A DNA stretch of 64,000 nt, from the NCBI RefSeq assembly GCF_003991565.1, contig NZ_CP032819.1:1054001-1118000 (forward strand), written 5' to 3'. Positions 1 through 64,000 of this stretch are shown here, in pieces (the stretch's first letter is position 1; each line of letters starts with the position of its first letter). The position numbers were made by a program, and so were the translations under genes. The notes below the pieces were generated by a model, which saw only the letters and a program-made list of their open reading frames with translations, searched no databases and was not told the DNA's origin. The stretch is from Butyricimonas faecalis (lineage in GTDB: Bacteria; Bacteroidota; Bacteroidia; Bacteroidales; Marinifilaceae).

Positions 1-838
1 TCCAATCTCTCGAATCCCGCTTCCCAATCAACATGGTCAATGCCTCGACATCTCCTTTAGTCGTGATCATCAGCAAACAGTCTCCTTCTTTTACGATCGT
101 GTCGGAGGCCGGAATAATCACCTTCTCATCCCTCCACAAGCGGGAGACCACGAACCTTTTTGACGATTGCTGAGCAATCTCCTTGATTGTCTTACCGAAC
201 ACCCCGGGATTGCTCGCGAGAAATCCCATGACCACTGTTTTCTTGTGGCTATTTTCATCACCTTTTTTGAAAAATATACTGGAAGCTAAAAGTTTACGCA
301 CAAAAATAATGGCAAAAATCACGCCTACCACCCCCAACGGGTAAGTCACGGCACACCCCAATGCCAAATCCGACGCGGGATCATTCAACTGTTTCAACGT
401 TTGCTGTGCCGCACCCAAAGCGGGCGTATTCGTCACCGCACCATTTAGGATTCCTACCATATCGGGCAAGGATACTCCCGTGGTCCAATGAAATCCCAAG
501 GTCATCACGATTCCCAATAAAACCACCAGCATGGCCAACATATTCAGTTTCAATCCCCCTTTTCCCAAAGAAGAGAAAAAACCGGGTCCCACCTGCACAC
601 CCAAGGCATACACGAAAATAATCAGCCCGAAGCTCTCCGCGTAATTCAACATCTGCGGATCGATCGACAAACCGAAATGCCCTGCCATGATACCCACGAA
701 AAACACGAAAGTTACTCCCAACGACACGCCCCATATACTGATTTTCCCTAAAACCAGCCCCACTGCAGAGATCAGTGAAATCACTATTACGGCCTGAATC
801 ACTGAATGTTCTGTTAATAAACTAGTCAACCATTCCAT
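1..838 (-). CDS. YidE/AspT-type membrane transporter (partial, C-terminal end outside window)
   Basis: The reading frame is open to the window edge, so only about 279 N-terminal residues are seen. It starts at the ATG complementary to 836-838. Several hydrophobic segments fill the first 190 residues, including a stretch with the motif LGVTFVFFVGIMAGHFGL and a glycine-rich TGVSLPDMVGILNGAVTNTP segment. A soluble part follows (about residues 205-279, with KTIKEIAQQSSKRFVVSRL) and resembles a TrkA-C regulatory domain. This order is the half-repeat of the aspartate:alanine exchanger family (YidE/YbjL/AspT), which are inner-membrane transporters of about 550 residues. The substrate cannot be read from the sequence. 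It is divergent from the sigma factor gene at 949. Confidence 0.8.
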   Translation of the reverse strand, partial: MEWLTSLLTEHSVIQAVIVISLISAVGLVLGKISIWGVSLGVTFVFFVGIMAGHFGLSIDPQMLNYAESFGLIIFVYALGVQVGPGFFSSLGKGGLKLNMLAMLVVLLGIVMTLGFHWTTGVSLPDMVGILNGAVTNTPALGAAQQTLKQLNDPASDLALGCAVTYPLGVVGVIFAIIFVRKLLASSIFFKKGDENSHKKTVVMGFLASNPGVFGKTIKEIAQQSSKRFVVSRLWRDEKVIIPASDTIVKEGDCLLMITTKGDVEALTMLIGKRDSRDW

Positions 839-897
839 AATTTTATCTTTGAGCGCCAAAATTAATTAAAAAAACAGGAATACGTATCGGGAGCTAT

Positions 898-928
898 TTT
901 GTTTTTAATCTCACTTTTCCTAACTTTG
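898..928 (+). promoter_or_regulatory. Bacteroidota-type promoter of the ECF sigma gene
   Basis: TAACTTTG at 921-928 matches the TAnnTTTG -7 element of the Bacteroides primary sigma factor. TTTG at 898-901 sits 19 bases upstream as the -33 element. The expected start is near 935, leaving a short leader before the ATG at 949. This is one of few places in the window where both elements are present. Confidence 0.65.
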
Positions 929-948
929 CGAACAATCAAAGTCGGATT

Positions 949-1506
949 ATGGAACGTGTGCAAGATAATAAACAGTGTAGCCGGGTGTTTGAACAATTAT
1001 TCAAGCAACACTATCGTACCCTATGTTTCTATACCATGAGTTTAGTAAACGATTTGGATGCCTCCAAAGACATTGTACACGACGTGTTCCTCAGTTTGTG
1101 GAATCACCGGAGCACCATTGATTTCTCCCGTCCCGTGTACCCTTACTTGTTAAGCCTCACCCGCAACCGGGCATTGAATTACCTGGAACATAAAAAGATT
1201 CAGAATAACCACGCGCGACAACACCTTGCCGACGACCCGACGTACACGCTATCGGATGATCCCACCCGGGAAGAATTATTGGAACGCATCCTGAGCCGCA
1301 TCGAACGCCTCCCCGAACGCTGCTCGCAAGTGATGAAACTCAGTTTTATCGAATGTAAAAAATATAAAGAGATTGCCGAAGAGTTAAACATTTCGGTGAA
1401 TACCGTAAAGACTCACATCACCACAGGCTTGAAAACATTGCGGGATGAATTTCCCACTTCTCTGCTGTTACTTTTACTCGCGAATCAAAACAGACATGCC
1501 GACTGA
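949..1506 (+). CDS. RNA polymerase ECF sigma-70 factor
   Basis: A 185-residue protein with the two-domain ECF layout. Sigma region 2 covers about residues 13-80 (FEQLFKQHYRTLCFYTM, then DIVHDVFLSLWNHR). Region 4 is a helix-turn-helix at about residues 115-165 (LPERCSQVMKLSFIE, YKEIAEELNISVNTVKTHI). In Bacteroidota such factors usually pair with a FecR anti-sigma gene just downstream and drive a SusC/SusD operon. Here the likely FecR lies 3.2 kb away at 4703 on the same strand, with three opposite-strand genes between. The stop codon directly abuts the end of the convergent gene at 1507. Pairing with that FecR is inferred from proximity only. Confidence 0.93.
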   Translation: MERVQDNKQCSRVFEQLFKQHYRTLCFYTMSLVNDLDASKDIVHDVFLSLWNHRSTIDFSRPVYPYLLSLTRNRALNYLEHKKIQNNHARQHLADDPTYTLSDDPTREELLERILSRIERLPERCSQVMKLSFIECKKYKEIAEELNISVNTVKTHITTGLKTLRDEFPTSLLLLLLANQNRHAD

Positions 1507-2562
1507 TCAGTCATTCTTCCCGTTATGAAATATTCTAAACCTTTCTTTTGCCTTATCGAGTTCCCCCTCATCGACATTTATTCCCGGAATAAAGAATGAA
1601 GATTCGAGTCCGAATGGCTTCTTTTTAGCAGACTTATTCCAATTTCCGACAATTTTCCCATTATATAGAATTACCAGATAGAAAATGCCAAAGGAATTAA
1701 AAGCTTTCCTGTAATACTCCGGCTCCAAAGCCATCGAACGATCTTTATAACTAATGAGATATTCGTCATACGAAGGCAACAAGTGTAGAACTCGTTTTGT
1801 CCGTGCCTTCCTCGCGCACGATTCATGAATTAACCAGTCCGTCTCGCCTATTTTTTCCGTGATCAGTTCCGAATCGATCAACCCGACCGCTTGTTTGGCT
1901 TCTGTTATAGACAACCCCGACCACCAGATAAAATCCTGTAAACTAGCAGGGGAATGACTCCTGAAATATTTTATTGCCAATTTTGCCAAAGCCTCTTCCT
2001 TGTGCAACTCTTTCATTGGAGGAACCCGTTCATCCAGTAAAGCGTAAGTCCGCTTACTCCCTTTGTCCACGCCATTGCAAACAAGCCCGTCTACTTCGGC
2101 TCGCCCTAAAAGATATTTCACTAAATCATCTCCCACGATAACTCCTGCCCGATTCAATTCCTCCCCAATTTCCTGCCGGGTCAAATATCTATTTCCCTCC
2201 AAGGCCCTTACGATTACATCATGGCTCCTGATATATAATTCCTCCGATATTCCGTGATTTTTCCAATACGAATCGTACGCCAATTTTACCCGCTTGGCCG
2301 ATAGTTTCAACATCCATCGAATATCCTCTGCCACCACCAGATGCCAAGTCGGACGCAACACGTGAGTCCTCAATATCTCCCCCTTTTCCAAAGCCATCTC
2401 CACTTTCCGAATGTCCGGTTTCTTCAACCGCAAGCCCACGGCCCACTTCGCCATATTATATTCCTGTCCCTGCAAAGCACCCATCCATGCCACAAGTTCC
2501 TTGGGATTATCAAAAGCCGGGTTCACCAACTGCTGGCTCCTTAAACGAATATCTGTAATCAT
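1507..2562 (-). CDS. Winged-helix protein of the AlkZ/YcaQ family (HTH_42), probable DNA glycosylase
   Basis: A 351-residue protein related to the HTH_42 superfamily (E. coli YcaQ/AlkX, Streptomyces AlkZ), which unhooks alkylated or crosslinked bases from DNA. The N-terminal motif LQGQEYNMAKWAVGLR carries Q31-x-Q33, the catalytic QxQ pair of the AlkZ subfamily (the AlkX subfamily has QxD). Winged-helix segments follow (RQEIGEELNRAG near residue 130), then a C-terminal beta-rich part (LLPSYDEYLISYKDR, VGNWNKSAKKK). The start was taken at the ATG complementary to 2560-2562. It is convergent with the sigma gene with no gap and stands alone upstream. Activity is inferred from the motif. Confidence 0.85.
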   Translation of the reverse strand: MITDIRLRSQQLVNPAFDNPKELVAWMGALQGQEYNMAKWAVGLRLKKPDIRKVEMALEKGEILRTHVLRPTWHLVVAEDIRWMLKLSAKRVKLAYDSYWKNHGISEELYIRSHDVIVRALEGNRYLTRQEIGEELNRAGVIVGDDLVKYLLGRAEVDGLVCNGVDKGSKRTYALLDERVPPMKELHKEEALAKLAIKYFRSHSPASLQDFIWWSGLSITEAKQAVGLIDSELITEKIGETDWLIHESCARKARTKRVLHLLPSYDEYLISYKDRSMALEPEYYRKAFNSFGIFYLVILYNGKIVGNWNKSAKKKPFGLESSFFIPGINVDEGELDKAKERFRIFHNGKND

Positions 2563-2649
2563 ATATTTGCATTTTTTAGGACATTCTCGTTCATTTTTTT
2601 CAAAGATACAAAGAATGTCCTAAAAAAATAGCAGATCGGGGAATAACCA

Positions 2650-3480
2650 TCATTTGGTCTGTTCGAGTTGATCGTACTCTTCATCCGTAACCGGTTCGAG
2701 CCATTCGTTGGAGGTTTTCTCCCCGGGAACCTCGAAGGCCAAATGAGCGAACCAACTGTCAGCGGCTGCCCCGTGCCAATGTTTCACGTTAGCAGGAATA
2801 TGGATGACCGTACCGGGCAGGATTTCCACGGGAGCCTTACCTTCTTCCTGATACCAACCACGTCCGGCAACACCGATAAGCATTTGCCCACCACCTTTCG
2901 TTGCACGATGGATGTGCCAATTATTGCGGCAACGAGGTTCAAACGTAACATTGGAAATCGCAACTTGCTCGCGAGAAACCGGAGCGAGGTAACTATTCCC
3001 GATAAAATACTTCGCGTATGCCGTATTCGGCTCGCCGATAGGGAAAATCATTTCACGCTGGAAGGCAGCCTTGGCATCATTACCGGTCGTGTCTTCCGCC
3101 CATACTCCCTTGGCCAAATTAAACGCAGCCCACGCCTTCGGCCAACCGGCATAAAAGCCTATATGGGTGATAATCTCGGCAATTTCAGTACGGGTGATTC
3201 CGTTCTTTTTTGCCGATTGAAGATGATAAACAAGCGAGTTGTCCGTAATTCCCTGGCTGATAAGGGAAGTAATGGTTACTAAACTACGGTCACGCAGACC
3301 CAGTTTGTCGGTTCGACTCCAAACTTCACCAAAAAGGACATCATCATTGAGTTCCGCGAATTTAGGGGCAAACTCTCCAAGTTTATCACGCCCAGCCGTC
3401 TGTACGATCTTTTCTTGTGCCATAACATTGAACGTTAAAATACTGAATACTGAAAATAAGAGAAATTTATTCATCATCAT
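2650..3480 (-). CDS. Exported carboxymuconolactone decarboxylase-like / cupin fusion protein
   Basis: A 276-residue protein that begins with a Sec signal peptide (about 22 residues, ending MAQEK). Residues about 30-130 form a carboxymuconolactone decarboxylase/AhpD-like helical domain (FGEVWSRTDKLGLRDRSLV, EIAEIITHIGFYAGWPKAW). Residues about 165-255 form a cupin (RCRNNWHIHRATKGGGQ, LPGTVIHIPANVKHWHGA), with histidines placed to bind a metal. The typical redox CxxC of AhpD is not visible. It follows the gene at 3485-4492 by only 4 bases, so the two are one operon. The predicted export is unusual for a family normally active in the cytoplasm. The substrate is unknown. Confidence 0.88.
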   Translation of the reverse strand: MMMNKFLLFSVFSILTFNVMAQEKIVQTAGRDKLGEFAPKFAELNDDVLFGEVWSRTDKLGLRDRSLVTITSLISQGITDNSLVYHLQSAKKNGITRTEIAEIITHIGFYAGWPKAWAAFNLAKGVWAEDTTGNDAKAAFQREMIFPIGEPNTAYAKYFIGNSYLAPVSREQVAISNVTFEPRCRNNWHIHRATKGGGQMLIGVAGRGWYQEEGKAPVEILPGTVIHIPANVKHWHGAAADSWFAHLAFEVPGEKTSNEWLEPVTDEEYDQLEQTK

Positions 3481-3484
3481 TTAT

Positions 3485-4492
3485 TTATTGAATAAAGTTA
3501 TTGATTTGGTTGGCAGGGTTAAGGGGTGTCTGGTCAGAGAGAGTTAATCTCTTGACCATGTGCAGTGTTCCCTGTTTGTACTTTTGAAAATGTTCCGACG
3601 CGATATGTAACTCGTAAGCCTTTTGACTTGCATAGGTTTCGAGAATGGTTACCATGCAGGGATTTTCCTTTTCGCTGACAGCATACATGGTCAATACCCC
3701 CGGTTCGGTACGCAGAGAGACTTCGCCTACTTCGGTCGCGTACTTCATATACTCCTCAAGGTACTCCGGATAGACCTCTATTTTTGACAGGCGTACGATA
3801 CCATCGGCTGCCATCGGTTGTTTGGCACACATACCGGGTTTCTTATCCAGATTCAAACACTTACCGATGACTTCTCCCGTGGCAAGGTAAGAGTAAGTCG
3901 GAAATTCAAACAACACGGGTTTTAACCGAGTGTAGTCGAGTTTACCGTTATGATCAAGCACATCGGGAGTTGCATAGGTATTGACCACCGTGCAGATAAA
4001 ATTATCGAAACCTTCAGTTTCATAAATATCCACCACGTTACATTCCATCGTTAAAGGCGACACATCGATCACAGGCGAACCATTCTCCCCGATATGATAG
4101 GCGAAGACACCAGACTTATCAACCGTCTTCCCGCTCACGCTTCCCACGTAATCCGCTTGAGGCAGCATTTCACGACTGACAAGATTAATGGAGAGCTTTT
4201 TCAATTCTTTGATTCCCTGATTAGAATAATGCCGTTTACTCATACTCACGAGTATACGATCGTGACCGATAATACCCGTGTGTGCGACAAGAAGCCAATT
4301 TACTTTTCCTTCCACCTTTGTTCCAACCACCGTCATCGGCTTCGGATAGAGAGCCAACAGGCTTCCGAGATTTTTCTTTTCTATTTCCATGATATTAGGT
4401 TGATTCGCGTTCTCTTTTACTGCCGAGTTGCATGACAACATGACAAGTAATACAAAACTCGATATTATTTTCAAAATGTTTCTCCTATCCAT
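3485..4492 (-). CDS. Lipoprotein with flavin reductase-like and antibiotic biosynthesis monooxygenase (ABM) domains
   Basis: A 335-residue protein with a lipoprotein signal (SSFVLLVMLSCNSAVK; lipid-modified Cys near residue 21). Residues about 45-215 look like a flavin reductase/FMN-binding split barrel (PKPMTVVGTKVEGKVNWLLV, ISMSKRHYSN). Residues about 232-320 look like an ABM dimeric alpha-beta barrel (IVRLSKIEVYPEYLEEYMKY, TEPGVLTMYAVSEKENP). It is first in a two-gene operon with the carboxymuconolactone-cupin fusion. Together they suggest a small redox module outside the cytoplasm, handling an aromatic or quinone-like compound; that role is inference. Its promoter lies in the 210-bp divergent gap before fecR. 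Confidence 0.82.
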   Translation of the reverse strand: MDRRNILKIISSFVLLVMLSCNSAVKENANQPNIMEIEKKNLGSLLALYPKPMTVVGTKVEGKVNWLLVAHTGIIGHDRILVSMSKRHYSNQGIKELKKLSINLVSREMLPQADYVGSVSGKTVDKSGVFAYHIGENGSPVIDVSPLTMECNVVDIYETEGFDNFICTVVNTYATPDVLDHNGKLDYTRLKPVLFEFPTYSYLATGEVIGKCLNLDKKPGMCAKQPMAADGIVRLSKIEVYPEYLEEYMKYATEVGEVSLRTEPGVLTMYAVSEKENPCMVTILETYASQKAYELHIASEHFQKYKQGTLHMVKRLTLSDQTPLNPANQINNFIQ

Positions 4493-4702
4493 AATTTGTG
4501 ACCTTTTACTATTAAATTTCTGATGACAAATTTATGACAATAAAACAAATGGGGTTGTATATAATTTACGGATATTCATACCTAAATCCTCGATTCTGTT
4601 CGGGGGAATATTTTGAGGGTGGTATTTTTCAAAAAAATATCATTTCCCACTCACCCATTTTTCAACCTCACCTGTGTATATAGTGTAAAAAGATAAAACC
4701 AG

Positions 4703-5923
4703 ATGCAAATGGAAGAAAAACTAGATAAAATAGAATTTATACTGGAACACTTTCGAGAGCCGGAACGATTACTGGAAGAGGAGTTCATGAACTGGTTGCA
4801 AGAGGAGGGGAATAAACACCTGTTCGAGGAAGTGGTCACAAACCGAATGGCATTCTTAGAGAAAGAATACGGTCAACAAGTGAAACCCGAACAGGAATGG
4901 CAAAAATTATGGCAGCAAATACAAAAAGATTTTCATACTCCTACACCGGAAAAGCGGAAAACCACCCGAAGGGTATGGTATTCAGTGGCAGCAGGGGTAT
5001 GCATGCTGATGGCCCTAGCCGGAGGAATGTTACTGCAACAAGGGAAAGAGAAAAAATCAGTTTCCCCCATGACACCCATTGAACATGTAGGGAAACGAAG
5101 CGCTCAATTGATCGTTTCCACGGGAGAAGTTCTTGACTTGTCACAAGAAGAGATTTACCAAAAGGCCGTGGACGGGACGTTGATCACAAACGACACGCTA
5201 AAACTGCTTTCTTATCAAAGCGATGCAGGAAAAACAGACTTGACCGAAACTAATGTCCCGGAAAAGATAAACAAAGAAACCACGTATCACACGTTACGTG
5301 TTCCCGCCGGAGCTGACTACCAAGTAACACTGGCTGACGGGACAAAAGTATGGCTGAACTGTGAGTCAACTTTACGGTATCCCGTGGAATTCGGGGATGA
5401 AAAACGAGAAGTGTACCTGGACGGAGAAGGGTATTTTGAAGTAAACAAAGCCACGGAGTGGCCATTTATCGTCAACACGGAACAAATGCGAGTAAAAGTT
5501 ACCGGTACAAAGTTTAACGTGAAATCTTACTCTACCGAACTCATCGTGCATACCACTCTCGTCGAAGGCTCTGTATGGGCTTACGCCGATCAGACGCAAG
5601 TGCAATTAACCCCGTCCGAACAATTCCGATATGACAAGGAAACCGGGATGACTTCGGTGCAAAAGGTCGACACGGAACTCTACACGGGTTGGATTGAAGG
5701 TATGTTCGTATTCCGGAATCAACGCCTGGAAGACGTGATGAACGACCTCGCACGTTGGTATAACATGACCATATTTTATTCCACGGCAGAAGCCAAGGAA
5801 ATCCGAATCTCCACGAACCTAAACAGATACAAAAATATAGATGATCTACTGGAAATTATCAATGAAAGTGGTAAAGTGGTTGTCGCCCGCAAGGACAATA
5901 CCATAACCATCCACGCCCGATAA
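4703..5923 (+). CDS. FecR-family anti-sigma factor
   Basis: A 406-residue single-pass inner-membrane protein. Residues 1-90 are the cytoplasmic, sigma-binding part. One hydrophobic segment lies at about residues 93-111 (WYSVAAGVCMLMALAGGMLL). The periplasmic FecR domain covers about residues 195-295 (TLRVPAGADYQVTLADGTKV, LDGEGYFEVNKATEWPF). A C-terminal DUF4974 domain (about 335-405, MFVFRNQRLEDVMNDLARWY) is the part that contacts the STN domain of the cognate SusC. An ATG two codons downstream is an alternative start. It is followed by susC after 78 bases that contain a hairpin. It probably regulates the sigma factor at 949. Confidence 0.93.
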   Translation: MQMEEKLDKIEFILEHFREPERLLEEEFMNWLQEEGNKHLFEEVVTNRMAFLEKEYGQQVKPEQEWQKLWQQIQKDFHTPTPEKRKTTRRVWYSVAAGVCMLMALAGGMLLQQGKEKKSVSPMTPIEHVGKRSAQLIVSTGEVLDLSQEEIYQKAVDGTLITNDTLKLLSYQSDAGKTDLTETNVPEKINKETTYHTLRVPAGADYQVTLADGTKVWLNCESTLRYPVEFGDEKREVYLDGEGYFEVNKATEWPFIVNTEQMRVKVTGTKFNVKSYSTELIVHTTLVEGSVWAYADQTQVQLTPSEQFRYDKETGMTSVQKVDTELYTGWIEGMFVFRNQRLEDVMNDLARWYNMTIFYSTAEAKEIRISTNLNRYKNIDDLLEIINESGKVVVARKDNTITIHAR

Positions 5924-5930
5924 TAAAGAA

Positions 5931-5964
5931 AGGATCGGGGCCTGCGCCAACATTTCCCGATCCT
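5931..5964 (+). terminator. Hairpin between fecR and susC
   Basis: AGGATCGGG (5931-5939) pairs with CCCGATCCT (5956-5964), a 9-bp stem with a 16-base loop. No long T-run follows, so it may attenuate transcription or stabilise the ends of processed mRNA rather than terminate fully between the regulator and the much more abundant receptor. Confidence 0.5.
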
Positions 5965-6001
5965 CTGTATTAATTAGTTATAATTAAAACATTTCAAAGG
6001 T

Positions 6002-9000
6002 ATGAAAAAAAGATGGAAGAGTAATTTTCCGTTAGGGAGAAAATTACAAAAAATTTTTAGATGTATGAAATTAACCTTTCTACTACTCACGTGCTTTGTC
6101 GTTCAGACTTTTGCAGGCCTGAATGCACAAACTGTCACGATTAAAAAACAAAATGCGTCACTGGAAGAAGTGATTTGGGAGTTAAAGCAGCAGACTCGAT
6201 TCACGTTTATGTACAACAATGAAGATATCGCCCGAATAAAAGGGATCGATTTGAATGAAAAAGAAGTAGACGTGGAGGAGATTTTGCGAAAGTGCTTGCA
6301 AAACACCAACTTGGAATATGTTGTGTTAAACAATGCCATTGTCATTAAACTCAAAATGAACACGTCGGACGAAAAAAAGTCTATCACGCTAAAAGGTTGG
6401 GTTTACGACAAGAAAAAAGAACCCATTCCGGGAGTGACGGTCAAACTGACCGATATCAACCTAGGAACGGCTACCAACAACAAGGGATGGTTCTCTCTTT
6501 CACTCCCGCTAACCAAAGGAACACTGGAATTTTCTTTCGTGGGCTTTAAAACCCAGAAAATAAATTTCACGGAAAGAACAGATACATTACGAATCATTTT
6601 GGAAGAAGATGTACAAACACTGGATGAAACCGTGGTTGTCGCCTATGGAACAACCACTCGTCGGAAAGCCACCGGAGCTGTTTCCGTGGTAAAGGCTGAA
6701 GAATTCAAGGGTATACCTTCTGCCAACATCGCCAATCTTTTACAAGGTCGTGTAGCCGGGCTGGATATTACGAATCTTTCCGGGGCTCCCGGTGGTGGTG
6801 ACGTGGCCATTACTGTCAGAGGATACAACTCATTGGATGTAGAAGCCGGACGGAGATTCTCAAATCCGCTATGGGTAATCGATGGAGTACCTTTAAACAC
6901 GTTCACATCCCCGATCACGGGAACCAATTTACTCTCCGACTTGAACCCGGACATGATCGAGTCCATACAAATATTGAAAGATGCTTCTTCGGCTGCCATA
7001 TACGGCTCAAGAGCAGCTAACGGGGTTATCATCGTTACTACTAAAAAAGGAAGACAAAACCAAGATGCCACCTTTTCCGTGAATTTTTCAGAAACATGGA
7101 GTATTCTCCCGGAATATCCGGCCCTGACAACAGGACGAGCAGAAAGATTGTTACGCTTGAAAAGTACGGAAAATAACTTCAGAGCCTATCTGGATGAGAA
7201 AACCAACAGTTACAAATATCCCCAAAGTCTGGCAGAACAATACGAGCATGCCCAAAGTTCATATAATGGTTTCTGGTATCCGGACAAAAACACTATGCCG
7301 AGAGGAAACGGGAGCATGTACCAAGATAGCTTGAATGCATTCTATAATCACTCCACGAATTACTTCCCTATCTATTTTGAAACGGGCAAGGTCACGAATG
7401 CCAATATACAAGCGTATGGCGGTAGCGAGCGAATCACGTACGGTATCGGGTTGGGATACTACAATGAAACTGGTGTTTTTAAAGGTACCGGATTCAAACG
7501 AATCGATTTAAATTCTAGCATGAACGTTATTCCTGTTCCCCGACTAAACGTTGACATTCGTTTCAATGCCTCACTGGCTCAAAAGAAAAGAGCATCATCC
7601 AGTGCCGACGACCACCTGCGTTACAGTGGGGCTTTAGTACCTATTGAAACCATCCCCGGAGAACCTTACAAACTTTCATCTTTACTACCCGGCGAAGAAT
7701 CTGTTGTGTGGCAGGAAGTTCTGAAAGCATACAAAGGAACGAAAGAAGCCAACCGAGCCATTCGTTTACGCAGTAATTTTCGTTTAGGATATGATATTAT
7801 CGACGGCTTGAACATTTCCAGCTCTCTAGCCGCAGACTATGCTATAAGCCGAAGAAATTATTTTTCCCCTTCGTACATTGCCAGCGACAACAACTCCATC
7901 TCTATCGGGGAAACAGGCATCAACCTGATGGTCCTGAATGAAAACCTGTTAAGTTATAAAAAAACACTTCATGAAGATCACAACATTGAATTTATGGCAG
8001 GTTTTTCCTATCAATATGACCAAGAAGAATACAACGGAGGATCAGCCCGAAAATCCCCAAGTGACAAAATTTACTATGCACCTTACGGTATGCCTGATCT
8101 TGAAACCGTTGGTTGGGGAGATTACACGGAAATCCGTGCCCTTAAAGATTACCAATCCGATATGCAGGAAAAAACACTGGTGTCCTACTTTGCTCGTTTG
8201 GAATACGGTTTCCGGGAAAAATACCTTTTTTCAGCCAGTATCAGGCGAGACGGAAGTTCCACCTTCGGGAAAAACAACCGCTGGGGAACCTTCCCATCCA
8301 TTGCCGCAGCATGGAGTTTCTCGGAAGAACCTCTCGTGAGAGATAATCTCGGATGGATCTCTTTTGGAAAAATTCGGGCTAGTTGGGGACGTTCCGGGAT
8401 GCACTTTTCCCAAAATTACTTGGCCCTGGGAATTATGAAAGTAGGAAGTACGTCTTACCTCGGAAATAGTTATATCCAACCACAATGGGGTGACGGGCTT
8501 TATAATGACAAATTATCCTGGGAAGAAACGGATCAGTACGATTTCGGGTTAGATTTGGATATGTTTGACCATCGTCTAGGAGTCACGATTGATTATTACT
8601 ACCGCTATACAGACAAATTACTGGATCGGGTTCGTTTACCCAGTGCCGGGATAAACACCGGCTATCAAATGCAATGGCAGAATGCAGCAGCCGTTTCCAA
8701 TGAAGGATTGGAAGTTATGGTCAAATATGAAATTTTCAGAAAACCCGATTTATATTGGAAAATATCTGTGAACGCCGCCCAGAACTGGAACCGGTTTGAA
8801 AAATCATATACCGGAAAAGATTTAGATGGGGTTCGAATAATTGGAAAATCACTAAACGGGATATACGCCTTGAAAACAGACGGATATGTAGACTATCAAG
8901 ATGAAGTCCCCATTTTTTACAATCAAATAGGTATAAAAGCACCTTTAGCTTCTGAAATGGGAAGTGCAACATTTTACAAACCGGGAGATTACAAATTTGT

Positions 9001-9574
9001 CGATGTGGATGGAAACCGCAAAATCACTGCTTTCGACGATGAAGTATATTGTGGAAGTGCCTTACCAAAAGTTTCCGGGGGAATCGTGAATGAGTTCCAA
9101 TGGAAAAACTTTGATGTAAACATCCTGTTAAGTTTCCAATTGGGACGACACATGTTGAACATGACTCAAACGAGATGTTTATCCAATTTTGGAGCGGCAG
9201 AATATCCGGCTATTGTCATGAATTTAAATAAAGTATCTTTTTGGGAGAAACCCGGAGACAACCCGGACTTCCCTAAATGGCAATATGACTGGAACACTTA
9301 TTTGTGGGGCGGACGATATGTCGATCGAAGAGTTGAAAAGGTAAACTGGCTGAAAATAAAAACAGTATCCATTGGTTACACTTTACCCAAAGCATGGATG
9401 AAGAAATACGGGCTGGACGAGTTGAGAATCTTTGCCAGCGGGGAAAATCTATGCACGTTCACCAATTACTCCGGTATTGAACCTGAAATCGTGGACATCC
9501 GCAATGGTGAAGACGTGGGAAGTTCCTACCCCTTAGCTCGTAAATTAACATTAGGTTTAACATTGAAATTTTAA
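6002..9574 (+). CDS. SusC/RagA-type TonB-dependent outer-membrane transporter with N-terminal STN domain
   Basis: A 1190-residue receptor. A long positively charged leader with a signal peptide ends near residue 43. An STN signalling domain follows (about 45-118, ASLEEVIWELKQQTRFTFMY), then a carboxypeptidase-D-like domain (about 128-212, LKGWVYDKKKEPIPGVTVKL). Next are the region typical of the TonB box (LDETVVVAYG), the plug (about 225-345, ANIANLLQGRVAGLDI, LKDASSAAIYGSRAANGVII), and the beta barrel ending in LTLGLTLKF. The STN domain signals to the FecR protein upstream. SusD follows directly. The substrate is not obvious, because no glycoside hydrolase or peptidase lies in the operon. 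Confidence 0.95.
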   Translation: MKKRWKSNFPLGRKLQKIFRCMKLTFLLLTCFVVQTFAGLNAQTVTIKKQNASLEEVIWELKQQTRFTFMYNNEDIARIKGIDLNEKEVDVEEILRKCLQNTNLEYVVLNNAIVIKLKMNTSDEKKSITLKGWVYDKKKEPIPGVTVKLTDINLGTATNNKGWFSLSLPLTKGTLEFSFVGFKTQKINFTERTDTLRIILEEDVQTLDETVVVAYGTTTRRKATGAVSVVKAEEFKGIPSANIANLLQGRVAGLDITNLSGAPGGGDVAITVRGYNSLDVEAGRRFSNPLWVIDGVPLNTFTSPITGTNLLSDLNPDMIESIQILKDASSAAIYGSRAANGVIIVTTKKGRQNQDATFSVNFSETWSILPEYPALTTGRAERLLRLKSTENNFRAYLDEKTNSYKYPQSLAEQYEHAQSSYNGFWYPDKNTMPRGNGSMYQDSLNAFYNHSTNYFPIYFETGKVTNANIQAYGGSERITYGIGLGYYNETGVFKGTGFKRIDLNSSMNVIPVPRLNVDIRFNASLAQKKRASSSADDHLRYSGALVPIETIPGEPYKLSSLLPGEESVVWQEVLKAYKGTKEANRAIRLRSNFRLGYDIIDGLNISSSLAADYAISRRNYFSPSYIASDNNSISIGETGINLMVLNENLLSYKKTLHEDHNIEFMAGFSYQYDQEEYNGGSARKSPSDKIYYAPYGMPDLETVGWGDYTEIRALKDYQSDMQEKTLVSYFARLEYGFREKYLFSASIRRDGSSTFGKNNRWGTFPSIAAAWSFSEEPLVRDNLGWISFGKIRASWGRSGMHFSQNYLALGIMKVGSTSYLGNSYIQPQWGDGLYNDKLSWEETDQYDFGLDLDMFDHRLGVTIDYYYRYTDKLLDRVRLPSAGINTGYQMQWQNAAAVSNEGLEVMVKYEIFRKPDLYWKISVNAAQNWNRFEKSYTGKDLDGVRIIGKSLNGIYALKTDGYVDYQDEVPIFYNQIGIKAPLASEMGSATFYKPGDYKFVDVDGNRKITAFDDEVYCGSALPKVSGGIVNEFQWKNFDVNILLSFQLGRHMLNMTQTRCLSNFGAAEYPAIVMNLNKVSFWEKPGDNPDFPKWQYDWNTYLWGGRYVDRRVEKVNWLKIKTVSIGYTLPKAWMKKYGLDELRIFASGENLCTFTNYSGIEPEIVDIRNGEDVGSSYPLARKLTLGLTLKF

Positions 9575-9577
9575 GTG

Positions 9578-11146
9578 ATGAAAAAACGATACTTATTTTT
9601 AACATTACTCGGGGCGTTTATGCTGTGTGCCTGCGAAGAGTGGGTGGAATTAAAACCGGAAAACTCGGTTACCTTCGAGAATGCCTTCGACACGGAAAAA
9701 GACATCGAAGCAGCCTTATTCGGGGCAGAACAAAGCCTACGAGTAAACATGACCGCTGCTCCCTATTCGCCAGAAATGCGAGGTGAATTTTCAGACTATC
9801 GTTCTAGTTATTCCGAAGACCTTCTAAAAGAAGAAAATCCCATATTATACGTTGCACAATGGAGTTGGAATTATAATGTAATTGCAGCAGCCAATGTTGC
9901 TTTACCCTATATCAACCAAGTCGAAATGCCACAAGAGAGACGGGACTTTTACAGGGGTGAAATTGCTTTTTTCAAGGCATTCGTTTACCTGGATTTGATC
10001 CGTCGCTGGGGAGATTGCGTGATGATACAAGATGAAGTGGAGCTAAAACCCATTGCTAAAACAAGCTGGCCCAAGGTGGCAGATTATGCCATAACGTTAG
10101 CAAAAGAGGCCGTACGTCTTCTACCGGAATGGGATGAACTGAAAGAATCCGACGGAGCTTCTGTCACCCATCGGGCTCGGCCATGCAAGGGAGCTGCCAA
10201 CGCCGTGCTGGCCCATCTATGTGCCTGGAAAGCCGGATGTAAATACATGGCCCAACCACAAGACCGGGATTATGATGAACAACAATTATGGCGAATGGTC
10301 GATTCAGCTTGTACAGCAATTATCAACAGACAAGACATTTATGATTTAGAAGCGACACCCGATGAGGTTTGCACCAAAACATTCGTAGACGGGGGAAAGG
10401 AATGTATTTTCGAGAGTGTATTTCGAGGATATTGGAATGAATTTGACGAAATGAATGAAAGTAACACAACAAACCCGGGACGAAACTACGAAGCCTATCC
10501 GGCCATCCCCGGCAGCAAAATAGGAGATAACAAAAAAACAACGTACCGAATATTAAATTCAACCGTTCGGGAAATGTTTCAAGATTATACCGATGGAAAT
10601 ACCCCTGTTACCGATTTACGCCGGTTTGCTTGGTTCTATGACTTTGAAAATATGGAACAAGAAGACGAAGAGATTACCGGAGGATATGCCTATCCTTACA
10701 AATGGCGTTACGCCCGGGTGGCCACGGAGGGATTCATGGCCGGAGAATTCATCAACTTCGACCAAAACAAAATATGGTGGAGACTGGCTGACATCTATTT
10801 GTTACGTGCGGAATGTCGAGCCAGATTAAACGACCGGACAGGAGCTATCGCTGATTTGAATAAAATCCGTGATCGGGCAAAAGCCAAACGTTACAATGAA
10901 TCCGAGTATGACGGTAATCTACGCTACGCCATATTCAAAGAACGGGAAAAAGAATTATTGATGGAAGGCAGCCGCTATTTCGACGTGTTACGAAACGGGT
11001 ATTACAAAACGGAACTTTACGGAAACTTCCGCAACGTTTCAGATCAAGACGTGGTTGACGGTGTGTTTTTCAATGCATTAGAAAACACCTTATTCTGGGA
11101 TAATCCATTGATGAGACAGAACACCTATTGGCTAAAAAGACAATAA
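9578..11146 (+). CDS. RagB/SusD-family outer-membrane lipoprotein
   Basis: A roughly 522-residue surface lipoprotein that caps the SusC barrel and captures substrate. The signal peptide has a lipobox ending in MLCACEEW. SusD hallmarks are visible: ENAFDTEKDIEAALFGAEQ near the N-terminus, FYRGEIAFFKAFVYLDLIRRWGD for the TPR-like helices, and C-terminal YLLRAECRARLNDRTGAIADLN and EREKELLMEGSRYFDVLR. I take the ATG at 9578 as the start; a GTG lies one codon upstream and abuts the susC stop. The two genes are clearly co-transcribed and probably translationally coupled. Confidence 0.95.
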   Translation: MKKRYLFLTLLGAFMLCACEEWVELKPENSVTFENAFDTEKDIEAALFGAEQSLRVNMTAAPYSPEMRGEFSDYRSSYSEDLLKEENPILYVAQWSWNYNVIAAANVALPYINQVEMPQERRDFYRGEIAFFKAFVYLDLIRRWGDCVMIQDEVELKPIAKTSWPKVADYAITLAKEAVRLLPEWDELKESDGASVTHRARPCKGAANAVLAHLCAWKAGCKYMAQPQDRDYDEQQLWRMVDSACTAIINRQDIYDLEATPDEVCTKTFVDGGKECIFESVFRGYWNEFDEMNESNTTNPGRNYEAYPAIPGSKIGDNKKTTYRILNSTVREMFQDYTDGNTPVTDLRRFAWFYDFENMEQEDEEITGGYAYPYKWRYARVATEGFMAGEFINFDQNKIWWRLADIYLLRAECRARLNDRTGAIADLNKIRDRAKAKRYNESEYDGNLRYAIFKEREKELLMEGSRYFDVLRNGYYKTELYGNFRNVSDQDVVDGVFFNALENTLFWDNPLMRQNTYWLKRQ

Positions 11147-11173
11147 CAGAACACAAACAAAAATGAACATATC

Positions 11174-11878
11174 ATGAAAACAGGATTAAATATATGGATA
11201 TACTTTTTGATTCTTGTAGGATTTTCAGCTTGCGATACAAAACAAGACTGGTTTGACTCCGGAATCAGCTCTCCCTATCACGATTGTAGTATCATGGAAT
11301 ATTTGCAGAAGGATACGGCAAACTGGAAACTAACCGTAGAATTGATAGAAAGAGCGGAACTCACAGATCTTTTCGAGGGGAAAGATCCGAATTACAAAGA
11401 AATCACGTTCTTCGCACCCCCTTCCCTATCCATTCTTCGGTACGTGTGGGACAAAGCATCCGGAAAAGAACAATTTCCCGGGGAGCCGGATCGTTGGAGA
11501 GCACTCACGGAAGAGGAAAAAAATCACCCGGAGCATCTTGTTCAAGCACTTGACAAAGATTGGTGCCGGGAAATGGTACTACGCCACGTTATTAAAGGCA
11601 AACATCTGAAAGACGAGATCGCTTTCCGAAATCGGGATTACGAAATTGAAGCGGAAGAACAAACCGGGGGAACAGATTTTACCTGCGAAAGCGGAAACAA
11701 ATTGCGGGCTTACCTGGAAAAAACAAATTATGGTGGAGTTGCAGATGCCGGAGCAATTTTCATGTATCTCTACTCGTTTGATGCCATGGAAATGGTTCCA
11801 TTGGCCTCTCCGGATATTCAACCGTTAAACGGAGTGGTACATGCACTAAACTACAATTATGTACTAGGAAGAATCTAA
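11174..11878 (+). CDS. Fasciclin-domain lipoprotein
   Basis: A 234-residue protein with a lipoprotein signal (YFLILVGFSACDTKQD). One fasciclin-like domain covers about residues 35-232: IMEYLQKDTANWKLTVELIERAELTDLF at the start, KEITFFAPPSLSILRYV, and the conserved end DIQPLNGVVHALNYNYVLGRI. Fasciclin lipoproteins are frequent accessory genes of SusC/SusD operons in this phylum and are thought to sit at the cell surface, binding ligand or matrix. It follows susD by 27 bases and precedes another lipoprotein by 23 bases, so it belongs to the same operon. Confidence 0.88.
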   Translation: MKTGLNIWIYFLILVGFSACDTKQDWFDSGISSPYHDCSIMEYLQKDTANWKLTVELIERAELTDLFEGKDPNYKEITFFAPPSLSILRYVWDKASGKEQFPGEPDRWRALTEEEKNHPEHLVQALDKDWCREMVLRHVIKGKHLKDEIAFRNRDYEIEAEEQTGGTDFTCESGNKLRAYLEKTNYGGVADAGAIFMYLYSFDAMEMVPLASPDIQPLNGVVHALNYNYVLGRI

Positions 11879-11901
11879 CGTGGAACTTAAAATTTAAAAT
11901 C

Positions 11902-12459
11902 ATGAAGAATCTAATTATACTGGGAATACTCGTTTTTGCCGCTTGTCTGGGATCGAGTTGCCAAGACGTAACGATCGGTTTTTTGCAAACAGAAGATGCC
12001 GGTTATAATCCCGACACGATGGTCGTAAAGAAAGAACTGGACACCACTCCTCCTCAATTACAAGAAGTGGATAATCCGCTTTACTATGAATTGCTGGAAG
12101 AAAACCCTGAATTTTATACCCCGGAACTATTGGCCATTTTAGGCATTTTCCCCACTCAAATTATAGAAGTCGGTGCCGGAGAAGATTATCAACGGGCACA
12201 ATGGGGCACGCCGTGGGTAAGTAACCCGATTGAAGGAGTGGACGGGACTACCCAGATATACGTTTCCATAAAAGAGATCAAAACGACAACGGGAAACGCC
12301 GAAAAGATGTGGGAATACTTGAAAGTATATGGTGACGGGACTTTCGAAGTGCCTTTAGAACATGATATTCCCGTCGGACGTTATCTGATTTCTCTGAATT
12401 TCAGAAACGAAGGATACTCCAAAGATGTAAACGATTGTTTTACGATCATCGTGAAATAA
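11902..12459 (+). CDS. Uncharacterised lipoprotein, last gene of the SusC/D operon
   Basis: A 185-residue protein with a lipoprotein signal (ILVFAACLGSSCQDVT). I do not recognise a named domain. The middle (YYELLEENPEFYTPELLAI) is followed by a beta-rich second half (QIYVSIKEIKTTTGNAEKMW, VPLEHDIPVGRYLISLNFRN) that reads like an immunoglobulin-like or other surface beta sandwich. Position in the operon suggests an accessory surface protein of the SusC/SusD complex, perhaps ligand binding, as is usual for the variable tail genes of such operons. A clear terminator hairpin follows 9 bases after the stop codon. Confidence 0.75.
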   Translation: MKNLIILGILVFAACLGSSCQDVTIGFLQTEDAGYNPDTMVVKKELDTTPPQLQEVDNPLYYELLEENPEFYTPELLAILGIFPTQIIEVGAGEDYQRAQWGTPWVSNPIEGVDGTTQIYVSIKEIKTTTGNAEKMWEYLKVYGDGTFEVPLEHDIPVGRYLISLNFRNEGYSKDVNDCFTIIVK

Positions 12460-12467
12460 TGTTTACC

Positions 12468-12505
12468 GTGAATGGGTGGAATTTCTTCCCCCATTCACAT
12501 TTAAT
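12468..12505 (+). terminator. Rho-independent terminator of the fecR-susCD operon
   Basis: GTGAATGGG (12468-12476) pairs perfectly with CCCATTCAC (12490-12498), followed by the AT-rich ATTTAATATTATAATT. It lies directly after the last lipoprotein gene. Confidence 0.75.
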
Positions 12506-12919
12506 ATTATAATTATTTACAAAGACATAAAGAGATGAACCGAATGGAAGTATTGCGTCCCTACTCACGCGACACGTCCTACCGTTAACAAGGCCTGTTT
12601 ATACCCTATTAAATAAAATATACTAAATTTTCAACAAATATTATTCATACTTATATTATACCAACTCCCATTCAACTCCTATTCATTTCCCATTCAACTC
12701 CTATAAAAATAAGAAATGAATTATAATTCTATAATAATTATAAAATAAATATTATGTCATTACTATATCATATAATTAATTTATAATACACACACAGGTA
12801 TTAAATCCCCATATTTACCCGGTGAATACCAACGGATTACAGGTCATAAACAAAAATATCGTCCACGACCTCACTTGAAAAAAGAACCAATATTGATTTA
12901 GTAATTCACGATCAAATGA
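12506..12919. other. AT-rich non-coding stretch with a 17-base direct repeat
   Basis: No convincing gene is visible in this 414-bp stretch between the operon terminator and the convergent DUF1573 gene. TCCCATTCAACTCCTAT occurs twice, at 12666-12682 and 12688-12704 (period 22), and partial copies of the same unit flank it. The rest is very AT-rich (around 12700-12790), without a clear promoter match. A 17-codon ATG-to-TAA frame at 12535-12588 has a purine-rich stretch before it but nothing to confirm it. Confidence 0.6.
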
Positions 12920-13699
12920 TTAAACCTTCACTTCCCCTTTCACAATCAACTGGATCGTGGGTTGACGGGGATCATTACAAAAGAGAGTGATGACTTTACG
13001 TTGTTTACCGTTTCGCCCGGCAGAGTGAAAGATGACATTTAGGTCCATTTCTTTACCGGGAAGAAGCACTCGTTGACTAGGGAGTACCGCGGTACAACCG
13101 CAAGTGGTTTCTATTTTACGGATGATCAAGTTACGTTCTCCAACATTTTGGATTTTAAAAATCATCTTGGCCTCCTCTCCTTCTCGAAGTATTCCGAAAT
13201 CACGTTCCGTCGAGTCCACCATGAAATGAGGGGCTTGTGCTTTTTCTTCCTCGCTCCAATGTGCAAAATCCTCCCGTACAGGTACATCAATCATAAACCC
13301 GTAATCGTAATCCACCTCCCCGTTTATCATGAAACGCATCACATTATAATAATTACCTAACATGGACTCATTCTTTAAACGTAACGTCACGATTAACGTG
13401 TCACAAGTTCCGGATTCTACGGTATATCCTCCTAAATTCCAATCCTGCCCAGAGTGCCCTATCTTCCGACAGGTGATCTCCGGGAAATGGTTAAAACCTT
13501 CCAGACGAATCCCCGCTTTCGTGGGATTGTACACCAGCACCGTGTCGGCATACTCCTTATCGATATATACCTCACTCCAACTTGCCTTTTCCTTACTGAA
13601 AAACAAATCTCCTGCCGGGTAAATACACTTTTTAGAAGGCTTATCTGCAGAACAAGCCCCTAATAAAAGGGTGATAATGAACCATCCAAGTGCTTTCAT
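12920..13699 (-). CDS. DUF1573-domain lipoprotein
   Basis: A 259-residue protein with a lipoprotein signal (FIITLLLGACSADKP). The C-terminal 100 residues are a textbook DUF1573 domain, an immunoglobulin-like fold: DFGILREGEEAKMIFKIQN, then TCGCTAVLPSQRVLLPGKE and PTIQLIVKGEV. The N-terminal half seems to be a second, more diverged domain of the same kind (YIDKEYADTVLVYNPTKAGI). Such proteins are exported and common in Bacteroidota; the exact role is unknown. The gene is divergent from nadB. Confidence 0.85.
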   Translation of the reverse strand: MKALGWFIITLLLGACSADKPSKKCIYPAGDLFFSKEKASWSEVYIDKEYADTVLVYNPTKAGIRLEGFNHFPEITCRKIGHSGQDWNLGGYTVESGTCDTLIVTLRLKNESMLGNYYNVMRFMINGEVDYDYGFMIDVPVREDFAHWSEEEKAQAPHFMVDSTERDFGILREGEEAKMIFKIQNVGERNLIIRKIETTCGCTAVLPSQRVLLPGKEMDLNVIFHSAGRNGKQRKVITLFCNDPRQPTIQLIVKGEVKV

Positions 13700-13811
13700 C
13701 TCTATTCAAATTTAGAAAATCAAAATTACTATTTTTATCAGGGAAAATGGAAAATACCCTCTGAAAAATGAAAAAACGAAAGAAAGAGGCGGGATATAGA
13801 TAAAAAAATCC

Positions 13812-13819
13812 TAATTTCG
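13812..13819 (+). promoter_or_regulatory. Probable -7 element of nadB
   Basis: TAATTTCG differs from TAnnTTTG by one base and lies 23 bases before the nadB ATG. No TTTG is visible at the -33 position, so only half of the promoter is supported. Confidence 0.35.
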
Positions 13820-13841
13820 TGCCAATTTACATGACACAAAA

Positions 13842-15422
13842 ATGCGTAATTACGATTATATCATTGTTGGGAGTGGTTTAGCGGGTCTTTACACGGCCTA
13901 TCGTGCATCTGCCTATGGGAAAGTTGCACTTTTAACTAAATCAAATATTAGGGAAAGTAATTCTTATTTTGCCCAAGGAGGTATTGCGGCTGTTACCGGA
14001 GAAAATGACGCCCCGTTATTTCACTTTCAAGACACGATCACGGCAGGAAGAGGTTTATGTGACTACCCCGCGGTGAACGTGCTGGTAAATGAAGGACCTG
14101 CCCGCATACAGGAGTTAATCAATGACGGTATGCACTTTGACACGGAAAATGGAGAACTGGCTCTAGGCCTAGAGGGGGGGCATCATCAGAAACGAATCCT
14201 CCATGCCGGAGGAGATGCCACTGGAAGAATGATCACGAATTTCGTTATTGACAAAGTAGAGCATTGTCCTACCGTGGAAATATTCGATAATCATGCCGTC
14301 ATCGCCCTGTTACAGGATGAACACGGATGTTACGGTGTCAGATGCTGGGATTTTAACGAGAACCGGGAAGAAGTATTCACGGGACACAACGTGTTCCTGA
14401 CTTCCGGAGGGACCTCAGCCATCTATAAACGAACGACCAATCCTCACACGACCATTGGTGACGGTTTGGCGCTAACCTATAATGCCGGATGCGAAATCGT
14501 GGATATGGAATTCATTCAATTCCACCCCTCTGCAATCTACACGCCTACCGGAGAAGCCTATCTGGTAAGTGAAGCGGTACGGGGCGAGGGGGCATACCTG
14601 TTAAATCAACAAGGCGAACGCTTTATGGTGGGAAAACACGAATTGGCAGAACTTGCCCCACGAGACATCGTGGCCCAGTCCATATTCCAACAAATGAAAG
14701 AACACCACGAGGACTACGTTTATTTGTCATTAAAACACCTTGATCCTAAAAAGATCAAGAAACGTTTCCCCAACATCTTCGAGAAATGCGCTGAATTGGG
14801 TATCGACATGACAGACCGTATTCCTGTTGCTCCTGCCGCACATTACACCGTGGGCGGGGTGAAAACGGATCTCACGGGACGTACGAATATCCCACACTTG
14901 TACGTGTGCGGAGAACTCGCCTCATCCGGTATCATGGGAGCCAACAGATTGGCATCCAATTCACTGATAGAATGCTTGGTATTCGGAAAACGTGCGGTAG
15001 AAGACTCCGTACACAACCGACGAGAAGCCACAATCCCGGAAACTACACCATTATTCTCTCTTAATCATCAAAAATTAGAAGCCTACCTATGTTTAAAAAA
15101 CAAGGTTGCCGATATTATGACACAAGAAGCTGGCATCATCCGTACGGAAAACGGATTACAGGAAGGACTGGAAAACTTGCACCACGTGGAAGAGACCGAA
15201 ATATTCGAAGAGAATGAATACTATTCGTTGGTAAGTAAAAATTTACTCACCGTCGCCGAATTAATTATCCGCTCCGCCCTCTTCCGTAAGGAGAGCCGAG
15301 GTGGTCACTTCCGTTCCGACTACCCCACCCCGAATGACAAATACGTGTGTCATATCATTCAGCAAAAGGGTAAAGAAATCAGGACGACACCGGTAATTAG
15401 GAAGCTAAAAGATAAAAGTTAA
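13842..15422 (+). CDS. nadB: L-aspartate oxidase
   Basis: A 526-residue flavoprotein that oxidises L-aspartate to iminoaspartate, the first step of de novo NAD synthesis. The N-terminal FAD-binding motif is IIVGSGLAGLYTAYRA (residues about 6-21). SNSYFAQGGIAAV, EGGHHQKRILHAGGDATGR, AAHYTVGGVKTD and CGELASSGIMGANRLASNSL are family hallmarks. Length is typical. It is first of three genes, nadB-nadC-nadA, which together convert aspartate to nicotinate mononucleotide. The last codons run into an AT-rich repeat. No NAD-responsive regulator gene is adjacent. Confidence 0.97.
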   Translation: MRNYDYIIVGSGLAGLYTAYRASAYGKVALLTKSNIRESNSYFAQGGIAAVTGENDAPLFHFQDTITAGRGLCDYPAVNVLVNEGPARIQELINDGMHFDTENGELALGLEGGHHQKRILHAGGDATGRMITNFVIDKVEHCPTVEIFDNHAVIALLQDEHGCYGVRCWDFNENREEVFTGHNVFLTSGGTSAIYKRTTNPHTTIGDGLALTYNAGCEIVDMEFIQFHPSAIYTPTGEAYLVSEAVRGEGAYLLNQQGERFMVGKHELAELAPRDIVAQSIFQQMKEHHEDYVYLSLKHLDPKKIKKRFPNIFEKCAELGIDMTDRIPVAPAAHYTVGGVKTDLTGRTNIPHLYVCGELASSGIMGANRLASNSLIECLVFGKRAVEDSVHNRREATIPETTPLFSLNHQKLEAYLCLKNKVADIMTQEAGIIRTENGLQEGLENLHHVEETEIFEENEYYSLVSKNLLTVAELIIRSALFRKESRGGHFRSDYPTPNDKYVCHIIQQKGKEIRTTPVIRKLKDKS

Positions 15423-15459
15423 AAAAGTAGGAAATTAAGAAGCATCGGCCTTGTGCGGT

Positions 15460-15495
15460 TGGAATCTAAAATTTAAAATCTAAAATCTAAAATTA
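15460..15495 (+). repeat. Period-7 AT tract between nadB and nadC
   Basis: The spacer carries tandem seven-base units of the form TAAAATC/TAAAATT directly before the nadC start. It belongs to the period-7 family seen at many gene borders in this window. Confidence 0.6.
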
Positions 15496-15499
15496 ATAT

Positions 15500-16336
15500 A
15501 TGTACGATTCGCTCATAAACAGACTCATCGACCTTGCCATAGAAGAAGACATCGCAACGGGAGATATTACGACCAACGCCATTATCCCGGTATATGCTAA
15601 AGCGGTTGCCGAAATGAAAGCAAAAGCCGACGGTGTTATTTCCGGACTGGAGATCGCGAAACAAGTATTTGAAAGATTTGAAAAAGATATAGTATGGGAA
15701 CCTCTTGTTACTGACGGAACTGCCGTAAAGAAAGGGGATATTATCCTGCGCATCGAGGCTAGCTACCGTACGCTACTTTGCGGAGAACGGTTATCATTAA
15801 ATATTTTGCAACGGATGTCCGGTATTGCAACTGCAACCTCACACTACATGAAAGAATTAGCAGGAACACATACTCAACTATTGGATACCCGAAAAACAGC
15901 TCCCGGCTTGCGAGTACTGGATAAAATGGCCGTACACCACGGAGGTGGTTCCAATCATCGGATGGGACTTTACGACATGATTATGCTGAAAGACAATCAT
16001 ATCAAAATTGCCGGAGGTATTCCCAATGCCGTGAAAGCCGTGAAACAAAATCTTCCGCTAAGTATCAAAGTGGAAGTCGAGACCACAAATTTGGAAGAAG
16101 TTCAACAAGCCATTGATGCGGGTGCAGATATTATCATGCTCGACAACATGAGTAACGAAACTATGGCAGAAGCAGTAAAACTCATAGCAGGCAGAGCCAA
16201 AACAGAAGCTTCCGGGAACATGAGTATTCCTCGTCTGAAAGGCGTTGCCGCTACCGGAGTTGATTACATCAGTGTCGGAGCCCTCACTCACTCGGTTACG
16301 GCGATGGATATTAGCATGAACATTATAAAAATGTAG
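15500..16336 (+). CDS. nadC: Nicotinate-nucleotide diphosphorylase (quinolinate phosphoribosyltransferase)
   Basis: A 278-residue enzyme that converts quinolinate and PRPP to nicotinate mononucleotide, CO2 and pyrophosphate. Family motifs are EEDIATGDITTNAI at the N-terminus, ERLSLNILQRMSGIAT, the substrate-binding LLDTRKTAPGLRVLDK, HHGGGSNHRMGLYDMIMLKD, and the barrel strands KVEVETTNLEEV and ADIIMLDNMS. The end ISVGALTHSVTAMDISM is also typical. Length and order are canonical. It lies between nadB and nadA with 77- and 98-base spacers that contain period-7 repeats. Confidence 0.97.
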   Translation: MYDSLINRLIDLAIEEDIATGDITTNAIIPVYAKAVAEMKAKADGVISGLEIAKQVFERFEKDIVWEPLVTDGTAVKKGDIILRIEASYRTLLCGERLSLNILQRMSGIATATSHYMKELAGTHTQLLDTRKTAPGLRVLDKMAVHHGGGSNHRMGLYDMIMLKDNHIKIAGGIPNAVKAVKQNLPLSIKVEVETTNLEEVQQAIDAGADIIMLDNMSNETMAEAVKLIAGRAKTEASGNMSIPRLKGVAATGVDYISVGALTHSVTAMDISMNIIKM

Positions 16337-16402
16337 AATGTAAAATTCAAAATATAGAATGAGGGTAACACTCTAAATTTTACATTCTAAATTCTAAATT
16401 AA
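16337..16402 (+). repeat. Inverted, period-7 AT repeat between nadC and nadA
   Basis: AGAATGTAAAATT near the start is the exact inverse complement of AATTTTACATTCT near the end, and both arms are made of seven-base AT-rich units. The RNA could fold into a long hairpin, which may weaken read-through from nadC or protect its 3' end. Confidence 0.6.
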
Positions 16403-16406
16403 TATT

Positions 16407-16414
16407 TATCTTTG
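16407..16414 (+). promoter_or_regulatory. Probable -7 element of nadA
   Basis: TATCTTTG matches TAnnTTTG exactly and ends 20 bases before the ATG. It suggests nadA has its own promoter after the hairpin. No clear -33 TTTG is visible. Confidence 0.5.
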
Positions 16415-16434
16415 AAGCCTCAAAAAACAACGTT

Positions 16435-17361
16435 ATGACGCAGACAGAGATTATCGACAGGATAAAACAACTCAAGAAAGAGAAAAATGCCATTATTTTG
16501 GCACATTATTATACGCGTCCTGAAGTGCAAGACATTGCTGACTATTTGGGAGACTCCCTAGGACTTTCTCAGATGGCAGGAACCACGGAAGCCGATATTA
16601 TTGTCTTTTGCGGTGTGCATTTTATGGCAGAAACAGCATCCATCATCTCTCCCAACAAGAAAGTACTAATCCCCGCAGAAGGTGCCGGTTGCTCCTTAGC
16701 CGAAGGCGTAAGCGGGTATGACTTGAGAGAATGGAAAAAAGCAAACCCGGATGGCCTCATTGTCAGCTACGTGAACACCACTGCTGAAGTAAAGGCTTAC
16801 ACGGATTATTGTTGCACCTCTTCCAATGCCTTGAAAATCGTGCAAAGCCTGCCGAAAGACAAAAAGATTCTTTTTGTTCCTGATAAGAATCTGGGAGCCT
16901 ATATACAAAAGGTAACCGGACGTGAAATGGAAATTTGGAATGGAGATTGTTGCGTACATAACAAGATTGACACCCAGATGGTACTGGATAAATTAGAAGA
17001 ATATCCTGATGCCGACGTGTTGATTCACCCCGAATCCAGTTGTTCACACGATGATCGGATATTAAACCATCCTCGTGCTTTCATGTATTCCACGGCAGGA
17101 ATCATCAAACATGCCAAGGAATCCCCGAAGCAACAATTTATCATTGCCACAGAATTGGAAACCATTCATAAACTCCAGGCGGATAACCCGACCAAAGAAT
17201 TCATCCCGATTCATTCAAAAGCCATATGCGGCCAAATGAAGAAGGTAACATTGGAAAAAGTTCTCGAAGCCCTTGAAAAAGAGCAATACGAGGTACGGCT
17301 CCCGGAAGACTTAAGAGCAAAAGCTTGGTTACCCATTCAACGCATGTTAGACCTTAGCTAA
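16435..17361 (+). CDS. nadA: Quinolinate synthase (4Fe-4S)
   Basis: A 308-residue enzyme that condenses iminoaspartate with dihydroxyacetone phosphate to quinolinate. Motifs are AIILAHYYTRPEVQDIADY, the first cluster cysteine in IIVFCGVHFMAETA, YVNTTAEVKAYTDYCCTSSN, the second cysteine near HPESSCSHDDRI, and the third in KAICGQMKKVTLEKV. This three-cysteine pattern binds an oxygen-sensitive [4Fe-4S] cluster, in keeping with an anaerobic host. The length is normal for the short NadA form. It is third in the nad cluster. Confidence 0.97.
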   Translation: MTQTEIIDRIKQLKKEKNAIILAHYYTRPEVQDIADYLGDSLGLSQMAGTTEADIIVFCGVHFMAETASIISPNKKVLIPAEGAGCSLAEGVSGYDLREWKKANPDGLIVSYVNTTAEVKAYTDYCCTSSNALKIVQSLPKDKKILFVPDKNLGAYIQKVTGREMEIWNGDCCVHNKIDTQMVLDKLEEYPDADVLIHPESSCSHDDRILNHPRAFMYSTAGIIKHAKESPKQQFIIATELETIHKLQADNPTKEFIPIHSKAICGQMKKVTLEKVLEALEKEQYEVRLPEDLRAKAWLPIQRMLDLS

Positions 17362-17416
17362 AAGAACTCTGGAATCATCGTTTAAATAAAATGTACGGGC
17401 CCATGTGGCCGAAGCC

Positions 17417-17445
17417 TAAAATTTAAAACCTAAAACCTAAAATTA
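17417..17445 (+). repeat. Period-7 AT tract before pheT
   Basis: Tandem seven-base units (CTAAAAT/TTAAAAC forms) fill the spacer and end five bases before the pheT ATG. Same family as at 15460 and 50421. Confidence 0.6.
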
Positions 17446-17449
17446 AAAT

Positions 17450-19900
17450 ATGAACGTATCACTGAACTGGTTGAAAGACTATCTAAAGATCGACCAAAGC
17501 ACTGAAGAGATTTGCAAAATTCTGACAAGTATCGGACTGGAAGTTGGCGGGTACGAAGAATTTGAAGCAATAAAAGGGGGATTAAAAGGATTGGTCATCG
17601 GTCATGTGTTAACTTGCGAAGCACATCCCGATTCGGACCATTTACATGTGACGACTGTTGATTTGGGCACGGGTGAACCGGAACAAATCGTCTGCGGAGC
17701 ACCTAACGTGGCCGCAGGACAGAAAGTTGTCGTTGCCACCGTAGGAACAACCCTTTACAAAGGTGATGAAGAGTTCGTGATCAAGAAATCAAAAATACGA
17801 GGTGTAGCCTCTAACGGTATGATCTGCGCTGAAGACGAAATCGGTGTCGGAACCGACCATGCCGGAATCATGGTACTACCCGAAGATACCCCGGTTGGAA
17901 TACCGGCTGCAGACTATTTCAACGTTTACCGGGACACGGTTATCGAAGTCGATATTACCCCGAACCGGATTGACGGAGCCTCACATCTTGGTGTCGCCCG
18001 TGATCTAGCCGCTTATTTACAACAGACACAAGATGTTCACTATACTCTTCCCTCCGTGGAAACTTTCCAGCCGGACAGTACGGATGCTAAAATCTCCGTA
18101 CGGGTGGAACGTCCCGAAGCCTGCCGTCGGTATGCCGGAATATGTATCGAAGGAGTAACCGTAAAACCTTCTCCGGAATGGTTACAAAACCGGATGAAAG
18201 CTATCGGATTACACCCGATCAACAATATCGTGGACGTGACCAACTACATTCTTTTCGGCTTGGGACAACCTTTACACTCTTTCGATAAAGACAAAGTAAA
18301 AGGAAACGAGGTTATCGTGAAAAGTGTTGCCCAAGGAACTAAATTCACAACTTTAGACGGAGTGGAAAGAGAATTACACGAGGATGACCTGATGATCTGT
18401 AACAGCGAAGCTCCCATGTGTATCGCCGGAGTTTTCGGTGGACAAGAGAGTGGCATCTCGGATACGACAACAAACGTGTTCTTGGAAAGCGCTTGTTTCG
18501 ATCCGGTATTCGTTCGCAAAACAGCTCGCCGTCATGGCTTGAACACGGATGCCTCTTTCCGTTATGAACGGGGAACAGATCCGAACATCGTGATCTACGC
18601 GCTGAAATTAGCCGCCATGATGATTAAAGAAGTTGCCGGAGGTAAGATTACTTGCGCTCCCATCGACATTTACCCGGAACCCGTGAAGGATTTCGAAGTG
18701 GCTATAAAATATGCTCACGTAGATCGTCTGATCGGTAAAAAGATTGACCACGAGGTGATCAAAAACATTCTCCGTTCTCTTGAAATAAAGATCGTGGAAG
18801 AGTGCGAAGACGGGCTTTTGTTGAATATTCCTCCATACCGTGTCGACGTGCAAAGAGAAGCAGACGTGATCGAGGATATTCTTCGTATCTACGGTTTCAA
18901 CAACGTGGAGGTTCCTGCCAGCGTGAGATCCACGTTAAGTTACTCCGAAAAACCGGATGACTTCCAATTGAAGAATATCATTTCAGACTTGTTGGCAGCA
19001 AACGGATTCAATGAAGTAATGAATAACTCGTTGACGAAAGCCAGCTACTACGAAGATTTCAAGAGTTTCGATACGGCAAAGACAGTCATGTTATTCAACC
19101 CGCTTAGTGCAGACTTGGGGGCTATGCGCCAATCCCTTTTGTTTGGTGGACTGGAAAACATTGCTTACAACATCAACCGGAAAAATCATAATTTAAAGTT
19201 ATTCGAATTCGGTAAAGCTTACACGTTCAACCCAAAAGATGGTATTGACAACCCGCAAAAACAATACAAGGAAGACAACATGCTCGCCCTTTTCATCACG
19301 GGAAGTAAAAACATGACAAACTGGAATGCCAAAGAGACGAAAACAGACTTCTTCTACTTGAAAGCGTATTGTGAAATGATATTAAACCGTCTGGGACTTC
19401 ACCCCGATAACTTGAAAATTGATGCCACAGACAAGGATATCTTCCGGGAAGGACTGACGTACAAAGTTGGGGATAAACATATCGTATCCATGGGTATCTT
19501 GAGTAAAGCTCCGCTGAAAAAAGCAGATGTCAGTCAAGAAGTTTACTATGCAGAATTTTCATGGGAAAATATTTTGAAGGCCATCAAGAATCTCAAGGTA
19601 ACCTATACTCCGCTACCGAAATTCCCTTCTGTAAAACGAGACTTAGCCCTGCTACTCGACAAGAAAGTCACGTTCAAGGAAATCAAGGAAACGGCGTTTC
19701 GTACCGAAAAATCATTATTAAAATCCGTCACGCTATTTGATGTTTACGAGGGAGAAAAACTCGGTGCAGACAAGAAGTCTTATGCCGTTAGTTTTACTCT
19801 TCTGGATGAAGAAAAGACGCTCACGGACAAACAGATCGACAAAATTATGAACAAGTTGATGGGTACCTACAAGCACCTGTTCAACGCCGAAATTAGATAG
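17450..19900 (+). CDS. pheT: Phenylalanine-tRNA ligase, beta subunit
   Basis: An 816-residue protein, the beta subunit of the alpha2-beta2 synthetase that charges tRNA-Phe. The order is canonical: N-terminal MNVSLNWLKDYL, a tRNA-binding (EMAP-like) domain at about 40-150 (HPDSDHLHVTTVDLG, NGMICAEDEIG), B3/B4 editing domain (IEVDITPNRIDGASHLGVAR, FTTLDGVERELHEDDL), B5 domain (DRLIGKKIDHEVIKNILRSL), the catalytic-like core, and a C-terminal ferredoxin-fold anticodon-binding domain (PKFPSVKRDLALLLDKKVTF). pheS is not in the window, which is common for this phylum. A strong terminator follows. Confidence 0.97.
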   Translation: MNVSLNWLKDYLKIDQSTEEICKILTSIGLEVGGYEEFEAIKGGLKGLVIGHVLTCEAHPDSDHLHVTTVDLGTGEPEQIVCGAPNVAAGQKVVVATVGTTLYKGDEEFVIKKSKIRGVASNGMICAEDEIGVGTDHAGIMVLPEDTPVGIPAADYFNVYRDTVIEVDITPNRIDGASHLGVARDLAAYLQQTQDVHYTLPSVETFQPDSTDAKISVRVERPEACRRYAGICIEGVTVKPSPEWLQNRMKAIGLHPINNIVDVTNYILFGLGQPLHSFDKDKVKGNEVIVKSVAQGTKFTTLDGVERELHEDDLMICNSEAPMCIAGVFGGQESGISDTTTNVFLESACFDPVFVRKTARRHGLNTDASFRYERGTDPNIVIYALKLAAMMIKEVAGGKITCAPIDIYPEPVKDFEVAIKYAHVDRLIGKKIDHEVIKNILRSLEIKIVEECEDGLLLNIPPYRVDVQREADVIEDILRIYGFNNVEVPASVRSTLSYSEKPDDFQLKNIISDLLAANGFNEVMNNSLTKASYYEDFKSFDTAKTVMLFNPLSADLGAMRQSLLFGGLENIAYNINRKNHNLKLFEFGKAYTFNPKDGIDNPQKQYKEDNMLALFITGSKNMTNWNAKETKTDFFYLKAYCEMILNRLGLHPDNLKIDATDKDIFREGLTYKVGDKHIVSMGILSKAPLKKADVSQEVYYAEFSWENILKAIKNLKVTYTPLPKFPSVKRDLALLLDKKVTFKEIKETAFRTEKSLLKSVTLFDVYEGEKLGADKKSYAVSFTLLDEEKTLTDKQIDKIMNKLMGTYKHLFNAEIR

Positions 19901-19910
19901 TTACAAGCCT

Positions 19911-19952
19911 ACAGGCTACAAGTTAATGTTTAACTTGTAGCCTGTCTTTTCA
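19911..19952 (+). terminator. Terminator of pheT, built from a period-7 repeat
   Basis: A 16-bp perfect stem: ACAGGCTACAAGTTAA (19911-19926) pairs with TTAACTTGTAGCCTGT (19930-19945) around a three-base loop, followed by CTTTTC. The arms are the 'acaagtt/acaggct' variant of the seven-base repeats, so a repeat has become a transcription terminator. Confidence 0.75.
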
Positions 19953-19964
19953 ATTTTCAATTGT

Positions 19965-21011
19965 ATGAAATCACTTCTCCCCTCCTTTATTCTTATTCTT
20001 CTATACTTTATTGCTGAAGAATTTTTTGGTCCGAAAATAGGCTTAATCGCCGTAATCATATTAGGAGCCGGAGAGTTTTTCTATTCATGGATTAAAGAGA
20101 AGCGTATCAACAAGATGACACTCTTCAACACGCTGTTTTTCATAGCCCTTGCAGCGGTCAGCGTGTTACTCGAAGGAACTTCATTTGAGAGGATACAACA
20201 AACCATCGTAGAAGCAGCTATGTGCGTTCTAATCGGGATATTTGCATTTTCGAAAGCGGATATGACCCAAACATTACCGGAATCATACCGCAAGACATTA
20301 CAGATTACCCCTGAACAGCAAGAAGCCATGCACCGGATGCTACGCCTACTATTCTATCTGCTCGTATTGCATACCGTCCTAGCTTTCACTTCTGCCTTTA
20401 TCTTTGACGAAGAAATACACCAATTCATAGAAGGGCCTTTATTGTATATCTTGATCATTCTATTCTTCCTCACGTTGTTTGTCAAGAATAGGCTACTTGC
20501 CAAAGCTGCCAGTCAAGACGAATGGTTACCTATCGTGAACGAGAAAGGTGAAGTAGTCGGCAAAGCCACTCGTAGAAGTTGTCATTCCGGTTCCATGCTC
20601 CTGCATCCCGTCGTGCATCTCCACCTGATCAACGAACAAGGGAACATTTATTTGCAAAAACGCAGTATGAAAAAGAACTTTCTTCCCGGTATGTGGGATA
20701 CTGCCGTGGGTGGACACGTTGCCCTAGGAGAGAAAATAGAAGATGCCTTAAAACGGGAAACTTTTGAAGAACTAGGTATCACGAAATTCAAGGCCCGTTT
20801 CCTTGGTTCTTACGTGTGGGAAAGTTCCCGCGAACGAGAACTTGTATTTCCTTTTCTTTGTACCTCTCATGACGCCATTCACATCAATAATGATGAAGTT
20901 GATGAAGGACGTTTTTGGTCACGCAAAGAGATAGAACAAAACGCAGACACCAATATCTTTACCCCAAACTTTTTACACGAATACAATCATCTATTGAAAA
21001 AAATTAAATAA
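19965..21011 (+). CDS. Fusion of a multi-pass membrane domain and a NUDIX hydrolase
   Basis: A 348-residue protein. Residues 1-180 hold five or six hydrophobic helices (LPSFILILLYFIAEEFFG, IGLIAVIILGAGEFF, LLYILIILFFLTLFV) resembling the YciB/septation-protein-A class of small membrane proteins. Residues 185-345 are a NUDIX domain similar to the IDI-like branch (WLPIVNEKGEVVGKATR, HPVVHLHLINEQGNIYLQKR). Its NUDIX box is GHVALGEKIEDALKRETFEE, with the glycine, the metal-binding glutamates and the REx2EE core intact. The protein should hydrolyse a nucleoside-diphosphate-linked substrate at the inner face of the membrane; the substrate is unknown. It is convergent with the NfeD gene with 2 bases between. 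Confidence 0.85.
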   Translation: MKSLLPSFILILLYFIAEEFFGPKIGLIAVIILGAGEFFYSWIKEKRINKMTLFNTLFFIALAAVSVLLEGTSFERIQQTIVEAAMCVLIGIFAFSKADMTQTLPESYRKTLQITPEQQEAMHRMLRLLFYLLVLHTVLAFTSAFIFDEEIHQFIEGPLLYILIILFFLTLFVKNRLLAKAASQDEWLPIVNEKGEVVGKATRRSCHSGSMLLHPVVHLHLINEQGNIYLQKRSMKKNFLPGMWDTAVGGHVALGEKIEDALKRETFEELGITKFKARFLGSYVWESSRERELVFPFLCTSHDAIHINNDEVDEGRFWSRKEIEQNADTNIFTPNFLHEYNHLLKKIK

Positions 21012-21013
21012 CC

Positions 21014-22417
21014 TTAATTCATAACCACGTAAACCTGACCTGTTTGGTATTTAACCACCCGAATACCTTTTCCTCTCTCGATAAAAGCACCCGTGTCGGA
21101 CACGGCATCATACACCTCGTTTCCGATCATTACCTTCCCCGCCGGGCGTAAATCCGTGAATGCCATTCCCTCTTTACCAATCACCTCCTTTGCCGCCATA
21201 TCCACGCCCACGAAACCATCCTCCACTTTTTGTTCTGCATAAAGGGCAAAATTCAATCGCCTAGAACCAAACAATTTCCTGCTCAACCAAATACTCCCGA
21301 ACAACGAAAGCAACGAACAACTCACCACGAAAAACAATGAACGAATAATAGCACTTGTGAAATCCGGCAAGAAATCAAACGTGAAATCATCAATCCCTGC
21401 TAATACCAACGACGCCACCACGCAAACAATTCCCAGTACCCCGGTGACACCGAAACCCGGTATCACGAATATCTCCAGCAACAGCAGGATAATCCCCACC
21501 ACAAACAAGATCATCTCCACGTAATTTGCCATTCCTTCCAAATACAACGGGGCAAAATACAACAAACACGCCGTTATTGCCGCCACCAACGGGAAACCAA
21601 CTCCCGGCGTCTGCAACTCAAAATAAATTCCCCCGATAATAATCATGATCAGAATCCCTTGCACGATCGGGCTGATCAAGAACCCGATAAACCGATCCAT
21701 CGTCGTCGGTTTATACTCGTGCAACTCGTAATTTGCAACTCCTTCTTTCTGCAACACTTCTGCCACATTCTCCGCAATCCCGTCACAGAACCCGTATTGT
21801 ATCGCCTCGTGCGGAGTAAATGTTACCACTTTCCCACTATCCGTTACCCCCTCAATCACAACCCGCTCATCCACCATAGCTTCGGCAATCCTTGGATCCC
21901 GTTTCCAACGAATCACCGTCTGGCCATTCTCCGTCACGGTATCTTTCCCGTGCGCCTGAGCCGTGGCCCGAATCATCGACCGCATATATGACTGGTATTT
22001 ATCAGGCATGGCTTCCCCCGTTTGGTTCACGACTGTTGCAGCACCTATATTCGCCCCTTCCCGCATGTAAATACGATCACAGGCAATAGAAATCAACGCC
22101 CCTGCAGAAGCAGCATTGTTATCAATAAACACCCATACCGGTTTCGGATAATTCAATATTAAACTACGCAGAGAATCGGCATACACGACCATTCCCCCGT
22201 ACGTGTTCATATGTACCAAAATAACATCCGCATTTTCGTCCGTGGCTCGGTCAAAAGACCTTTTCACCAATCGCCATATGCCAGGACCGATTTCGTCCTT
22301 AATATCCACCCTATAAACCACTTCCCGTCTCTCCCCTAAGCCGCCTTTTTCCTCTCCCGCAAACATTGGCAGATTACCCACCAATAAAATCAAAATTACC
22401 AGCCACTTTCTCATCAC
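21014..22417 (-). CDS. NfeD-family membrane-bound serine protease (ClpP class)
   Basis: A 467-residue protein. After a signal peptide, residues 30-240 form a ClpP/crotonase-like serine protease domain (VILVHMNTYGGMVVYADSLR, then FIDNNAASAGALISIACDRIYM with the catalytic Ser in AASAGA). Four transmembrane helices follow at about 250-385 (IVQGILIMIIIGGIYFELQ, VEMILFVVGIILLLLEIFVI), then a C-terminal NfeD OB-fold domain (about 405-465, GKEGMAFTDLRPAGKVMIGN). This is the long NfeD form, related to the Pyrococcus stomatin-cleaving protease. Its usual floatillin/stomatin partner is not adjacent here. The EI24 gene lies 9 bases upstream, so the two are co-transcribed. Confidence 0.93.
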   Translation of the reverse strand: MMRKWLVILILLVGNLPMFAGEEKGGLGERREVVYRVDIKDEIGPGIWRLVKRSFDRATDENADVILVHMNTYGGMVVYADSLRSLILNYPKPVWVFIDNNAASAGALISIACDRIYMREGANIGAATVVNQTGEAMPDKYQSYMRSMIRATAQAHGKDTVTENGQTVIRWKRDPRIAEAMVDERVVIEGVTDSGKVVTFTPHEAIQYGFCDGIAENVAEVLQKEGVANYELHEYKPTTMDRFIGFLISPIVQGILIMIIIGGIYFELQTPGVGFPLVAAITACLLYFAPLYLEGMANYVEMILFVVGIILLLLEIFVIPGFGVTGVLGIVCVVASLVLAGIDDFTFDFLPDFTSAIIRSLFFVVSCSLLSLFGSIWLSRKLFGSRRLNFALYAEQKVEDGFVGVDMAAKEVIGKEGMAFTDLRPAGKVMIGNEVYDAVSDTGAFIERGKGIRVVKYQTGQVYVVMN

Positions 22418-22426
22418 AAATATCTT

Positions 22427-23215
22427 TTACTTGTTAATATTTTTCTCGTTCAACTGTTTCTCCACAACTACCGTACCCGCCACAACCGAAAGCAAGGACA
22501 CGAAACTGCAAACCACGATACTCGCCCACGGGATCATCAACGACAAGGCAAACACCGCCCCGACCGCCGTTACCGTTCCCGCATTGCGTCGCATATAACG
22601 CACGCTCTCCTTTACCCGGAAACGCTTTCTCTCCACGGCATAATCCATGAAAGCAAACCCGTAGAAATAAGCACCTACCCCAAAAGTCAATATAGGCATA
22701 ACCAATCCCACTAAAGGAATAAATGAACCGAAAAACAACACGATGGTCACGAGTAACTGCAGTACCATACAACGCAATGAAATCGCAATTCCCCGTCCGA
22801 TCTCCCAAACCAATTGTTTCAGATTAAACGGGTACTCCCGTCCCGACACGATAGCCTCTGTTCGCTCCGAAAGCCACGAGTAAACAGGAGACATCACCAT
22901 CATTACCACGTATCCTCCAAAGGAGATAAACAAAATATAGTATAGGAAACGTGTCAGCAACCTCGCCAAGAACCCAGCCACTCCCGACATCCATTCCAGC
23001 CATGTTATTCCCTCGATCCACCCCGTCACTTTTGCCTCGATCACCCCGGAAAGCCCATCACCCAAATACCCCACAGCATAATTACCAACCACGAACAATG
23101 CAATAACGATTACCACTGGGAAAAGCATAAAATACCACAACTTACAGGAAAACAACAAATTTATCGCCTTCCCATATGCCTGTATGCCTCTTGAAAAATC
23201 TCGTGCAAAACTCAT
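22427..23215 (-). CDS. EI24/CysZ-like integral membrane protein
   Basis: A 262-residue protein with four to six hydrophobic segments (YFMLFPVVIVIALFVVGNYA, FLYYILFISFGGYVVMMVMS, LLVTIVLFFGSFIPLVGLV, LMIPWASIVVCSFVSLLSVV). The N-terminal FSRGIQAYGKAINLLFSCK and central VMSPVYSWLSERTEAI match the EI24/CysZ family pattern. CysZ is a sulfate channel in E. coli, but most Bacteroidota members are uncharacterised, so sulfate transport is only a possibility. It lies upstream of, and probably in operon with, the NfeD protease. It is divergent from purB. Confidence 0.85.
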   Translation of the reverse strand: MSFARDFSRGIQAYGKAINLLFSCKLWYFMLFPVVIVIALFVVGNYAVGYLGDGLSGVIEAKVTGWIEGITWLEWMSGVAGFLARLLTRFLYYILFISFGGYVVMMVMSPVYSWLSERTEAIVSGREYPFNLKQLVWEIGRGIAISLRCMVLQLLVTIVLFFGSFIPLVGLVMPILTFGVGAYFYGFAFMDYAVERKRFRVKESVRYMRRNAGTVTAVGAVFALSLMIPWASIVVCSFVSLLSVVAGTVVVEKQLNEKNINK

Positions 23216-23389
23216 AAACTGTGTATTAAAATTTCCGTAAATTTAAACAATTTTCCGCAAACATCAAGGCAAGATAGTTGCCTTAAGTTCATAAACTTTC
23301 CAGACCTTATGAACTTTACAAACTATTTTGTACTTTCGCGAGAGAAAGTAAATTCCTTGATTTAACAATAACGCGAAAAACAAATAAAT

Positions 23390-24730
23390 ATGCAAGCATT
23401 AACAGCAATTTCGCCGATTGACGGCAGATACAGGGATAAAGTAGATAGCCTGGCAAACTACTTTTCCGAGAGTGCCCTGATTCGTTACAGGGTAATGGTT
23501 GAGGTTGAATACTTCATCGCTCTCTGTGAGTTACCGTTACCACAATTACGAGGATTTGACCATGCGCTGTTTGACAACTTGAAAGAAATATACCTGGACT
23601 TTACCGTCGAGGATGCCCAAAAGATTAAAGACATCGAAAAAGTAACCAACCACGACGTAAAAGCTGTGGAATACTTCATCAAGGAACGGTTCGATGCGCT
23701 GAACCTCCACGAGTACAAAGAATTCATACACTTCGGGTTAACTTCACAAGACATCAACAACACGGCAGTACCCTGTTCTTTCCGCGATGCCATTCACGAC
23801 GTGTACTACCCCGTGATTGACGAACTGATTGCCAAACTCGAAGAGCTGGCCGAAGAGTGGAAAGATATCCCCATGCTGGCAAAAACACACGGACAACCGG
23901 CATCTCCAACCCGCTTGGGCAAAGAGATACGAGTGTTCGTCTATCGTCTAACCAAACAACTGGAACTACTGAAAAAAGTAGCTTGTTCCGGTAAATTCGG
24001 TGGTGCCACCGGGAACTTCAACGCCCACAACGTGGCTTACCCTGAGATTGACTGGACGGCATTTGCCAACAAGTTCCTCACCGAAAAACTAAAAATAGAA
24101 CGGGAACAATACACCACCCAAATATCCAACTACGACAACTTTGCCGCCGTGTTCGACAACCTGCGCCGCATCAATAATATCGTGGTGGACTTGGACCGTG
24201 ACTTCTGGACATATATCTCCATGGCCTATTTCAAACAAAAAATCAAGGCCGGAGAGGTTGGTTCGTCAGCCATGCCCCACAAGGTAAACCCGATCGATTT
24301 CGAGAACTCGGAAGGTAATTTGGGTATAGCAAACGCCGTACTTGACCACCTCAGTAACAAGTTACCGATCTCCCGACTGCAACGCGATCTCACGGATTCC
24401 ACCGTACTACGTAATATTGGGGTTCCTTTGGCACACACGATTATCGCTTTCAAATCCACACTGAAAGGATTGAATAAACTGATCATCAACAAACCGGCCA
24501 TCGAAGCAGACCTAGAAGACAACTGGGCCGTGGTAGCCGAGGCCATCCAGACCATACTCCGCCGCGAGGCTTACCCCAACCCGTACGAGGCATTAAAAGC
24601 ACTTACCCGTACCAACAGCAAGGTAACCCAAGCCTCCATCGCTGAGTTTATCGATACCCTCGACGTATCTGTCGAGCTGAAAGAACAACTGAAACAAATC
24701 AGCCCGTCAAACTACACGGGGAAACTATAA
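23390..24730 (+). CDS. purB: Adenylosuccinate lyase
   Basis: A 446-residue enzyme of the fumarase/aspartase superfamily. It cleaves SAICAR to AICAR and adenylosuccinate to AMP in purine synthesis. The N-terminus LTAISPIDGRYRDKVDSLANYFSE and length match the E. coli-type PurB. The superfamily signature is SSAMPHKVNPIDFENSEGN (about residues 295-313), with catalytic Ser in the flexible SS loop. HDVKAVEYFIKER and KTHGQPASPTRLGKE supply further active-site residues. It is divergent from the EI24 gene and followed by a large inverted repeat. Confidence 0.97.
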   Translation: MQALTAISPIDGRYRDKVDSLANYFSESALIRYRVMVEVEYFIALCELPLPQLRGFDHALFDNLKEIYLDFTVEDAQKIKDIEKVTNHDVKAVEYFIKERFDALNLHEYKEFIHFGLTSQDINNTAVPCSFRDAIHDVYYPVIDELIAKLEELAEEWKDIPMLAKTHGQPASPTRLGKEIRVFVYRLTKQLELLKKVACSGKFGGATGNFNAHNVAYPEIDWTAFANKFLTEKLKIEREQYTTQISNYDNFAAVFDNLRRINNIVVDLDRDFWTYISMAYFKQKIKAGEVGSSAMPHKVNPIDFENSEGNLGIANAVLDHLSNKLPISRLQRDLTDSTVLRNIGVPLAHTIIAFKSTLKGLNKLIINKPAIEADLEDNWAVVAEAIQTILRREAYPNPYEALKALTRTNSKVTQASIAEFIDTLDVSVELKEQLKQISPSNYTGKL

Positions 24731-24732
24731 AC

Positions 24733-24809
24733 AATTGAAAATTGAAAATGGAGAATTGAAAATGTATATTCTATTCTCATTTTCAATTTTCAACTTTCAA
24801 TTTTCAATT
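24733..24809 (+). repeat. Long inverted period-7 repeat between purB and the ABC exporter gene
   Basis: The left arm (24733-24764) and right arm (24778-24809) are about 32 bases each and nearly perfect inverse complements. Each is made of ATTGAAA/TTTCAAT seven-base units. The hairpin starts three bases after the purB stop and can terminate or stabilise its mRNA. The repeat happens to be open in the frame of the next gene, which adds a false 26-residue N-terminus if the first ATG is used. Confidence 0.75.
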
Positions 24810-24812
24810 ATT

Positions 24813-26636
24813 ATGCGTGATTTCATACAAATACTGAAGAGGTTCATCCCTCCTTACAAGGCCCGGCTTGGGAAAAATATATTTTATAACATTCTTTCTG
24901 CCGTATTCGGTTCCATATCATTCGTGCTACTCGCACCTGTGTTGAATATTCTTTTTGATGTAACAAAAGACGTCACGGAGCTCATGCCTTTCGAACTAGA
25001 CAAGGAGGTTTTAATGAACAACTTCAACTACTACATCACGCTTTTGAAAGAGTATTTCTCTGCCCCGACAACCTTGTTGATTGCCGGGGGATTCTTCGTG
25101 GTAGCCGCATTATTTAAAACCGGCTTTTCCTACCTCGCTGCCTACGAGATCGTGTATATCCGGAACGGTGTGGTTCGTGATATCCGCCGGAAAATATACC
25201 AGAAAATCCTGTCCTTACCCCTACCTTTCTTCTCCGAGGAACGCAAAGGAGATATTATTGCCCGAACCACGGGAGACGTACAGGAAGTGGAGAACTCGAT
25301 CATGAACTCTCTAGAAATGTTTTTCCAGAACCCGATCATCATCCTGATCTACCTCTCTGCCATGGTTTTCATGAGCTGGCAACTAACCCTATTCGTATTG
25401 GTACTGTTACCAATCATGGGAACTCTTATCGGAAAAGTAGGAAAAACACTGAAAAAACGCTCCAAGGAGGGACAAGACAAAATGGGCGAAATCCTCTCGA
25501 ACATCGAGGAAACCCTCTCTGGTTTGCGCGTGATCAAGGCATTCAACGCCGAGCACAAAATGGATACCCTCTTCACCACACACAATGAACAATACCGACG
25601 CATCATGAACCGCCTCATGTGGCGACGTTCTCTCGCTCACCCGATGAGCGAATTTCTCGGTACGATTGTCGTGGTGATAGTCGTGTGGTTCGGTGGAACC
25701 TTGATCCTAAGGCATAGCCCTATCATGGAAGCCTCGGACTTTATCGCCTACATCGCCCTATTCTACTCGATCATCAACCCGGCAAAACAATTCTCCACGG
25801 CGTTGTACAGCATCCAGAAAGGAGCCGCCGCCATGGATCGTATCGACCAGATATTAAATGCAGAATCGTCCATTCAGGAACCCGAACACCCGAAACCATT
25901 AAAAGAATTCAACCGGGAAATTAAATACCATGACGTCAGTTTCGCCTACCGCCCTGACCGGATAGTCTTGAAAGACGTGAATGTCACGATCGCAAAAGGT
26001 AAGACCATTGCCCTCGTCGGACAATCGGGTTCGGGAAAGAGTACCTTTGTCGACCTGCTTCCCCGTTTCTATGATGTCATCAAGGGAGAGATCACGATCG
26101 ACGGTATTAATATCAAGGATGTATCGTTACACAGCTTGCGTGAATTAATGGGGAATGTCAATCAGGACCCGATCCTCTTCAACGACACCATATTCAACAA
26201 CATCGCTTTCGGCGTGGAATCGGCTACTCGAGAAGAAGTGGAACAAGCAGCACGCATAGCCAACGCCCACGAGTTTATCATGCAAACCGAGAAAGGCTAC
26301 GACACTTGCATCGGTGACCGCGGGGGAAAATTGAGCGGAGGCCAGCGCCAACGTCTAAGCATCGCCCGCGCCGTGTTGAAAAATCCACCGATTATGATCC
26401 TCGACGAGGCCACCTCCGCACTAGATACCGAATCCGAAAAGCTTGTGCAGGAAGCACTCGACAACTTGATGAAAAATCGCACGTCGATTGTCGTGGCTCA
26501 CCGCTTATCGACCATCCGTAACGCCGACATAATCTGCGTCTTCCACGAGGGTAAAATAGTTGAACGAGGACGCCACGAGGAACTGTTGGCCCTGAATGGT
26601 ATCTACACGAAATTATACAACATGCAAAACTTCTAA
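24813..26636 (+). CDS. MsbA-like ABC exporter (fused membrane and ATPase domains)
   Basis: A 607-residue half-transporter from the ATG at 24813; the earlier in-frame ATG at 24735 lies inside the inverted repeat and is rejected. An ABC transmembrane domain covers about residues 20-330 (six helices). The nucleotide-binding domain (about 355-600) shows Walker A GQSGSGKST, the signature LSGGQRQR, Walker B IMILDEATSALD and the His-switch VVAHRLSTI. Homodimers of this type flip lipid A-core or other lipids across the inner membrane; lipid A export as MsbA is plausible because the window has no other candidate. It is followed 3 bases later by queF. Confidence 0.9.
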   Translation: MRDFIQILKRFIPPYKARLGKNIFYNILSAVFGSISFVLLAPVLNILFDVTKDVTELMPFELDKEVLMNNFNYYITLLKEYFSAPTTLLIAGGFFVVAALFKTGFSYLAAYEIVYIRNGVVRDIRRKIYQKILSLPLPFFSEERKGDIIARTTGDVQEVENSIMNSLEMFFQNPIIILIYLSAMVFMSWQLTLFVLVLLPIMGTLIGKVGKTLKKRSKEGQDKMGEILSNIEETLSGLRVIKAFNAEHKMDTLFTTHNEQYRRIMNRLMWRRSLAHPMSEFLGTIVVVIVVWFGGTLILRHSPIMEASDFIAYIALFYSIINPAKQFSTALYSIQKGAAAMDRIDQILNAESSIQEPEHPKPLKEFNREIKYHDVSFAYRPDRIVLKDVNVTIAKGKTIALVGQSGSGKSTFVDLLPRFYDVIKGEITIDGINIKDVSLHSLRELMGNVNQDPILFNDTIFNNIAFGVESATREEVEQAARIANAHEFIMQTEKGYDTCIGDRGGKLSGGQRQRLSIARAVLKNPPIMILDEATSALDTESEKLVQEALDNLMKNRTSIVVAHRLSTIRNADIICVFHEGKIVERGRHEELLALNGIYTKLYNMQNF

Positions 26637-26638
26637 TC

Positions 26639-27517
26639 ATGAGTATTGAAGCCAAAGTCCTCGGACAACAAGTTGCCTATCCTACCAATTATTGCCCATC
26701 GATTCTCGTCCCGGTTCCGCGTTACTTGAATCGGGAGATTTACGATATTCACGCTCCAGAAGAACTGTTCCAAGGATATGACACCTGGCACGCCTACGAG
26801 GCCGGCTTCCTAACCCGAAACGGCCTACCCGTGTGCGGAGTATTAAAACTGGTTTATCCGGCCAGCAGCCCGTGTATCGTGGAAAGTAAATCGCTGAAAC
26901 TATACTTGAACTCCTTGAACATGACTCGCCTCGGGGAAGACATACCCTCAGGCATAGAAACGTATCTCCAAACCATAAAATCAGATCTTGAACAAATACT
27001 TCAAACCCGTGTAGAAACCACTTTTTTTCAGCGAGCCCCAGAAAAGCTGTATTTCGACTTTCAAAATTACACGCTATTAGAAGCCACGCCCGGCATCGAA
27101 CGAGAAACCTTCACCGAGTATACTGAAACCCCTACATTACTACTCGAAAACCAGACAATCGGAAGCGGGGAAATCAAAGTATGCAGTCATTTGTTACGAA
27201 GCAATTGTAAGATTACAAAACAACCGGACTGGGGAAGTATCTACATTCACATGCAAGCCGACCACCTACCAGATCAGTTTTCTCTACTGAAATACATCGT
27301 TTCCCTGCGAAACGAAAACCACTTTCACGAAGAGATATGCGAAATGACCTACAAACGCTTGAATGATCTCTTCCACCCGGAAATCCTAGCTGTATCCTGT
27401 ATCTACACCCGTCGTGGGGGTATCGACATCTGTCCTTCCCGAGCAAACAAAGCAGAGTACCTTCCCAAATACCTACATACCTCGGAAACATTAACCCAAA
27501 AATTAGTAAGACAATAG
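26639..27517 (+). CDS. queF: NADPH-dependent 7-cyano-7-deazaguanine (preQ0) reductase
   Basis: A 292-residue enzyme of the long, two-domain QueF type (E. coli form is 282). It reduces preQ0 to preQ1 for queuosine in tRNA. The NADPH-binding signature VESKSLKLYLNSLNMTR is at residues 81-97. The catalytic cysteine is C190 in SNCKITKQPDWGS, with the partner aspartate D197, the same numbering as in E. coli. The C-terminal EICEMTYKRLNDLFHPEI and CIYTRRGGIDICPSRAN are typical. It follows the exporter gene after 2 bases. No other queuosine genes are in the window and no preQ1 riboswitch was seen upstream. Confidence 0.95.
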   Translation: MSIEAKVLGQQVAYPTNYCPSILVPVPRYLNREIYDIHAPEELFQGYDTWHAYEAGFLTRNGLPVCGVLKLVYPASSPCIVESKSLKLYLNSLNMTRLGEDIPSGIETYLQTIKSDLEQILQTRVETTFFQRAPEKLYFDFQNYTLLEATPGIERETFTEYTETPTLLLENQTIGSGEIKVCSHLLRSNCKITKQPDWGSIYIHMQADHLPDQFSLLKYIVSLRNENHFHEEICEMTYKRLNDLFHPEILAVSCIYTRRGGIDICPSRANKAEYLPKYLHTSETLTQKLVRQ

Positions 27518-27987
27518 CAAAAAAGATATGTATCAAAAATTCCCACCCCTCCTGCAACAAACGAGAAAACCGCTTGGCATTTAACTCTCCCCTGTGCAAA
27601 GGGGATCCGGAGGAGGTAGTTCGTAACCAACAAAGGGACCGCCCAAACAATATTTAGACAGTCCCTGCAACCAGCCCATTTTACAAGCTAGACAACCACT
27701 TTACACTATCATTTTTTGATTCATTAAACGAACCTTTTCTGATATTACAAATGTAGTTATTTTCTTTCAATAACCAAAAAAGTTTTTAGAAGGTTTAATT
27801 TATTTGTAATCAATGGTTAAGAAGGGATTGTCATTCGTTGTATTTGGCTTGTTAAAAGTAGTTTCGGACGATATCTAAAAACCTTCGTTAAATAATACTC
27901 TAATCACTCTCCTATTTCGTCTTAAACTAAGTCACAGAGACCTCAAAATCAAGTATATTAGCTATTTCAATCCCACAACACACGACT
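27518..27987. other. Gene-free stretch downstream of queF
   Basis: No gene was found in this stretch between the convergent queF and the beta-barrel gene. A copy of the GC-rich palindromic unit lies at 27541-27625 (listed separately). The remainder (27630-27980) is AT-rich, with no hairpin, tRNA or promoter that I can support. Confidence 0.6.
27541..27625 (+). repeat. GC-rich palindromic repeat unit (diverged copy)
   Basis: It contains GAAAACCGCTTGGCATTTAA followed by CTCTCCCCTGTGCAAAGGGG and GGAGGAGGTAGTT. The same blocks occur in the unit split by the IS110 element at 53895 and 55234, and part of them at 38918. The Cs and Gs around TGTGCAAA can pair. This is an intergenic, REP-like family. 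Confidence 0.6.
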
Positions 27988-28019
27988 AAAAAAAAGAGTT
28001 GTCCTTTTTCGAACAACTC
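27988..28019 (-). terminator. Terminator of the beta-barrel gene
   Basis: Read on the minus strand: GAGTTGTTC pairs with GGACAACTC (9 bp, one G-U), loop of six, then a run of at least seven Ts (the As at 27988-27995). It lies 68 bases after the stop of the gene at 28087. Confidence 0.75.
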
Positions 28020-28086
28020 CTTTTCAGTACAACTCATTATTTCACATTATGAAAGCTATGAGTTTCTATATTTTACAGACAAACAC

Positions 28087-28698
28087 TTAAAATTTCCAAG
28101 CTGCTGATAACTGGAACACACGGTTCTGATTATTACCACCGAACTTATCTTTCTCGATCACGTTCGTCAATCCCAAATTGTAACGGGCAGAAATGACCAA
28201 TCCCATATCGAAATCGTAAGACAATCCCATGGCAAAACTCAAATCAACCGTATTCAAATTGTCAATATCCGTTTTTACTTCCGTACCACCGCTTTTTGTT
28301 TTACTTTTACCATTTAAGGCAAAACCCAATTGCGGTCCAAGATCTACACTAACCCCTTCCCAAACATAGAATTTAGCCAAAATAGGAATATTCAAATAGT
28401 TCACACGAGCCCACGTCTTCACGCCTCCGGATTTTTCCTTATCTCCCTGACGAGAATAAATCAATTCCGTTTGCAAACCGAAAAGATCATTAAATTTAAA
28501 CTCGGCAAAAGCTCCTAAATGGAAACTAAACTTGCTCTTGTTCAAACCATCACTAATGCTTGCCACGTTAAACCCGAACTTCGGACCGAAATAGAATTCT
28601 GTCCCGGTTAACCCTTCTACCTTGTTTTTAAACGCTGTTTGTGCCTGCACGCTACCTAACATGACCATGGCAAGCACCACAAAGAAAAACTTCTTCAT
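28087..28698 (-). CDS. Small outer-membrane beta-barrel protein (PorT/OmpW-like)
   Basis: A 203-residue protein with a signal peptide (LAMVMLGSVQAQT). The mature part is a string of amphipathic beta strands (EFYFGPKFGFNVASIS, FSFHLGAFAEFKFNDLFGLQ, LNIPILAKFYVWEGVSVDLG, MGLVISARYNLGLTNVI), ending in an aromatic residue (LSAAWKF) as expected for assembly by the BAM complex. It belongs to the outer-membrane beta-barrel domain class frequent in Bacteroidota; no specific function can be given. It is monocistronic, with its own terminator downstream and AT repeats upstream. Confidence 0.85.
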   Translation of the reverse strand: MKKFFFVVLAMVMLGSVQAQTAFKNKVEGLTGTEFYFGPKFGFNVASISDGLNKSKFSFHLGAFAEFKFNDLFGLQTELIYSRQGDKEKSGGVKTWARVNYLNIPILAKFYVWEGVSVDLGPQLGFALNGKSKTKSGGTEVKTDIDNLNTVDLSFAMGLSYDFDMGLVISARYNLGLTNVIEKDKFGGNNQNRVFQLSAAWKF

Positions 28699-28736
28699 TC
28701 CATTAAATTTAAAGTTAATTATGAACTGAAAAACTC

Positions 28737-28966
28737 GTTTCCAGTTTAGTTACAAGTTAACAAGTTACGGGCCACAAGTTAAAATACCCTACATACACCA
28801 TAACCATTAACATCGATAAACATTTGTAACAAAAAACGGACCAAAAGGATGAACTAAAAAACATTTTTTTAGTTCTATCACAAGCCACGCAAACAGCAAG
28901 TTATAAGTTGTAATTTCTTTCAACTTTTAGCTTTTAGTTTTTAACTTTTACCTTATCAAGTAACGG
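28737..28966. repeat. Period-7 AT repeats upstream of the beta-barrel gene
   Basis: Two clusters of seven-base units: an 'acaagtt' type at 28744-28785 and 'cttttag/cttttaa' types at about 28900-28950. They lie between the beta-barrel gene and the end of the protease gene, so they probably relate to the 3' end of the protease transcript. Confidence 0.5.
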
Positions 28967-28972
28967 TCCCCG

Positions 28973-30562
28973 TTACTTGATAATCCTCCCATACGTCCCG
29001 TCATGCAACGCCTTCACGGCGGCTTTCAGTATCTTATTCTCCTCGTTAGAGATACGATACAACTCGTTCATATTCCAAAGATCGCGGGCAATCAACGACT
29101 TCACGAACAACTTGATTTCCGGTACAATCGGGGTGAAAAGTTTCTCGTCCTTCTTCACGCCCTGCTTCTCGCCACTTTTCACAATCTCATTGACCATATC
29201 ATTCGTCACCTGAAAATCTTTCTGGAAAGTTTCGAACTTCGGGTATTTCTTTTTAAGCGACTCCCGGTTCTTGTCCACGTAATTCAACACGTATTCATTG
29301 ATCACGCCCTTTGCCAGCAAACGATTAAAGTAGCTATAATTGATCCCCGTGTCAATCGGTACAAACACGTCGGGAATAATACCACCCCCACCGTAAACCA
29401 GACGATGATCCTTCTTCGTGTAATATTTCGTGGAATCCGTCAATTCAATACTATCGGCACTGAACATCTCGCCACTATTATACCGTTCGAACACCTCGGC
29501 CTGATAATCCTTCCCCTTGTAAGGCTTCTGGATACACCGACCCGACGGCGTGAAGTAATGCGACACCGTCAGACGAACCATAGAACCGTCCGTCAACGGG
29601 AATTGCCGTTGCACGAGTCCCTTACCGAAAGAACGACGTCCCACGATCAACCCGCGGTCCCAATCCTGCACCGCTCCCGACACAATCTCGCTGGCAGAGG
29701 CCGAGTTCCCGTCAATCAACACGACCACCCGTCCGTCTTGGAACAACCCTGCCGGCGTGGATGACTCGCCCATGCGCCCGAAAGCAGGACTATCCGTGTA
29801 CACGATCAATTTCTCCCCGTCAAGCAAATGATCGGCCAAACCGATAGCGGCCCCCATATAACCGCCCCCGTTTCCTTGCAGGTCAATAATCAGGTCTTTC
29901 ATACCCTGCGCCTTCAACTCTTTCACGGCCTTCTCGAACTCTTCCACCGTCGTCGCGGCAAAACGGGCAATCTTGATATACCCGATATTCTTATCGATCA
30001 TGTAAGAGGCATCAACACTATAAATCGGAATCATATCACGCGTGATATTGAAATCAATGATCTCACCGCCTCTCTTCACTTTCACCTTCACGATAGACCC
30101 TTTCTCGCCTTTCAACCGTTTCCGCACGTCCGTGTTACTAATCCCGATTCCGGCAATATTCTCCCCGTCAACGGCAATAATCCGGTCTCCGGCCAACAAG
30201 CCCACCTTCTCCGATGGTCCCCCGGCAACCACATCCACGACCAGCAACGTATCGTTAAGCACGTTAAACTGTATCCCGATCCCGAAAAAGCCCCCGTCCA
30301 GCGGTTCATTCGCCTCCTCAACCTCTTCTTTGGAAATATACACGGAATGAGGGTCCAGATCAGCCAGTACCTTCACGATGGCATCTTCCGTCAATTTCTT
30401 CAAGTTCACGGTATCCACGTAAGCGGCATCAATCATTTGCATTAATCGCTGGTACTTAATCGCTTGTTCCTGCACCTCACGGGGTTTCCGTTGTGCGTCA
30501 GCATTTTCCCAACTTAAACAGGCGATCAGCAACGCTACCGCCGATAGTAATACTCTTTTCAT
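28973..30562 (-). CDS. S41 family C-terminal processing protease
   Basis: A 529-residue periplasmic protease. A signal peptide ends around ENADAQ. A PDZ domain lies at about residues 85-165 (FGIGIQFNVLNDTLLVVDVV, GPSEKVGLLAGDRIIAVDGE). The S41 catalytic part has LIIDLQGNGGGYMGAAIGLA, the serine in DGNSASASEIVSGAVQDW and the lysine in RRSFGKGLVQRQF, a Ser-Lys dyad. It degrades or trims periplasmic proteins by their C-termini (Prc/CtpA role). The C-terminal 130 residues are an extension often seen in this phylum. A -7 element is seen at 30610. Confidence 0.95.
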   Translation of the reverse strand: MKRVLLSAVALLIACLSWENADAQRKPREVQEQAIKYQRLMQMIDAAYVDTVNLKKLTEDAIVKVLADLDPHSVYISKEEVEEANEPLDGGFFGIGIQFNVLNDTLLVVDVVAGGPSEKVGLLAGDRIIAVDGENIAGIGISNTDVRKRLKGEKGSIVKVKVKRGGEIIDFNITRDMIPIYSVDASYMIDKNIGYIKIARFAATTVEEFEKAVKELKAQGMKDLIIDLQGNGGGYMGAAIGLADHLLDGEKLIVYTDSPAFGRMGESSTPAGLFQDGRVVVLIDGNSASASEIVSGAVQDWDRGLIVGRRSFGKGLVQRQFPLTDGSMVRLTVSHYFTPSGRCIQKPYKGKDYQAEVFERYNSGEMFSADSIELTDSTKYYTKKDHRLVYGGGGIIPDVFVPIDTGINYSYFNRLLAKGVINEYVLNYVDKNRESLKKKYPKFETFQKDFQVTNDMVNEIVKSGEKQGVKKDEKLFTPIVPEIKLFVKSLIARDLWNMNELYRISNEENKILKAAVKALHDGTYGRIIK

Positions 30563-30609
30563 ACTTTATTATATACTTTATGTTCTTCCTATTCTACGTG
30601 TAATCCGCA

Positions 30610-30617
30610 CAAATGTA
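30610..30617 (-). promoter_or_regulatory. Probable -7 element of the S41 protease gene
   Basis: CAAATGTA on the plus strand reads TACATTTG on the minus strand, an exact TAnnTTTG match 48 bases before the start codon. No -33 TTTG at the right distance was seen. Confidence 0.45.
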
Positions 30618-30660
30618 ACAAACTGAAAGTATTAAATGTCCTAACAGACTCTTAAATTAT

Positions 30661-31152
30661 TTATTTTTCCAACTCAATCAATTCAAGGTTCTCAATCCGT
30701 TCCCCGTTAATCTCGAAACGGGCTGCGGTCCGTACCGAGTGGAACCCGAATTTCCCGGCTGCCCCCGGGTTGATATGCAGGCATCCCAACGCCTGATCGT
30801 ATTTCACTTTCGCAATATGCGAGTGACCGCACACGAAAAGCTGCGGGCGTTCCCGCCGTAACGTCTCCGCAATCTTCCGGTCATAATGCCCCGGGTACCC
30901 CCCGATATGAGTGATGACCACTTTCACGTTCTCGCAGTGAAATACCTCTTTTTCCGGGAATATCCGGCGTAATATACCCCCGTCAATATTCCCGTACACG
31001 GCGTGTAACGTGAATCGTTGCGCCAGCGCATCCGTGATCGCCACGTCCCCGATGTCTCCGCAATGCCACACCTCGTTACAATCCTTGAAAAACTCCACGA
31101 TCTTCGGGTCCAACCACCCGTGAGTATCTGATAACAAACCGACCTTTACCAT
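30661..31152 (-). CDS. YfcE/MJ0936-type metallophosphoesterase
   Basis: A 163-residue calcineurin-like phosphodiesterase. Metal ligands are visible in order: LLSDTHGWLD (D and H), WHCGDIGD (GD), AVYGNIDGG (GN), ITHIGGYPG (H) and FVCGHSHIAK (GHxH). The length and the LHINPGAAGKFGF end fit the YfcE family, which hydrolyses phosphodiesters in vitro; the cellular substrate is unknown. It lies upstream of the S41 protease gene on the same strand after a 98-base gap containing that gene's own promoter. Confidence 0.93.
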   Translation of the reverse strand: MVKVGLLSDTHGWLDPKIVEFFKDCNEVWHCGDIGDVAITDALAQRFTLHAVYGNIDGGILRRIFPEKEVFHCENVKVVITHIGGYPGHYDRKIAETLRRERPQLFVCGHSHIAKVKYDQALGCLHINPGAAGKFGFHSVRTAARFEINGERIENLELIELEK

Positions 31153-31307
31153 TTTAGATTTATGATTTTTGATTTTAGATTCAACTAATTTCTTGATTTA
31201 TGATTTTAGATTAGGTGATTTACCCCCACGAAGTCAACGTTTTTTTAATCGTAATTCATAAATTAATTGGTTCTTCCATTTTCAATTCTCCATTTTCAAT
31301 TTTCAAT
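31153..31307. repeat. Period-7 AT repeats between sbcC and the phosphoesterase gene
   Basis: Two blocks: 'gattttt/gatttta' units at 31157-31215 and 'attttca' units at about 31277-31307. The second block reaches into the 3' end of sbcC and supplies its last codons and stop. Confidence 0.65.
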
Positions 31308-34300
31308 TATCACCACGCTCCCCCTCTCCACCGTGTTCTCCACGAACAAACACGCCGGAACCTCCTGCTGCATTTCCTCAACATGAGAGATCAGCCCGAC
31401 TACCCGGTTCTCGGCCCGCAAGGATTTCAAGGTTTCAAAAACGACACTCAACGACTCCCGGTCCAGCGAACCGAACCCCTCATCCAAAAAGAAAAAGTTC
31501 TGACTACTCCCTGTTAGATGGCGAATATTATCCGTCAATGCCAGTGCCAAAGACAATGAGGCTTGGAACACCTGTCCCCCGGAAAGCGTGCGGGCGCTCC
31601 TCACCCGTCCCTCGTTCATGAAATCACGTACTACGAAATCATTTTCCTCGCTCAACTCCAGTTTCAAGCGCTGGCGGGTCATCCGGTAAAAACGCTCGTT
31701 CGCCGCATTACAGAGATTCTGCAAGTAAATCGACGAAACGAACTTCACGAAATCATTCCCCCGGAACAACCCCTTCAACATCTGCAAATTCATCAACCGC
31801 AACTCCAAACCTTCCAACTCCCGTCCGATCTTCTCCCGCACCGCAACACGAATTTCCATATCCTTAATCTGGTTCCCTAAAGCTCCTTGTTCCGCCAGCA
31901 TCTCCCGTTCCCGTACCAATGCAGCCTCCACCCGTTGACATAGCGCAACGTGTTCTTCCTCGTTATAAGACACCCCGGCAAGCAACACCTCCAACTCCGC
32001 TTTCCGAACCTGCACGGCGTGAACCTGCTCCCGGTAACGGTTAATCTCTCCCCGCACCCCGGGCAAATCCAGCTTACCTGCCAGCACCTCCCGAACCGCT
32101 GCCAGATCGGGATAAGTCGAATCTTTCAACAAACGCCCCAGCTCCTGTACTTCCTCTTCCAATTCCTGCTGCAAACGGATCACTTCCTTGCTTTTTTCCT
32201 CCACGCTTCCTTCCCACCTCCGGAAGTCCGCCTCGATCACCTGCAACCGTGCGGCATCCCGTTGATAATCCCGCCCGACCTGCTCGAAACGCTGCCTGCA
32301 TCCATCCAACTCCTTGCCGATCTCCATATCGGGCACCCCCTCGTACTCCTTTTCATCGAACCCAGCCTGCTGCTCCCGCAACAACCCAGCCTGTGAATCC
32401 CGTAGCACGATCTCCCGACTGATCTCGTCAAGACGGGCGACGTACTTTTCAAGATTCACTCGTTTCTGCTCGATACTCTTCTCCATGTTCCCGCGTACCG
32501 TCTCCCGCTCCCCTTTCTCCTTGTTCAAAAATGCCACCCGGTTCATCTCATCTGTCAAGTGCTGCATATTATCGGGTGTAAACCCCTCCCACGTGAAACG
32601 GGTCAGATGCTCCCGTAACCGTTCCCGCCCAACAGCCTGCTGTCGGGTGATTTGTTCTTTCCGTTCCCCTGCCGACCGTAACCGTTCCCCGATTACGGCC
32701 AGACGGGACATCATCCGTTCCAACACCTTCCCTTCTTCCTCCAAGCCCGCAACACGGTCAGCCTTCTCCTTCAACTCACCCTCAACCTCCGTGGCGTGCA
32801 AAGGTGCGGGATGCGACAAGGCCCCGCAAAGGGGACAAGGTTCACCCTCCGACAACTCCCTCGCAAAATCCACCAATCGCTGGCGGGTATTCAAATGTAA
32901 CCACTCCTCCCGCATCTTCTTCACCGTGGCGGCAAGTTGTTCCTGTCTCTCCCGGCAAGCCTCCTGCAACGCCTCGCGTGTCATGGCCCGTAACGCCCCG
33001 AACGCAGGATACTGCTCCTGCACCATCCGCACCTCCTCTTCCTCCCGGGCGATTTCTTTATCCACCCCGGCCAACTCCTCCTGCCAACGGGTCAACTCTT
33101 CACGGATATGCTGTTGTATATTATACCATTCCCGAATGTCCGATAACATCTTCATATCGGGAATCGACTGGTTTAACTGCTCTAACCTCTCTTTCTGTTC
33201 TCGTAACTGCTCCTGCAACACCTCGATCTCCCGCCTCGTCACCACCACGATTTCTTCACCCTTGCGGTGTCGCTCCTTCAATTCATCCTGCTCCTTGCTT
33301 ATCGTACGTAAATGCAGCAACCGTTCCAATTGTCCGGCACGCTCTTTCAACACATCCCGTCCCTCGTACGCCTGTTTCAATGGAGAGAATTGTCCGGAAA
33401 AACGGGTAAGCTCGGCCTGTTTAGCGGTCAGTTGCTCCCGGTAACCGGACAACACCCGCATAGACTCTGCCAACCGCCGCCCCGTCTCGTCGTGACGGCT
33501 CAACGGTTGCTGGAACTGTTGCAAACATCGCTCGTACTCGTCCACGCGAGCCTGCAAACCCGCCATCGCCTCCCGTCGTTCCAACAGCTTTCGTTCCTCC
33601 TCCTGTCGTGCCACCCGCTCGTCGGTGAGTTGTTTCACTTTCTTCTGTCTCTCCACTTGCTCCTGTCCCTCGTGAATCTCTTTTTTCACCCCGGCAATCT
33701 CTTCCTGCAAGGCCGCATAACGCTGTTTCCGCTCGGCCAACTGCTCTCTGTTCACCTCGCCCAATCCCGTGAGCTGTCCCCGCAAATCAATCACCCGCCG
33801 GGTCGTCTCCCCCTCCAGGTAAGCCACCCGCCCACCCAGATCGTAGCGCCGGAGTTCCCCGAAAAGCTCCATCATCATATCGGTACGCTCCTTGTCTCGC
33901 AACATCAGGAACTCCTGAAACTTCCCCTGCGGGATAATCACCACCCGCTTGAAATTCTGTGCCGTCAGCCCGATTGCCCCGACCACTTCTTCCCGCGTAC
34001 AGGGCAACCACCCATTGCCCTCCCACACGTGGTAAAGGTACTTCGGCGAACTCACCTCAGCGAACCTCTTCTTGTTCCGCCTGCACTCCACCGTCGCCCG
34101 GTACAGTCGCCCGTCCTCTCCCGCCCGGAACTCGAAGTCCACGAACAGTCGGTCGGATTGCAGGTTCATCACGTTATATTTCACGTCATTATTCAAACGG
34201 TCAATCGTACCGTAAATGGCATAAATCATCGCCTCTAATATCGTCGATTTACCGCTCCCCACCGGACCGAATATCCCGAACAACCGGGCCTCCGTCAATC

Positions 34301-34370
34301 GGGTAAAATCTATCGTCTGGCGCTCCCGGTAGGAGTAAATACCTTCAAGGGTTAATTTAACGGGCAACAT
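31296..34370 (-). CDS. sbcC: SbcC-like SMC-type ATPase of the SbcCD nuclease
   Basis: A 1024-residue protein, the ATPase arm of the SbcCD (Rad50-Mre11-like) complex that opens hairpins and cleans blocked DNA ends. Walker A GPVGSGKSTILEAMIYAIYG is at about residue 35. Long coiled coils (about 180-480 and 560-850) flank a zinc hook with CPLCGALSHP near residue 510. The C-terminal ABC half has the signature TLSGGQVFQASLSLALALTD and Walker B NFFFLDEGFGSLDRE. sbcD lies 57 bases upstream. The final residues come from an AT repeat, so the C-terminal tip is probably not conserved. Confidence 0.95.
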   Translation of the reverse strand: MLPVKLTLEGIYSYRERQTIDFTRLTEARLFGIFGPVGSGKSTILEAMIYAIYGTIDRLNNDVKYNVMNLQSDRLFVDFEFRAGEDGRLYRATVECRRNKKRFAEVSSPKYLYHVWEGNGWLPCTREEVVGAIGLTAQNFKRVVIIPQGKFQEFLMLRDKERTDMMMELFGELRRYDLGGRVAYLEGETTRRVIDLRGQLTGLGEVNREQLAERKQRYAALQEEIAGVKKEIHEGQEQVERQKKVKQLTDERVARQEEERKLLERREAMAGLQARVDEYERCLQQFQQPLSRHDETGRRLAESMRVLSGYREQLTAKQAELTRFSGQFSPLKQAYEGRDVLKERAGQLERLLHLRTISKEQDELKERHRKGEEIVVVTRREIEVLQEQLREQKERLEQLNQSIPDMKMLSDIREWYNIQQHIREELTRWQEELAGVDKEIAREEEEVRMVQEQYPAFGALRAMTREALQEACRERQEQLAATVKKMREEWLHLNTRQRLVDFARELSEGEPCPLCGALSHPAPLHATEVEGELKEKADRVAGLEEEGKVLERMMSRLAVIGERLRSAGERKEQITRQQAVGRERLREHLTRFTWEGFTPDNMQHLTDEMNRVAFLNKEKGERETVRGNMEKSIEQKRVNLEKYVARLDEISREIVLRDSQAGLLREQQAGFDEKEYEGVPDMEIGKELDGCRQRFEQVGRDYQRDAARLQVIEADFRRWEGSVEEKSKEVIRLQQELEEEVQELGRLLKDSTYPDLAAVREVLAGKLDLPGVRGEINRYREQVHAVQVRKAELEVLLAGVSYNEEEHVALCQRVEAALVREREMLAEQGALGNQIKDMEIRVAVREKIGRELEGLELRLMNLQMLKGLFRGNDFVKFVSSIYLQNLCNAANERFYRMTRQRLKLELSEENDFVVRDFMNEGRVRSARTLSGGQVFQASLSLALALTDNIRHLTGSSQNFFFLDEGFGSLDRESLSVVFETLKSLRAENRVVGLISHVEEMQQEVPACLFVENTVERGSVVIIEN

Positions 34371-34427
34371 AGGAAATTGAGAATTGAAAATTAAAAATGA
34401 TAGAACCTATAACTTACCGACATCTTT

Positions 34428-35666
34428 CTAACTGTCACTTTTCCTCGAATCGCCATCCATCGACAACGCCTCGCGGAAAAGTGACATGATTTCTTCATTC
34501 GGTTCCTGTCCCTTGCGCTGGCGGAAGTACTCGGCAAAAAGGGCGTTAACGTCCGAACGCAGGTCGTGGATAGAGGCCACACGATCGTTCACGAGAGAAG
34601 CGTCACGCACATCCGGGACGATACAAACAATACCGTCATGTGCAGCGTGCAGGGATTTCACTTCTTGCGCCGTGAGGAAAGTATCCGTGGCAACGGTCAG
34701 TTCCACCCACGTATCGGGATGTTCCGTAAGCCATTGCAAGGCAGTCTCCACCCCCTCGAAACGACGACGCACCAAGGGACGCCCGCTCGCCAACCGACGT
34801 TTCGTGACACGGGCCGGACCTCCCGGTTCAAGGTCCACAAGCGTCACGTATTTATCCTGCTCGGCCTCGCTGAAACTGTAACTCAATGGACTGCCGCTGT
34901 ACACCGCGGGACAAGGCTCCACATCCACCGTTTGCCAACGATGCAAGTGTCCCAACGCCGCGTACTGCATGGCCGGGGGAATCAACGAAGTATAGACGGC
35001 ATCGGCACCGCCGATATTGATTGGTCGCTCATCCTCCGGCTCTTCGGGCAACTCACCGCCTTCCCTCGCCATGAAAAGATGAGCCACCAACAGGTTCACC
35101 CCCTCCGTGTCGCAATACTTGTTGGCCAACCCTGTCCAGTGATCCCGCAGGAAAACTCGCAACCCCTCGTCGGCATCCTCCGCACCCATGTAGCGTTTGG
35201 CCCGTTGCCCATTCGTGTAAGGGGTAAGTAGCACCCGCAACGAGTAAGCAAACCCTGGCAAGCGGAACTCGGCAAACCCCTCGTCCGACCGGACCAACGT
35301 CACCCCGCCTTCCGTTTGCGTCTCCCGCGACACGATCATCGGGTTCCCGGCAAAGAAAATCCCGCTCTCCCGTGCCAGCACGTCGGGCGAATCCACCCGG
35401 TCCGGAGAATCGTGATTCCCGGCAATAGCCACCACCAACCGATGCCCGCCACGTGCCAACCGATGCAACGTGCGGTAAAGCAACTCGATCGCCTCCACGG
35501 GCGGGTTAAACGTGTCGAACAAGTCCCCCGCCACAATCACCGCATCCACAGCCTCCTCGTCAGCTACCCGCACAATCTCATCCATCACAGCCACTTGCTC
35601 CCCGGCACGCTCCCGGTCATTCAACCGCTTTCCAAGATGCCAGTCTGAAGTATGTAATATTTTCAT
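34428..35666 (-). CDS. sbcD: SbcD-like exonuclease subunit
   Basis: A 412-residue Mre11-type nuclease. The five phosphoesterase motifs are present: LHTSDWHLGKRL (I), VIVAGDLFDTFNP (II), VVAIAGNHDSPDR (III), LLVAHLF (IV) and YAALGHLHRWQTV (V), with a C-terminal cap and SbcC-binding part. It uses Mn2+ to cut double-strand ends and hairpins together with SbcC downstream. A short C-terminal tail replaces the longer one of some relatives. Upstream lies the remains of a transglutaminase gene. Confidence 0.95.
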   Translation of the reverse strand: MKILHTSDWHLGKRLNDRERAGEQVAVMDEIVRVADEEAVDAVIVAGDLFDTFNPPVEAIELLYRTLHRLARGGHRLVVAIAGNHDSPDRVDSPDVLARESGIFFAGNPMIVSRETQTEGGVTLVRSDEGFAEFRLPGFAYSLRVLLTPYTNGQRAKRYMGAEDADEGLRVFLRDHWTGLANKYCDTEGVNLLVAHLFMAREGGELPEEPEDERPINIGGADAVYTSLIPPAMQYAALGHLHRWQTVDVEPCPAVYSGSPLSYSFSEAEQDKYVTLVDLEPGGPARVTKRRLASGRPLVRRRFEGVETALQWLTEHPDTWVELTVATDTFLTAQEVKSLHAAHDGIVCIVPDVRDASLVNDRVASIHDLRSDVNALFAEYFRQRKGQEPNEEIMSLFREALSMDGDSRKSDS

Positions 35667-35669
35667 CTT

Positions 35670-36249
35670 CTATTTAATTAGAGCCTCCACATTCCGGAGT
35701 CCCTCGTCAATACTCTCTTTCACGCCGGGCAAATCCCTAGCGTACTCTTCCGCGATCCTAAAATACTCCCTCGCCCGGGTCAACACGGCCCGTGTCTTCC
35801 GGTTATAATACTATCCGTGTAATTATAATAATCTTCCCGTTCACCACCCGCCAAATTCCCCTCGATAAACGCATCCATGGCGTACGGCCTGTCGGTCAAC
35901 TGCCACGCCGGGTCAGCCGGCATATGAGTGGTCAGAAATTGCTCGCCCCGCGTCAACACGTATTCCGGGTTCCATTGCCGCTTGAACACCCATTCTCCCC
36001 CAGCATCTCTCCCCAACGCACCCACGGCCCACATCATATCGACGTGCCACCACTCCCCCGCCACTCGCACGGCATTCCACACGTGGTTCGTCCGACGACA
36101 AGCACCTCCACGCTCACCTCACCAGGGAGACACCCTCCCCGTTCAAGTATACCCTCTTCCTCCGACAAGACTTGTGCCGCAAGGGATACCCCCGAAAAGA
36201 CGGCCACCACCGTCAACAACCATTTCACAGACGCACGCACCGGTATCAT
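35670..36249 (-). pseudogene. Broken exported transglutaminase-like protein
   Basis: Three pieces of one gene lie in different frames. An intact start overlaps the nfo stop (ATGA) and encodes a signal peptide (ASVKWLLTVVAVFSGVSLAAQ). After a frame change, transglutaminase core segments follow: TNHVWNAVRVAGEWWHVDMM, with the His and Asp of the catalytic triad, then EYVLTRGEQFLTTHMPADPA. Another single-base shift near 35810 leads to the C-terminal piece REYFRIAEEYARDLPGVKES, ending at the stop at 35670-35672. The segment that should carry the catalytic cysteine is missing, so there is also an internal deletion. The gene is dead. Confidence 0.75.
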
Positions 36250-37091
36250 TTCACGAAACCCTTCAACATCCGTATTTCCTCCGGCCACAACACCTCATCC
36301 GGTGTTTCCAGTATCAATGGAATACCATCAAACCGTTCATCCTCCATGATCCACTTGAAAGGCTCTATGCCCAACGTTCCTTTTCCCAAACTGTCGTGGC
36401 GATCCACCCGTGAACCCAGTTCTTTTTTGGCATCGTTCAGGTGCATACCCCGCAGGTACTTGAACCCAATCACGTTATCGAAATGCTCGAACGTCTCGGT
36501 AAACCCACCAACCGAAGCCAAATCGTAACCCGCCGCAAAAGAATGGCAAGTATCGATACAAACGCCCACCCGGCTCTTGTCCTCCACCCGGTCAATAATA
36601 TAGGCGATCTGCTCGAACGTGTAGCCGAGATTCGATCCCTGCCCCGCCGTATTCTCGATCACCGCCGTCACGCCACAGGTCTTGTCCAACGTCAGGTTAA
36701 TCGACTCCGCGATCAACGCCAGACATTCCTCGTCGCTGATCTTCTTCAACGTGCTACCGGGGTGAAAGTTCAACCGATCCAGCCCCAACTGCTCGCAACG
36801 CCGCATCTCGTCAAGGAAAGCCTCCCGCGACTTCTCCAGCGCATCCACATCCGGGTTACCGAGATTAATCAAATAACTGTCGTGCGGCAATATCTGTTTC
36901 GGCGTAAATCCGAATTCCTCGCAGCGTTCTTTGAACAACGCAATACTCTCTGCCGCCAGCGGTGCCGCCTTCCATTGCCGCTGATTCTTAGTAAACAAGG
37001 CAAAAGCCGTCGCCCCGATCTCGTGGGCGTTCAACGGGGCGTTCTCCACTCCTCCCGATGCACTCACGTGCGCTCCTATATACTTTTCCAT
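36246..37091 (-). CDS. nfo: Endonuclease IV (AP endonuclease)
   Basis: A 281-residue zinc enzyme that cuts DNA at abasic sites in base excision repair. The TIM-barrel motifs are in place: [16 protein letters not shown] at the N-terminus, [21 protein letters not shown] (metal His), [17 protein letters not shown] (metal Glu), [16 protein letters not shown] and [21 protein letters not shown] start it at the ATG at 37091, which gives the usual [11 protein letters not shown]; an in-frame ATG 21 bases upstream adds an unlikely MYIKKRN. Its stop overlaps the start of the broken transglutaminase gene. Confidence 0.96.
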
Positions 37092-37138
37092 ATTTCTTTT
37101 TTTTATATACACAAAACTACAATAATATATTCAGAACC

Positions 37139-37282
37139 TTCTAAATTTTACCTTCTAAATTCTACATTTTTAACTCCCCTCATGCTATCTTCGCAACCAA
37201 AACCATTTATGATTTGTAATTTCAAATTTCGTGATTCCAGACCTCAACTTTTAGCTTTTAACTTTTAGCTTTTAACTTTTAA
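37139..37282. repeat. Period-7 AT repeats in the nfo-prfC intergenic region
   Basis: 'ttctaaa/ttctaca' units lie at 37139-37170 and a long run of 'cttttag/cttttaa' units at 37249-37282, immediately before the prfC -7 element. They lie between divergent genes, so they are not simply 3'-end structures. Confidence 0.55.
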
Positions 37283-37287
37283 TTTCC

Positions 37288-37295
37288 TACTTTTG
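37288..37295 (+). promoter_or_regulatory. Probable -7 element of prfC
   Basis: TACTTTTG matches TAnnTTTG and ends 28 bases before the ATG. The upstream -33 position is occupied by period-7 repeat sequence and has no TTTG. Confidence 0.5.
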
Positions 37296-37323
37296 CACCC
37301 GCTAATACAAAAAACAACATAGC

Positions 37324-38901
37324 ATGGGTTTCAAGGAAGAAATATTAAAACGACGCACGTTCGGTATCATCAGTCACCCCGATGCGGGTAAAACGACCTT
37401 AACGGAGAAATTATTGCTCTTCGGTGGCGCCATTCACGTGGCGGGAGCCGTGAAGTCAAACAAGATCAAGAAAACGGCCACCTCCGACTTCATGGAAATC
37501 GAGCGACAGAGAGGTATCTCCGTGGCCACCTCCGTCATGGGTTTCGAGTACAAGAACGTGAAGATCAACATTCTTGACACCCCCGGTCACCAGGATTTCG
37601 CCGAAGACACATTCCGCGTGCTGACGGCCTGCGACAGCGTAATCATCGTCATTGACTCGGCGAAAGGCGTGGAGTCGCAAACCCGCAAGCTAATGCAAGT
37701 GTGCCGAATGCGCAAAACCCCGGTTATCGTGTTTATCAACAAGCTCGACCGTCCCGGCCACGACCCGTTCGACCTACTGGACGAAATCGAGAAAGAACTG
37801 CAAATACAAGTCACCCCGCTGAGCTGGCCCATCGGTAACGGCGACCAATTCAAGGGCATCTACAACATACACCGCGAGAACCTTTGCCTCTACTCGGCAA
37901 GCGTACAGACCATCCAAGACGGCATCGAGATCGACGACATCAACTCCGGCGAACTCGACGAGCACATCGGCGAACGTTCGGCCGACAAGCTACGGGAAGA
38001 CCTTGAACTCGTTCGGGAAGTATACCCCGCCCTCGACCGTGCAGCATACCTTGACGGGCAAGTAGCCCCCGTATTCTTCGGGTCGGCGCTCAACAACTTC
38101 GGTATCCGCGAGATGCTGGATTGTTTCATCGAGATCGCACCCAGCCCACTCCCCCGCGAGACGGACGAGCGCCTTGTACAACCGGATGAGGAGAAATTCA
38201 CCGGTTTCGTCTTCAAGATCCACGCCAACATGGACCCCAACCACCGCGACCGCATCGCCTTCGTGAAAGTGTGTTCCGGGATATTCCGTCGCAACACCAA
38301 CTACCTGCACGTCGGCCTAGGCAAAAACCTCAAGTTCTCCACCCCCACGGCATTCATGGCGTCCAAGAAATCCATCATTGACGAGGCATACCCCGGTGAC
38401 ATCGTGGGTCTTCACGACACGGGTAATTTCAAGATCGGTGACACTCTGACGGAAGGCGAAAAACTACATTTCAAGGGCATACCTAGCTTCTCACCGGAAC
38501 TCTTCAAATACATCGAGAACGCCGATCCCATGAAATCCAAGCAATTGGCCAAAGGAATCGACCAGCTCATGGACGAGGGTGTGGCTCAGTTGTTCACGAA
38601 CCAGTTCAACAACCGCAAGATCATCGGTACCGTCGGCGCCCTCCAGTTCGAAGTCATCGAATACCGTCTGTTGCACGAGTACGGTGCCGCCTGCCGCTGG
38701 GAAAATATCAATCTTTACAAGGCTTGCTGGATCGAGGCTCTCGACCCGAAGGAGCTGGAAGATTTCCGCCTCCACAAGGCACAATATATGGCCAAGGACA
38801 AGTGGGGCCGCGATGTCTTCCTCGCTGAATCACAATACATGCTGCAAATGGCACAAGCGAACTACAAGAAACTGGTGTTCCACTTCACGTCGGAATTTTA
38901 A
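37324..38901 (+). CDS. prfC: Peptide chain release factor 3
   Basis: A 525-residue translational GTPase that recycles RF1/RF2 after termination. G1 is [14 protein letters not shown] (about residues 17-30), the switch segment is [15 protein letters not shown]3 is [12 protein letters not shown] and G4 is [12 protein letters not shown]. Domain II and the C-terminal RF3 domain follow ([57 protein letters not shown]). Length and order match E. coli RF3. It stands alone, with a palindromic repeat after its stop. Confidence 0.97.
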
Positions 38902-38917
38902 AGAATCTGTAAAGTTC

Positions 38918-38960
38918 AGCTACCCCCTCTAACTCCCCCTTGCACAGGGGGAGAAGGTAG
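38918..38960 (+). repeat. GC-rich palindromic repeat unit (half copy)
   Basis: The block from AGCTACCCCC to GGAGAAGGTAG contains CTCCCCC (38933-38939) pairing with GGGGGAG (38947-38953) around TTGCACA. Its first 24 bases are nearly the inverse complement of the sequence at 55238-55262, the right half of the unit split by the IS110 element. It lies just after prfC, where it could act as a terminator. Confidence 0.65.
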
Positions 38961-39031
38961 TTTTCAAAAAGATAACATATCAAGGTCGCTTTAATATCTT
39001 CTGTTATAACCCGTCAGGCTCTTTCTTGTTT

Positions 39032-40576
39032 CTAACCAATAGCTTCCGCACAGCCTTCTCCATCCATCGCAGCCGAGACAATTCCCCCGGCATACCCGGC
39101 TCCTTCCCCACATGGGTATAATCCGACAATTTCCGGATGCACCATTTTCTCAGTCTCCCTCGGTATTCTCAATGGAGAAGAAGTCCGACTCTCCACTCCC
39201 AAAAGAAGGGCTTCCTCCGTAACAAATCCTCGCGCCTTCTTCCCAAACTGCTCCAACCCGGCACAAAGACGCTGGTAAACAACTTCAGGTAACCATTCCT
39301 GAAAAGAAGTTGCCTGTACTCCCGGTTTATAAGAACTTTTGGGCAAATTTTCACTTAAATGTCCTCTCAAAAAATGAGTTAACCTCTGAGCCGGAGCGTA
39401 TAAATTCTTTCCTCCCTGTTCCCAAGCCACCCGCTCTAAATCCTCTTGAAACTCCAACCCGGCAAACAACCCTCTATATTGCATTCCATTCAATTCATTC
39501 TCACCAATCGAAGTCACCATAGCCGAATTTGCCCATGCCGTGTTTCTACCGGATGACGACATTCCATTCACCACTTGTTGTTCGGGTCCCGTACAAGCCG
39601 GAACGACGACTCCTCCAGGACACATACAAAAGGAATACACTCCTCTCCCACCAACATTCGTCACGAAACTATACTCGGCCGCAGGCAAAAAATCTCCCCT
39701 TCCTCGCAAATTATGATACTGAATTCGGTCTATCAACTCCTGTGGATGCTCCAAGCGAAGTCCCACGGCAAAATCCTTCGGGAGCATCAACACAGAGCGG
39801 GCCTGTAACATTCGGTACACGTCACGGGCAGAATGTCCCGTGGCAAGAATAACATCTTCTGCCTCAATTTCCTGATCTCCGATCACAACTCCTTTTACCC
39901 GGTTTTGTTCTATAATAATATCTCTCACCCGACTATTAAAACGCACTTCTCCACCATACCTTTCGATGGTCTTACGCATATTCACAATCACTTGAGGCAA
40001 TTTATCCGTACCGATATGCGGATGCGCATCAATCAATATATTAGGATTCGCCCCGTGATAGACCAAAATTTCCAAAATACGATCCACGTTTCCCCTTTTC
40101 TTCGAGCGGGTAAACAATTTACCATCCGAGAATGTCCCGGCACCCCCTTCCCCGAAACCGTAATTCGAATCTTCATTTGCCACCCCGGTTTTGTATAAAC
40201 GATTCAGATCCAGCTTCCGCTCTTCCACACACTTTCCTCTCTCCAAAACAACAGGTCTTTTCCCTAATTCGATCAGCCGCAAGGCTGCAAACAAACCTGC
40301 AGGTCCTGCACCCACCACAACCACAGTCTTGGCAGACGCAACATCCCGGTATTGAGGTACAAATACACGTTCTTTCTGTTCCACCCGATCCAGGTGTACT
40401 CCGACTCTCAGTTGAATAACAACCCGGCGTTGACGAGCATCTATCGATTTCCGTAAAATCTCCACATGCACGATTCTCTCCTTGCTCACATGCAACATCT
40501 TTGCCAACAATTCGTTGACAATCTCTCGATCCAGTGCCTCTTCCGGCGTGATTCTCAATTCTATCTCTTTGTACAT
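39032..40576 (-). CDS. COG2509-type NAD(P)/FAD-dependent oxidoreductase
   Basis: A 514-residue flavoprotein from the ATG at 40576 (MYKEIELRITPEEA); a further upstream in-frame ATG is less likely. An N-terminal 80-residue domain precedes the FAD motif VVVGAGPAGLFAALRLIELG. Other conserved blocks are NYGFGEGGAGTFSDGKLFTR, EAEDVILATGHSARDVYRML, YSFCMCPGGVVVPACTGPE and LYPCGEGAGYAGGIVSAAMD near the C-terminus. This family of predicted dehydrogenases is widespread but not assigned a reaction. It is divergent from the SDR gene; the spacer holds a large inverted repeat. Confidence 0.9.
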   Translation of the reverse strand: MYKEIELRITPEEALDREIVNELLAKMLHVSKERIVHVEILRKSIDARQRRVVIQLRVGVHLDRVEQKERVFVPQYRDVASAKTVVVVGAGPAGLFAALRLIELGKRPVVLERGKCVEERKLDLNRLYKTGVANEDSNYGFGEGGAGTFSDGKLFTRSKKRGNVDRILEILVYHGANPNILIDAHPHIGTDKLPQVIVNMRKTIERYGGEVRFNSRVRDIIIEQNRVKGVVIGDQEIEAEDVILATGHSARDVYRMLQARSVLMLPKDFAVGLRLEHPQELIDRIQYHNLRGRGDFLPAAEYSFVTNVGGRGVYSFCMCPGGVVVPACTGPEQQVVNGMSSSGRNTAWANSAMVTSIGENELNGMQYRGLFAGLEFQEDLERVAWEQGGKNLYAPAQRLTHFLRGHLSENLPKSSYKPGVQATSFQEWLPEVVYQRLCAGLEQFGKKARGFVTEEALLLGVESRTSSPLRIPRETEKMVHPEIVGLYPCGEGAGYAGGIVSAAMDGEGCAEAIG

Positions 40577-40601
40577 AATGATGAGTGGCTTCGCCACGTT
40601 A

Positions 40602-40663
40602 CAAGTTACAGGTTACAAGTTCAAAGTTATTCATCCGGTAACAAACCTGTAACCTGTAACTTG
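40602..40663. repeat. Inverted period-7 repeat between divergent genes
   Basis: CAAGTTACAGGTTACAAGTT (40602-40621) is nearly the inverse complement of 40644-40663. The units are seven bases long (ACAGGTT/ACAAGTT). Being between two divergent starts, this hairpin is not a terminator of either gene; it would lie in the leader of the flavoprotein mRNA or outside both. Confidence 0.65.
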
Positions 40664-40699
40664 AAACCATTATTTCGTGCGAAAATAAGAAAAAAATCA

Positions 40700-40707
40700 T
40701 ACCTTCG
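40700..40707 (+). promoter_or_regulatory. Possible -7 element of the SDR gene
   Basis: TACCTTCG differs from TAnnTTTG by one base and ends 26 bases before the ATG at 40734. No clear -33 element. Confidence 0.35.
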
Positions 40708-40733
40708 CACAACAGATTTAAACAATAATTACG

Positions 40734-41489
40734 ATGAACAAGATAGCATTAATCACAGGGGCCACTTCCGGAATAGGAAAAGCAACAGCAACTAAATTGG
40801 CCGAAATCGGGTATAACATCATCATCACCGGACGCAGAGGCGATCGTCTGGCCGCCTTGGAAAATGAATTAAAGGCAAAAGGTATTAAAGTATTAGCCCT
40901 TCAATTCGATGTTCGCAACCAAGAGGAAGTCCACAACGCCATTAGCAATCTACCGACAGAGTGGAAAAATATAGATATTCTAGTCAATAATGCAGGTCTT
41001 GCCGTGGGAACTTCTCCTATTCAAGATGGAATTCTGGATGACTGGGAACGCATGATCGACACCAACGTGAAAGGCCTTCTTTACATCACCCACGAAGTAG
41101 CCCCCTTGATGATCAAAAATGAAAAAGGACACATCGTCAACCTGGCCTCCGTGGCAGGAAAGGAAGTTTACCCCGGTGGAAATGTCTACTGTGCCACCAA
41201 GCACGCCGTGGACGCCCTTTCTAAAGCCATGCGCATCGATATGTTGAAACACAACATCAAGGTAACCAACATCGCCCCGGGAATGGTTGAAACCGAATTC
41301 TCCATAGTACGCTACAAAGGTGACCAACAAGCCGCTGACAACGTGTACAAGGGAGTTACACCTCTCACGGGAGAAGACATCGCCGACACGATCGTATTTG
41401 CCGTGACCCGTCCGGCCCACATCTGCTTGAACGACATTCAAATCATGCCTACCGCTCAAGCTAGTTCCAGAGACGTGAACAGGAAATAA
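40734..41489 (+). CDS. Short-chain dehydrogenase/reductase, YdfG-like
   Basis: A 251-residue classical SDR. The cofactor motif is ITGATSGIGKATATKL (TGxxxGIG). NNAGLAV follows at about residue 85. The catalytic Ser lies in IVNLASVAGKEVYPGG and the Tyr-Lys pair in VYCATKHAVDAL (YxxxK). The arginines in the segment TGRRGDRLAALENEL after the second strand suggest NADP(H). The overall pattern (DNVYKGVTPLTGEDIADTI, LNDIQIMPTAQAS) is that of E. coli YdfG, which reduces 3-hydroxy acids and malonic semialdehyde. The true substrate here is unknown. A terminator hairpin follows. Confidence 0.92.
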   Translation: MNKIALITGATSGIGKATATKLAEIGYNIIITGRRGDRLAALENELKAKGIKVLALQFDVRNQEEVHNAISNLPTEWKNIDILVNNAGLAVGTSPIQDGILDDWERMIDTNVKGLLYITHEVAPLMIKNEKGHIVNLASVAGKEVYPGGNVYCATKHAVDALSKAMRIDMLKHNIKVTNIAPGMVETEFSIVRYKGDQQAADNVYKGVTPLTGEDIADTIVFAVTRPAHICLNDIQIMPTAQASSRDVNRK

Positions 41490-41499
41490 CGTGAAATAT

Positions 41500-41546
41500 A
41501 AATGCACTATTAAGAGTGTAAATAACAAATAATAGTGCATTTTATA
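41500..41546 (+). terminator. Terminator of the SDR gene
   Basis: AAATGCACTATT (41500-41511) pairs perfectly with AATAGTGCATTT (41531-41542), followed by TATATTAT. It lies 10 bases after the SDR stop and immediately before the next promoter. Confidence 0.7.
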
Positions 41547-41547
41547 T

Positions 41548-41555
41548 TATCTTTG
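41548..41555 (+). promoter_or_regulatory. Probable -7 element of the NigD-like gene
   Basis: TATCTTTG matches TAnnTTTG exactly. It ends only 6 bases before the ATG at 41562, so transcription would begin at or next to the start codon, giving a leaderless or nearly leaderless mRNA. Confidence 0.45.
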
Positions 41556-41561
41556 AGATAT

Positions 41562-42284
41562 ATGAATAAGAATTTATTAGCAATCATTCCCCTATTTATA
41601 GGGTTGGCAATAGGCTCTAGTTGCCATGACAACAAAGATGACGGCTCAAGAGGTTTCATGTGTGTCGCCACGGTTATCGGGGACACAACCCACGGCTACT
41701 ATTACTATTTGGATGGTGGAGGTCTGGTTGTCTCTCATGACCAAAATCTCGTTGAGGCAGAAAGAGGCTATTTTAGTTTTTATTATAACGAAGATGATTG
41801 GGAATCCTCCACAAGCGGAGAAATATTTATCAACAATGCACATGTAGTCACGTGGTCAAAATACGATATAATTCACCCGATCAACAAAGAGGAAGCTAAT
41901 GATGCAAACATAGCCGAGAATTGTCAATTACCATCATTACTAAGTGTAGGCTATGGCTATCGCGGTTATTTCGATCTACATGCAGGTTTTTCCACGTTTA
42001 ACTCGATAACCGGAGAGATCATTCAAGGTAAAATCACTCTGGTATATGACCCGCTGGAACAGACTCAAGATTCACTGAAACTGCAACTTTACTACGATCC
42101 GAATATTCCCGAAGATTGGTCAAAAACCCTGGTTGACTACAGAACCGTATCATGTGATATTTCATCACTTGCAAACCTTCAGCAATGGAAAGATTCGGTA
42201 ACTATCATCGTAAAATCCGGGGACAAAGAAAAACATCGCACCAAGATCAGCAAAAATGATTTCCTAAAGCCCGACAAACATTAA
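41562..42284 (+). CDS. NigD-like lipoprotein
   Basis: A 240-residue protein from the ATG at 41562; its lipoprotein signal is LFIGLAIGSSCHDNKDD (Cys near residue 22). The segment FMCVATVIGDTTHGYYYYLDGG matches the NigD N-terminal domain (OB-like), and the rest fits the NigD C-terminal domain (LVDYRTVSCDISSLANLQQW). NigD proteins were first named from a bacteriocin locus in Prevotella nigrescens, but most are single genes of unknown role on the cell surface or in the periplasm. It converges on pbpC with 1 base between stops. Confidence 0.8.
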   Translation: MNKNLLAIIPLFIGLAIGSSCHDNKDDGSRGFMCVATVIGDTTHGYYYYLDGGGLVVSHDQNLVEAERGYFSFYYNEDDWESSTSGEIFINNAHVVTWSKYDIIHPINKEEANDANIAENCQLPSLLSVGYGYRGYFDLHAGFSTFNSITGEIIQGKITLVYDPLEQTQDSLKLQLYYDPNIPEDWSKTLVDYRTVSCDISSLANLQQWKDSVTIIVKSGDKEKHRTKISKNDFLKPDKH

Positions 42285-42285
42285 T

Positions 42286-44664
42286 TCATTTATAATCCTT
42301 TTCCCCGTCCACGACAACAAAACTCTGCCGTAACATATTTCCCTTCGCATCCACGAGGTAAAGAGTATGTCGGCCAGGAGTCACGTTCACCTCCAACTGG
42401 TGATGATAACGGGTAGTTCCCAGAAATTGATCGTCAATATGCCAGTACACCAACGTGGAAGGCTCCCGGTGAGCCATTTCAAACACCACGCCACGCACGA
42501 CTCCTCCTAAATCTTTAGGAATAAACACCCGTAATCCCCGCTGCGGGTAAATCATTTCCATCACATCATCCTGCCCTCGCTGACAATCGGCACGATAAGG
42601 CGGCAATTTTTTGTAATCCGAATGCGTGCGGGCATAATACCACTCCTGCACGGGAGACAACACGAACCAAGGCTCTATCTTCATGCGTGACACAGATTCA
42701 CATTCCGAATCCACCCGATATTTACCCGTCCGATCAAGATTTACCAACCGATGGTAAGGACAAACCTCTGTTTTCTCCCCGGCTCGGGCAACATAAACCG
42801 TATCCGTTTCCGGACATATCGAGGATGCCCGATACCCACTCTTGCGACATACGGCAATTGCAGACAACTCCTCCTTCGGCATATAAAAACGAGCATCCGT
42901 TCTTACCAAAGAAGCTACCTCAAACAGAATCGGCGCAGCAGCCCGTACCCCGATCAATCCGGGACGTCCTTCGCCATCCGCGTTACCAACCCATACCCCA
43001 ATCACGTATTCCGGATTCACGCCCACCGCCCAGGCATCCCGAAAACCGAAACTCGTTCCCGTCTTCCAAGAAAGATTCATTGAAGAGGCAAAATTTTTCC
43101 ATCCCGACTCCAAATCCGGCCGTTCCACGTCCTGCAATGCCTTAAATGTAAGCCACACGGCGGCAGCATTGACCACGTTATTCTGTACTTCGACACTATC
43201 CACCTGTTCATCTGCCCAAAGTCGTAAACGTCGAAACTCGTGGTCAAAACTCGCCCCGTCACACTCGCTATAGTGCCTCAAAATTGAAGCCATTCCCCCG
43301 TACATATTACACAAATCCCACAACTTACACTCGGCACCCCCCAAAATAAGACTCAACCCGTAGCTCTCCGCCTTCCGATTTAACGTCGTGATCCCCATCT
43401 TTTTCAAATCATCATAGAAATGCTCCACCCCATACTCCCGTAGCAAACGCACGAAAGGAATATTCAGAGACATCGACAACGCCTTGTCGGCAGGAACAAT
43501 CCCTTGGAAATCTTTGTTAAAATTCGAGGGAACATATCCCCCGAAACGGGACGGTACGTCCGACACGATCGTCCCCGGCAAAATATACCCGGACTGCTGC
43601 ATCAGCGCGTACAATGCCGGCTTCAAAATACTCCCGGAACTACGATTAGACATGATAATATCCACCTGATTACCACCGTCATCACGCACCTTAGGCCCGT
43701 TTCCCACGTAAGCCCTCACTTGTCCGGTCGGGATATGCGCTACCAACACGGCAGCATTATAGATATGATTATGTTTCAACACGTCAACATGCCGCCTCAC
43801 AATCCCGTTCACCTGTTCCTGCAATCGGGAATCAATAAATGTCTGACTAATCTCCCCTCGACACTGCCCGTAGGCCCTTGCCAACAAATGAGGGGCTATA
43901 CACTCCGGACTATACACCTGTCCGGGTAAAGGTTCGGCCATTGCCATCTCCAGATCCCCTTGATCAAAATATCCCTGTTCATAAAGCACACGCAACAAAG
44001 CATCCCGCTTTCCTTTCAAACCGGGCATATTCTTTCCCGGATACATCAAAGCCGGGGCATTCGGCAACACGGCAAGTAACGCTGCCTCCGCCCAACTCAA
44101 TTCATCCGGCTGACGATTAAAATACTTCAACGAAGCCGCCTGTATACCCACGATATTCCCGCCAAAGGGTGCGTGATCCACGTACATATTCAGAATCTCC
44201 CATTTCGTGAAACTCTGTTCCAAACGAATCGCCAGCAACATTTCCAATATCTTCTCCGGAATCGTCCGAGGCGGGTTACCACGTGACAAACGAATCACCT
44301 GCATCGTCAACGTACTCCCGCCACTTACCACCGAACCACTTCGTACATTCAACCACAATGCCCTTCCCACAGCCAGCGGGTCCACCCCGGGATGAGTCAA
44401 AAATCGCTTATCTTCAAAACACATCAAGGCGACCATATACTTCATGGAAAGACGTCCCCTTCCCGACACCCGGTACTGCCCGTCACTCGCCACGGTCATA
44501 CCCATAATCTCCCCCTTCCCATCCAAAATCACCGTAGAATAGGGTACGGTAAATAACGGGGTAGGTAGAAAATACCACCACCCTATCACCAAAGCAAGCA
44601 ACACACCCCCGCCAATCCCTAACCGCAGGATCGGTCTTCGCGTTGTTTCTCGCCCGACACGCAT
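42286..44664 (-). CDS. pbpC: Penicillin-binding protein 1C (bifunctional)
   Basis: A 792-residue class A PBP. One N-terminal transmembrane helix (GGVLLALVIGWWYFLP) is followed by a GT51 glycosyltransferase domain (MCFEDKRFLTHPGVDPLAVG with the catalytic Glu, GGSTLTMQVIRLS). The transpeptidase domain has the serine in SSGSILKPALYALM (SxxK), SMSLNIPFV (SxN-like) and KTGTSFGFRDAWAVG (KTGT). The C-terminal 90 residues are the BiPBP_C domain (MIYPQRGLRVFIPKDLGG, FLGTTRYHHQLEVNVTPGRH). It is the last gene of a minus-strand run with lptF/G-like and fmt. The usual partner alpha-2-macroglobulin (yfhM) is not in the window. Confidence 0.95.
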   Translation of the reverse strand: MRVGRETTRRPILRLGIGGGVLLALVIGWWYFLPTPLFTVPYSTVILDGKGEIMGMTVASDGQYRVSGRGRLSMKYMVALMCFEDKRFLTHPGVDPLAVGRALWLNVRSGSVVSGGSTLTMQVIRLSRGNPPRTIPEKILEMLLAIRLEQSFTKWEILNMYVDHAPFGGNIVGIQAASLKYFNRQPDELSWAEAALLAVLPNAPALMYPGKNMPGLKGKRDALLRVLYEQGYFDQGDLEMAMAEPLPGQVYSPECIAPHLLARAYGQCRGEISQTFIDSRLQEQVNGIVRRHVDVLKHNHIYNAAVLVAHIPTGQVRAYVGNGPKVRDDGGNQVDIIMSNRSSGSILKPALYALMQQSGYILPGTIVSDVPSRFGGYVPSNFNKDFQGIVPADKALSMSLNIPFVRLLREYGVEHFYDDLKKMGITTLNRKAESYGLSLILGGAECKLWDLCNMYGGMASILRHYSECDGASFDHEFRRLRLWADEQVDSVEVQNNVVNAAAVWLTFKALQDVERPDLESGWKNFASSMNLSWKTGTSFGFRDAWAVGVNPEYVIGVWVGNADGEGRPGLIGVRAAAPILFEVASLVRTDARFYMPKEELSAIAVCRKSGYRASSICPETDTVYVARAGEKTEVCPYHRLVNLDRTGKYRVDSECESVSRMKIEPWFVLSPVQEWYYARTHSDYKKLPPYRADCQRGQDDVMEMIYPQRGLRVFIPKDLGGVVRGVVFEMAHREPSTLVYWHIDDQFLGTTRYHHQLEVNVTPGRHTLYLVDAKGNMLRQSFVVVDGEKDYK

Positions 44665-44674
44665 AGTAAATTGA

Positions 44675-45631
44675 TTACAGAGAGTAATCCTCTATATGAA
44701 ATCCCCGCAGGAACTCCTCCGTCTTCATCCGCTTTTTCCCGGACAACTGCAACTCTTTTATCCGAATAATTCCCCCTTCCACCAACACATCCAGATAAGT
44801 TTTATTATCCGTTGATAACCCCACCTCTTTCCCATGCTCTTTCACGATCCGCTCCGTCTCGAAAATCTTCAACGACACGGTCTCCCCGGTCTTCTTGTTT
44901 CGGAATTCGGTCCATGCGGTTGGAAAAGGTGAAAGTCCGCGTATATGATTAAAGATTGTATCCAAATCCAACGTCCAATCCACCTTCATATCCTCCTTGA
45001 ATATTTTAGGTGCGTGTTTCGGTTCACGCCCGGCCAGCAACCCAGCCTGATCCTGCAACGGGTAATTCCCCACGGTCATCGCCTCCACCGTTTTCACCAG
45101 CAAATCGGCACCCGTGTACATCAATTGATCGTGCAACTCCCCGGCCGTCATGTTCGGCCCGATCTCCACTCGTTCCTGGAAAATCAAATTCCCGGTATCG
45201 ATCTCGTGTTTCAAAAGAAAAGTCGTCACCCCGCTACACCTCTCCCCGTTCATAATCGCCCAGTTAATCGGGGCTGCCCCCCGGTAATCCGGCAACAGCG
45301 AAGCGTGTAAATTAACCGTTCCCAACGGGGGCATATTCCAAACCACCTCCGGCAACATCTTGAACGCCACCACAAGCTGTAAATCTGCCTGAAAAGCCCT
45401 CAATTCCTCCAAGAACCGTTCATCCCGAAAACGCTCCGGCTGCAACACGGGAATCCCCTTCTCCACGGCAAACTTCTTCACGGGAGACTCTTGAATCTTT
45501 TGTCCCCTTCCTGCCGGTTTATCCGGATTAGTCACGACAGCCACGACCTTATACCCGGCCTCCAGCAACTTCTGTAACGGATACACCGCAAAATCCGGTG
45601 TTCCCATGTACACGATTCTCAATTCACGCAT
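44675..45631 (-). CDS. fmt: Methionyl-tRNA formyltransferase
   Basis: A 318-residue enzyme that formylates initiator Met-tRNA. The start at 45631 gives MRELRIVYMGTPDFAVYPLQ, the usual N-terminus; an upstream in-frame ATG lies inside the preceding gene. The catalytic segment is VNLHASLLPDYRGAAPINWA, followed by KHEIDTGNLIFQERVEIGP. The C-terminal OB-like domain binds tRNA. Its first 8 bases overlap the end of the upstream LptF/G-type gene, so translation is probably coupled. pbpC follows after 10 bases. Confidence 0.96.
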   Translation of the reverse strand: MRELRIVYMGTPDFAVYPLQKLLEAGYKVVAVVTNPDKPAGRGQKIQESPVKKFAVEKGIPVLQPERFRDERFLEELRAFQADLQLVVAFKMLPEVVWNMPPLGTVNLHASLLPDYRGAAPINWAIMNGERCSGVTTFLLKHEIDTGNLIFQERVEIGPNMTAGELHDQLMYTGADLLVKTVEAMTVGNYPLQDQAGLLAGREPKHAPKIFKEDMKVDWTLDLDTIFNHIRGLSPFPTAWTEFRNKKTGETVSLKIFETERIVKEHGKEVGLSTDNKTYLDVLVEGGIIRIKELQLSGKKRMKTEEFLRGFHIEDYSL

Positions 45632-47090
45632 TCTTATCTTTCTTTTTAAAGAAACCGATGATCTTCTTAACGAAATTAGTATACGACTCACTACTCATAA
45701 CAGCCGAATCCGTCATGGCCGTGTAAGTCAATATAGCACCCAACGGCAACAGAATCACGGAAGAAATCCACATTCCCTGCCAAGGTTCCAGCACCCCCTC
45801 CCGGGCCGCTCGTTCCCCCATCATCCAAATAATATAATACACGATAAACAGGAAAATCGAAACCACAACCGGAGCCCCCAATCCTCCTTTACGGATAATA
45901 CCCCCCAGCGGAGCCCCGATAAAGAAGAAAATAAAACAAGCAAACGACAAGGTAAACTTCCTGTGCCACTCGATATTATATCTACGAACGGACTCTTCGT
46001 CCCGTTTATTGATAGACAAATCATTCATATGACTCGCTTGAGCTCCTCGGGCAAGTTGCACGGCCTGATCAATCATGTTTTTCCGTTCCTCCACGTCAAA
46101 AGTCCGGTAAAGGCTATCCAAATTCCTAACGCACCCTCTCGTTTCTTCACGAATCACGCTATCCCGCTTATGATTTCTCTCCTGCTTTTTCACGTAATTA
46201 TCCCGAAGCATATCGTGCGCCTTTCTTTGTTTTCGACTTTCCAAACGTAAGGATAAGGCAGAGACCGTACTATCCAGTTGGGCGATATTCAACATCCCGT
46301 AGCTATTCTTGAATAAATCTTCATCTGTACGCTGCAAATCCTTATCGCCTAACGGGATAATAAAATACTGTTTATCAAACTGCACCCGTCGGAAAGGATA
46401 GGTTTTATTATTATTCGACTTCAACCCCTCGTCCGTGTACGTGTAACCATGATACAACTCCACCTCCATAAAACGCCCCGTCGGGTCTGCCTCCATGATA
46501 CCGGAATCAGCTATCGTCATCTCGTAATTCCCCCTTCTATCCGTATGATTGTATATCAGCATATCGTACATCATCCCCGTCTTCTTATCAATCTTATCCA
46601 CCTTGATACTATACCCTTCTATATCATTGATAAACACCCCTTCCTTTAACGACAACTCCGGTTTCTGTCGTTTTATATCGTACAGTAAACTACCCGCCTT
46701 CAAATTCGCGTAAGGAAGCACGTTATTAGAAAAGAAAAAAGCCGCTATCGTAAAAATAATAATCAACACGATCAACGGTTTCATGATCCGGTACAAGGAA
46801 ATACCTGCCGCTTTCAACGCCGTCAACTCGTAATTCTCTCCCAAACTACCAAACGTCATGATAGAGGCCAACAACACGGCTAACGGCAACCCCATGGGAA
46901 CCAGTGTCAATGACACGTAAAAAAGTAATTCCGAAATCACATGCCCTTCCAGTCCTTTTCCTACCAGATCATCAATATATCGCCACAAAAACTGCATGAT
47001 CAAAACGAACATACTGATAAAAAAGGTGGCCACGAAAGGACCGACAAAACTTTTAAGCATAAACAGGTGGAGCTTCTTCATCTTTAGCAC
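45624..47090 (-). CDS. LptF/LptG-family permease (YjgP/YjgQ)
   Basis: A 488-residue inner-membrane protein of the lipopolysaccharide transport ABC system. Three N-terminal helices (FVGPFVATFFISMFVLIMQF, LLFYVSLTLVPMGLPLAVLL) and three C-terminal ones (FACFIFFFIGAPLGGIIR, PVVVSIFLFIVYYIIWMMGE, WISSVILLPLGAILTYTAM) flank a periplasmic beta-jellyroll with a charged, coiled insertion around 270-350. The insertion (RKQRKAHDMLRDNYVKKQER) is longer than in E. coli but common in this phylum. A single gene is present here; the second permease and LptB are not in the window. It heads the operon lptF/G-fmt-pbpC. Confidence 0.93.
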   Translation of the reverse strand: MLKMKKLHLFMLKSFVGPFVATFFISMFVLIMQFLWRYIDDLVGKGLEGHVISELLFYVSLTLVPMGLPLAVLLASIMTFGSLGENYELTALKAAGISLYRIMKPLIVLIIIFTIAAFFFSNNVLPYANLKAGSLLYDIKRQKPELSLKEGVFINDIEGYSIKVDKIDKKTGMMYDMLIYNHTDRRGNYEMTIADSGIMEADPTGRFMEVELYHGYTYTDEGLKSNNNKTYPFRRVQFDKQYFIIPLGDKDLQRTDEDLFKNSYGMLNIAQLDSTVSALSLRLESRKQRKAHDMLRDNYVKKQERNHKRDSVIREETRGCVRNLDSLYRTFDVEERKNMIDQAVQLARGAQASHMNDLSINKRDEESVRRYNIEWHRKFTLSFACFIFFFIGAPLGGIIRKGGLGAPVVVSIFLFIVYYIIWMMGERAAREGVLEPWQGMWISSVILLPLGAILTYTAMTDSAVMSSESYTNFVKKIIGFFKKKDKNA

Positions 47091-47140
47091 CTTATATTGG
47101 TTTTCTTATTTTTCTACTTTACTCGTGATAAACGAATTCA

Positions 47141-47148
47141 CAAAGATA
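47141..47148 (-). promoter_or_regulatory. Probable -7 element of the lptF/G-fmt-pbpC operon
   Basis: CAAAGATA on the plus strand reads TATCTTTG on the minus strand, an exact TAnnTTTG match. It lies 51 bases upstream of the ATG at 47090, in the gap after the START-like gene. Confidence 0.45.
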
Positions 47149-47158
47149 GAAAAAAACT

Positions 47159-47536
47159 TTATCCGCCAACCGTACGATGTAACATTTCAACCTGTTTATT
47201 CCATAATTCTATGGCATCCTCCTCTTCATCAGTATCCACAAAATCCGTGATGATCAAAGCGACCTCCTCCGTCAAAGGCTCCACGTGGAGCGAAAATCCA
47301 AAAAATTCCTCCTCATCGTCCGCGTCCAACCACTTGAAACGCACGTAAGAATTTTTCTTCATATCCACTAACTTTGCTTCTTCACCAATACCATCCCACA
47401 CAAACGTGAAGATATTACCAGCATGTTTCACATCATCGGAAAACCACTCCGCCAAACCGGGAGCAGTACTTAGACGGGAGAACAATATTGTCACCGACGA
47501 TGAGAAAATATACTCCAAATCGATTCTTTTCCTCAT
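47159..47536 (-). CDS. START-like domain protein
   Basis: A 125-residue soluble protein with the SRPBCC/START-like helix-grip pattern: RIDLEYIFSSSVTILFSRLS, PGLAEWFSDDVKHAGNIFTF, GFSLHVEPLTEEVALIITDF, then a C-terminal amphipathic helix LWNKQVEMLHRTVGG. Small acidic members of this family are common single-copy genes in Bacteroidota, and resemble the activator-of-Hsp90 homologue fold. They probably bind a hydrophobic ligand, but no specific ligand is known. It lies upstream of the lptF/G operon on the same strand. Confidence 0.85.
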   Translation of the reverse strand: MRKRIDLEYIFSSSVTILFSRLSTAPGLAEWFSDDVKHAGNIFTFVWDGIGEEAKLVDMKKNSYVRFKWLDADDEEEFFGFSLHVEPLTEEVALIITDFVDTDEEEDAIELWNKQVEMLHRTVGG

Positions 47537-47621
47537 ACTTCATTTCAATTTGCCCGACAATATATAAAAGTTTTACCGGATATACAAGAAAAAACAAGAC
47601 TTTAAAACGAAAGCATTCCCG

Positions 47622-48971
47622 TTATTGCTGAATCCCGGAGTCCGCGATCAACCGATCGCCTGCAAAACCGGACAACACGGTCTCCTTGAATTGCTTTTTC
47701 CAGACTGCATCCCGACTTTCGTCCACCCTCGAAAAACGAATGATAATATCTCCCACCGACATCGCGTGAAGATCTGAAGCCGGATAATAAAAATAATCAT
47801 CCTCCTCCTTCGCCTCTACCAAAATATGCAAATCCACCAACTCTTGCAACACGATACGCAACTTCCCGGTGTTAATCTTCAATTCCTTGTTAATCATCCC
47901 CAAACTGGGTCCCCCGTCACCGTTCACGTACACCCTAGCCACGAACTTCATGATTTTCAGTGCACACTCCAAAGTCTCCATCCAAGCCGTATCCCCGAAC
48001 AACTCGTTCTTGTACATGAAATGCCTGTTCCGGAAAATATAACACAACTCCGTACCCCACAACACGACACTCCAACTCAACTGCAACCACACCAGCAACA
48101 ACGGCAAGGCAGCCAACGTACCGTATATGGCACTATAAGAACTCATGCCTATCTGGAAACGGATATAAAACCACTGAATGATCTGGTAAACCGTCCCGGC
48201 AATCATCGCCGCCACGAAAGCGTGCTTGAACTTCACCGGAGTCGCCGGCATAAACATATACAGAAAGATAAATAACATCCACACCAGCATATAAGGCAGT
48301 AACTTAATCAGAACTTGCAGAAAAGAACTGATTAACGGGAAACTCTCCTGCCAACCGGAACCTGTCATAAGCAAATTCAGACTACTCACGAGAATCATCA
48401 GAATCGGGGCAATAAAGATAATCGAGAAATAATCCGTGAACATCCGCCGCAAACTTCGTCCCTTGCGTACTCCCCAGATACGATTCATCGTCATTTCGGT
48501 ACTATTCAACACCTTGATCACCGACCAAAGTAAAATCACGATACCGACACCCGTGATCACCCCCCCCTTGGCATGATCAATCGCCCTCGTGACATACTCC
48601 AGCAACTGTCCGGCAAACTCCTGGTTATCCCCCACGTGCATCATAAACTCTCTCTCCAACACCTCGCGGGCGCCAAAACCGGCAGCCAACGCGAAAGCCA
48701 GCGCCATCAATGGGATAAACGACAGAATCGAGTAGAACGTGAGAGCCGAAGCCGAAATGGTACAAGCATCCTTGATAAAACGATTGAAAGAAACCACCAC
48801 GATGGACAACGCCTTTTGTAAGAACTCCGTGATCACGAAACGATTCCCGTAATCCCTGCGCAACACCATGTAATGGTAGTCCAAGTCCAACAGGCAATCC
48901 ATACGACGGAGTATCTCTTTTTTATACCGAAGCAACAAACTTATCCCCTTGTGCTCTTCCAATCTGTTCAT
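47622..48971 (-). CDS. YihY/BrkB-family membrane protein
   Basis: A 449-residue integral membrane protein, formerly mis-named RNase BN. Six helices lie between about residues 65 and 315 (SASALTFYSILSFIPLMALA, GVITGVGIVILLWSVIKVLN, YFSIIFIAPILMILVSSLNL, MLVWMLFIFLYMFMPATPVK, ALPLLLVWLQLSWSVVLWG). The motif WGVRKGRSLRRMFTDYFS and the VKFKHAFVAAMIAGTVYQI block are typical. The C-terminal 120 residues (LGMINKELKINTGKLRIVLQ, LVEAKEEDDYFYYPAS) look like a winged-helix domain, as in many Bacteroidota members. The function is unknown. Confidence 0.92.
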   Translation of the reverse strand: MNRLEEHKGISLLLRYKKEILRRMDCLLDLDYHYMVLRRDYGNRFVITEFLQKALSIVVVSFNRFIKDACTISASALTFYSILSFIPLMALAFALAAGFGAREVLEREFMMHVGDNQEFAGQLLEYVTRAIDHAKGGVITGVGIVILLWSVIKVLNSTEMTMNRIWGVRKGRSLRRMFTDYFSIIFIAPILMILVSSLNLLMTGSGWQESFPLISSFLQVLIKLLPYMLVWMLFIFLYMFMPATPVKFKHAFVAAMIAGTVYQIIQWFYIRFQIGMSSYSAIYGTLAALPLLLVWLQLSWSVVLWGTELCYIFRNRHFMYKNELFGDTAWMETLECALKIMKFVARVYVNGDGGPSLGMINKELKINTGKLRIVLQELVDLHILVEAKEEDDYFYYPASDLHAMSVGDIIIRFSRVDESRDAVWKKQFKETVLSGFAGDRLIADSGIQQ

Positions 48972-48999
48972 ATCCCTTTTCTTTGAAAATATTTGATTT

Positions 49000-49007
49000 C
49001 AAAGGTA
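49000..49007 (-). promoter_or_regulatory. Probable -7 element of the YihY gene
   Basis: CAAAGGTA on the plus strand reads TACCTTTG, an exact TAnnTTTG match, 28 bases before the ATG at 48971. It sits right behind the terminator of the upstream gene. Confidence 0.5.
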
Positions 49008-49008
49008 C

Positions 49009-49038
49009 GAAAAACCCCGCAACTTTCGTTACGGGGCT
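49009..49038 (-). terminator. Terminator of the cysteate synthase gene
   Basis: On the minus strand CCCCGTAAC pairs with GTTGCGGGG (one G-U) around a GAAA tetraloop, followed by TTTTTCG. It begins 15 bases after the stop of the gene at 49053. Confidence 0.85.
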
Positions 49039-49052
49039 TTTAATATATTTCA

Positions 49053-50333
49053 TTATTTCCCGATCAGCTCTCTCACCTTCGTTTTTACCATCTCCGGGTC
49101 CGGATTTACCGGGAACACCAAATCAGGCTTCTGCCGCATCGGATTAAACTCTTTTTTATAGCGTCCAATTCCTCCCCCCGTGATATTCAACATAATCACG
49201 GCATCCTTCTCTACCCGTCCCTCCCGGACACATTGCATCAAACTGGCCAAAGCAACTGCTGCCGCCGGCTCAATATCAATCCCTTCCAACTTCTCGAACA
49301 ACGCCCCGGCCTCCATAGCCTCTTCATTCGTTGCCAAGAACATATCTCCCCCCGTTGCCACCAACGCGTCATACAACCCGCCCTTCAACGAGTAAGGAGG
49401 TTTACGATTGGACAACACCTTGGCACACATCTCCTTCACTTGCTCCCTGGCTGTATTTTCATCCAAAGGCAACAAGGCACGAGAACCCGCCTTCCACGCG
49501 TCATACATCAACGAGAAAGGAACATTTTGAGAAACCATCAATTTCATCCAATGCGAACCGAAACGCCCATCGGCAATAAATCGTTTATTGGCCTCCCACG
49601 CGGCAATAGCCCCGGTTCCACTACCCACGGCCTGGAAATAGTAATCCGGAATACGCCCGATCTTCTCCACGGCCGACAACACCGTGGTTCCCATCCCGTC
49701 ACGACGAGCCACGTTCTTGGCCCCTCCCTCCGGGTAGAAAAACTCCATCTCACATATGATATTAGATAAATGTATCGCGTCAAAATAATCACATCCTGAA
49801 GCCGCACAAACCAATTTCACGCAATCATTCCACGGCCCATCCGCCCAAATCGCCTCCAAATTATCTTCCGGCACACACAACAACAACGGGATATGATTCT
49901 CCGAACATACACGCCCGAAAGCCCTCGCCGTGTTTCCGGCAGAAGCTACCACCATAATCTTGTCCGTAAAAGCGTTATTCCGCGCGCACACCGAAAACGC
50001 TTCACACTCCTTGAAAGACCCCGTCTTCATCATGGCCTTCCGTTCCGGCCAATACCCATTAAACGTTATGTACAAATTAGACAGTCCCAAATGTGCAGCC
50101 AACCCCTCACTCTTGTAAGTCACGGGAGCCCCGGAACCTTCCAACGTCCGGCAAATAGGCATCCAGTTCGCGTACCTGTAAATACCGGGCAGATCATTTC
50201 TCACCTCAAATTGACGTTTTGCATAATTTGCATAGATCAATGCTGCACCATCCTTACGGGGACATTCCAACTCCCACTCTTTATCCTCAAAAGTAGTCCC
50301 ACAACATGCTGACTCTAAATGATAACTTGTCAT
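49053..50333 (-). CDS. Cysteate synthase (threonine synthase paralogue)
   Basis: A 426-residue PLP enzyme from the ATG at 50333. It resembles threonine synthase but follows the archaeal cysteate synthase (Methanosarcina) closely: GAPVTYKSEGLAAHLGLSNL, YITFNGYWPERKAMMKTGSF with the PLP lysine K108 in SFKE, EGGAKNVARRDGMGTTVLSA, YYFQAVGSGTGAIAAWEANK and PYSLKGGLYDALVATGGDMF. The enzyme makes L-cysteate from O-phosphoserine and sulfite. In gut Bacteroidota such as Alistipes and Odoribacter, cysteate feeds sulfonolipid (sulfobacin-type) synthesis. The alternative, a divergent threonine synthase, cannot be fully excluded. Monocistronic. Confidence 0.83.
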   Translation of the reverse strand: MTSYHLESACCGTTFEDKEWELECPRKDGAALIYANYAKRQFEVRNDLPGIYRYANWMPICRTLEGSGAPVTYKSEGLAAHLGLSNLYITFNGYWPERKAMMKTGSFKECEAFSVCARNNAFTDKIMVVASAGNTARAFGRVCSENHIPLLLCVPEDNLEAIWADGPWNDCVKLVCAASGCDYFDAIHLSNIICEMEFFYPEGGAKNVARRDGMGTTVLSAVEKIGRIPDYYFQAVGSGTGAIAAWEANKRFIADGRFGSHWMKLMVSQNVPFSLMYDAWKAGSRALLPLDENTAREQVKEMCAKVLSNRKPPYSLKGGLYDALVATGGDMFLATNEEAMEAGALFEKLEGIDIEPAAAVALASLMQCVREGRVEKDAVIMLNITGGGIGRYKKEFNPMRQKPDLVFPVNPDPEMVKTKVRELIGK

Positions 50334-50420
50334 AAATTCTTTCCTTGATTTGTACATTTCTTTATACGTACAAAAATAGAGCATTCAAACCCGCCATAAC
50401 AGAGTATAAATACCACTTTT

Positions 50421-50452
50421 ATTTTAAATTCTAAATTCTAAATTCTAAATTT
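50421..50452 (-). repeat. Period-7 AT tract at the end of the SIR2 gene
   Basis: Four near-identical TAAATTC units lie directly behind the SIR2 gene. The stop codon of that gene (complement of 50445-50447) lies in the first unit, so the repeat supplies the gene end. Confidence 0.65.
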
Positions 50453-51545
50453 CTTTTAACTTCCCCACGTATTCCGGCACCGTCAACCGCATAATATCCC
50501 CCTCCGAAATACGACTCCCGAAGAAATTGCGATAACGTTCCGCTTCCGCCTCCACGCGAGGATTATAGGGATAAAGGACAACCTGTATTTCCGCGTCCGG
50601 GCGAATCATTCGGGCGAGCAACTGCCTGATTTCAAAATCGGCAGCAGGCAAAGAGTAGCCGATAAACACGATTCTCGTGGCCTCCGACAGCTCGATCGCC
50701 GCGTTCTGCCAAACCAACTTAATTTGAATATTACTCAGATTCTTCAAATACGTCGGCAACAACAGATTACTCTGCAGCTTGATCGAATTAATCTCCGGCA
50801 TACCGTAATTTTTCCGGCAATGCCGACAATACGCCGCCTTCATAATCTCAATCTCTTCCCCGAAACGCACGTACATACGCTGGCACATAGGACACTGAAA
50901 CCAGTTCATCGACCCGTGCAACTTCAACAATTTAATATTGTATCCGCCATACCCCACGGCAAGCAACCCCGGCTTAATCGTGTCATCATTCGCCTCCCAA
51001 GAACTCACGTAACAACAGTAATCCACCACGCTCAATTTCTCCGGGTGCCCGTTCTCAATCGCCCGTTTCAACGCGTGATCAAACATCACATCCCAATTGG
51101 TTGTGATCACGGCCACCCGATCCACCCCGTCCACCATACGCTGCCGGGCAATCTGGTTTACATATTCCGCGAACTCATCTATATAATCACAGCAAGCCCG
51201 GTTTTTCTTGAAACTATAATTCACCGCGGCTCCCATCAGCGCGTTAAACTCCTCCCGCAGTTCCACCAACCCCCTCGAACTATAACGACCAATAGAAAGT
51301 CCATCCCATATACAACGGTCTATCGGCGTGAATATATCCTCTAATTGTACATTACAATAATGATCCTCATAAATATGTAACTCCTCCTTCAGAAAGCCTA
51401 TAAAATTATCCTTGGCTTTAATTAAACGCTCGTTACCTCGCGTAAAATCCTCATCTAAAATTGTTTTAATAATTTCGTTCTGAACTAGCCCTCCAGCCTC
51501 CTTAGAAAAACCAGACCCCAAAAAATAAACCGTCTTCTCCATCAT
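50445..51545 (-). CDS. SIR2-domain protein with zinc ribbon
   Basis: A 366-residue cytoplasmic protein of the SIR2-like class. The NAD-binding start is TVYFLGSGFSKEAGG (GAGxS-like). VAVITTNWDVMFDHALKRAI is the TTN-D motif of SIR2_2 proteins. LKLHGSMNWFQCPMCQRMYV has the catalytic His, followed by a second pair CRHC, so a four-cysteine zinc site is built in. RIVFIGYSLPAADFEIRQLL closes the fold. In bacteria, SIR2 domains without a deacetylase partner often act as NADases in phage defence (Thoeris, DSR and similar); here no partner gene is adjacent, so defence is only inference. It opens the accessory region 50.4-55.3 kb. Confidence 0.85.
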   Translation of the reverse strand: MMEKTVYFLGSGFSKEAGGLVQNEIIKTILDEDFTRGNERLIKAKDNFIGFLKEELHIYEDHYCNVQLEDIFTPIDRCIWDGLSIGRYSSRGLVELREEFNALMGAAVNYSFKKNRACCDYIDEFAEYVNQIARQRMVDGVDRVAVITTNWDVMFDHALKRAIENGHPEKLSVVDYCCYVSSWEANDDTIKPGLLAVGYGGYNIKLLKLHGSMNWFQCPMCQRMYVRFGEEIEIMKAAYCRHCRKNYGMPEINSIKLQSNLLLPTYLKNLSNIQIKLVWQNAAIELSEATRIVFIGYSLPAADFEIRQLLARMIRPDAEIQVVLYPYNPRVEAEAERYRNFFGSRISEGDIMRLTVPEYVGKLKEI

Positions 51546-51659
51546 TGCACCTTAGTTTTTATTACTCTTACAAAAATAGCATTTATCCCTTTCAAAAAAA
51601 TGACATTCCTATTAATTTCTCTCTATTTCATCTACAATTTTTTAGCCTAATAGCTTCTC

Positions 51660-51960
51660 TAATTTCCCTAGAATTACCAATCAAGTTCTAAAGATATACT
51701 GTTGATAATAGGGATCAACTTCAGTACATTTTCGAATCACCTTCGGTGCAAAGACCTTCAGGAGCGAAGATGTACCGTTTTTGATCCATGACGGTTCCAA
51801 AGATAAAAGGGCTCTGCCCTAAGAATGCACCCCGTCAACTCCTAACAAGGTAACTAACCCATTACCAAGCGGTTTCACCACACGTAGAGAGTATTAATGC
51901 ACCTCACACCCCTTTGGTGTTGAGCAGCGGGACAGGCGAAACCATCTGACATATCTAATA
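51660..51960. other. Hairpin-rich intergenic stretch, possible structured RNA or mobile-element remnant
   Basis: No gene fits here. Five stems are seen: TACTGTTGAT/ATCAA-CAGTA (51697-51726, 3-base bulge), ACCGT/ACGGT (51774-51795), AGGGC/GCCCT (51808-51820), GGTAA/TTACC (51850-51867) and ACACC/GGTGT (51906-51920). The 16-base block ATTACCAAGCGGTTTC (51862-51877) is the exact inverse of the loop of the palindromic unit at 53928-53943. The base composition is more GC-rich than the genes to its right. A family could not be assigned. Confidence 0.5.
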
Positions 51961-51964
51961 TAGT

Positions 51965-52366
51965 TTACCTCTTTGTCATTGGAAACATTTGTTTTGCCCT
52001 CTCATTTCCGAGTTCTTCCAGTCTCTTTTTTGTAGTTAAATAATTTTTATCAGCAAAAAGTTTTACTATATCAATTAATTCATTTTGCAAAAAATCTTTA
52101 TATTCCTCTATGGTTGTTACATGATTAAGATTTTTCTCATCATATAATAAAGCTTTTACTAATGCTAAATCATACCAGTCCTCGTCTAGATGATTATTCC
52201 GAATATCTATCGATTTAAAAGATTTAGAAACACTAAATCTCAATTGAAAAATACCGTTACTGAATACATCATAGCAATCCCCAAAAAATGCAGATACATC
52301 TTTCGCTATCAATTTAAATCCATTTGACATTAAAGTGTCATATATTTTTTCATCATTTTCCATCAC
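51965..52366 (-). CDS. Hypothetical protein, AT-rich orphan (third of three)
   Basis: A 133-residue soluble, acidic protein without a signal peptide or a domain I recognise. It begins MMENDEKIYDTLMSNGFKLI and ends in a charged helix (KRLEELGNERAKQMFPMTKR). Small acidic cytoplasmic proteins of this kind next to mobile elements are often orphan immunity proteins of polymorphic toxins, but nothing here proves it. Base composition is far more AT-rich than the chromosome around it, a sign of transfer. It is 2 bases downstream of the 60-residue gene, in one transcript with it. Confidence 0.65.
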   Translation of the reverse strand: MMENDEKIYDTLMSNGFKLIAKDVSAFFGDCYDVFSNGIFQLRFSVSKSFKSIDIRNNHLDEDWYDLALVKALLYDEKNLNHVTTIEEYKDFLQNELIDIVKLFADKNYLTTKKRLEELGNERAKQMFPMTKR

Positions 52367-52368
52367 CT

Positions 52369-52551
52369 CTATTTAATTAACCACTGTCCGTCAGAACTTA
52401 CTTTATAACCTTTTTCGAATAAATAATTTAGTTCCTTTTCATAAAAACTATTGGGCTTGACTCTATTTAGCGGTGTAGCTAATCTTATTTTGTCGCCTCT
52501 TGAGAAAATACTTAATAGGCTATTTAGTAAACATTTCTCAAGGTAACACAT
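52369..52551 (-). CDS. Small hypothetical protein (second of three)
   Basis: A 60-residue basic protein (MCYLEKCLLNSLLSIFSRGD; ends KGYKVSSDGQWLIK). Its start overlaps the last 14 bases of the membrane protein gene upstream, and its stop lies 2 bases before the next start, which suggests it is a real member of a tight three-gene run. I recognise no domain. It could also be the remnant of a longer gene. Confidence 0.45.
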   Translation of the reverse strand: MCYLEKCLLNSLLSIFSRGDKIRLATPLNRVKPNSFYEKELNYLFEKGYKVSSDGQWLIK

Positions 52552-52954
52552 ATCCTATTTTCCTTATAATCAAAATGCTAACAACATATGAAAATACAAC
52601 ATAACCTACAAACCCCAAGGGAATAATGAGATAATTTAGTCCAACAATTCCAAAATCACGATTCAAATAAATGCACGATTCAAACAAATACATGTATATC
52701 AAAGGTATTAATATTATAATTACCCACTTCTCAACCCAATGTATGTATCTATTTTTTTTGAAAACAAGATACAATTTATACAAAATATAACATACTAACA
52801 ACAATATAAATAAACATCCACATAAAACTTTATTCGTAAAATCTCCGTTAAAAACATATTGTGTTAAATATAACCACGAGTTATATAAATAAAAATCAAA
52901 CAACAATATAATTATTATTAACATTGTCGATATTAGAAATACTTTTCTTTTCAT
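52538..52954 (-). CDS. Hypothetical four-helix membrane protein (first of three)
   Basis: A 138-residue protein with about four transmembrane helices: VFLISTMLIIIILLFDFYLY, VLCGCLFILLLVCYILYKLY, WVIIILIPLIYMYLFESCIY and YLIIPLGFVGYVVFSYVVSI. No family recognised. It heads the AT-rich three-gene run and is divergent from the truncated IS982 remnant. Its extreme AT content and lack of recognisable relatives point to recent acquisition. Confidence 0.6.
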   Translation of the reverse strand: MKRKVFLISTMLIIIILLFDFYLYNSWLYLTQYVFNGDFTNKVLCGCLFILLLVCYILYKLYLVFKKNRYIHWVEKWVIIILIPLIYMYLFESCIYLNRDFGIVGLNYLIIPLGFVGYVVFSYVVSILIIRKIGYVLP

Positions 52955-52964
52955 CTTTTACTAT

Positions 52965-53167
52965 TTTAACGTGAGTTCGACATAAGGATCAAAATTATTT
53001 GCTTAAATACTAGAAATACAGCAATAAAAGTTGTAAATTTATAGTGCCAAAAATAAAATAAAACGATTATCACTATGTTCTCAGAGGCTAAAGTTACAGA
53101 GATTTATTGTATGGCGGACAATTTTTGCAAAGGATTTGTGTTACAACAAGAAAATTACTTTCTATAA
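52965..53167 (+). mobile_element. Left-end remnant of an IS982-type element
   Basis: The stretch contains a leader without genes and then the first 30 codons of a transposase (53075-53167). The possible left end is near GTGAGTTCGACATAAGG (about 52970). The right part of the element is missing; the next gene starts 18 bases after the early stop. The exact end is not determined. Confidence 0.5.
53075..53167 (+). pseudogene. Truncated IS982-family transposase (first 30 residues)
   Basis: ATG at 53075 reads MFSEAKVTEIYCMADNFCKG, then ends at TAA after 30 codons. This matches the usual N-terminus of Bacteroidota IS982 transposases (KVTEI-x-C-MAD-x-FCK pattern). The catalytic DDE part is absent. 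The fragment is too short for gene finders. It sits directly upstream of a lipoprotein gene and may have brought a promoter. Confidence 0.65.
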
Positions 53168-53184
53168 CATACAAAACTAATACT

Positions 53185-53811
53185 ATGAAAACATTATTTT
53201 GTATATTAATCATTATCAGCATTATCGGTTGCAATGGAATGGATAAATCAGCCAAAAAAGAATTAACAAAAGAGCAAAAAAGCATTATAGAATCAATAGT
53301 TTCTTTCGCAGACTCAATCGGGGGGAAGAGTCGTTCCTCCAGCACTATGCTTTCAAGAATTGCAGCCATTAAAGCCAACGACGTGGAGTTTTTAAACTTC
53401 TACTACTTTGATATGGATAAATTTTATGAAGATCCAACTCCCGAAAATCTTCTCTTATCCTTGTATCAACCGGACGATTTTGCCATGCTTGTCGTGCAAG
53501 AAAAAGCTAGGAATTCATACGCGTTAACAACTAAAAAACAAAAATCCAATTGGGTCCCCAATGCAATGATGCATGACTTTGGAGAAAAGATCCTACATGT
53601 TAAATCCAAAATTCCAAATGTCGAAAATTCTGATTTCCGAATTTTCCAATTCGAGGCTCTATATTTTTACACCTACACAAGTAAAGGAGAGAGAGTCTAT
53701 GAAGACATGCGAGGAAACGTCTTTACTCCCGGAATGATGTGCGACCGCTTACTTACAGTCATCAACGCGATAAAACAAGCAGCAGAAGAAGGAAATATAC
53801 TCTACCTCTAG
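53185..53811 (+). CDS. Hypothetical lipoprotein
   Basis: A 208-residue protein starting at the ATG at 53185 with a short lipoprotein signal (TLFCILIIISIIGCNGMDKS; Cys near residue 16). The mature part is mixed alpha/beta with FYYFDMDKFYEDPTPENLLL, HDFGEKILHVKSKIPNVENS and an aromatic FQFEALYFYTYTSKGERVYE segment. I recognise no domain. It lies between the IS982 remnant and the IS110 element, with a terminator hairpin behind it, and appears to be an orphan accessory gene. Confidence 0.7.
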   Translation: MKTLFCILIIISIIGCNGMDKSAKKELTKEQKSIIESIVSFADSIGGKSRSSSTMLSRIAAIKANDVEFLNFYYFDMDKFYEDPTPENLLLSLYQPDDFAMLVVQEKARNSYALTTKKQKSNWVPNAMMHDFGEKILHVKSKIPNVENSDFRIFQFEALYFYTYTSKGERVYEDMRGNVFTPGMMCDRLLTVINAIKQAAEEGNILYL

Positions 53812-53823
53812 TTAAGGTTATCA

Positions 53824-53880
53824 AGACACTTCATTTTTATGAATTAACTTTACCTCCTAAGGAGAAAGTGTCTAACAAGT
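53824..53880 (+). terminator. Terminator of the orphan lipoprotein gene
   Basis: AGACACTT (53824-53831) pairs with AAGTGTCT (53866-53873); a second, inner hairpin CTCC-TAA-GGAG lies in the loop. It starts 12 bases after the stop codon. Confidence 0.55.
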
Positions 53881-53894
53881 TAGTCTTTTAATGA

Positions 53895-53962
53895 CTACCT
53901 CCCCTAACCCCTCCTTGCACAGGAGGGGAAACCGCTTGGTAATCAACTCTCCCCCTGTGTAA
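53895..53962 (+). repeat. Left part of a GC-rich palindromic unit split by the IS110 element
   Basis: It runs from CTACCTCCCCTAACCCCTCC through TTGCACAGGAGGGG, the loop GAAACCGCTTGGTAAT, to CTCCCCCTGTGT just before the element. Together with 55234-55260 it rebuilds a unit of about 92 bases whose outer arms are inverse complements. Diverged copies lie at 27541 and 38918. Confidence 0.75.
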
Positions 53963-54034
53963 CCTTAGCTTTGTATCATGAAAAGTAAATGGAATAAAAA
54001 AGTAATATTTATATTTGTAAAGTATGAACTAATT

Positions 54035-54170
54035 TGAAAGAAAGGAAACCGAGGTGTGAACCGTGAGCTGTGTTTGAAAACAGCTTCATCCCCCTATTTG
54101 GACACCTTGGCTTTCTTGAACGGGGACCTGTATAAGAAATTAACTTTCTTGTTGTTAAGGTTTTTAGGTG
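54035..54170 (+). ncRNA. Candidate bridge RNA of the IS110 element
   Basis: The 5' non-coding end folds into two parts. First: CCGAGGTGT (54049-54057) pairs with ACACCTTGG (54102-54110), enclosing a hairpin AGCTGT/ACAGCT (54066-54085) and the stretch TCCCCCTATT (54089-54098). That stretch is exactly complementary to the right junction AATAGGGGGA (55234-55243). Second: hairpin AAGAAA/TTTCTT (54134-54150). ATAAGAA (54132-54138) repeats the element's right end (55229-55235), and GTTAAGGTT (54154-54162) is complementary to its left end (53961-53969, one G-U). The order target loop then donor loop, and the sense of each guide, agree with the IS621 bridge RNA model. RNA ends are not known. Confidence 0.7.
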
Positions 54171-54214
54171 ACGTTCAATATCCTTTCCCTCTTCAAATTG
54201 CTAAACACAAAGAT

Positions 54215-55212
54215 ATGGAAAACTTTTATTTTATCGGGGTAGACGTTAGTAAAAAGAAACTTGATTTTTGCGTGTTGCTAAACGGCACGATAGTTCTTGA
54301 AGAAGTAGTAAACAATAACATCCCGTCGATACGTCGTTTCCTGGAAACGTTCTTGGTTGATTTTAAAACCTCGATCGATAACCTGCTAGTCTGTGCCGAG
54401 CACACGGGGCAGTACACCTTCCCCCTGTCAATCGCTTGCCAGTCTCTCTCTTGTGGTTTATGGCTTGAAAATCCAGCGCAGATCAAGTATTCTTCGGGCT
54501 TCTCACGTGGGAAGAATGACAAGGTCGATGCTCACCGAATCGCTCGCTACGCCTCTCGTTTCAGTGACAACGCTCGTTATTACCAGCGTCCTCGGGAAGA
54601 GATCGAGCGCCTCAAGCAGTTAAGGAACGAGCAAGACCTTTACAAGTCGGACTTGGCCAAGTACAAGGGGCAACTCTCCGACCAACGAGAGTTCATGCTT
54701 GATCGAGTCTATCAAGAGAAGGCTCAAAGACTGGAACGGTTGATAGAAGAGCTGGAAAAATTGATCAAAGATATCGATCTACTCGTCGAGACAATTATCC
54801 GTTCCTGCCGTGTTCTCTGGCGGCAGCGGGAGTTGTTGCTATCAGTCGAGGGGTTGGGCCGAGTGTCGCCCTTTGCTTGATCATCGAGACTGAAGCGTTC
54901 ACGCGCTTCGATGATCCCCGCAAGTTCGCCTGTCATGCCGGGGTAGCACCTTTCCGTTACACCTCGGGAAGCAGTCAACATTCCAGGAACAAGGTATCCC
55001 AGCGGGCGAACAAGCAAATCAAGACGTTGTTACACATGGCTGCCTTGTCGATCACGGGAAGGAAGTCTGGTGAGTTAAAGGCGTATTACGAGAGAAAGGT
55101 TAAGGAAGGAAAGAACAAGATGACGGTCATTAACGCGATCAGGGCAAAGCTGATCGCGAGAATGTTTGCTGTCATCAAAAAAGATCAATTTTATACCCCT
55201 GTTTATTCATGA
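54215..55212 (+). pseudogene. IS110-family transposase, frameshifted
   Basis: The start is the ATG at 54215 (MENFYFIGVDVSKKKLDF); an earlier in-frame start at 54056 would lie in the RNA region. The RuvC-like catalytic residues are D10, E62 (CAEHTGQY), D102 and D105 (NDKVDAHRIARYA), and a coiled coil covers about 140-195. At about residue 214 the frame changes: SVEGLG continues as PSVALCLIIETEAFTRFDD only if one base is restored in the GGGCC run at 54856-54860. The transposase domain with RYTSGSSQ, which should hold the serine nucleophile, follows and ends at 55212. As read, the protein stops at 54880. One missing C explains everything. Confidence 0.85.
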
Positions 55213-55233
55213 AATATTTGCATAAATCATAAG

Positions 55234-55260
55234 AATAGGGGGAGTTGGAGGGGGTAGCTT
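55234..55260 (+). repeat. Right part of the palindromic unit split by the IS110 element
   Basis: TAGGGGGAGTTGGAGGGGGTAG begins right at the element's end. Its inverse complement is nearly identical to the start of the copy at 38918 and pairs with the left part at 53895. Confidence 0.75.
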
Positions 55261-55304
55261 GTTGATAGGAATAAGGGATCACGTGAGCCGCAAAGAGCAT
55301 TCCC

Positions 55305-55345
55305 TAAAACAAAAGACCTTGTAAATCAGTAGATTTACAAGGTCT
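55305..55345 (-). terminator. Terminator of tRNA-Arg
   Basis: A 14-bp perfect stem: AGACCTTGTAAATC (55314-55327) and GATTTACAAGGTCT (55332-55345) with a four-base loop. On the minus strand it is followed by TTTTGTTTT, so it terminates the tRNA transcript about 25 bases after the CCA end. Confidence 0.85.
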
Positions 55346-55366
55346 AACACTCATCTTGCCATTTTC

Positions 55367-55442
55367 TGGTGAACTCGGCGGGAGTCGAACCCACAACCTC
55401 TTGGGCCGTAACCAAGTGCTCTATCCATTAAGCTACGAGTCC
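55367..55442 (-). tRNA. tRNA-Arg (anticodon ACG), CCA end encoded
   Basis: On the minus strand the 5' end GGACTCG pairs with CGAGTTC of the acceptor stem (one G-U), followed by discriminator A and CCA. The anticodon stem CTTGG/CCAAG encloses the seven-base loop TTACGGC, giving anticodon ACG (reads CGN, with inosine). The T arm contains GGTTCGACTCC, as expected. 73 bases plus CCA. The 3' end points towards the accessory region, but no copy of the tRNA end was found on the far side. Confidence 0.93.
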
Positions 55443-55671
55443 TTCTCATTTGAGCGATGCAAAGGTAATATAATTTTCTTCACTTCATTCATTTCTTGAA
55501 AAAATATTTTCAAATATCCCCCAAAAAGACATGAGAACACCCTCCTTTTTCCCTCCATCCCCACAATTAGGGATGCTTTCCCAGCCTAAAACACGACCGA
55601 TATCCTCACTTTTGGCGATGGATTTATATTTTCCTGCCTTATAATTTTGTCGCGACAAAAAGAAGTAAGTG

Positions 55672-58443
55672 ATGAAATGCAGATTTAGAATTATCGAGAT
55701 TCTTTGTTTATTAGGCTACCTGTCTATCGCGCTACCGACTCAAGCGCAAAGTCAAACACGATTTCGCCTACAAGGCACCATAAAAGACGCCAAGACAAAC
55801 GAGTTACTGGAATTTGCCACCGTATTACTCCAAAATGATTCCGTGCAACTCCACGCCATCAGTGATACGAAAGGATCGTTCAGCATCAGCAACGTCCCCG
55901 TCGGCACCTATTCTCTCGGCATCTCCTTCATCGGGTACACCTCGATACACCAGTCCCTAACCATCCGCCGGGACACCACCATGGCCATCGCCTTGCAACC
56001 GGACAACATCACGCTGAAAGACATTATCGTCACCGCTTCCGAATCCAGGGGACTGACCACCTCGTCGAAGATCAACCGCAAAGCCATGGAACTCCTGCAA
56101 CCGTCAAGTTTCACGGATATTCTGGCCCTACTGCCGGGTGGTAGGACGAAAGATCCCGCCCTCGGAGGCGTGAACCAAGCCCGCTTGCGGGAAGTCGGCA
56201 TTTCCAGCAACAACTACGACATCTCGTCGTTAGGAACCGCTTTTCTTGTCAATGGCGTGCCCATCAACACGGATGCCAACATGCAACACGTGCTGGGAGC
56301 CAGTCAAAGCGACCACGACTACTACCGGAACAGCACGGGCAAAGGCGTCGATATGCGTATGCTGTCGACCGATTTCATCGAAAGCGTGGAAGTCATCCGG
56401 GGCATTCCCTCCGTTGAATACGGGGAACTGACCAGCGGGGTGATCAAAATACAACGAAAAGCGGGAGCCCATCCCTGGGAAGCCCGCGTGAAAGCCGACC
56501 CCGAAAGCAAACTGGTTTACCTCGGGAAAGGATTCGCGACAGACAAAGGATGGATATTCAACTTCGGCTTCGATTACCTGGATGCCAAGATTGACCCCCG
56601 CAACAACCTGGAGAACTACAAACGTCTCACGGCAACCACCCACGTGGCCCGCGAATGGAAAACAAACGCCCGGTCATTATCCTGGAATCTGGACCTCGAC
56701 TACGGCCAATCCATCGATGACGAGAAAAGCGATCCCGACATCAGTTACAAAAAGATCGATAAATACAAATCCAGCTACCACCGGATGTCCGTGGCAAACA
56801 CATTGAACTGGGTATTCACCGAATCCACGCACTGGAAATACGTCAACCTGACGGCCGCCGTGGACTACTCGCTGAACAAAATCAAGCAAACAAAATTCAT
56901 CTCGCTAGACAAAGACACCCCCATCCCCGACAACACGGAAGAAGGCGAACACGACGGGATCTTTCTCCCGTACCGCTATACGGCACACTTAAAAGTGGAT
57001 GGTAAACCCATCAACGCCTACGTGAAAGCCATGAGTGAACTCCACTTCGATCTTTTCAGCAGCACGAACAAATTGAAGGCGGGAATTGAATGGCGGATGA
57101 GTAAAAACCTGGGGAAAGGTCAGGTTTACGACTTGACACGCCCGCTTTACCCCTCGACATCGTACCGTCCCAGACCGTATGACGAGATCCCGGCCGACCA
57201 CCTGCTGTCATTCTTCATCGAGGACCGGATTGACATTCCCGTCAACCAACACCGACTCATCGTGGCCGGAGGAATACGAACATTCTCCCCGCTGAACCTG
57301 GACGCGGACTACCGCATGCAAGGCAAAATGTACTTTGACCCCCGGGTGAACGCGCAATGGAAATTCCCGACCTTGCTTCTCGGTGACCGGAAACTAAACA
57401 TCCAGCTTGTCGGCGGCATCGGCTGGCAAAGAAAAATGCCCGTCATGTCGCAACTCTACCCGGAGAAAATCTATTACGACCTCTCCCAATTGAACTATTA
57501 CCACACGAACGCGGACTTCCGCCGTTTAAACATAATGACCTACATCATCGACCCGACGAACTACAACCTGGAACCTGCCCGCAACAAGAAATGGGAAGTA
57601 CGTCTGGATTTCGATTACGACAAACACCTCTTCTCCGTGAACTACTTCCACGAGAAAATGACCGACGGATTCAGAACGACCAATTACTACCGCTCCTTCC
57701 CCTATAAAAAGTACGATGCCTCGGGCATTGACCACACGTCATTGCAAGGTCCTCCGGAACTAAGCGACCTGACCTACACGACCGACACGGTGATCAGCAC
57801 CTACAGCAGAAACACGAACGGTAGCATGATCATCAAAGAAGGAGTTGAATTCCAATACTCCTCCAACCGCATCGAATCCATACACACCCGCCTCACGGTG
57901 ACCGGGGCATGGTTCAAATCGACCTACCACAACAGCCAGCCGGTGTACCGGAAACCCAGCGTGATGCTGAACGGGAAAGAACTAAAATACATCGGACTAT
58001 ACCTGGACGACGACGGGTACATCCGGGAACAATTCAACACGAACTTCATGTTCGACACGTACCTGCAAAAACTCGGACTCAACTTTGCCACCTCCGTACA
58101 ATGCATGTGGTTCTCCGCGCAGGAAAGCATGAGAAAGAACGGTGTACCCATCAAGTACGTGGACATCAAAGGCGAAGAACACGATTACACGGCAGCCGAC
58201 CAAGCCGACATGGAACGCCAGCACCTGGTAGTAAATTACAACGAAGCCGCTTTCAAGCGGACCACGGTCCCCGTATCCATCAACATCAACTTCTCGGCGA
58301 CCAAATACTTCAATCAAAAAATAGGACTTTCCCTATTCGTGAACAACATTCTGGATTACAACCCCAGCTACGAGGCCAACGGGGCAAAGATCAGAAGAAA
58401 AGCGATCCCCTACTTCGGGATGGAATTGAATATCAAATTATAA
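55672..58443 (+). CDS. TonB-dependent receptor, first gene of the DUF4876/DUF6850 operon
   Basis: A 923-residue outer-membrane receptor from the ATG at 55672. A signal peptide (LCLLGYLSIALPTQAQSQ) is followed by a carboxypeptidase-D-like domain (about 30-112, RLQGTIKDAKTNELLEFATV), a plug (about 120-245, SSFTDILALLPGGRTKDPAL, FIESVEVIRGIPSVEYGELT) and a barrel ending in YFGMELNIKL. It is smaller than the SusC receptors and lacks an STN domain; no SusD follows. This points to a TonB receptor for a small ligand such as a metal complex or cofactor rather than a glycan, but the ligand is not known. Four accessory genes follow closely. Confidence 0.92.
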   Translation: MKCRFRIIEILCLLGYLSIALPTQAQSQTRFRLQGTIKDAKTNELLEFATVLLQNDSVQLHAISDTKGSFSISNVPVGTYSLGISFIGYTSIHQSLTIRRDTTMAIALQPDNITLKDIIVTASESRGLTTSSKINRKAMELLQPSSFTDILALLPGGRTKDPALGGVNQARLREVGISSNNYDISSLGTAFLVNGVPINTDANMQHVLGASQSDHDYYRNSTGKGVDMRMLSTDFIESVEVIRGIPSVEYGELTSGVIKIQRKAGAHPWEARVKADPESKLVYLGKGFATDKGWIFNFGFDYLDAKIDPRNNLENYKRLTATTHVAREWKTNARSLSWNLDLDYGQSIDDEKSDPDISYKKIDKYKSSYHRMSVANTLNWVFTESTHWKYVNLTAAVDYSLNKIKQTKFISLDKDTPIPDNTEEGEHDGIFLPYRYTAHLKVDGKPINAYVKAMSELHFDLFSSTNKLKAGIEWRMSKNLGKGQVYDLTRPLYPSTSYRPRPYDEIPADHLLSFFIEDRIDIPVNQHRLIVAGGIRTFSPLNLDADYRMQGKMYFDPRVNAQWKFPTLLLGDRKLNIQLVGGIGWQRKMPVMSQLYPEKIYYDLSQLNYYHTNADFRRLNIMTYIIDPTNYNLEPARNKKWEVRLDFDYDKHLFSVNYFHEKMTDGFRTTNYYRSFPYKKYDASGIDHTSLQGPPELSDLTYTTDTVISTYSRNTNGSMIIKEGVEFQYSSNRIESIHTRLTVTGAWFKSTYHNSQPVYRKPSVMLNGKELKYIGLYLDDDGYIREQFNTNFMFDTYLQKLGLNFATSVQCMWFSAQESMRKNGVPIKYVDIKGEEHDYTAADQADMERQHLVVNYNEAAFKRTTVPVSININFSATKYFNQKIGLSLFVNNILDYNPSYEANGAKIRRKAIPYFGMELNIKL

Positions 58444-58455
58444 CATTAATATATC

Positions 58456-59661
58456 ATGAATATGAAAAACAATTTTATCATTTTCTGTTCGCTGATCATG
58501 ACGATTTTCAGTATTCTATCATGTACGGACGATAACAAAACAATCAATACCACCGAGTTCACACTCACCGCGACCCTGCCGGAAGGTTTCGAAGACCCCA
58601 GCATATCCGACATGGTCGTGAAATTCACCAACGTCAACACCGGACGTGTAATCAACAACACCTCCTTCGCGAACAATCAAATCCAGATAACCCTCCCGGA
58701 AGGCATGTACCACATCAGCATGGAAGGCGTTATCCGATACAAGAGAGAGGGTGAAAACCAAGAAGGACAAATCCGGGGCTACGAAGAATCCGTCAACATA
58801 TCAGGCCCAACCGCCTCCCTAGCCACCCAACTGTTCATCAGTCAAGCCTCTTCCGATTTCATCATCGCCGAAATCTTCTTCACGGGAACGGTAACGGAAG
58901 AAGGCAAACAATACAATGGTGACAAATACATTAAAATCTACAACAACACGAATAAAGTGCTCTACGCGGACGGACTGTCCATCCTGGAATCAGAATTCTT
59001 GACCACGGACAAGCAAGACTACACGCCCGATATCATGAAACAGGCCATGGCTGTAAGTTCTATCATTACCATCCCGGGAAACGGAACCCAATACCCGGTT
59101 AATCCCGGAGAATACATCACCATTGCCGATAACGCGATAAACCACCAGGCCTATAACTCGAATTCCTTTGATTTGAGCAAAGCGGACTTCGAAATCTTCT
59201 ATGACGACAGTGATGATATCGACAACCCGGACGTTACAAACATGTTGACCCCGTATGACATATTTGGATTCCACAACCGCGGATTCCATAGCTACGCGAT
59301 AGCCCGCCTGGGGGATATCGAAACATATTTACAGAACTACAAGTATGACTACGAATACCTATTCGTTTTTGAAGAATACGAGATCCCCATGGAAGAAAGT
59401 TGCTACAAAGTACCCAACGAAATGATTGTCGACGCGGTCAACTTGAGTGTCCAATCGGAATTCCAATGGATTGTAACCTCCCCGGCCATAGACATGGGTT
59501 GGACCTATTGCGGGGTGATCGACAGGGATGAAAACCGGTACGGGAAAAGCGTGCTCCGGAAAACATTCTCGACCACCGAAGACGGCAGAGCCATCCTGCA
59601 AGACTCCAACAATTCAACGGAAGACTTCATCCCGGAAGCCACGCCATCACTGAAAAAGTAA
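58456..59661 (+). CDS. DUF4876-like lipoprotein, copy 1
   Basis: A 401-residue lipoprotein (FCSLIMTIFSILSCTDDNK). Residues about 30-125 form a carboxypeptidase-regulatory or immunoglobulin-like sandwich (GRVINNTSFANNQIQITLPE). Residues about 130-300 hold FIIAEIFFTG and GDKYIKIYNNTNKVLYADGL, which resemble a lamin-tail (LTD) domain, a beta fold used for binding at surfaces. The C-terminal SCYKVPNEMIVDAVNLSVQS and KTFSTTEDGRAILQDSNNST repeat almost word for word in the next gene. It is 12 bases after the receptor gene. The name DUF4876 rests on memory of the family; function unknown. Confidence 0.8.
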   Translation: MNMKNNFIIFCSLIMTIFSILSCTDDNKTINTTEFTLTATLPEGFEDPSISDMVVKFTNVNTGRVINNTSFANNQIQITLPEGMYHISMEGVIRYKREGENQEGQIRGYEESVNISGPTASLATQLFISQASSDFIIAEIFFTGTVTEEGKQYNGDKYIKIYNNTNKVLYADGLSILESEFLTTDKQDYTPDIMKQAMAVSSIITIPGNGTQYPVNPGEYITIADNAINHQAYNSNSFDLSKADFEIFYDDSDDIDNPDVTNMLTPYDIFGFHNRGFHSYAIARLGDIETYLQNYKYDYEYLFVFEEYEIPMEESCYKVPNEMIVDAVNLSVQSEFQWIVTSPAIDMGWTYCGVIDRDENRYGKSVLRKTFSTTEDGRAILQDSNNSTEDFIPEATPSLKK

Positions 59662-59685
59662 AAACGTCATAAAACAAAAAACAAC

Positions 59686-60894
59686 ATGATCAATAAAATT
59701 TCTTACGCGCTAGCATTTATGCTATTCATCTGTGCCGGGTTTATCGCCTGCACGGATGATGACAAAGTTAAAATCACAGAGTTTACGTTAACGTTCACGG
59801 CACCGGAAAACTTGAATGTCTCCGGTATCTCCGACCTGCAAGTCTCGTTCAAGAACATAAACACCGGCAAACTGACCACAAACAAGATGAGCGGAACCGA
59901 AGGGAAAATCACGCTCAACGAAGGCCTTTACAACATCTCCGTCGAGGGGAAAATAAATTATACCGTTGACGAGCGAACCATTGAAGGACAAGTAAAAGGA
60001 TACAAAGAATCCGTGAACATTATCGGAACGACAAGCACCGATAACATCAAACTATTCCTTTTCAACTCGAAAGCAGACTTCGTTATTGAAGAGATCTATT
60101 TCGCCGGAAGCACGACCCCGGAAGGGAAACAATATCTAGGGGATCAATACATTAAAATATACAACAACTCGGACTCCGTGCTATATGCCGACGGGCTTGT
60201 GATCCTGGAATCCGCTTTCAAAACTTCCCAACACTTCGAGTTTACACCGGATGTTATGTCACAAGCAATGGTAGTTCAATGCGTGTATGCCATTCCCGGA
60301 AATGGGAAAGACTACCCGGTACAACCCGGAGAATCTATTCTGATATGTGATAAGGCCAACGATCATAGGGAAGCAAACTCCAATTCATTCGATTTGAGAA
60401 ATGCGAACTTCGAATGGTATGACGAGACAAAAAACAACATGGATACCGACAACCCGGAAGTAACCAATTTAGACAAAATATACTGTTACTCAAACACAAT
60501 ATGGGTATTGAACAACCAAGGACTTTGCGCTTATGCCATTGCTCGTCTGAAAGTGGATCGAAATACTTTTTTAACCGATTACACATACAACGCTACATAC
60601 ATCAGTGCTACAGGTAGTTCCATGAACAAGAGTGGTTACCAAGTCCCCAACGAATGGATCATCGACGCCGTCAACATCAGCAACAAAGCACAATACGCGT
60701 GGAATGTCGTTGACGCCTCCCTCGACATGGGATACACCTACTGCGGGGAAGTCCAACTCGACAAAAACCGCTACAACAAAAGTGTCCGTCGGAAAGTACT
60801 TACCACCACGATCGATGGCCGCAAGATACTGCAAGACACGAACAACTCCACGGAAGACTTTGAGGCCCAAGCCACCCCGTCTTTAAAACAATAA
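59686..60894 (+). CDS. DUF4876-like lipoprotein, copy 2
   Basis: A 402-residue lipoprotein (AFMLFICAGFIACTDDDKV) with the same architecture as the gene before it. Shared blocks are KITEFTLTFTAPENL, the LTD-like FVIEEIYFAGSTTPEGKQY and DQYIKIYNNSDSVLYADGLV, and the ending VLTTTIDGRKILQDTNNSTE. The two are clearly tandem duplicates that have drifted well apart, which suggests different ligands or a heterodimer. 24-base spacing keeps them in one operon. Both likely sit at the outer membrane with the TonB receptor. Confidence 0.8.
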   Translation: MINKISYALAFMLFICAGFIACTDDDKVKITEFTLTFTAPENLNVSGISDLQVSFKNINTGKLTTNKMSGTEGKITLNEGLYNISVEGKINYTVDERTIEGQVKGYKESVNIIGTTSTDNIKLFLFNSKADFVIEEIYFAGSTTPEGKQYLGDQYIKIYNNSDSVLYADGLVILESAFKTSQHFEFTPDVMSQAMVVQCVYAIPGNGKDYPVQPGESILICDKANDHREANSNSFDLRNANFEWYDETKNNMDTDNPEVTNLDKIYCYSNTIWVLNNQGLCAYAIARLKVDRNTFLTDYTYNATYISATGSSMNKSGYQVPNEWIIDAVNISNKAQYAWNVVDASLDMGYTYCGEVQLDKNRYNKSVRRKVLTTTIDGRKILQDTNNSTEDFEAQATPSLKQ

Positions 60895-60913
60895 TTATTA
60901 AACCAACAAAATC

Positions 60914-62437
60914 ATGACGACTTTTCGTTTCATTCTGATTTTTTGCCTTCTTTTCCGGGCCTTCGGGACTTGGGCACAGGACACTATTCCGGCAAACACC
61001 CGCGCTCGGATCTACTTCTCCCCGACGGAGAATTTCGTGTCGCAAATCTATCGTAACCCGGCAATAAACTACTATGCCCACACGTTCTCCATATCGGAAA
61101 TACAAATCGGTTGGGAACAACAGAACGCGAACAAGGCATTCTTGCCCCAGTTAGGATCGGAAAACAGCCATTTCTCCTTCCACGCGTTTTCCTACCTGCC
61201 ATTGGGAGAAAACAGCAAGACCTGGGGAAATGCCTACTTCAAAAAAGGAAAAAAGGAAAAAGTGGAATGGAACGAAACGTCCGATTATCTCACCGTGTAC
61301 CCTTACGTGGTCGCGGACTCCGTCGGGGGGGACATGGACTTTGAAGAATATTACTTCGCCGGGGGATACGCCCAGGAGCATCAACGCTTCACGTGGGGAG
61401 TATACGCCAACTACCGGGCCCTCATCGAGTACCGGCAAATCGACCCCCGCCCTCGAAACATCGTCTCCGACCTGAAAGCCTCCGTCGGCATATCGGCCCG
61501 GCTGAACAGGCAATACGCCCTGGGGCTCGCCCTCCATGTCGGCAAATACAAACAAACCAACAGCTTGAAATTCTATAGCGAACTGGGTTCCGCCATCACC
61601 TACAACCTCAGCGGCCTGGGCATGGACTACGTCCGCTTTCGCCGGGGGGCCACCTCCCTCTTCTACGACGGTCACCGCTACGGGGCAAGCCTCGAAATCT
61701 TCCCCCGCGACAAACAGGGCTTCTCCGGCTCCTTCGGATATGAACGATTCTCATTCGAGAAACTCATTTCAGACCTGAACGACCTCCCCTTGAACACCTT
61801 GAACCAGGACGAGATGAAAGCCGAAATCGCTTACACCTCCTTCCGGAACAACCACCAATGGGGCATCCGGACACGGGCCACCTACCAAAACCGTCAAGGA
61901 ATTGAATCCCTCATCGGGAGCGCCTCAACCAACGTGTACGAAAAAACGGGCGAGGCCGAACAGCTATCCGTGAAAAAAGCCGATCTCTCCCTTTCGGGAG
62001 TGTACGGGCAAACCAAAGGCAACCGCTTCACGTGGTACCTCTCGCCCAAAGCCGGGTTCAACTCCTTCAAGATGGAATACATTGACCCCGCCCGCCTCAT
62101 GAAGATAAACTACCTGTACGGCGGGATGAACCTCTTTGCCGCTGCCGGCTACAAAAAGTCCTCCTTCCAGCTCGTTCTGGACGGGACGTATCGCAAGAAC
62201 TCGACCGCCGACTTGCAACTCACGGAAATCGACCAGGAGCAAATCGCCCTGGCTGCCGTTTACAAGGCTTACGACAACCTCTCGGCGGACAACTGGACCA
62301 CGAACATCGAAGTCCGCTGGAATTACTCCCTGCCCAAAAACAGGGGCATTTTCATCAAACTCAACTGGCAACACGACTCCTGCAAAAACGACTTGCACCG
62401 GGAAACCCTGCAAGCACATTGCGGCATTGTTTTTTAA
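60914..62437 (+). CDS. DUF6850-like outer-membrane beta-barrel protein
   Basis: A 507-residue protein with a signal peptide (FCLLFRAFGTWAQ) and a run of beta strands typical of an outer-membrane barrel (HFSFHAFSYLPLGENSKTWG, RFTWGVYANYRALIEYRQID, RLNRQYALGLALHVGKYKQT, RFTWYLSPKAGFNSFKMEYI), ending in LQAHCGIVF with a terminal Phe. The family is uncharacterised; DUF6850 is my best recollection for this gene next to DUF4876 genes and TonB receptors. It may be a second channel or an assembly partner of the receptor. Confidence 0.75.
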   Translation: MTTFRFILIFCLLFRAFGTWAQDTIPANTRARIYFSPTENFVSQIYRNPAINYYAHTFSISEIQIGWEQQNANKAFLPQLGSENSHFSFHAFSYLPLGENSKTWGNAYFKKGKKEKVEWNETSDYLTVYPYVVADSVGGDMDFEEYYFAGGYAQEHQRFTWGVYANYRALIEYRQIDPRPRNIVSDLKASVGISARLNRQYALGLALHVGKYKQTNSLKFYSELGSAITYNLSGLGMDYVRFRRGATSLFYDGHRYGASLEIFPRDKQGFSGSFGYERFSFEKLISDLNDLPLNTLNQDEMKAEIAYTSFRNNHQWGIRTRATYQNRQGIESLIGSASTNVYEKTGEAEQLSVKKADLSLSGVYGQTKGNRFTWYLSPKAGFNSFKMEYIDPARLMKINYLYGGMNLFAAAGYKKSSFQLVLDGTYRKNSTADLQLTEIDQEQIALAAVYKAYDNLSADNWTTNIEVRWNYSLPKNRGIFIKLNWQHDSCKNDLHRETLQAHCGIVF

Positions 62438-62455
62438 ACCACAAATATCTTATAC

Positions 62456-63340
62456 ATGGAAAAAGTAATCGAGTGTAAAAACATAACGCACTATTACGGG
62501 GAAAAACTCATTTACGAGAACCTGAACTTTGAAGTAGAGAAAGGCAAAGTGCTCGGGCTGCTCGGGAAAAACGGAACGGGAAAAACCACCATCATCAACA
62601 TCTTGAACGGTTACCTGAAACCCCGCTCCGGAGAGTGCTACCTCCTCGGCGAGAACATGAATCACCTCACGCCCGCCACGAAAGCCAAAATCGGCTTGCT
62701 ACTGGAAGGCCACGTGCAACACACCTACTTCACGATCGAGCAAATCGAGAAATATTACCGGGCCTTCTTCCCGAACTGGAAACGGGACGCCTTCTACGGT
62801 CTGATGGAAAAACTAAAAGTCGTTCCCCATCAGAAAATCAACAACATGTCATGCGGCCAGCGTTCCCAAGTCGCCCTCGGGCTGCTATTTGCCCAAGACC
62901 CGGAGCTGCTGATCCTGGACGACTTCTCCATGGGACTGGATCCCGGCTACCGCCGCCTCTTCGTGGAATACTTGCGGGACTTTGCCGCCGGCGGGGACAA
63001 AACGATATTCCTCACCTCCCACATCATCCAAGACATGGAACTGCTGATTGACGACTGCATGATCTTGGACTACGGACGCCTGTTGATACACAAGCCGACC
63101 CGGGAAATCATGGACAACTTCCACCGTTTCCGCTTCTCCCTGGACGAGGGACAACTTCCCGCCACCCATGAAAAACTATGGAACACGGAGAAAACCAACG
63201 GTCAGTGGATCACCTACTCCTTCGAGCCCCTCGCAACCGTCCGTCAACTGCTGGAAGCAAAAGGCGCGCACGTGTCCGACTTGAAGGAAGAAACCTTGAC
63301 CCTTGAAGACGCTTTTATCGGCTTGACCGGGAAATATTAA
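62456..63340 (+). CDS. ABC transporter ATP-binding protein with altered catalytic motifs
   Basis: A 294-residue ATPase. Walker A is LLGKNGTGKTTIINIL. The signature is MSCGQRSQVALGLLFAQ, where the usual SGG is SCG. Walker B is ELLILDDFSMGLDPGYRR, where the usual catalytic Glu is Asp. The H-switch histidine is present (IFLTSHIIQDMELLIDD). The layout is that of YtrB/CcmA-type ATPases with separate permeases. It follows the barrel gene by 18 bases and is followed by its permease. Export of something to the envelope, or assembly of the surface complex, is inference. Confidence 0.9.
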   Translation: MEKVIECKNITHYYGEKLIYENLNFEVEKGKVLGLLGKNGTGKTTIINILNGYLKPRSGECYLLGENMNHLTPATKAKIGLLLEGHVQHTYFTIEQIEKYYRAFFPNWKRDAFYGLMEKLKVVPHQKINNMSCGQRSQVALGLLFAQDPELLILDDFSMGLDPGYRRLFVEYLRDFAAGGDKTIFLTSHIIQDMELLIDDCMILDYGRLLIHKPTREIMDNFHRFRFSLDEGQLPATHEKLWNTEKTNGQWITYSFEPLATVRQLLEAKGAHVSDLKEETLTLEDAFIGLTGKY

Positions 63341-63366
63341 CCAACTCAGAAAACAACACCAAAACG

Positions 63367-64000
63367 ATGAACAAAGCACTACTATTCAAAGAATGGATCA
63401 AAACCCGCTGGATACTCCTCCTGATGTTCGCGGTATTTATCCTCGCCATGGGCTACATCGCGCTCCGTATATCGAGTGCCGCCCGCAACGTGGGAATGCC
63501 ACACTTGTGGGAAGTATTTATCCTGAAAAACGTGGTTTTGCTGGACCAGATAAAAGTCTTACCGCTACTCGCCGGAATCATCATGGGGATCACCCAGTTT
63601 ATCCCGGAAATGACAAAGAAACGTTTTAAACTGACACTACACCTCCCGCTGGGAGAAAACCGGATCGTGTGCCTGATGCTGGGCTACGGGATGGTATGCC
63701 TGCTGCTCCTCTTCGCGGTCAGCTACGGCGGATTCCTGTGGGGACTATCCGGCAGCTTCCCGCGTGAAGTCGTCGGGGCATGGTTCGTCACGATCCTCCC
63801 CCACGTGTTAGGCGGATTCGCCTCCTACCTACTCGCGGCATGGATCATCCTGGAACCCGTGTGGAGCCAACGCCTCTACAACGCCGTGATCGGGCTGTTG
63901 GTCCTGTCGGTATTCATGATCCAGGGCGTGCCCGGCAGCCACGCGTGCATGTACCCGTTCCTGTTCGGGACACTCGTCCTGCTAGCCCTATACCCCAAAA
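63367..64000 (+). CDS. ABC-2-type permease (partial, cut by window end)
   Basis: The open frame runs off the window after about 211 residues. It has several helices: ILLLMFAVFILAMGYIALRI, LPLLAGIIMGITQFIPEMT, MVCLLLLFAVSYGGFLWGL, VLGGFASYLLAAWIILEP and VIGLLVLSVFMIQGV. The start MNKALLFKEWIKTRWILLLM is typical of membrane partners of YtrB-like ATPases, where the short N-terminus lies in the cytoplasm. It follows the ATPase gene by 26 bases and completes a two-gene ABC unit. Confidence 0.85.
   Translation, partial: MNKALLFKEWIKTRWILLLMFAVFILAMGYIALRISSAARNVGMPHLWEVFILKNVVLLDQIKVLPLLAGIIMGITQFIPEMTKKRFKLTLHLPLGENRIVCLMLGYGMVCLLLLFAVSYGGFLWGLSGSFPREVVGAWFVTILPHVLGGFASYLLAAWIILEPVWSQRLYNAVIGLLVLSVFMIQGVPGSHACMYPFLFGTLVLLALYPK

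Follow-up and report, generated by a model that had tools for sequence, protein, structure and literature searches.

The IS110-group element at 53961-55237 of the window (the 64,000-nucleotide stretch of Butyricimonas faecalis DNA analysed here; all features given below lie on its + strand) is a member of the recently described family of RNA-guided recombinases, with an unusual reading of its two crossover bases. Judged from its sequence, it is very probably an insertion sequence that moves by bridge-RNA-guided recombination, with crossed core guides being most likely a particular of its clade. Systems of this kind have been known since 2024; unequal cores combined with crossed guides are a variant that is worth an experiment. 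The evidence comes from the borders of the element, from unoccupied target sites, from the matching of guides and flanks across relatives and from covariation in the RNA fold.

The genome (G000; 4.98 Mb in two contigs) contains eight near-identical full-length copies of the element and, besides these, a single 199-bp right-end fragment. Seven copies measure 1276 nt between the borders as first assigned, three of them sharing two substitutions relative to the other four, and the window copy is one base shorter. Alignment of the copies reveals a one-base deletion near 54850 in the window copy, which shifts its recombinase frame to a stop at 54880; the frame is intact in the seven other copies. 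The initial annotation did not mention this broken frame. It had recognized the element as an IS110 member, which was borne out by the protein of an intact paralogue, in which the Pfam domains DEDD_Tnp_IS110 and Transposase_20 both score above cut-off. The DEDD RuvC-like N-terminal domain and the serine Tnp domain of the IS110 group are hence both present, albeit in different frames in the window copy, where ORF reading and the alignment of the eight copies yield a first part at 54215-54880, and ORF reading together with an alignment of the intact copy to IS621 yields the serine-bearing remainder at 54877-55212. The intact recombinase matches the solved recombinases of IS621 (E 4e-19) and ISCro4 (E 4e-18), and its acidic and serine motifs align with those of IS621, the equivalence to D11/E60/D102/D105/S241 being judged by motif only. 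Its best named matches are found in Parabacteroides, Bacteroides and Phocaeicola, and a search of viral contigs returned two relatives at 30% identity. The left non-coding end comprises 252 nt (53963-54214) versus about 25 nt on the right, as in IS110-group elements with the RNA on the left.

The borders were defined by comparing occupied with unoccupied sites. All eight copies read TCCCCCTGTGT-AA-CCTTAGC on the left and CATAAGAA-TA-GGG on the right, with a right flank of GGGGGAG in seven and GGGAGAG in one; TGTGT-AA|CCTTAG and AAGAA-TA|GGG therefore describe all eight occupied sites, each with AATAGGG at the right junction. Unoccupied versions of the same repeat are present in G000 as 21 exact matches to CTCCCCCTGTGTAAGGGGGAGTTRGAGGGGGT and 23 more with at most one mismatch in the right part, 44 altogether, in a search that allowed one mismatch and did not extend to more divergent repeats. 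The initial annotation had placed an AA core at both borders and derived the exact right end from it. This does not hold, because AATAGGGGG occurs in none of these 44 unoccupied repeats, 21 of which read exactly TGTGT-AA-GGGGG, while AATAGGG occurs in all eight occupied sites: the site before insertion was TGTGT-AA-GGGGG, and the TA at 55236-55237 was brought by the element. By this comparison, the target core is AA and the donor core is TA, in place of the identical CT core that characterizes both DNAs of IS621. Along the sequence, the host repeat forms the left target CTCCCCCTGTGT (53949-53960; the same in the eight copies from TCCCCCTGTGT on and present in the 21 exact unoccupied repeats), followed by the target-derived left core AA (53961-53962; TGTGTAAGGGGG in the unoccupied repeats) and by the right-donor half CCTTAGC (53963-53969), which is the left end of the element in the alignment of the eight copies and reads CCTTAG or is CTTTAG-like in relatives. 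The right end of the element, defined by the same alignment, is the left-donor half CATAAGAA (55228-55235), followed by the donor-derived core TA (55236-55237), found at all eight right borders and absent there from the 44 unoccupied repeats, and by the right target GGGGGAG (55238-55244), which belongs to the host repeat according to the copies and the unoccupied repeats.

One unoccupied repeat, in L022, equals the window site across 47 bp to the left and 31 bp to the right of AA. The empty-site check of the ends that had been proposed with a sister strain was thus carried out with unoccupied repeats of the same genome, and it placed the right border elsewhere. In genome G007 of the same genus, a related element is inserted into the same repeat with a shift of one base to the left, and 44 exact unoccupied sites there all read TGTGYAAGGGGG, under a search pattern that permits only two bases at the AA position. 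G000 and G007 are the only genomes for which unoccupied sites prove the origin of the left core. The target repeat is present in four of five other genomes of the genus and in none of five genomes from other genera of the family; the gene on the left flank of the window copy has matches in G010, G009 and G007. At 38933-38953 of the window and at many places of the genome lies the palindromic repeat CTCCCCCTGTGYAAGGGGGAG, which is dispersed and extended on its right-hand side; four of five other genomes of the genus have it, with up to 66 exact copies in G009, some of them as close inverted pairs, and none of five from other genera.

Several further loci deserve a description in their own right. 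The lone right-end fragment (G000:C1:1890797-1890995; L009, L153; 199 bp) has a normal target repeat, CTCCCCCTG, as its left neighbour, and on the right it continues into TA-CCTTACCGTG, a sequence similar to the left end of the element and located where a long open frame of the opposite strand ends; the fragment may record recombination at a donor-like site. In L034, a stretch of about 42 bp at the left end is duplicated in tandem, and the TA-CCTTAG donor half with it. The Parabacteroides copies L047 and L048 have a right flank in common over the approximately 70 bp compared, and their left flanks differ farther out.

The left non-coding end contains a segment, 54040-54186, that by its predicted fold and its covariation is the modelled part of a bridge-RNA gene of the IS621 type. 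The fold consists of two stem-loops and has a z-score of -2.95, with 0/200 shuffled sequences being as stable. The outer stem of the target loop pairs AGGTGT (54052-54057) with ACACCT (54102-54107), and four of its six pairs show changes on both sides in relatives; for the outer stem of the donor loop, TTGAAC (54116-54121) with GTTCAA (54173-54178), this is true of five of six pairs. The fold is conserved in 11 aligned near relatives, in which 88.5% of the pair cells are kept and 11 of 19 pairs have both-side changes (shuffle mean 5.8; 1/500 shuffles as high), a count favoured by the fact that the consensus structure was derived from the same 11-sequence alignment. The covariation score of the near relatives is 0.42 versus 0.20 (0/500 shuffles), with all slid versions scoring lower. 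A covariance model built from the 11 sequences gives 130 bits for the window RNA, whose own sequence is included in the model, and 69 bits at the expected place in L091; among 24 distant elements it detects the RNA in 11 with E values of 1 or less, L102 scoring highest at 48 bits, and misses it in 13. Alignment of the 24 distant relatives by MAFFT yielded only three consensus pairs, and an Rfam search gave no match within the element. The covariance folding that the initial annotation had suggested as a check thus returned compensatory changes in the near relatives.

The guides that had been read from this single locus stood up to closer analysis. ATAAGAA (54132-54138), the left donor guide, is identical to 55229-55235, and GTTAAGGTT (54154-54162) complements AACCTTAGC (53961-53969) with one G-U; within it, GTTAAGG (54154-54160) is the right donor guide to CCTTAGC, including the G-U, and the following TT (54161-54162) is the donor-loop core guide, which complements the target core AA and not the donor core TA and which, across 33 elements, covaries in this register with the target core. 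The guides have the order and the strand sense known from the IS621 bridge RNA. Likewise, TCCCCCTATT at 54089-54098 is the exact complement of AATAGGGGGA (55234-55243), as claimed, but it does not complement the pre-insertion site, since of AATAGGGGGA only AGGGGGA is found in the empty site and AAT came with the element. By its complementarity, TCCCCCTATT is a reading of the right target, the donor core and two donor bases, which is the strand present after exchange: TCCCCC (54089-54094) is the right target guide, matching GGGGGA in 6/6 positions, and 54095-54098 hold TA opposite the donor core and then TT opposite the last two left-donor bases (the handshake bases), the complement of donor AA-TA. 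Of the proposal that insertion, core and RNA can be deduced from one locus, the reading of the bridge RNA remains, and the core and the right border had to be corrected with the help of the unoccupied repeats.

A clean left target guide had been reported missing, with TGTGAA at 54055 as a weak match. We reject TGTGAA as the left guide; it overlaps GTGAACC, which occurs in 8 of the 11 aligned near relatives with various targets. A better candidate exists: the missing guide is probably CTGTGT (54068-54073), which repeats the final six bases of the left target and is positioned as in relatives, namely 11 nt after a conserved GAACC (about 10-13 nt by eye in L040, L047, L050 and L054). Against this assignment, the predicted fold places its CTGT in a hairpin stem; the core positions of the left guide (TT) do not match AA.

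To compare guides with flanks, 24 elements and nine added later were used, mostly from Bacteroidota, the record of L081 being labelled Chlorobiota. The 24 remained from 28 tabulated elements after exclusion of the copies L034, L038 and L048 and of L064, a copy of L063; the nine came from the 34 loci L096-L129, among which L096, L109, L111-L114 and L127 are copies and 18 were missing a border or a readable RNA by the patterns employed. Loci that did not have both borders or the N-terminus were excluded, as was L036, whose borders were not found. In these 33 elements the six-base right guide matches its own flank at 4.45/6 positions versus 1.75 for the flanks of others (0/20,000 permutations), and at 4.11 versus 1.76 in the nine later elements alone (1/20,000); the guide matches of the initial annotation thus exceed chance, and loops covary with their own flanks, as its proposed check across homologous copies had called for. 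For the left guide, the longest common word averages 5.39 with the own and 3.54 with other flanks (0/20,000; 32/20,000 for the nine later elements alone). The guides of the 33 elements were first placed by eye with the flanks known; right-guide registers derived from an alignment agree with this placement in 32/33 and give 143/198 matches (0/20,000), as against 47-67/198 upon slides of 1-3 bases. An unanchored longest-match test of 25 elements was noisy, with the own flank strictly best in three elements on the right and six on the left, and its sums lay beyond all 10,000 permutations. Guides that match and covary in this way were found for the target loop, and the donor guides match the ends of the element and barely vary. 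Misfits on the right among the later elements are L101 (1/6) and L121 (3/6). In L101, the left target is normal and the right flank, CTTTAGTTG, resembles the element's own donor half and not what its right guide calls for.

The 33 elements also allowed us to follow the core. The two borders agree in the second core base in 33/33 and disagree in the first in 19/33. Between copies of one element, the left core varies and the right core is constant (T, C, T versus T, T, T in G007; G, C versus T, T in L075/L084). This fits a left core derived from the target and a right core derived from the donor, the outcome predicted by the top-strand cleavage behind the core that is described for the IS621 structure. 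In the target loop, base 8 pairs with the donor core in 32/33; the donor base is T in 31 elements, and both elements with C have a G in the loop. In the donor loop, base 8 pairs with the target core in 21/33 and wobbles in six more (permutation mean 10.1; 0/20,000), and it pairs with the donor core in 18/33, which is also above the permuted values (228/20,000). Broken down by target base, A is faced by T in 7/7 cases, T by A in 12/14 and G by T in 5/7, and C faces A in three and G in two. The alignment-derived donor-loop register gives the same 21/33, and slides of 1-3 bases leave 3-11/33 core-base pairs; the left border of L069 was moved by one base, and the donor-loop registers of L055, L059, L061, L065 and L069 were set by hand. 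Upon thinning below 50% and below 45% identity, 11/16 (versus 5.2; 46/20,000) and 8/11 (versus 3.7; 100/20,000) pairs remain. Among the 19 elements with unequal cores, the donor-loop base pairs with the target in eight, wobbles in six and pairs with the donor in five (L035 in the last two groups); that of L055 pairs with neither core except for a wobble with the donor. Five elements with a left end only, which stood outside all tests, comprise two that pair with the target core (L124, L126), two that wobble (L116, L119) and one that is unpaired (L108). The next donor-loop base pairs with target position 7 in 17/33 (17/20,000), position 7 being a published handshake base of IS621 (PMC11208158), and at handshake base 6 no covariation with the target was detected (10/33; 3,420/20,000). 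In the window element, neither donor-loop handshake base (TT) forms a Watson-Crick pair with the target (G-T).

In IS621, which has CT in both DNAs, the incoming core pairs with the opposite loop after exchange (PMC11208158). On balance we lean towards the view that in Bacteroidota IS110 elements the target and donor cores may differ, and that the guide base at the first core position suits the strand arriving after top-strand exchange. If this is true, the handshake spans positions 6-8, targets with a core unlike the element's own become usable, and genome sequences directly reveal the parentage of both junctions. The published search, which takes cores as a repeated sequence near both ends with CT prioritized (PMC11208160), would then tend to miss unequal cores. 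We saw no report of unequal cores in the literature searched, a set that leaves most subscription papers and preprints outside. Since both IS621 papers report that cores other than CT also work (PMC11208160, PMC11208158), we treat the unequal core as a variant of the IS621 type.

Other readings of these data have to be considered. If both borders had an AA core, the empty site would have been TGTGT-AA-TAGGGGGA; the right guide would complement it in full, and the element would use no other kind of site. The right guide is indeed the exact complement of the right junction, and the donor-loop core guide TT would suit an AA core, but with AATAGGGGG missing from all 44 unoccupied repeats every such site would need to be occupied; moreover, most relatives that have other targets also show TA as the last bases on the right, which is what one expects if TA belongs to the element. 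We therefore rejected this reading, which in our estimate is very improbable. Even less credit is due to the idea that the 5' non-coding stretch is a cis-regulatory leader with incidental guide matches: such a leader would explain why the stretch is structured and lies directly upstream of the recombinase gene, but not why, from relative to relative, its loops track the host flanks, sequences outside the element.

More weight has to be given to shared ancestry or the choice of borders, instead of selection, as the reason why donor-loop base 8 is associated with the target core, in which case position 8 would not be read. In favour of this are the relatedness of the elements, the T at donor core base 8 in 31/33 and the five of the 19 unequal cores that pair with the donor instead. 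Nevertheless, the signal survives both thinning steps (100 and 46 of 20,000), is lost on a register slide and is seen in the near as well as the distant group (A with T in 7/7), so that we regard this explanation as possible but rather doubtful. It is similarly unlikely, in our opinion, that the window copy is a dead remnant that is uninformative on function when taken alone. Its frameshifted recombinase gene speaks for this, a remark that is true of the protein only, since the copy has exactly the same ends and RNA as the seven intact ones and may thus be mobilized in trans. Hence, the window copy could move only with protein supplied by one of the seven intact copies.

In the preferred mechanism of guided recombination with crossed core guides, the element would leave as a circle. 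Joining of the right to the left end would place TTTG (55217-55220), a -33-like promoter half, 20 nt from TAGCTTTG (53966-53973), a -7-like half that fits TAnnTTTG, and in this way a promoter of the Bacteroidota type seems to be restored where the ends of the circle meet. The Bacteroides fragilis consensus is quoted as TAnnTTTG at -7 and TTTG near -33 in PMC7366714, which reports that no such -33 motif could be found for Flavobacterium. With joined ends, TTG stands 19-21 nt before the -7 region in 31/33 elements (26 at exactly 20) versus 4/33 in the integrated form, and 2,000 base shuffles averaged 1.3 and never exceeded 7, figures that look stronger than they are as the elements are related and not independent. 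The full TTTG is present in 11/33 joined ends and an exact TAnnTTTG in 19/33 left ends. Circle-formed promoters are known for IS621 (PMC11208160, PMC11208158) and ISEc21 (PMC11187229); here, a scarless circle intermediate is inferred from the rebuilt promoter alone. Since the promoter would form at the joined ends, the RNA would be made mainly from circles. In the RNA (54040-54186), one loop would hold the palindromic repeat CTCCCCC-TGTGT-AA-GGGGGAG and the other the circle junction CATAAGAA-TA-CCTTAGC, upon which the recombinase would cut the top strands after the core and swap them, so that the left border keeps the target core and the right border the donor core. The particular of the clade would be that the first core base may disagree between target and donor, the facing RNA base in each loop suiting the strand that arrives after exchange; with loop bases written for the arriving strand, the IS621 handshake (positions 6-7) would extend to core position 8.

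One locus together with its unoccupied sister repeats thus resolves target, donor, core and guides down to the single base. Crossover bases that need not match would, for bridge recombinases as a tool, mean a relaxed core constraint, and a simple design rule would follow, namely that core guides are written for the incoming strand. For a phylum that has a promoter code of its own, the rebuilt junction further suggests a way in which bridge-RNA expression is restricted to the circle.

Among the known systems closest to the element is IS621, whose recombinase is homologous over 320 residues at only remote sequence similarity. As described for IS621, the RNA lies in the left end, the target loop precedes the donor loop, and in each loop the 5' side reads the bottom and the 3' side the top strand (PMC11208160, PMC11208158). 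A circle-junction promoter, read here from sequence, and a palindromic repeat (REP) as the target are further likenesses (PMC11208160, PMC11208158). It differs from IS621 in the AA target and TA donor cores instead of CT in both DNAs, in a handshake that apparently includes position 8 in addition to positions 6-7, and in a Bacteroidota-type promoter motif instead of an E. coli sigma-70 promoter. The ISCro4 recombinase (PDB 9t56) is homologous, a likeness that rests on the structure-database match. ISEc21 and its seekRNA (PMC11187229) share the IS110 type, an upstream RNA that picks the target and a circle in which the ends abut and a new promoter arises, and the same paper describes ISMch6 as a natural case of redirection. 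In contrast, ISEc21 has a linear target in other insertion sequences; a target duplication is not seen, and the section on it contains no unequal core (PMC11187229). A further close system is the IS110 element of the same genus in G007 (L034, L038, L040), with a recombinase of 63% identity, the same donor ends and the same host repeat as its target. Its crossover lies one base further left (TGTG-YA|CCTTAG, AAGAA-TA|AGGGGG), its right guide reads ...CCCCTTA versus ...CCCCCTA in the window element, and it has a clear left guide, CCCCTGTG.
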